A stretch of 16,694 nucleotides of DNA from Bacteroidales bacterium (GTDB lineage Bacteria; Bacteroidota; Bacteroidia; Bacteroidales; UBA932): contig JAFTYS010000014.1 in the NCBI GenBank assembly GCA_017461285.1, positions 1 to 16,694 of the forward strand, read 5' to 3'. Positions 1 through 16,694 of this stretch are shown in pieces. Numbering within the stretch: the first letter of the stretch is position 1; every line of letters begins with the position of its first letter. The notes under the pieces are model-generated. The model ran no database searches, was not told the origin of the DNA, and saw only the letters and a program-made list of their open reading frames with translations. The position numbers and the translations under genes are program-made.

Positions 1-1
1 C

Positions 2-700
2 GGAGAGGACAAGCCGATAGCTTCGGTCCTCTCCGACGAAATGGGCAAGCCCGCGTTCGTCGAGAACGACTCGCGTGCGATGACCTATGGAGAATACATC
101 TGCGGAGTAGCAAACAATGAGAGCAACATGCTCTTCATCAATATAGGATGGGGTCTCGGAATGGGAATGATCCTCGACGGCAAGCTCTCTTACGGAAAAT
201 CTGGATTCTCCGGAGAAGTAGGCCACTTCCCTATCCTGAACAACAACCAGATCTGCCACTGTGGCAAGACAGGATGTCTTGAGACAGGAGCCTCAGGATC
301 AGCCATCTACAGGATCTTCATGGAGAAGCTCAAGGAAGGAAGGACTTCAATGCTTTCAGAGAAGTACAACCGTGGCGAGAATATCCATATCGAGGAGATC
401 ATCGATGCCGTCCAGGAAGAAGACGTGCTCGCCATCGAGGTTATCGAAGAGATCGGAACGACCCTCGGAAGGGCCATCGCAGGTCTCATCAACATCTTCA
501 ATCCTGAGCTCATCGTGCTGGGAGGAAACGTTGCCGAGACAAAGGAGTACCTGCTGCTGCCTGTCAGAAGCGCCATCCAGAAGCACTCCCTCAACATCAT
601 CAACAGCGACACTACCATCAAGTTCTCGAAGCTGGGAGACAAGGCCGGAACCATCGGTTCCTGCATCCTCTCCCGCAGCAAGCTTCTGGGACTGCTGTAG
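2..700 (+). CDS. ROK-family protein (sugar kinase or ROK regulator), 5' end missing
   Basis: The frame is open from base 2, so the gene begins upstream of the window; the first ATG inside it (41) is internal. About 232 C-terminal residues are present. They show the ROK hallmarks: the END motif (VENDSRAMTYGE), whose Asp is the catalytic base in ROK kinases; a glycine-rich phosphate-binding stretch (NIGWGLGMGMILDG); and the zinc-binding signature GEVGHFP followed by CHCGKTGCLE. The ending NPELIVLGGNVAE is also typical. ROK proteins are either cytoplasmic sugar kinases (glucose, N-acetylmannosamine, fructose) or sugar-responsive repressors with an N-terminal winged helix. The N-terminus is outside the window, so the two cannot be told apart here. 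All visible kinase motifs are intact. The gene converges on the nucleotidase operon, with the 712-805 inverted repeat between them. Confidence 0.9.
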   Translation, partial: GEDKPIASVLSDEMGKPAFVENDSRAMTYGEYICGVANNESNMLFINIGWGLGMGMILDGKLSYGKSGFSGEVGHFPILNNNQICHCGKTGCLETGASGSAIYRIFMEKLKEGRTSMLSEKYNRGENIHIEEIIDAVQEEDVLAIEVIEEIGTTLGRAIAGLINIFNPELIVLGGNVAETKEYLLLPVRSAIQKHSLNIINSDTTIKFSKLGDKAGTIGSCILSRSKLLGLL

Positions 701-711
701 TACCTTATAAT

Positions 712-805
712 ACACAGAGTGGTCTGATAACAACGGTCCTTCCCACTTCGTGGGCCCCTTCCCTTTTCGGGAGCCAATGCCGTCTGTTATCAGACCACTC
801 TGTGT
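712..805. repeat. 94-nt Y-shaped inverted repeat between convergent genes
   Basis: The arms 712-732 and 785-805 are perfect 21-bp inverted repeats. With one bulged base (784) the stem continues as ACGG (733-736) pairing CCGT (780-783). The remaining loop holds two small hairpins: CCCAC/GTGGG (742-746/750-754) and TCCC/GGGA (760-763/769-772). The predicted fold is a long stem opening into two short arms. It lies 11 bp after the ROK stop and 14 bp from the nucleotidase stop, so it could serve as a bidirectional transcription end. There is no clean T-run, and it is far more elaborate than a normal terminator; it may be a dispersed palindromic element. Confidence 0.8.
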
Positions 806-819
806 CTTGTATAGAGATT

Positions 820-2565
820 CTACTTTACTGAGAAGAGAAGTTCCATATCGCGTGTCAAGGCTGCCTGGGCCTTCTTTTCTGGGATAAACCGCCACTGTCC
901 GATGACGCTTGCGTCACTGATGGTGGCGGAATCTATTTCGCCATGCTCCACCAGATAGTCGTAAAGGATGTTCCTGATCTCCGGATAATAGCCTGTCACC
1001 CTTTCATCAATACGGTCGGTGTCGATGCCGGCCTTCCTCATCAGCTCGCCGCCACCGCTCGCGCGATATGAAGTCATGGCCACCTTATACTCAGCAGACT
1101 CATCGAATGCCGAGCCGTCCGCGAGCGAGCGGATCATTATGCGCTCGCCGGACGGCTTGGTAACGTCTACATCATATATGAGGCCAGCTGCCGAGTCGAA
1201 ATTGTATGTAGGGGTTTCGAACGACCAGCGGCTCTGACCTGTGCGAGGGTCAGCCCTCTCGAAAATCTTCAGGACATGCTTCTGACCTGCATCGAGGGTA
1301 TTGATCCAGCCATCGTACGAATGCTCCAGGTAAGTCTTTATCTCTGCGCCCGTCATCTTCACTTCAAAAAGCTGGTTCTCAAAAGGATAGATAGTAAACA
1401 GGTCATTATAGACAAGGGTTCCGGCCTTGATATGTCCGTTGAATGTAAGAGGGGCTGCAAAGGAAATCTGAGCATCTGTCGCCTCAAGGCTCAGGGTATG
1501 GATCAGATTCAGATAGTCCGACATTCCGGCGTAGGCGTCACGTGTACGGAGGTCCGTGTTCAGACGGCCAACCTCCTTGAGGGTGAAGGCCTTCACAGCT
1601 TCATAGTCCTGACGGAAAAGAGCCTGCATCTCCTTGTCCACCTTGCTCTTGTCCAGGCGCATGAGACCGGCAGAAAGAGTCTTCTCCACCACCTTGCCGC
1701 CTTCCACCTTCAGAGTAACGGTTCCTGAGCCCAGCATGTTGCAATGGCTTCCCGCATTGATGAGGCAGATGCTGTCAGTCTGATGGACGACGGGACGATG
1801 GTCATGGGCACAGACCACGAAGTCGACTCCTTCAAGGCTCTTGAACAGGTCGAGTCCCTGGCTTTCCAGCTGCGAACCGTCTCCCCTGCCGGTTCCGGCA
1901 TGGACGGCAACAATCACGACGTCTGACTTCTCCTTCGCCCTGATGCGGTCCACGGTCTTCTGTGCGAAATCCGGAAGCAGCGACTCGAACTCCATTCCCG
2001 ACCAGAGCAGCGGCGACAGCCAGCTCTTTATATTAGGATTCGTGAAACCGATGACTGTGATGTTCAGGCCATGCCTCTTCAGGGTCACATACTCATCGAA
2101 ATAAGGCTTTCCATTGTCCGTACGGATGGCATTTGCAGCAAGGAAAGGCACATCCATCGTCTCGACCAGACGGTCATACACCGGATGTCCGGTCTCAATG
2201 TCATGGTTTCCGACCACTATGGCATCATATCCGACATGCTCCACCATGCGGGCGAAGATATGCTTCGACACAGTGTCCACATAATTGTAATAGTATGCGG
2301 CATTGTCTCCCTGGAGGCAGTCGCCGGCATCGAGCAGGATCACATTCTCCGCACCGTCAGCGACGCGGATGCTGTCGGCGTACCACGCGACAGACATCAG
2401 CGAGCCTGAAGTCCCCTCAGACACATAAAGGGAATCGAAATAATGTCCGTGGACATCGTTGGTCGTAAGAAGTCGGAAGGTGTATTCTCCGTCCTTCGGT
2501 CCGCATGCCGAGATCAGAAGCGCCAGGGCAGCGAAAAGGGATATAATGGTTCTATTCATATTCAT
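820..2565 (-). CDS. 5'-nucleotidase / 2',3'-cyclic phosphodiesterase-type lipoprotein
   Basis: The 581-aa protein has a lipoprotein signal peptide with a lipobox ending in Cys21 (LLISAC), so it is probably membrane-anchored on the periplasmic or outer face. The N-terminal metallophosphoesterase domain (about 30-300) carries the two-metal motifs in order: NDVHGH (36-41), GDCLQGDN (81-88), GNHD (119-122), the VHAG motif (H222) and AHDH (253-256). The C-terminal 5_nucleotid_C domain (about 330-550) includes FENQLF and YRASGGGE, the substrate-binding half of the UshA family. Such enzymes strip phosphate from nucleotides or UDP-sugars for salvage. The start overlaps the stop of the upstream gene as ATGA (2562-2565), indicating translational coupling. 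A second ATG two codons in (MNMN) is an equally possible start. The exact substrate cannot be read from the sequence. Confidence 0.93.
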   Translation of the reverse strand: MNMNRTIISLFAALALLISACGPKDGEYTFRLLTTNDVHGHYFDSLYVSEGTSGSLMSVAWYADSIRVADGAENVILLDAGDCLQGDNAAYYYNYVDTVSKHIFARMVEHVGYDAIVVGNHDIETGHPVYDRLVETMDVPFLAANAIRTDNGKPYFDEYVTLKRHGLNITVIGFTNPNIKSWLSPLLWSGMEFESLLPDFAQKTVDRIRAKEKSDVVIVAVHAGTGRGDGSQLESQGLDLFKSLEGVDFVVCAHDHRPVVHQTDSICLINAGSHCNMLGSGTVTLKVEGGKVVEKTLSAGLMRLDKSKVDKEMQALFRQDYEAVKAFTLKEVGRLNTDLRTRDAYAGMSDYLNLIHTLSLEATDAQISFAAPLTFNGHIKAGTLVYNDLFTIYPFENQLFEVKMTGAEIKTYLEHSYDGWINTLDAGQKHVLKIFERADPRTGQSRWSFETPTYNFDSAAGLIYDVDVTKPSGERIMIRSLADGSAFDESAEYKVAMTSYRASGGGELMRKAGIDTDRIDERVTGYYPEIRNILYDYLVEHGEIDSATISDASVIGQWRFIPEKKAQAALTRDMELLFSVK

Positions 2566-3692
2566 TTGAGCTTTTTGCTGACGCGGTCAAGATTGAAGTT
2601 CAGGCTCACCACCTGCTGGCAGCCCGAATAATGGGAACCATGGAAGTGGAAGAGGGCTCGGACCTTTATGTCCAGAAGGTCGCTGACGTATGGATTCCAG
2701 AAGACCTCGAACCTGTCGTACATGCCGAACCCTTCGCTCGAATCGTCATGGACACGATAGAAAGGGTCGCCGAAATACAGACGTGTTCCATATTTGTATC
2801 CGCCGGCATCGCAGTAATTGTAATAAGGCATCATATCGCGGCCATAGAACATGCTGTTGCGCACGCCTACATTCCATTTCCTGATCTCGACATCGAACTC
2901 GGCGCCGTAGGGACGGGTGTAATGTCCGATGTTCCTGCGGTCGTTCTGAAGGGCCTGAAGCCATCCGAGACGGAAGGAAAGTGTCTGGAAATCAGTCATC
3001 TTGTCGAAGTCAAAGCGTGCATACGGATTGGCCAGGATATTGTCCACGACTCCGCTTACTTCCGTGCATCCTGCGAAATGATAAACATATCCGGAATATC
3101 CCAATGTAAGGAAAGGAGCGATCTGTCCTTCGCCGCTTGAATAGATCATGAAACGCTCTCTCTGAGTCTGTCCGAACTGGCCCATCCAGTCGCATCCGAC
3201 CTCGAAATATGCTTTTGGAAGCTTGAACTTCACAAGAAGTCCTTCCAGGTTGTTGTCATAGAACTTCAGGGAATCGGAGAAGAAGGCTTCCGAATATCGT
3301 CCTTCACTCTTCTTGCGGGAAAAGATGCCGGCGTAAAGCTCCAGATCCATCTTTCCGCAGTCCTTCTCAAGCCTATAATATAAGGTAGGCTCGCGAAGAA
3401 CTTCCTTGGGCACAGCCATCTGCGCTCCAAAATCCTTCATCACGTCTATTCCGGCGATGATGCTGTGTCTTGTGCCCCTCTCCTTCTCGACAGAGAACCC
3501 TATCGAAGGGGTAAGGCGGGCGCCGAAGATGGTCATGGATTCTGAAAAGCTGCTTCTGTAGAACTCCCTGTTGTCGAAGTTCATGTCAAAGTCCGCTCCG
3601 TAGACCATCCTGACAGTCTCCTTCTGCTTTGCTTGCGCCAGGGTGGCAGCCATCAGGGCTGCCGCAAGGGCGCATATTATTCTGGTTTTCAT
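2562..3692 (-). CDS. Secreted or outer-membrane protein of unknown function
   Basis: I do not recognise a named family. The 376-aa product starts with a clear signal peptide (MKTRIICALAAALMAATLAQA, cleavage near residue 21). The rest is rich in aromatic residues and in alternating polar/hydrophobic strands (for example YEVGC-like, LTLGYSGYVYHF, NVGVRNSMFYGRD), which suggests a beta-barrel or beta-rich envelope protein. It lacks the classic C-terminal aromatic residue, so barrel insertion is only an inference. It is the first gene of an operon with the 5'-nucleotidase, sharing the ATGA overlap at 2562-2565. An attractive but unproven reading is that it is the pore or surface partner of the nucleotidase. 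A TACCTTTG promoter box lies 23 bp upstream. Confidence 0.85.
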   Translation of the reverse strand: MKTRIICALAAALMAATLAQAKQKETVRMVYGADFDMNFDNREFYRSSFSESMTIFGARLTPSIGFSVEKERGTRHSIIAGIDVMKDFGAQMAVPKEVLREPTLYYRLEKDCGKMDLELYAGIFSRKKSEGRYSEAFFSDSLKFYDNNLEGLLVKFKLPKAYFEVGCDWMGQFGQTQRERFMIYSSGEGQIAPFLTLGYSGYVYHFAGCTEVSGVVDNILANPYARFDFDKMTDFQTLSFRLGWLQALQNDRRNIGHYTRPYGAEFDVEIRKWNVGVRNSMFYGRDMMPYYNYCDAGGYKYGTRLYFGDPFYRVHDDSSEGFGMYDRFEVFWNPYVSDLLDIKVRALFHFHGSHYSGCQQVVSLNFNLDRVSKKLK

Positions 3693-3714
3693 CGGTCAAG
3701 TCTTTAAAATCGTC

Positions 3715-3722
3715 CAAAGGTA
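3715..3722 (-). promoter_or_regulatory. -7 box of the secreted-protein/nucleotidase operon
   Basis: On the minus strand the bases read TACCTTTG, matching the Bacteroidota -7 consensus TAnnTTTG. The expected transcript start is about 15 nt before the ATG at 3692. The -33 position offers only TTC or TCA in place of TTG, and it falls inside the SERSEES-type repeat. Confidence 0.6.
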
Positions 3723-3734
3723 ATATTTTTAGTT

Positions 3735-3766
3735 GTCATTCTGAACGAAGTGAAGAATCTTTAGAG
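3735..3766 (+). repeat. Dispersed SERSEES-type intergenic repeat
   Basis: The stretch begins GTCATTCTGAACGAAGTGAA and goes on through GAATCTTTAGAG. Translated in frame it gives CHSERSEESLE, the well-known spurious peptide produced by an intergenic repeat found in many bacterial genomes, Bacteroidota included. It lies in the divergent region between the secreted-protein operon and the GSCFA gene, and its left edge reaches the -33 region of the minus-strand promoter. Identification is from memory of the repeat. Confidence 0.7.
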
Positions 3767-3831
3767 ATTTTTGGTGACCGGCGACGCTACTTTATTGTAA
3801 TACACTGGTGCTTAACACGTTAATGAAACAC

Positions 3832-3873
3832 GCTGTCGCCAGTCCCCCTAAAAACAGGGGGACTGGCGACAGC
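3832..3873. repeat. REP-like palindrome, 18-bp perfect arms, 6-nt loop
   Basis: The arms GCTGTCGCCAGTCCCCCT (3832-3849) and 3856-3873 are perfectly complementary around the loop AAAAAC. The outer CTGTCG/CGACAG bases and the 6-nt loop match the palindromes around the RAYT gene at 11.6-13.0 kb, while the inner stem differs (CCAGTCCCCCT against TCTGAGTGCAA). It sits between two divergent genes, where no terminator is needed, and no T-run follows. That favours a REP element over a terminator. Confidence 0.75.
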
Positions 3874-3953
3874 AGCAATTAGATAACATATTAATATTCA
3901 GGTTATTAACTTAATGTTTCTGTCGTCGGTCAAAACAAGGAAACATTCAAGAG

Positions 3954-3984
3954 TTGGTTTGGTGGAGGAATTTATGTAAGTTTG
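3954..3984 (+). promoter_or_regulatory. Promoter of the GSCFA gene, probably leaderless
   Basis: TTG (3954-3956), a 20-nt gap and TAAGTTTG (3977-3984) fit the Bacteroidota sigma consensus. The ATG at 3989 begins only four bases after the box, where transcription would be expected to start. The mRNA may therefore be leaderless or nearly so. Confidence 0.7.
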
Positions 3985-3988
3985 CAGT

Positions 3989-4876
3989 ATGTTGAAACTA
4001 CAGACACCGGTGACCGACCTGGAGTGTAAGGTCGGGATTTCATATAAGGACAGGATAATGATGCTGGGAAGCTGCTTCTCGGACAGCATCGGCCGTCAGC
4101 TTGCAGACTTCGGATTCGACGTCTGCGTGAACCCGTTCGGAACCCTGTACAACCCCGTTTCCATACTGCAGAGCATAGAAATGCTGGCAGGAAGCCGCAT
4201 GTTCGGACCGGAAGACTGCGTACAGATAGGCGCCGGTGACGGACGCTGGTGTTCGTTCTCCCATCACACTTCGTTCGCCAGGGCGTCCGAGGAAGAATTC
4301 CTCGCGGACGCCAACGAAGCCCTCGCAGCAGCGAGGGAACGCTTCGTTTCCTGCAACAAGATCATCATTACTCTGGGAACGGCATGGTGTTTCAGGAATG
4401 TCGCTTCAGGCGCCGTGGTTTCAAACTGTCTGAAAAGACCTGCTGCAGAATTCGTCAGGGAAAGGCTCTCGTCAGCGGAAGTGACTGAAACGCTTCGCAG
4501 GATAGCCGAGCTCTGCCCCGGCAAGCAGTTCATCTTCACAGTCAGCCCGATACGCCACTTCAAGGACGGCGCCCACGGCAATCAGATCAGCAAATCCGCC
4601 CTGCTTCTGGGCATCGATGACTTCCTCTGCGGCTGTCCTGTCGACCTCAGCATGGACCCTTTCTACCCAGCCGACTACTTCCATGCCTACGAAATCATGA
4701 TGGACGAGCTTCGTGACTACCGCTTCTATGCGGAAGACATGTGCCACCCTTCACAGCAGGCCGTGGACTATATCCGCGAACGTTTCCTCGACTGGGCCCT
4801 CCCCTCTTCCGAGCGTCAGGCCCTCGAAGAAAACATCCGCCGCTTCAGACATTCCCAGCACCGTTCATCCCACTGA
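3989..4876 (+). CDS. GSCFA-domain protein, SGNH-hydrolase-like
   Basis: The 295-aa protein carries the motif that names the family as GSCFS at residues 27-31 (MMLGSCFSDSIGRQL), followed by NPFGTLYNP. Further typical blocks are IITLGTAWCF, FTVSPIRHFKDG and, near the end, DMCHPSQQAVDYI. The GSC serine and the D-x-x-H pattern in DMCHPS resemble the catalytic layout of GDSL/SGNH esterases, so a carbohydrate- or lipid-ester hydrolase role is plausible. The family's function is not well established. No signal peptide is visible, so the protein is probably cytoplasmic. It is a single gene with its own promoter, and the start at 3989 is fixed by the promoter box just before it. Confidence 0.9.
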   Translation: MLKLQTPVTDLECKVGISYKDRIMMLGSCFSDSIGRQLADFGFDVCVNPFGTLYNPVSILQSIEMLAGSRMFGPEDCVQIGAGDGRWCSFSHHTSFARASEEEFLADANEALAAARERFVSCNKIIITLGTAWCFRNVASGAVVSNCLKRPAAEFVRERLSSAEVTETLRRIAELCPGKQFIFTVSPIRHFKDGAHGNQISKSALLLGIDDFLCGCPVDLSMDPFYPADYFHAYEIMMDELRDYRFYAEDMCHPSQQAVDYIRERFLDWALPSSERQALEENIRRFRHSQHRSSH

Positions 4877-4966
4877 CCCAGTTCCCCTTTAGCGGCACGC
4901 ATTCTTTATAAATAGCGACATATCAAACGATTACGCTTTTCTTATAAAAAATAATCAATAAAAGTA

Positions 4967-4996
4967 TTGCAGATTAAAAAATCATTGCTACCTTTG
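4967..4996 (+). promoter_or_regulatory. Promoter of the ABC/GntR operon
   Basis: TTG (4967-4969), a 19-nt AT-rich gap and TACCTTTG (4989-4996) match the Bacteroidota consensus. Transcription should start around 5000-5003, inside the adjacent palindrome, leaving a leader of about 60 nt before the ATG at 5065. Confidence 0.75.
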
Positions 4997-4997
4997 C

Positions 4998-5021
4998 GGT
5001 GTACTAGTTTACTAACACACC
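4998..5021. promoter_or_regulatory. 24-bp palindromic operator, probable GntR (YtrA-type) site
   Basis: The half-sites GGTGT (4998-5002) and TAGT (5005-5008) are mirrored by ACTA (5011-5014) and ACACC (5017-5021). That makes 18 of 24 bases palindromic, with 2-bp unpaired steps. The site begins one base after the -7 box and covers the expected transcription start, a classic repressor position. The operon's last gene encodes a GntR protein of the YtrA type, whose known operators are also GTGTACTA-like palindromes. Assignment to that regulator is an inference. Confidence 0.75.
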
Positions 5022-5064
5022 AAAGCAAACACAACACAAATAGACACTTTAAAGGTATAAAGCA

Positions 5065-5892
5065 ATGATCACAATCAAAGACCTAGGGTTCTCATACGGC
5101 GAAAAAGCCGTCCTGAAGAACATCACGATGAATCTGGAAGAAGGCAGGATCTATGGCCTTCTCGGAGAAAACGGAGTCGGAAAGACGACTCTCCTCACCC
5201 TGCTCTGCGGCCTGAAGAAGCCTCAGACAGGAACGATCGGCACAGACGGAAGGAATCCGTACGACCGCGAACCGTCCCTGCTCAGCGAGCAGTACTACCT
5301 CAGCGACGAAGTTCCCCCTATGAACATGAAGGCTGTGGATTATGCGAAGAACTACGGCAAGTTCTGGGAAGGATTCGACATGGACAAGTTCATCGAAGTC
5401 ATGGGAGTATTCGAGAATGACCCACAGCAGAAGATGACCCACATGTCATTCGGCCAGCTCAAGAAGACCTACATCTCCTTCGCGCTAGCATGCAACCCAA
5501 AGTATCTTTTCATGGACGAACCGACCAACGGCCTCGACATCCCTTCAAAGGCCCAGTTCCGCAAGGCTGTGACGAAGTACACCCGCGAAGACTCGGTGAT
5601 CCTCATCTCGACCCACCAGGTTCGCGACCTCGAGAACATAATCGACCCGATCATCATCCTCGACCGCCAGGACGTTCTCCTGAACGCAACGCTGGAGGAG
5701 ATTTCCGAGAAGCTTTACTTCGACTACTCTTCTGAAAGGATAGAGGACGCACTCTACAGCGAGATGATCCCTGGCGGAAACATCCAGGTCTGCCTCAACC
5801 AGAGCGGAGAAGACAGCAAGGTCAACATCGAGGCACTCTTCAACACCGTGCACCAGCACAAGGAACTTATAAAAGGAATCTTTAACAAATAG
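5065..5892 (+). CDS. ABC transporter ATP-binding protein
   Basis: The 275-aa ATPase has Walker A GENGVGKTT (34-42), a Q-loop near Q76, an altered signature MSFGQ (127-131, in place of LSGGQ), Walker B YLFMDEPTNGLD (147-158) and the H-loop His184 (STHQ). The first 200 residues form the ATPase core. The last 75 form an extension typical of ATPases paired with ABC-2-like membrane proteins. It is the first gene of a three-gene operon; the next start is 5 nt downstream. Similar ytrA/ytrB-type loci in Firmicutes respond to cell-envelope stress, but the substrate of this one is unknown. The operon is probably repressed by its own GntR protein through the palindrome at 4998-5021. Confidence 0.93.
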   Translation: MITIKDLGFSYGEKAVLKNITMNLEEGRIYGLLGENGVGKTTLLTLLCGLKKPQTGTIGTDGRNPYDREPSLLSEQYYLSDEVPPMNMKAVDYAKNYGKFWEGFDMDKFIEVMGVFENDPQQKMTHMSFGQLKKTYISFALACNPKYLFMDEPTNGLDIPSKAQFRKAVTKYTREDSVILISTHQVRDLENIIDPIIILDRQDVLLNATLEEISEKLYFDYSSERIEDALYSEMIPGGNIQVCLNQSGEDSKVNIEALFNTVHQHKELIKGIFNK

Positions 5893-5897
5893 CAATC

Positions 5898-6782
5898 ATG
5901 AAAAACGACATATTCAACTTCCGCAGATTCGGAAAATACTTCACGACAGACATCAGGACCTGCTGGGCGAACTTCGGCCTCAGCCTGCTGACCATATCAC
6001 TCCTCTTCCCTACCGTCCTATACATTGTGACGACGGCTTTCAACCTCATCCTCAGATCAAGCTGGGACGGACCGGACATGGGAATCAGGGTGTTCGTATT
6101 CGCCGTGGCCATGTTCTGCCTTGTAGTCACAATGCCGGTGAAATGCTACGGACGCATCACTGAAAAGCAGTACGGATCCTTCTGGCTGACCCTCCCCGCT
6201 TCCAGACTGGAGAAGTTCGTCAGCATGTTCATAATGACATGCATCATCGTTCCGATAACCGGAACAGTCCTCTATCTCGGAGCTGACGCCCTTATCTGCA
6301 CCCTCGACCACACATGCGGCAGAAACCTCGTCGCAGGAGGAATGGAGCTGCTCAGGCACATGTCAGACCTGCAGGAATTCACGATGAACCTTGGCGAAGA
6401 GTCGCTGACAGTCGAGAACGCCACTGTGGCTCAGGAACTCGTGAGACAGATAAACTCCCCATGGCTTTACGTGGACGATTTCTTTGGAATCACACTTCCG
6501 TTCCTGCTCGGAGCAGTCTTCTTCAAGAACGGAAAGACCGTGAAGACCTTCCTTGCAATCTTCGCATTCAGCATGGCGACAAGCATTATCATGTCCCCAT
6601 TCTTGGCGGACTGGGCATCGGAAATCGTAACCAACGCAAACAATGACCCTCAGACTGTCATCAGCATGTTCAGCCATGGAATATTCAAGCATCTTGCGCT
6701 CATAGACACGATTACCGACACTATTGTAAACCTCGCCCTTCTTGTGGGAATATGGTTCAGGATCAAGACCTTAAAGCACTAG
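5898..6782 (+). CDS. ABC transporter membrane protein, about six TM segments
   Basis: The 294-aa hydrophobic protein shows membrane segments near residues 20-48, 58-77, 107-132, 192-212, 218-240 and 262-290. A longer polar stretch (about 135-190) between the third and fourth segments could be an extracytoplasmic loop. Layout and size resemble ABC-2-type permeases of YtrA-regulated loci, although no named motif was recognised. It follows the ATPase after 5 nt and precedes the GntR gene by 4 nt, so the three are surely co-transcribed and ATPase and permease very likely form one exporter or membrane-stress complex. Coupling residues cannot be identified by eye. Confidence 0.85.
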   Translation: MKNDIFNFRRFGKYFTTDIRTCWANFGLSLLTISLLFPTVLYIVTTAFNLILRSSWDGPDMGIRVFVFAVAMFCLVVTMPVKCYGRITEKQYGSFWLTLPASRLEKFVSMFIMTCIIVPITGTVLYLGADALICTLDHTCGRNLVAGGMELLRHMSDLQEFTMNLGEESLTVENATVAQELVRQINSPWLYVDDFFGITLPFLLGAVFFKNGKTVKTFLAIFAFSMATSIIMSPFLADWASEIVTNANNDPQTVISMFSHGIFKHLALIDTITDTIVNLALLVGIWFRIKTLKH

Positions 6783-6786
6783 GATC

Positions 6787-7125
6787 ATGGAATTCAACAG
6801 CAACAAATCAATATATCTTCAGATCTGCGACGCGATATGCGAGCAGATCCTGAGCGGGACGCTGGGGCCGGACGAGCGCATACCTTCGGTGCGCGAGTAC
6901 GGCGCGGAGATCGGTGTGAATCCCAACACGATCATGCGTTCATACGAGAAGCTGACAGCTGACGGAATCATCTACAACAAACGCGGAATCGGATACTTCA
7001 TCAGCCCGGATGCAAGGGAGACCGTGCTCGAAGCCCAGAGGAAGGAATTCATGGAAGAAGAACTGCCTCAGATCCTGCGCCGCATGAAACTTCTAGGCAT
7101 CGACCCGTCAGTGCTTGTAGGTTAA
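6787..7125 (+). CDS. GntR-family transcriptional regulator, YtrA type
   Basis: The 112-aa protein has the GntR winged helix-turn-helix at residues 10-75: IYLQICDAICEQIL, then RIPSVREYGAEIGVNPNTIM and the wing IIYNKRGIGYFI. The short C-terminal tail (about 35 residues, ending in ILRRMKLLGIDPSVL) is a two-helix dimerisation segment, as in the YtrA subfamily, rather than a ligand-binding domain. YtrA regulators usually control an ABC transporter encoded with them. Here the gene is the last of the operon and a 24-bp palindrome overlaps the operon's transcription start, so negative autoregulation is likely. The inducer is unknown. Confidence 0.93.
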   Translation: MEFNSNKSIYLQICDAICEQILSGTLGPDERIPSVREYGAEIGVNPNTIMRSYEKLTADGIIYNKRGIGYFISPDARETVLEAQRKEFMEEELPQILRRMKLLGIDPSVLVG

Positions 7126-7144
7126 AAGAAAATTAGTACATTTG
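7115..7144 (+). promoter_or_regulatory. Promoter of the small lipoprotein gene
   Basis: TTG (7115-7117), a 19-nt gap and TACATTTG (7137-7144) match the Bacteroidota consensus with the same spacing as the ABC operon promoter. The -33 triplet lies within the end of the GntR gene. The leader to the ATG at 7182 would be about 30 nt. Confidence 0.7.
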
Positions 7145-7181
7145 CAGGTACTGAAACCTGAGCCGGCTAAAGAACCGGAAA

Positions 7182-7631
7182 ATGACTACTAAACTTCTTA
7201 AAATACTGGCAGTTACAATATTTGCTACCATGTCGCTGTCCTGCAGCATGGCCCTTCTGAGCGATGAAGAAGCCGCATTGAACGGAGAATTCACGATAAC
7301 CGTAAACGGAGTCGTATCCAATGTCGTGACCAACGCACCTCTGGAAGGGATGAAGGTGACATTCGAAGCATTCGACGACAATTCCCTTTCGGTAATGCCC
7401 CTCATATCTTTGACTGACGTAACCGACAGCAAGGGAGTATATACGATCAAAGCCAAAGGATTCTCCGATCCTGTGACATGCATAATAACGGCAGAAAGCA
7501 CGGAAGAGACCGGTCTGTACGAGACCATGACGAATAAGGTGGTCGTGACATGGAGCGGAAACTCCTTCGACCCCGAGAGCAAGACATTCTTTGTGAACGA
7601 CTGCAACTTCCAGATGAAAAGGGCTGATTAA
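7182..7631 (+). CDS. Small putative lipoprotein with an Ig-like/regulatory beta domain
   Basis: The 149-aa product has a lipoprotein signal with lipobox SLSC at Cys21. The mature part (from about residue 33) reads as one beta-sandwich: FTITVNGVVSNVVTNAPLEGMKV, then DSKGVYTIKA and ITAES. The pattern of V-N-G-x-V, A-P-L-x-G-M-x-V and G-x-Y-T resembles carboxypeptidase-regulatory-like (transthyretin-fold) domains common in Bacteroidota surface proteins. No enzymatic motif is visible. It has its own promoter and converges on the AraC regulator gene, the two stop codons sharing TTAA (7628-7631). Its role is unknown. Confidence 0.8.
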   Translation: MTTKLLKILAVTIFATMSLSCSMALLSDEEAALNGEFTITVNGVVSNVVTNAPLEGMKVTFEAFDDNSLSVMPLISLTDVTDSKGVYTIKAKGFSDPVTCIITAESTEETGLYETMTNKVVVTWSGNSFDPESKTFFVNDCNFQMKRAD

Positions 7632-8818
7632 GACGGCTTTCCGTCAGACTCCCTCCATTCCTTCGGAGAGCAGCCGACTATCTTTACGAACTGCCTGTGG
7701 AAATTTGACTTATCGCTGAAGCCCGAAGCTTCGGCGATAATGTTTATAGAAGCATCCTTGTTCTCAAGGAGCAGGGCCTTCGCCTCTTCGATCCTCAGGC
7801 CCGTCCTCCATGTCCTGAAGTCCACGCCCATCCTGGTGGCGAAGTAAAGATGGAGAAGATCCTTGGTCGTATGAAGTTCGCGTGCGATTTCGTCACGGGT
7901 CCTGTCATATTCGCGGAACTTCTTGTCCTTCACCCACCTGTCCAGCGTCCTCTCCAGTCTTGCGAACTCAGCTTCCGTATATTCCGGAAGAGGCATGTCG
8001 TCAGCTTCGTTCTTCTTGCCGCGCTTGCGGGCTCTGCGCTTGCGGTTCTCGTCTATGCGGCGCATCAGGTCCTGGCCCGAAAGAGCCTTGTAGGCGAACG
8101 CATCAAGCATCAGCTTGTGGCTTCCGATGAACGAGATGAAGTTGGCGGCGAAATACAGCATGAAAAGAGAATACCATAGAATCCATATCTTCATGAAACC
8201 GCGAGGCAGGCAAAGATATACCAGGATGAAGACCTGTGTGAGCATCATTATGGTATAACAGAAGTGCACCCATTTCAGCCTCTGGTCCTCTTCCTCGTCA
8301 TAATACTGCTGCACCTGCTTCACGCACTTTCTGTACAGCTTGTCGAATACAAGTATATGGGAAGTGCATTGGATGACGAACAGCACCACGCTGGATATCA
8401 TCACCGTAGTCTTCAGCCAGCCCGGCTCCCACCAGAACGACTTGACCAGCACGAAGCTCACCACCGCCACAAAGCCGACATTGAGGAAGAACTTGTCTAT
8501 GTCCACATAGCCGTCTTCCAGCACATTGATCAGTGAATATGAGAGAATGGCCGAAGAAATGGCCGTGATCACAAACATCATGATAGCCACGAATCTTTCA
8601 TAATCCGGGATTCCTGAATGCCGCAGGCACGAAATCATCAGCAGCGTGCAGATGAAGAAACAGATCGCTATGGTATTCTTTGCCCTGGAGATCTTCCTCG
8701 AGTAGTCCGTGTTAGGGACCTTGATAAGCATCAGAAGGGCTCCCAGGATAAAGGAAGTCACGATGCCTATCGCGAGGGTCAGCTCTATGTTGAAGATCAG
8801 ACTAGTGAAGTTTGACAT
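7628..8818 (-). CDS. Membrane-anchored AraC-type transcriptional regulator
   Basis: The 396-aa protein has two halves. Residues 8-232 contain about seven membrane segments (near 8-32, 47-65, 75-98, 110-128, 135-156, 184-203 and 209-232). Residues 255-269 are a basic cytoplasmic linker (RKRRARKRGKK). Residues 308-390 form the AraC double helix-turn-helix, including GLRIEEAKALLLENKDASIN, IAEASGFSDKSNFHRQF and the family-ending GCSPKEWR. Such proteins, found widely in Bacteroidota, are thought to sense a membrane or external signal and bind DNA while tethered. The target is unknown; the convergent lipoprotein gene and the divergent lysA are the obvious neighbours to test. The start at 8818 is favoured because it leaves a complete first membrane helix. 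Confidence 0.9.
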   Translation of the reverse strand: MSNFTSLIFNIELTLAIGIVTSFILGALLMLIKVPNTDYSRKISRAKNTIAICFFICTLLMISCLRHSGIPDYERFVAIMMFVITAISSAILSYSLINVLEDGYVDIDKFFLNVGFVAVVSFVLVKSFWWEPGWLKTTVMISSVVLFVIQCTSHILVFDKLYRKCVKQVQQYYDEEEDQRLKWVHFCYTIMMLTQVFILVYLCLPRGFMKIWILWYSLFMLYFAANFISFIGSHKLMLDAFAYKALSGQDLMRRIDENRKRRARKRGKKNEADDMPLPEYTEAEFARLERTLDRWVKDKKFREYDRTRDEIARELHTTKDLLHLYFATRMGVDFRTWRTGLRIEEAKALLLENKDASINIIAEASGFSDKSNFHRQFVKIVGCSPKEWRESDGKPS

Positions 8819-8877
8819 GCCGGGCCAAGAATTATTCGTTTTACTATATGCAACTGCGAAAATACGGATTTTTTCGC

Positions 8878-8885
8878 TATTTTTG
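8878..8885 (+). promoter_or_regulatory. Candidate -7 box for lysA
   Basis: TATTTTTG fits TAnnTTTG and lies about 60 nt before the chosen lysA start. No TTG is present at the usual distance, so the call is tentative. A minus-strand near-match (TATTTTCG, 8857-8864, with TTG at 8886-8888) could be the divergent promoter of the AraC gene. Confidence 0.45.
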
Positions 8886-8946
8886 CAATCGTTTTTTGCC
8901 GTATTTCCGAAAAACAGGCAAAACAGACAACTTTTTGACGATTAAC

Positions 8947-10152
8947 ATGTTAGATTTCAACACCATAGAGAAGCTTGACGGCCTGGCTACACCGTTCTAT
9001 TACTACGACATGGACCTCTTCCGCAAGACGGTCGACCATGTCGCGGAACTGGCTGCAAGCCATGACATAAAGGTCCATTATGCCGTGAAGGCAAATGTGG
9101 AGCGCCGTCTTCTCGAATACATCAGCTCAAAGGGCTTCGGAGCTGACTGCGTCAGCGGAAACGAAGTCCTGCATGCCCATGACTGCGGATTCCCTGCGGA
9201 AAAGATCGTTTACGCAGGCGTAGGAAAGAGCGACAAGGAGATATACAACGCCCTGATGCTCGGCATCGAGGCCTTCAACTGCGAATCCCTCCAGGAGATA
9301 TACGTCATCAACGAGATGGCCCACCGATACGGCCGCAAGGCCAATGTATCGGTGCGCATAAACCCGGACATAGATGCGCATACCCATAAGTACGTGACCA
9401 CCGGACTCTACGAAAACAAGTTCGGCATCTCCCAGCATGAGTTCGAAAAGCTCATCGAGATCATCGGAAAGAGCGAGCACATAAACTTCATCGGCCTCCA
9501 TTTTCACATCGGTTCGCAGATCACGCGCGTCGACGAGGTCTTCGCCCTCGAATGCAGGAGGGTCAATGAGATAGTGGCTTATTTCGAAAGGAACGGACTG
9601 AAGATCAACAACATAAACCTCGGAGGAGGACTCGGAGTGGACTACGATGATCCCGACGGCTCCCCTATCGCGGACTTCGGGACATGGTTCAGGACGATTT
9701 CGGAGAACATCGTCCGCCGACCGGACCAGAAGGTCCATGTCGAGCCCGGACGCTCCCTCGTGGCACAGTGCGCGACACTCATATCGCGCGTGCTCTTCGT
9801 CAAGAGCGGCGAGACCAAGAACTTCCTGATCATGGACGCAGGTATGAACGACCTGATCCGTCCGGCCCTCTACGGAGCCTACCACAAGATCGAGAACCTG
9901 TCGGCCGAGATGAGGACATTCTTCCCGACCCACCAGGCCTACGACATAGTCGGTCCGGTCTGCGAATCCAGCGACGTCTGGGGAGCAGGCCGCCTGCTGC
10001 CGCTGAGCGTGCGCGGCGACCTGATGGCCATCCGCAGCACCGGAGCCTACGGCCAGGTGATGGCCAGCCGCTACAACATGAAGGACCTTGCCCCTTCAGT
10101 CTTCAGCGACCGTCTTGACGAAGCGCCGAAGATGACCGATTACTTCATGTAA
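8947..10152 (+). CDS. lysA: Diaminopimelate decarboxylase
   Basis: This enzyme makes L-lysine from meso-diaminopimelate, the last step of lysine synthesis, using pyridoxal phosphate. The 401-aa form shows the PLP lysine K48 (HYAVKAN), HFHIGSQ (185-191), the phosphate-binding GGGLG (226-230), EPGR (266-269) and the active-site cysteine in GPVCESSD (C339). The frame is open upstream to an ATG at 8812, but those 45 extra residues are unlike the family, would overlap the divergent AraC gene, and include the likely promoter; MLDFNTIEKLDGLATPFYYYD is the normal family start. ffh follows after 41 nt and may share the transcript. Confidence 0.95.
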   Translation: MLDFNTIEKLDGLATPFYYYDMDLFRKTVDHVAELAASHDIKVHYAVKANVERRLLEYISSKGFGADCVSGNEVLHAHDCGFPAEKIVYAGVGKSDKEIYNALMLGIEAFNCESLQEIYVINEMAHRYGRKANVSVRINPDIDAHTHKYVTTGLYENKFGISQHEFEKLIEIIGKSEHINFIGLHFHIGSQITRVDEVFALECRRVNEIVAYFERNGLKINNINLGGGLGVDYDDPDGSPIADFGTWFRTISENIVRRPDQKVHVEPGRSLVAQCATLISRVLFVKSGETKNFLIMDAGMNDLIRPALYGAYHKIENLSAEMRTFFPTHQAYDIVGPVCESSDVWGAGRLLPLSVRGDLMAIRSTGAYGQVMASRYNMKDLAPSVFSDRLDEAPKMTDYFM

Positions 10153-10193
10153 TCGCCGAGGGATCCTTAACAGAGAAATGAAAATAGATAAAT

Positions 10194-11537
10194 ATGTTTG
10201 AGAATTTAAGTGAAAGACTAGAGAGATCGTTCAAGATCCTCAAAGGAGAAGGAAAGATTACCGAGATCAACATCTCGGAAGCGATGAAGGACATCCGCCG
10301 CGCCCTTCTGGACGCCGACGTGAGCTACAAGATCGCAAAGCAGTTCTGCGACGACGTTAAGAAGAAGGCCATAGGACAGAACGTGCTGACAGCCGTCAAG
10401 CCGCAGCAGATGATCGTGAAGATCGTCCATGACGAGCTCGCAGCCCTGATGGGAAGCGAATCTTCCGACATCAACGTGAAGGGTTCGCCAGCAGTAGTGC
10501 TCGTAGCCGGTCTCAACGGTTCCGGTAAGACTACGTTCTCCGGCAAGCTCGCCCTCAACATCAAGAGCAAGAGAGGCATGAAGGTCATGCTCGCTGCCTG
10601 CGACTATTTCCGTCCTGCAGCCATCGACCAGCTGAAGGTCCTCGGAGAGCAGATCGGAGTTCCCGTCTATTCAGAGGAAGGCGTAAAGGATCCTATCAGG
10701 ATAGCCAAGGGAGCCATCGCACAGGCGAAGGCTGAAGGCTGCTCTGTAGTGATCGTCGATACTGCCGGACGTCTGGCAGTGGACCAGGAGCTCATGGACG
10801 AGATCTCAGCCCTGAAGGATGCCCTCAACCCTACCGAGACACTCTTCGTAGTAGACGCCATGACCGGTCAGGACGCCGTAGAGACAGCCAAGGCATTCAA
10901 CGACAGGCTTGACTTCGACGGAGTTGTCCTCACCAAGATGGACGGTGACACCCGCGGCGGTGCGGCGCTCTCCATCAAGGCAGTGGTAGGAAAGCCTATC
11001 AAGTTCGTCAGCACAGGCGAGAAGATGGAAGCCCTCGACGTCTTCCACCCTGCCCGCATCGCTGACCGAATCCTCGGCATGGGAGACGTCGTTTCCCTCG
11101 TGGAGAAGGCCCAGGAGCAGTTCGACGAGGCACAGGCCCGTGAGCTCAAGAAGAAGCTCGCTAAGGACCAGTTCACCCTCTGGGACTTCTACCAGCAGAT
11201 CCAGCAGATCAAGAAGATGGGTAACATCAAGGATCTTGCTTCGATGATCCCAGGCATGGGCAAGGCCCTCAAGGACGTCGACATGGACAACGACTCGTTC
11301 AAGGGCATAGAGGCTATCATCCTTTCAATGACTCCATACGAGCGCGAACATCCTGAATGCCTCAACGGCAGCAGGCGCAAGAGGATCGCTGACGGTTCGG
11401 GTACATCCCTTCCTGAGGTGAACAAGCTCCTCAAGCAGTTCGAAGGCACCCGCAAGATGATGAAGACCGTAATGGGAGCCAACATGAGCAACATGATGCG
11501 CCCAGGCGGCTTCCACGGCGGCAAGAAGCGCAAATAA
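10194..11537 (+). CDS. ffh: Signal recognition particle protein Ffh (SRP54)
   Basis: Ffh binds 4.5S RNA and signal sequences of nascent membrane proteins and, with FtsY, delivers ribosomes to the membrane. The 447-aa protein has the N domain (1-95, starting MFENLSERLERSFKILKG); the GTPase G domain with GLNGSGKTT (106-114), DTAGRL (189-194), TKMD (247-250) and the adjoining DTRGG; and a methionine-rich M domain (about 300-432) with MIPGMGKAL and the RNA-binding block around NGSRRKRIADGSG. Length and domains are complete and standard. It is a housekeeping gene immediately upstream of the REP/RAYT region. There is no T-rich terminator of its own; the palindromes at 11560-11685 may serve. Confidence 0.97.
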   Translation: MFENLSERLERSFKILKGEGKITEINISEAMKDIRRALLDADVSYKIAKQFCDDVKKKAIGQNVLTAVKPQQMIVKIVHDELAALMGSESSDINVKGSPAVVLVAGLNGSGKTTFSGKLALNIKSKRGMKVMLAACDYFRPAAIDQLKVLGEQIGVPVYSEEGVKDPIRIAKGAIAQAKAEGCSVVIVDTAGRLAVDQELMDEISALKDALNPTETLFVVDAMTGQDAVETAKAFNDRLDFDGVVLTKMDGDTRGGAALSIKAVVGKPIKFVSTGEKMEALDVFHPARIADRILGMGDVVSLVEKAQEQFDEAQARELKKKLAKDQFTLWDFYQQIQQIKKMGNIKDLASMIPGMGKALKDVDMDNDSFKGIEAIILSMTPYEREHPECLNGSRRKRIADGSGTSLPEVNKLLKQFEGTRKMMKTVMGANMSNMMRPGGFHGGKKRK

Positions 11538-11559
11538 CGTTGCTTCTGTTGGTGAATTT

Positions 11560-11597
11560 TGTCGGCTGAGTGCATAAAGCGTTGCACTCTACCAACA
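11560..11597. repeat. Degenerate REP palindrome (REP-a)
   Basis: The arms TGTCGGCTGAGTGC (11560-11573) and 11584-11597 flank a 10-nt loop. The inner GAGTGC/GCACTC pairs perfectly, and the outer part has three mismatches on the plus strand. On the minus strand (the RAYT coding strand) two of these become G-T pairs, leaving one mismatch. A perfect 7-bp alternative partner, TGTTGGT, lies at 11547-11553 for ACCAACA (11591-11597), which is also repeated at 11604-11610. It reads as an older or altered copy of the units below. Confidence 0.65.
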
Positions 11598-11643
11598 AGA
11601 TAAACCAACAAAAACATTAACTATCAAGCCGTTATGAAAAATC

Positions 11644-11685
11644 ACTGTCGGCTGAGTGCAAGAGAATTTGCACTCAGACGACAGT
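11644..11685. repeat. REP palindrome at the RAYT 3' side (REP-b)
   Basis: The arms ACTGTCGGCTGAGTGCAA (11644-11661) and 11668-11685 are complementary at 17 of 18 positions around the loop GAGAAT. The inner arm sequence and loop are identical to REP-d on the other side of the RAYT gene, apart from one base in the left arm. It lies 15 bp beyond the RAYT stop and may also end ffh or RAYT transcription, since T-rich tracts follow on both strands. Confidence 0.85.
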
Positions 11686-11700
11686 CTTTTAGTGAAGTTC

Positions 11701-12558
11701 CTACTTATTGAGGATATTAACGATGTCTTTCAAAGGGCAATTGAGCACTCTGGCCAGCTGCTTGGGAGGACAATTGAACTGGCGTCTGATATCAGTGACC
11801 AGCTTCACACGTATCTCCCAAGACAATTCCTCAAGAGATACCGACTCATACCTTTTCTCAAGCAGTTCGTGCACCCCGGCAAGAACAAGCGTGTCAGAAA
11901 ACACAAGCGGACCGTCTTTTTCAGAGGCAGTCTTATTGGAGGTACTGAGAAAATACTCCAGCGATCTGGCCCGACCGAACAAACGCTCAACAAAACCTAC
12001 ATTAACATATGATGACGGATCAATATACCCTGAATCATTGACCAGATATGCCCCATCAAGCTTTACTTCAGATTTCAGCAAAGCAATCTGCTCCCTGACA
12101 CCAAAATCAGACAAAGGACGTTTGTTGTGGATCTTGTCAAAATTGGAAAAATAGCAGCACCCGCTCCCCCACTCATAATTCTGAGGCATGCAATTGATGC
12201 CCGCCTTCACCGGGTTATTCAGCACATATGCAATAAGACGCTTCAGGCTTTCATTGGACATATCGATTTCCGAGCATGATGTCTTGACTGACCTTAGAAG
12301 CTTCACTGTTCCGTATCTGTTCCTCACATACCTTGAAACAAGGCGCTTGTAATGGTCAATGAAATGTTCACACTCTTCCTTAGCGCCATAAATTATGAAG
12401 TGAAAATGGTTGGACATGAGGACAAAGGCAAGCAAGTCCAGGTCCAATCCATGTAGTGATACCGGAACATAGTTCATCCCGGCGACATAATCTGCACGTT
12501 CTCTGAATATGACATCCTGATCAAGACCTTTCGTATAGACATGATAAAACCTTTTCAT
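11701..12558 (-). CDS. REP-associated tyrosine transposase (RAYT), Y1/HUH family
   Basis: The 285-aa protein belongs to the IS200-like Y1 single-strand nucleases. It has the HUH pair in LMSNHFHFII (H51, H53) and the block AYVLNNPVKAG (residues 110-120), whose Tyr111 matches the catalytic tyrosine position of RAYTs. The C-terminal tail (about 245-285, ending PPKQLARVLNCPLKDIVNIL) looks like a DnaA-type helix-turn-helix, as in some RAYT groups. Known family role: cutting and rejoining REP palindromes as single-stranded DNA, thought to spread REPs. Two REP-type palindromes lie on each side, and the gene is lower in GC than ffh. All key residues are present, so it appears functional. Unlike an insertion sequence it has no IS ends visible. 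Confidence 0.9.
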   Translation of the reverse strand: MKRFYHVYTKGLDQDVIFRERADYVAGMNYVPVSLHGLDLDLLAFVLMSNHFHFIIYGAKEECEHFIDHYKRLVSRYVRNRYGTVKLLRSVKTSCSEIDMSNESLKRLIAYVLNNPVKAGINCMPQNYEWGSGCCYFSNFDKIHNKRPLSDFGVREQIALLKSEVKLDGAYLVNDSGYIDPSSYVNVGFVERLFGRARSLEYFLSTSNKTASEKDGPLVFSDTLVLAGVHELLEKRYESVSLEELSWEIRVKLVTDIRRQFNCPPKQLARVLNCPLKDIVNILNK

Positions 12559-12596
12559 AAAATTCCCATCTATTTACTCTGACAAAGTTCAGGAAG

Positions 12597-12629
12597 AATA
12601 TCCGTATACCGAAAATGTATGCGGATATT
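12597..12629. repeat. 13-bp hairpin in the RAYT upstream region
   Basis: AATATCCGTATAC (12597-12609) pairs with 12617-12629 around a 7-nt loop with a single T-G wobble. It lies about 40 bp upstream of the RAYT start and would be in the 5' leader or promoter of that gene. Its sequence is unrelated to the REPs. It may be a regulatory hairpin; a terminator for plus-strand transcription (TTTTCT follows) is an alternative. Confidence 0.55.
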
Positions 12630-12868
12630 TTCTCAAATCGCCCTTACAGAGGGATGCAAAGGGATTTTTCGCACGAAAATTTGTTCAATTTTTATAAAAA
12701 ATCTGACAAATTCCACCAGATAAAGTTCGTTGAAGATTCTGAATGAGCAGGATAAAACTCATGGGGGGGGCTATGATTTGCCAATATAAGTACTGGCTTG
12801 ACTGCAGAGGTGATCCTCCTCACTAGAGGCCTCTCAATACGTCCCAAAAGATTTTCGGGGACGGCCGA

Positions 12869-12910
12869 TCTGTCGGTTGAGTGCAGGAATCTCTGCACTC
12901 AACCGACAGA
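12869..12910. repeat. Perfect REP palindrome (REP-c)
   Basis: The arms TCTGTCGGTTGAGTGCAG (12869-12886) and 12893-12910 are perfectly complementary over 18 bp around the loop GAATCT. It shares CTGTCGG and TTGAGTGCA with the other units and has matched changes on both arms (GTT/AAC where REP-d has TCT/AGA), as expected if pairing is under selection or copying restores symmetry. Confidence 0.85.
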
Positions 12911-12955
12911 CAAAGCTCGCAAAACACTAGTGTTCAATACATTACGCCAAAACTG

Positions 12956-12995
12956 CTGTCGTCTGAGTGCAAGAGAATTTGCACTCAGACGACAG
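12956..12995. repeat. Perfect REP palindrome (REP-d)
   Basis: The arms CTGTCGTCTGAGTGCAA (12956-12972) and 12979-12995 are perfectly complementary over 17 bp around the loop GAGAAT, the same loop as REP-b. The flanks AAAACTG and CAGTTTT would lengthen the stem if the CTG repeated at 12953-12958 were looped out. It lies 36 bp beyond the recombinase stop and 45 bp from REP-c, so c and d form a close pair. Confidence 0.85.
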
Positions 12996-13031
12996 TTTTA
13001 TTGATTTCTTTATAAATTGATAACGGAATAA

Positions 13032-13955
13032 TCAGCGAAGCGAGCGGAACATCTGTTCCACGCAACGCTGCTTCTGCTCCATGTCGGGATGGACATAGAG
13101 ATTGAGGGTAGTGCTGATGTTCGAATGACCCAACAGCGCGCTGACGGTCTTGTAGTCGCAGCGGCTTTCAATGCAACGTGTGGCGAAACTGTGGCGCAGG
13201 CTGTGGAATTTAAGTTTCGGCATCTGGAGACGCTGCATCAGTCTGTTGTAGTAATTCCTGTACGTACGGGGCTCGAGAGGATGGTCAGTATTGGTCAGAA
13301 CATAATTATCGCCGTCCAGATACTTGTAACGTGTCCTGAGCATTGCCTTCAGATCCTTGGCAATCGGAATTATGCGCATCGAGCTCATAGTCTTGGCGCT
13401 GCCGATTATCACCTCGGTCCGGCAATCGGTTCCGTTCTTTATGTATATGCGCTGAATCGTCTTGGATATCCTGATCACACCAGCATGCAGGTCTATGTCT
13501 TCCCACCGCAGGGCACATATCTCCCCTATCCTGAGTCCGCAGCACAGGCAGATGTATATTCCCAGATTCATATAGCTGAAATTCTCTGTCAGATACTTCA
13601 TGATCTTCTGCTGGCTGGTTCTGCTCAGTACCTCCACCTCCTTTCTCTCCCTCTCTGTAGGGAACTTCACGTCAATCACCCGGTAATCCATATACCCCTT
13701 CTTGGAACCGTACCGCAGCACCATCCTCATGACCACCAGCATGTCTTTTACAGACTTCTGGCTAAGGCCATAGTCAAGCTTAGTGAGTACAAAATCCTGT
13801 ACCATAGATTCCGTGACATCGTGTTCCTGTCCGAACGCCGGAACAAGGTGGTTAGCCAGCAGCAAGGCATAAGCGGCATACGTAGAGCGTTTCACATAAT
13901 GCCTCTTCTCCTCCTGCCACATCCGGGCTACTTCTTCAAAAGTCTTCTTTTCCAT
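13032..13955 (-). CDS. Tyrosine recombinase / site-specific integrase
   Basis: The 307-aa enzyme has a SAM-like core-binding N-terminal domain (about 5-95) and a catalytic domain (about 110-300) with the complete catalytic set: R142 (CGLRIGEI), K188 (GSAKTMSSMR), H251-x-x-R254 (HSLRHSFA), H277 (LLGHSN) and the nucleophile Y287 (LNLYVHP). It lacks the extra arm-binding domain of larger integrases, so it resembles short Xer-like or invertase-type recombinases of Bacteroidota. No phage, conjugation or cargo genes are next to it. Just upstream are an imperfect palindrome over the start codon (13954-13985) and a 113-bp nested palindrome (14001-14113), candidate control or recombination sites. Target and role are unknown. 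Confidence 0.92.
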   Translation of the reverse strand: MEKKTFEEVARMWQEEKRHYVKRSTYAAYALLLANHLVPAFGQEHDVTESMVQDFVLTKLDYGLSQKSVKDMLVVMRMVLRYGSKKGYMDYRVIDVKFPTERERKEVEVLSRTSQQKIMKYLTENFSYMNLGIYICLCCGLRIGEICALRWEDIDLHAGVIRISKTIQRIYIKNGTDCRTEVIIGSAKTMSSMRIIPIAKDLKAMLRTRYKYLDGDNYVLTNTDHPLEPRTYRNYYNRLMQRLQMPKLKFHSLRHSFATRCIESRCDYKTVSALLGHSNISTTLNLYVHPDMEQKQRCVEQMFRSLR

Positions 13956-13985
13956 AATAGTGTAAATTTTGGTTTACCCTATTAT
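13954..13985. promoter_or_regulatory. Palindrome at the recombinase start codon, possible operator
   Basis: ATAATAGTGTAAA (13954-13966) and 13973-13985 are complementary at 12 of 13 positions around a 6-nt spacer. The element begins at the start codon and extends into the leader or promoter of the recombinase gene, so autoregulation or translational control is plausible. Neither is shown by the sequence alone. Confidence 0.55.
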
Positions 13986-14000
13986 ACGATAATTCAGATA

Positions 14001-14113
14001 GCCACGACGCGCAAAACTGCACACAATAATGCTCGTCGTGGCAGAAAATCGCCGAAAGCCGTCCTTTTTCTGCCACGACGAGCATTTTCGATGGTATTTC
14101 TGCGTTTCGTGGC
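14001..14113. repeat. 113-bp nested palindrome upstream of the recombinase
   Basis: The inner arms 14028-14048 and 14066-14086 are perfect 21-bp inverted repeats (core GCTCGTCGTGGCAG) with a 17-nt spacer. The outer arms, 14001-14027 and 14087-14113, are degenerate inverted repeats beginning GCCACGA, with the same centre at 14057. The short motif GCCACGA(CG) thus occurs four times in alternating orientation (14001, 14034, 14072, 14107). It fills the gap between the PAS and recombinase genes, both on the minus strand. It may be a recombinase site, a REP doublet of another family, or a transcription end. Confidence 0.75.
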
Positions 14114-14121
14114 ACAATATG

Positions 14122-14460
14122 CTAGCCGCGGACGTAGTGGGGCATGTCGGACGGGATGACCATGGAGATTTCCACGAGGCCGGCTACGGCACCGTCAACC
14201 TTCCAGGCGGTCTGGTAGATCATTTTGCGGAGACCGTTCTTCTCTATGGTATACGCATTGGAGCCGCCGGTCTCCAGAAGGGAGCGGATGATCTCCTTTG
14301 AGCGCTCGTTGTGGCAGCCCATGAGGTTCTTCCCGACAAGGTCGCCATGCGAGGCGAATGTCTCCTTCGCCTTGTCGTTCATATACAGGATCACTCCCTC
14401 CGCATCGCAGACAGTGACCGCACAATTCATTTCCTTAGCCCAATCCGGTATCATATCCAT
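14122..14460 (-). CDS. Single-domain PAS protein
   Basis: The 112-aa protein is one PAS fold and nothing else: MDMIPDWAKEMNCAVTVCD begins the first strands, GVILYMNDKAKETF is the classic PAS core with the N-D-x-A motif, GKNLMGCH follows, and VDGAVAGLVEIS is the final strand. It has no kinase, cyclase or DNA-binding output, so it must act on a partner or bind a small ligand. Similar stand-alone PAS proteins of this length are common in Bacteroidales. It is the last gene of the manC string, 10 nt after the 65-aa gene. Cytoplasmic by lack of signal or membrane segments. The ligand cannot be inferred. Confidence 0.85.
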   Translation of the reverse strand: MDMIPDWAKEMNCAVTVCDAEGVILYMNDKAKETFASHGDLVGKNLMGCHNERSKEIIRSLLETGGSNAYTIEKNGLRKMIYQTAWKVDGAVAGLVEISMVIPSDMPHYVRG

Positions 14461-14470
14461 TCAGATAAAT

Positions 14471-14668
14471 TCATTGATCATCTTTGCATGAGATGGGGGT
14501 CCCGCAGGCGGATGCTTCGGAAGGAGCCTTCGAAGCGGAAGCCTCCGCTTCCAGTTTCTTGCGGTAGGCGTCCATGCGCTTTTTCCAGGCGACCTGTCGC
14601 TGGCGCGCCTCCTTGGCCTTGCGGGCCTGGAGGTCTTCCATCTTCTTCTCTAAATAATTGTCTGCCAT
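14471..14668 (-). CDS. Small charged protein, probable coiled coil
   Basis: The 65-aa product is rich in K, R and E, with a helical, coiled-coil-like stretch at residues 3-45 (NYLEKKMEDLQARKAKEARQ and on), then an Ala/Ser-rich tail with two cysteines. The beginning MADNYLEKKMED is a recurring start for small Bacteroidales proteins, as far as I recall, but I know no function. The start codon directly follows the stop of the LEA14-like gene with no gap, and the PAS gene begins 10 nt later, so it is translated as part of the operon. Confidence 0.7.
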   Translation of the reverse strand: MADNYLEKKMEDLQARKAKEARQRQVAWKKRMDAYRKKLEAEASASKAPSEASACGTPISCKDDQ

Positions 14669-15133
14669 TTATATAAGTTTCAGCAAGGTAGTGACAGGCA
14701 TGCGGGATTTGGATACGACGCGGGTCTCGCCGGTGTCGAGAGTTATGCGTACGGACAGGTCGACCGAGTAGTCTTCCGGGTCGAATGCAATGAGAGCCAG
14801 CACGTCCCATAGCGACGCGCTCGGGCTCAACGCCGCGTGCCCGCTTATATTCGCGCGGGCGGTGCCCAGCGGTATGTACACATCCGATGCAGTGCCATGA
14901 ACGAAAGGCACGCCCTTCTTATAGACGGTTCCCTTGATCTCCGAGATCGTGAACCCGACCATCGGATTGGTCACATCGAGCCACACGGCGCCACGCACCG
15001 CACGAAGGCTCTCCGGCCTGATCGAAGACACACCATACTTCCCGAAGGAAAGCTTGCTGAACTGCGCATGGCAGACCTCGGACGAAGCGAATGCCAGCAC
15101 GCATACCATTAGAATTGCGAATAATCTTTTCAT
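14669..15133 (-). CDS. Secreted LEA14-like (WHy-type) protein
   Basis: The 154-aa product has a signal peptide (MKRLFAILMVCVLAFASSEVCHA, cleavage near 23-24). The mature part resembles the LEA type 2/WHy fold: LRAVRGAVWLDVTNPMVGFTISEIKGTVYKKGVPFVHG, then VYIPLGTARANISGHA and a long strand SVDLSVRITLDTGETRVV. The V-x-N-P and G-x-V-Y-K-x-G pattern is characteristic. Such small secreted Bacteroidota proteins have no assigned function. The gene lies 1 nt after manC and 0 nt before the 65-aa gene, hence clearly in an operon. A different immunoglobulin-like beta fold is the alternative. Confidence 0.75.
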   Translation of the reverse strand: MKRLFAILMVCVLAFASSEVCHAQFSKLSFGKYGVSSIRPESLRAVRGAVWLDVTNPMVGFTISEIKGTVYKKGVPFVHGTASDVYIPLGTARANISGHAALSPSASLWDVLALIAFDPEDYSVDLSVRITLDTGETRVVSKSRMPVTTLLKLI

Positions 15134-15134
15134 G

Positions 15135-16172
15135 TTATTTTGTAAAATCCTTTATCCTCTGTTCCTCGCTGAGGCGGCAGACCAGAATACGGCCGCCACG
15201 CTCGACCACGATGCTGTCCTCCATGCCCTCGAGCACTACGCTCGAAGCATTCGGAGCATGCACGATGCATCCCTTGCAGTCATACAGATGCACATTCTCC
15301 CCGACCACGGCATTGCCGTTCTCGTCATGCGGCAGAAGAGTCCACAGCGAGCCCCATGTACCGACATCGCTCCATCCGAAGTCGCCCGGAATCGTGTAGA
15401 TGTAGTCCGCCTTCTCCATGACCGCATAGTCGATCGAAATCTTCTCGCATGTAGGGAAGATGTCCTCGACCGTCTCCGCCTCGAATCGGGTATAGAAAGC
15501 CTCCGCCATCCGGTCCATCTTCGCAGCCAGATCAGGCACGAACCGGCGCATCGAATCCACGATTGTCGACACATTCCATACGAATATGCCCGCATTCCAG
15601 AGATAATTTCCGGCTGCGAGATACTCTTTCGCTACATCAAGGGACGGCTTTTCCTTGAATGCCGACACCGGCAGGATTGGAGATTCAGAAGCGGCGCACT
15701 GGATATAGCCATAACCGGTCTCAGGACGCGTAGGAGTGATGCCGATCGTCACGATCCTCTCCCCTGCCGAGGTAAAGTCCAGGGCGGTCCTTATCACCCT
15801 GCGGAACTCATCACCGTCAAGCACGAGGGCATCAGAAGGGGTCACCACGATGTTCGCTGCCGGATGCTTCGCCTTTATCTTCCAGCAGGCATAAGCGATA
15901 CATGGAGCCGTATTGCGTGCGCACGGCTCCGCCAGAATGTTCTCCGCAGGAATCTCCGGCAGCTGCTCGCGCACGATCGGCACATATGCCGCGCTGGTCA
16001 CCACCCAGAAATTCGACATCGGACACACAGGAGCAAACCTCTCCACTGTCATCTGTATCATAGTCTTTCCAGTACCCAGCACATCCACGAACTGCTTCGG
16101 GAACTCCGGAGTACTCATAGGCCAGAAACGGCTACCGATTCCGCCTGCCATTATCACTACATGATTTTCCAT
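15135..16172 (-). CDS. manC: Mannose-1-phosphate guanylyltransferase
   Basis: The enzyme makes GDP-mannose from mannose-1-phosphate and GTP, supplying mannose and fucose to capsule, O-antigen and glycoproteins. The 345-aa protein shows the nucleotide-binding signature AGGIGSRFWPMS (9-20), FPKQF (24-28), the metal-site TPSDALV (111-117), TGYGYI (152-157), EKPS (174-177) and NYLWNAGIF (189-197). It ends near residue 345 without the C-terminal mannose-6-phosphate isomerase (cupin) domain of bifunctional ManC proteins, so it is the single-function form. It lies 18 nt downstream of the toxin gene and 1 nt upstream of the LEA14-like gene. No promoter was found in the 18-nt gap, so it may be read from the toxin-antitoxin promoter or from one inside parE. 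Confidence 0.95.
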   Translation of the reverse strand: MENHVVIMAGGIGSRFWPMSTPEFPKQFVDVLGTGKTMIQMTVERFAPVCPMSNFWVVTSAAYVPIVREQLPEIPAENILAEPCARNTAPCIAYACWKIKAKHPAANIVVTPSDALVLDGDEFRRVIRTALDFTSAGERIVTIGITPTRPETGYGYIQCAASESPILPVSAFKEKPSLDVAKEYLAAGNYLWNAGIFVWNVSTIVDSMRRFVPDLAAKMDRMAEAFYTRFEAETVEDIFPTCEKISIDYAVMEKADYIYTIPGDFGWSDVGTWGSLWTLLPHDENGNAVVGENVHLYDCKGCIVHAPNASSVVLEGMEDSIVVERGGRILVCRLSEEQRIKDFTK

Positions 16173-16190
16173 AATATAATCACATTTTTA

Positions 16191-16499
16191 TTAAAGGTGC
16201 CGGTCAAAATCCATTATTTCATGAAGAATACGACTGATCAGAACAACACCCGTAGTCTGTATCTGATAAAAAATCACATGTCGGCCAATCGGATATTTGC
16301 GATATCCCATCCGCACATGGTCATATGAATGACCTGAAACATCCGGAAACAACGCTATTTCTGAAAATGCATCAAGTATTCCTTGAACATACCTGTCAGC
16401 CTGCTGGCGAGACCACTTCTTTACCGTATATAGCCAGATCTCCGTAAGATCTTTCTTCGCGCGATCAGATATTTTGTACTTCTGCTTCATAGCGTGCAT
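16191..16499 (-). CDS. ParE/RelE-family toxin
   Basis: The 102-aa protein has the ParE pattern: YKISDRAKKDLTEIWLYTVKKW at the start, ADRYVQGILDAF, then GYRKYPIGRHVIFYQIQTTGVVLISRILHE. ParE toxins poison DNA gyrase, while RelE relatives cut mRNA on the ribosome; the K/R and aromatic pattern here fits ParE better. The start may be the ATG at 16499 or the one three codons on (16490, giving MKQKYKIS). Both lie inside the end of the antitoxin gene, as is usual for coupled toxin-antitoxin pairs. It appears intact. Confidence 0.9.
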   Translation of the reverse strand: MHAMKQKYKISDRAKKDLTEIWLYTVKKWSRQQADRYVQGILDAFSEIALFPDVSGHSYDHVRMGYRKYPIGRHVIFYQIQTTGVVLISRILHEIMDFDRHL

Positions 16500-16694
16500 G
16501 TAATTCTTTAAGGAATTGATCCGGATCGAAATCCTCGACTATTCCACTTTCCTCCCCTTCTATCAACGCCGCCCGAATTGCAGCAAGCCTGGTTTCCTCA
16601 TCTTCCATAAGACGAAGAGCGGCACGAATAACCTCACTGACATTATTGAAACGTCCTCCTGCAATATTTGCCTGAATGAACTCTTCATAATGAG
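16465..16694 (-). CDS. ParD-like antitoxin, 5' end cut by the window edge
   Basis: In minus-strand frame from base 16692 the last 75 codons read HYEEFIQANIAGGRFNNVSE, then VIRAALRLMEDEET, and end ARYEAEVQNI with TGA at 16465-16467. The F-I-Q-x-x-I-x-x-G-R-F-x-N-x-S-E-V-I-R-A-A-L-R-L pattern is that of the ribbon-helix-helix DNA-binding part of ParD/CC2985-type antitoxins. The acidic tail (EGEESGIVEDFDPDQF) is the toxin-wrapping segment. The N-terminal residues and promoter are outside the window. It overlaps the toxin gene by 26-35 nt and should repress their shared promoter. Confidence 0.85.
   Translation of the reverse strand, partial: HYEEFIQANIAGGRFNNVSEVIRAALRLMEDEETRLAAIRAALIEGEESGIVEDFDPDQFLKELHARYEAEVQNI

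Follow-up and report, generated by a model that had tools for sequence, protein, structure and literature searches.

In Pseudomonas, two palindromic units and the spacer between them act as one dispersed unit, the REPIN, beside a RAYT gene. The TnpA-REP protein of Escherichia coli, according to the parts of the account available, needs a GTAG tetranucleotide and a bulge in the stem, and the sequence of the upper stem and of the loop matters little; from the same source, the choice of palindromes by RAYTs, and the change of a REP family with a change of its RAYT, have been tested on a few proteobacterial GTAG-REP systems (PMC8266576). The published descriptions nearest to the locus reported here, as far as the available passages go, are TnpA-Y1 subclass 2.6 (Quentin et al. 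2018, PMC6006769) and the TIRYTs. Subclass 2.6, in those passages, is mostly found in Bacteroidetes, is accompanied by atypical structures without GT[AG]G that have copies elsewhere, and is tabulated with 179 aa, NH[LIV]H, WQ and YIH[QN]NP (PMC6006769). The TIRYTs (subclass 2.1) are described in the excerpts at hand as longer Y1 proteins with a C-terminal extension, flanked by non-GTAG repeats that are sometimes double palindromes and differ by gene (PMC3733652, PMC6006769); for subclass 2.1 the extensions are said there to resemble helix-turn-helix (HTH) Pfam models, and no REP-like sequences are reported to have been found beside the genes (PMC6006769). Searches of the open-licence literature gave no account of paired, GTAG-less RAYT palindromes at a fixed distance in Bacteroidales, a weak negative.

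The window analysed here, a stretch of 16,694 nucleotides from a gut Bacteroidales bacterium (contig JAFTYS010000014.1), probably holds a divergent RAYT (REP-associated tyrosine transposase) and, private to it, a REPIN-like element in which two long palindromes stand at a fixed distance, to judge from sequence comparisons (Table 1).

Table 1. Features of the RAYT locus and of related elements in the window.
Feature	Position	Strand	Description
ffh (signal recognition particle protein)	10194..11537	+	neighbour of the RAYT at 6 of the 10 clade A loci
Palindrome a	11560..11597		degenerate partner of palindrome b; this pair separates ffh from the RAYT
Palindrome b	11644..11685		18-position arms with one mismatch, 6-nt loop
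RAYT-type Y1/HUH gene	11701..12558	-	285 aa; NHFH at residues 50-53, Y111; C-terminal extension
Promoter-like leader part	12581..12629	-	dyad AATATCCGCATAC-loop-GTATACGGATATT, then GAACTTTG
Upstream leader part	12636..12714	-	GC hairpin with A/T tails and AT-rich inverted repeat
Palindrome c	12869..12910		18-bp perfect arms, 6-nt loop
Spacer between palindromes c and d	12911..12955	-	45 nt; CAGTTTTGGCGTAATG adjoins palindrome d
Palindrome d	12956..12995		17-bp perfect arms, 6-nt loop
Distant copy	3832..3931		perfect palindrome 3832-3873, 46-nt spacer, half-palindrome from 3920

The sequence-only reading that preceded this analysis had described an intact Y1/HUH RAYT gene, and the reading frame is indeed complete, with both NHFH and the tyrosine, the latter within YVLNNP. 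H51, H53 and Y111 are invariant in an alignment of 46 sequences, and NH[FVL]H together with Y-x-x-x-N is present at the expected place in all of 81 proteins (the search pattern itself required the N); a proline after the N, which completes the Y---NP signature in the window protein, is found in only 35 of the 81. The protein shows the TnpA-REP fold, the E. coli structure 4er8 being reached by fold comparison only; a sequence search of the PDB returned no match with the single protein and no relevant match with the profile. NCBIfam NF047646 (REP_Tyr_transpos) matches 45 of the 46 aligned members at E ≤ 0.001, the window protein with 36.3 bits, below the curated cut-off of 80. Because the gene scores under the Pfam and NCBIfam cut-offs alike, such systems are easily overlooked. 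The window protein has no tryptophan about 21 residues before the catalytic tyrosine; 71 of the 81 proteins have none 11-30 residues before it, and in the remaining ten it stands at -30, -29, -16, -12 or -11. In the Pfam comparison the HTH models Bac_DnaA_C, HTH_23 and HTH_28 did not match the window protein, and among the 46 aligned members there were weak single matches (E ≤ 0.05) to HTH_24, HTH_19 and Sigma70_r4_2. Among viral contigs and phages no relative of the RAYT was found, and one plasmid-collection record gave a partial match, 31% identical, which leaves a phage or plasmid origin without support.

The four palindromes lie where the sequence-only reading had put them, and the 17-18-bp arms and 6-nt loops that it gave for three of them were confirmed, with one mismatch in an arm of palindrome b. 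In both pairs (a-b and c-d) the palindromes start 86 nt apart in the register used for their comparison, and the RAYT is bracketed on its two flanks by the same pair in direct orientation. The stem word TGTCGNNTGAGTGCA (≤2 mismatches) occurs eight times in the window against 0.52 expected, and all eight occurrences are within palindromes a-d. Three perfect hairpins (arms of at least 14, loop 3-10) are present in the window, namely palindromes c and d and a third at 3832-3873, versus none in 60 dinucleotide shuffles of the window. This third hairpin, GCTGTCGCCAGTCCCCCT, has 18-bp arms, a 6-nt loop, a foot CTGTCG and an upper stem unlike that of a-d, and the half-palindrome following it reads CTGTCGTCGGTC (by reading); the whole copy, 8 kb from the RAYT, is probably an old or variant pair. 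Neither GTAG nor GTGG occurs within 10 nt outside either foot of palindromes a-d on either strand, in agreement with the earlier remark that no GTAG-type tetranucleotide stands at the stem foot; by reading, a GGTAG lies on the minus strand inside the degenerate arm of palindrome a.

A genome-contig scan gave 441 related places, the best 80 of which were retained; the record titles of these best 80 of 441 name Bacteroidales or Bacteroidia throughout, and many are from ruminants. In the genus of G001, a relative of the window genome, the window protein has matches at E ≤ 0.001 in 167 of 200 genomes, many of which give at least 5 each, whereas a profile search across the phylum found 2 of 395 genomes at E ≤ 1e-20, one being G001; 144 of the 200 genus genomes (hand count) also pass 1e-20. 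RAYT relatives are common within the genus and rare across the phylum sample, a large contrast between searches that differ in query and cut-off, the phylum cut-off being the stricter one. In the tree, a branch with support 99/96 sets the window's clade, clade A, apart from the others; the pair distances marked on this tree derive from scans with clade-specific distance limits, and from reading for L007 and L008.

The sequence-only reading had named two outcomes that would speak against it, namely palindromes equally frequent in genomes lacking this RAYT and palindromes confined to this locus, and neither was observed. The arm TGTCGNNTNAGTGCA is found 17 times in G001, 5 times in G005 and once in G004 but not in 34 other genomes with RAYT relatives, versus 4 matches of its reversed control in all 37; the 17 arms of G001 lie at 7 places. 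The hairpin pattern of the window occurs in 3 of 400 congeneric genomes: G001 and G005, which are the two nearest genomes by ffh, and G255, where it lies on a 2115-nt piece (L308) contained letter for letter in a G001 contig (L083), this common 2.1-kb piece being probably one contig binned twice. Confinement to the genome of the respective RAYT was tested for three stems, the other two being that of L008 (15 matches in G008, 0 in 36 other genomes) and the GC-rich stem of G015 (20 in G015, 0-8 in the 36 others); the reversed control of the G015 stem also gives 0-8 there, so this stem is a case of enrichment, not of exclusivity. Sequence-wise, the window hairpin appears to be private to its RAYT.

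The RAYT-flanking palindromes are dispersed in the genomes of the relatives G001 and G008. By reading, the seven places of G001 comprise five recognisable pairs, one pair with a degraded partner and one single palindrome, and so low a copy number gives no clear sign of active spread. By identity, the genome nearest to the window among those found is G005 (ffh 96% identical over 415 nt, up to a contig end, versus 92% over 638 nt for G001), and its contigs end on both sides of the RAYT's place; one of them begins at window palindrome d and continues into the same tyrosine integrase as in the window, so that the place is an assembly gap, and G001 is the sole relative in which gene and palindromes are seen side by side on a genome-wide scale. 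When five G001 places were compared with G005, the one on C9 was partly shared and those on C13, C36, C52 and C53 had no palindromes in G005, which agrees with the confinement of the G005 arm copies to contigs 28, 39 and 75. Since three of these four palindrome-free comparisons have an anchor on a single side and the alignments were of G001 and G005 alone, gain and loss look alike at the four sites, and mobility is what we infer from them. The intergenic DNA of G001 and G005 is too diverged to pinpoint an insertion by a base-exact empty site. At two of the four sites (L242 and L243) G005 has, by reading, another palindrome family, ACACCTGTGACAG, and members of this family also stand beside a different RAYT of that genome (L260); different palindrome systems thus seem to use the same intergenic sites.

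Several such systems are found per genome. The RAYT profile has 8 matches in G001 and 7 in G005, two of the latter being pieces of one gene. Repeated hairpins flank 3 of the 8 in G001, with the unrelated stems TGTCGGCTCAGTGCA, GTCGCTCAACGGTCGGA and AAAAGCACAAAAC, and 3 of the 7 in G005, and at the setting used the other five and four matches, respectively, had no repeated flank hairpins. The stem AAAAGCACAAAA flanks RAYTs in both species. The stem CGCTCAACGG, which flanks another G001 RAYT (L251), is found again on contig C13 next to a window-type pair (L083, left flank), and a long inverted repeat, GCGAAGCAT/ATGCTTCGC, adjoins several window-type palindromes in G001 and G005 (L098, L094 and L111; by reading). 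In G008, the pair on contig C9 is present twice (L175 and L178), 558 nt apart, within an apparent tandem duplication.

The place of the gene bears on the alternative that gene and flanking pairs together are an autonomous, IS200/IS605-like insertion sequence with the pairs as its ends, the isolated pairs being deletion derivatives. Direct copies of the pair do flank the gene and isolated pairs do occur elsewhere, and the four clade A RAYTs that are not beside ffh have other neighbours, an HRDC gene in L004, L005 and L006 (not necessarily one and the same gene) and ManC in L008; the RAYT of L005 is away from the ffh site of its genome, and that of L008 does not share a contig with the ffh of G008. 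Against this stand the single window-type gene of the draft genome G001 and the six clade A genes that adjoin ffh (window, L001, L002, L003, L007 and L009), which look inherited in place despite only 44-55% identity to the window protein in four of them (L002, L003, L007 and L009). We therefore regard the insertion-sequence explanation as unlikely. Of 366 genomes with a match, 30 ffh loci were examined; ffh has the RAYT as its neighbour in 4 of them, three of which are already among the ten clade A loci, and is followed by ManC in three and by an HRDC gene in three (the latter by reading). The name ManC is our reading of the ORF at 15135-16172. The palindromes at the ffh locus are completely different, CTGTCGnnTGAGTGCA in the window, TGTGCCTAAAGGTCA in L007 and GTGTGTCCAACGCTGTC in L009; therefore, the gene often stays or is lost while the palindromes change completely.

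A uniform scan for two similar hairpins 5-120 nt apart was run on 162 flanks of 81 loci (some cut by contig ends); it found pairs in 30 of the 162 flanks, versus 0 of 162 after a shuffle that preserved base composition only. The palindrome centres are 85-87 nt apart in all 7 pairs found in clade A (5 of 10 loci) and 51-52 nt apart in 21 of the 22 pairs of clade B (17 of 59 loci), the remaining one being at 102; clade C had a single pair in 12 loci, with centres 106 nt apart, and a nested hairpin in 6 of the 12. Under stricter settings, two clade A flanks had pairs (both those of the window, at 86), clade B had 17 flanks (15 at 51-52, one at 102 and one at 153), and clade C had one pair, at 53. 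These pairs are not all independent, as both flanks of some loci were counted and some clade B relatives have similar stems. The stems vary widely between RAYTs, and in 56 of 79 loci a repeat upstream of the RAYT (score of at least 25) is matched by one downstream of it, as compared with 130 of 6321 mismatched pairings; at this threshold 23 of the 79 loci have no repeat common to both flanks. The pair distance is thus constant within a RAYT clade where pairs were found, although the stems change, and the unit is the pair of palindromes, not the single REP. The spacers of clade A, taken from loci and dispersed copies with differing stems, carry TTT[TC]-N1-4-TA[AT] within 8 nt of one palindrome in 12 of 12 cases (shuffled mean 0.85), a motif that was picked after the spacers had been seen; the motif of the window's own spacer, CAGTTTTGGCGTAATG (minus strand), is also present in relatives, and the spacers of clade B resemble TTTTnGGCCnTTTT by eye.

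Long GC-rich hairpins can terminate transcription, and the pairs are intergenic, in the window also between convergent genes, so that they might be ordinary bidirectional terminators or structural repeats that merely lie beside a RAYT which does not spread them. Termination has no need of another hairpin 86 or 51 nt away, however, and would leave unexplained why the same pair stands on both sides of the RAYT, why each tested stem occurs solely or preferentially in the genome of its own RAYT and why the pair distance tracks the RAYT clade; we consider this explanation quite improbable. That the pairs are the sites of another recombinase, e.g., the tyrosine integrase at 13032-13955 acting on folded hairpins in the style of integron integrases, is very improbable and was discarded, since this integrase, although its gene stops 36 nt short of palindrome d and L001 has it next to the RAYT as well, adjoins the RAYT in just 1 of 80 related loci (the best 80 of 441, some cut by contig ends), and pairs occur without it.

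The leader of the RAYT (12581-12714, minus strand; about 130 nt with three inverted repeats) stands apart from the claim on RAYT and palindromes. Its gene-proximal part we read as promoter-like, assuming the usual features of Bacteroidales promoters, and Rfam had no match in the window at gathering thresholds. The leader dyad has exact copies in G001 (8 places) and in G005 (5 places) but in none of 14 other genomes. With 18 of 20 leaders as its basis, a covariance model detected clear relatives in 20 genomes out of 24, each of the other four giving a single marginal match, some of the rows in its table being shadows from the opposite strand. The genes after the 13 exact copies (L262-L274) include RAYTs, toxin-antitoxin-like systems (two Gp49/HTH_3 pairs, a HicB-type protein and DUF4160-DUF2442), a PD-(D/E)XK protein, HRDC proteins and (by eye) lipoprotein-like ORFs. 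The leader may be the sign of a shared regulon or the promoter of gene cassettes.

Taken with its relatives, the locus is a divergent RAYT/REP-type system without a GTAG guide or the tryptophan before the catalytic tyrosine. The sequence-only reading, a complete RAYT-type gene with REP-like palindromes of its own in a distinct group, is supported. Its further suggestion of a separate recognition rule fares less well, the support being indirect only, from the missing GTAG and tryptophan, the fixed distance and the post-hoc spacer motif. A system that varies the upper stem and keeps spacer and distance fits a protein that reads the lower stem and the spacing. During replication the RAYT would bind its pair in the form of folded single strands, each hairpin probably taking one monomer, so that the distance would be set by the protein assembly and the spacing would be fixed for this reason. 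In place of the GTAG guide it might read the stem foot and the spacer, cutting in or beside the spacer through Y111, and the pair would then be copied or moved to new intergenic sites while the gene mostly remains beside ffh. A bolder version, which we put forward tentatively and rate at somewhat below even chances, is that of a RAYT lineage in which geometry replaces GTAG (two hairpins recognised at a clade-specific, nucleotide-precise distance of about 86 or 51 nt, together with a conserved spacer and stem foot), the pair being a minimal two-ended single-stranded DNA transposon and genomes of about 2 Mb running several systems with unrelated stems in parallel.

Many relatives of the enzyme have their own hairpins, likewise paired at a fixed distance, and this points to a group of transposase-repeat partnerships that would be large and for the most part unannotated. 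One genus thereby offers a large natural series, with many RAYTs, differing stems, a constant distance per clade and no GTAG, to which the ffh-side locus adds relatives with wholly different stems at one place; the series permits direct tests of what a RAYT reads (foot, spacer, distance) and of the co-evolution of RAYT and REP.

In comparison with known systems, the window protein shares its fold, the HUH motif and the one tyrosine with the TnpA-REP of E. coli, which is associated with REP/BIME (RAYT group 2; PDB 4er8), and as with the REPs of E. coli the palindromes flanking such genes recur in the genome, here in the relatives G001 and G008, and are often paired. The stems of the window differ from those REPs in being long, often perfect and devoid of GTAG at the foot, where a canonical REP carries GT[AG]G. 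Unlike TnpA-REP (W94) and the GTAG-reading subclasses 2.2, 2.4, 2.5 and 2.7, which have a conserved tryptophan about 21 residues before the tyrosine, the window protein has none there. Compared by consensus motifs only, and with the available part of the subclass 2.6 table, it does not fit that subclass either (285 aa, NHFH, no tryptophan, YVLNNP). It may or may not belong with the TIRYTs (subclass 2.1), which it resembles, as the accessible descriptions go, in its C-terminal extension and the non-GTAG flanking repeats; no HTH Pfam model of the kind named for subclass 2.1 matched the window protein. The fixed-distance pairs, dispersed in G001, are REPIN-like features in units that lack the canonical REP form. 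From the REPINs of Pseudomonas the pairs described here are set apart by halves that are each a long palindrome without GTAG, by the small number of copies, and by a distance that is fixed at 85-87 or 51-52 nt according to the RAYT clade.
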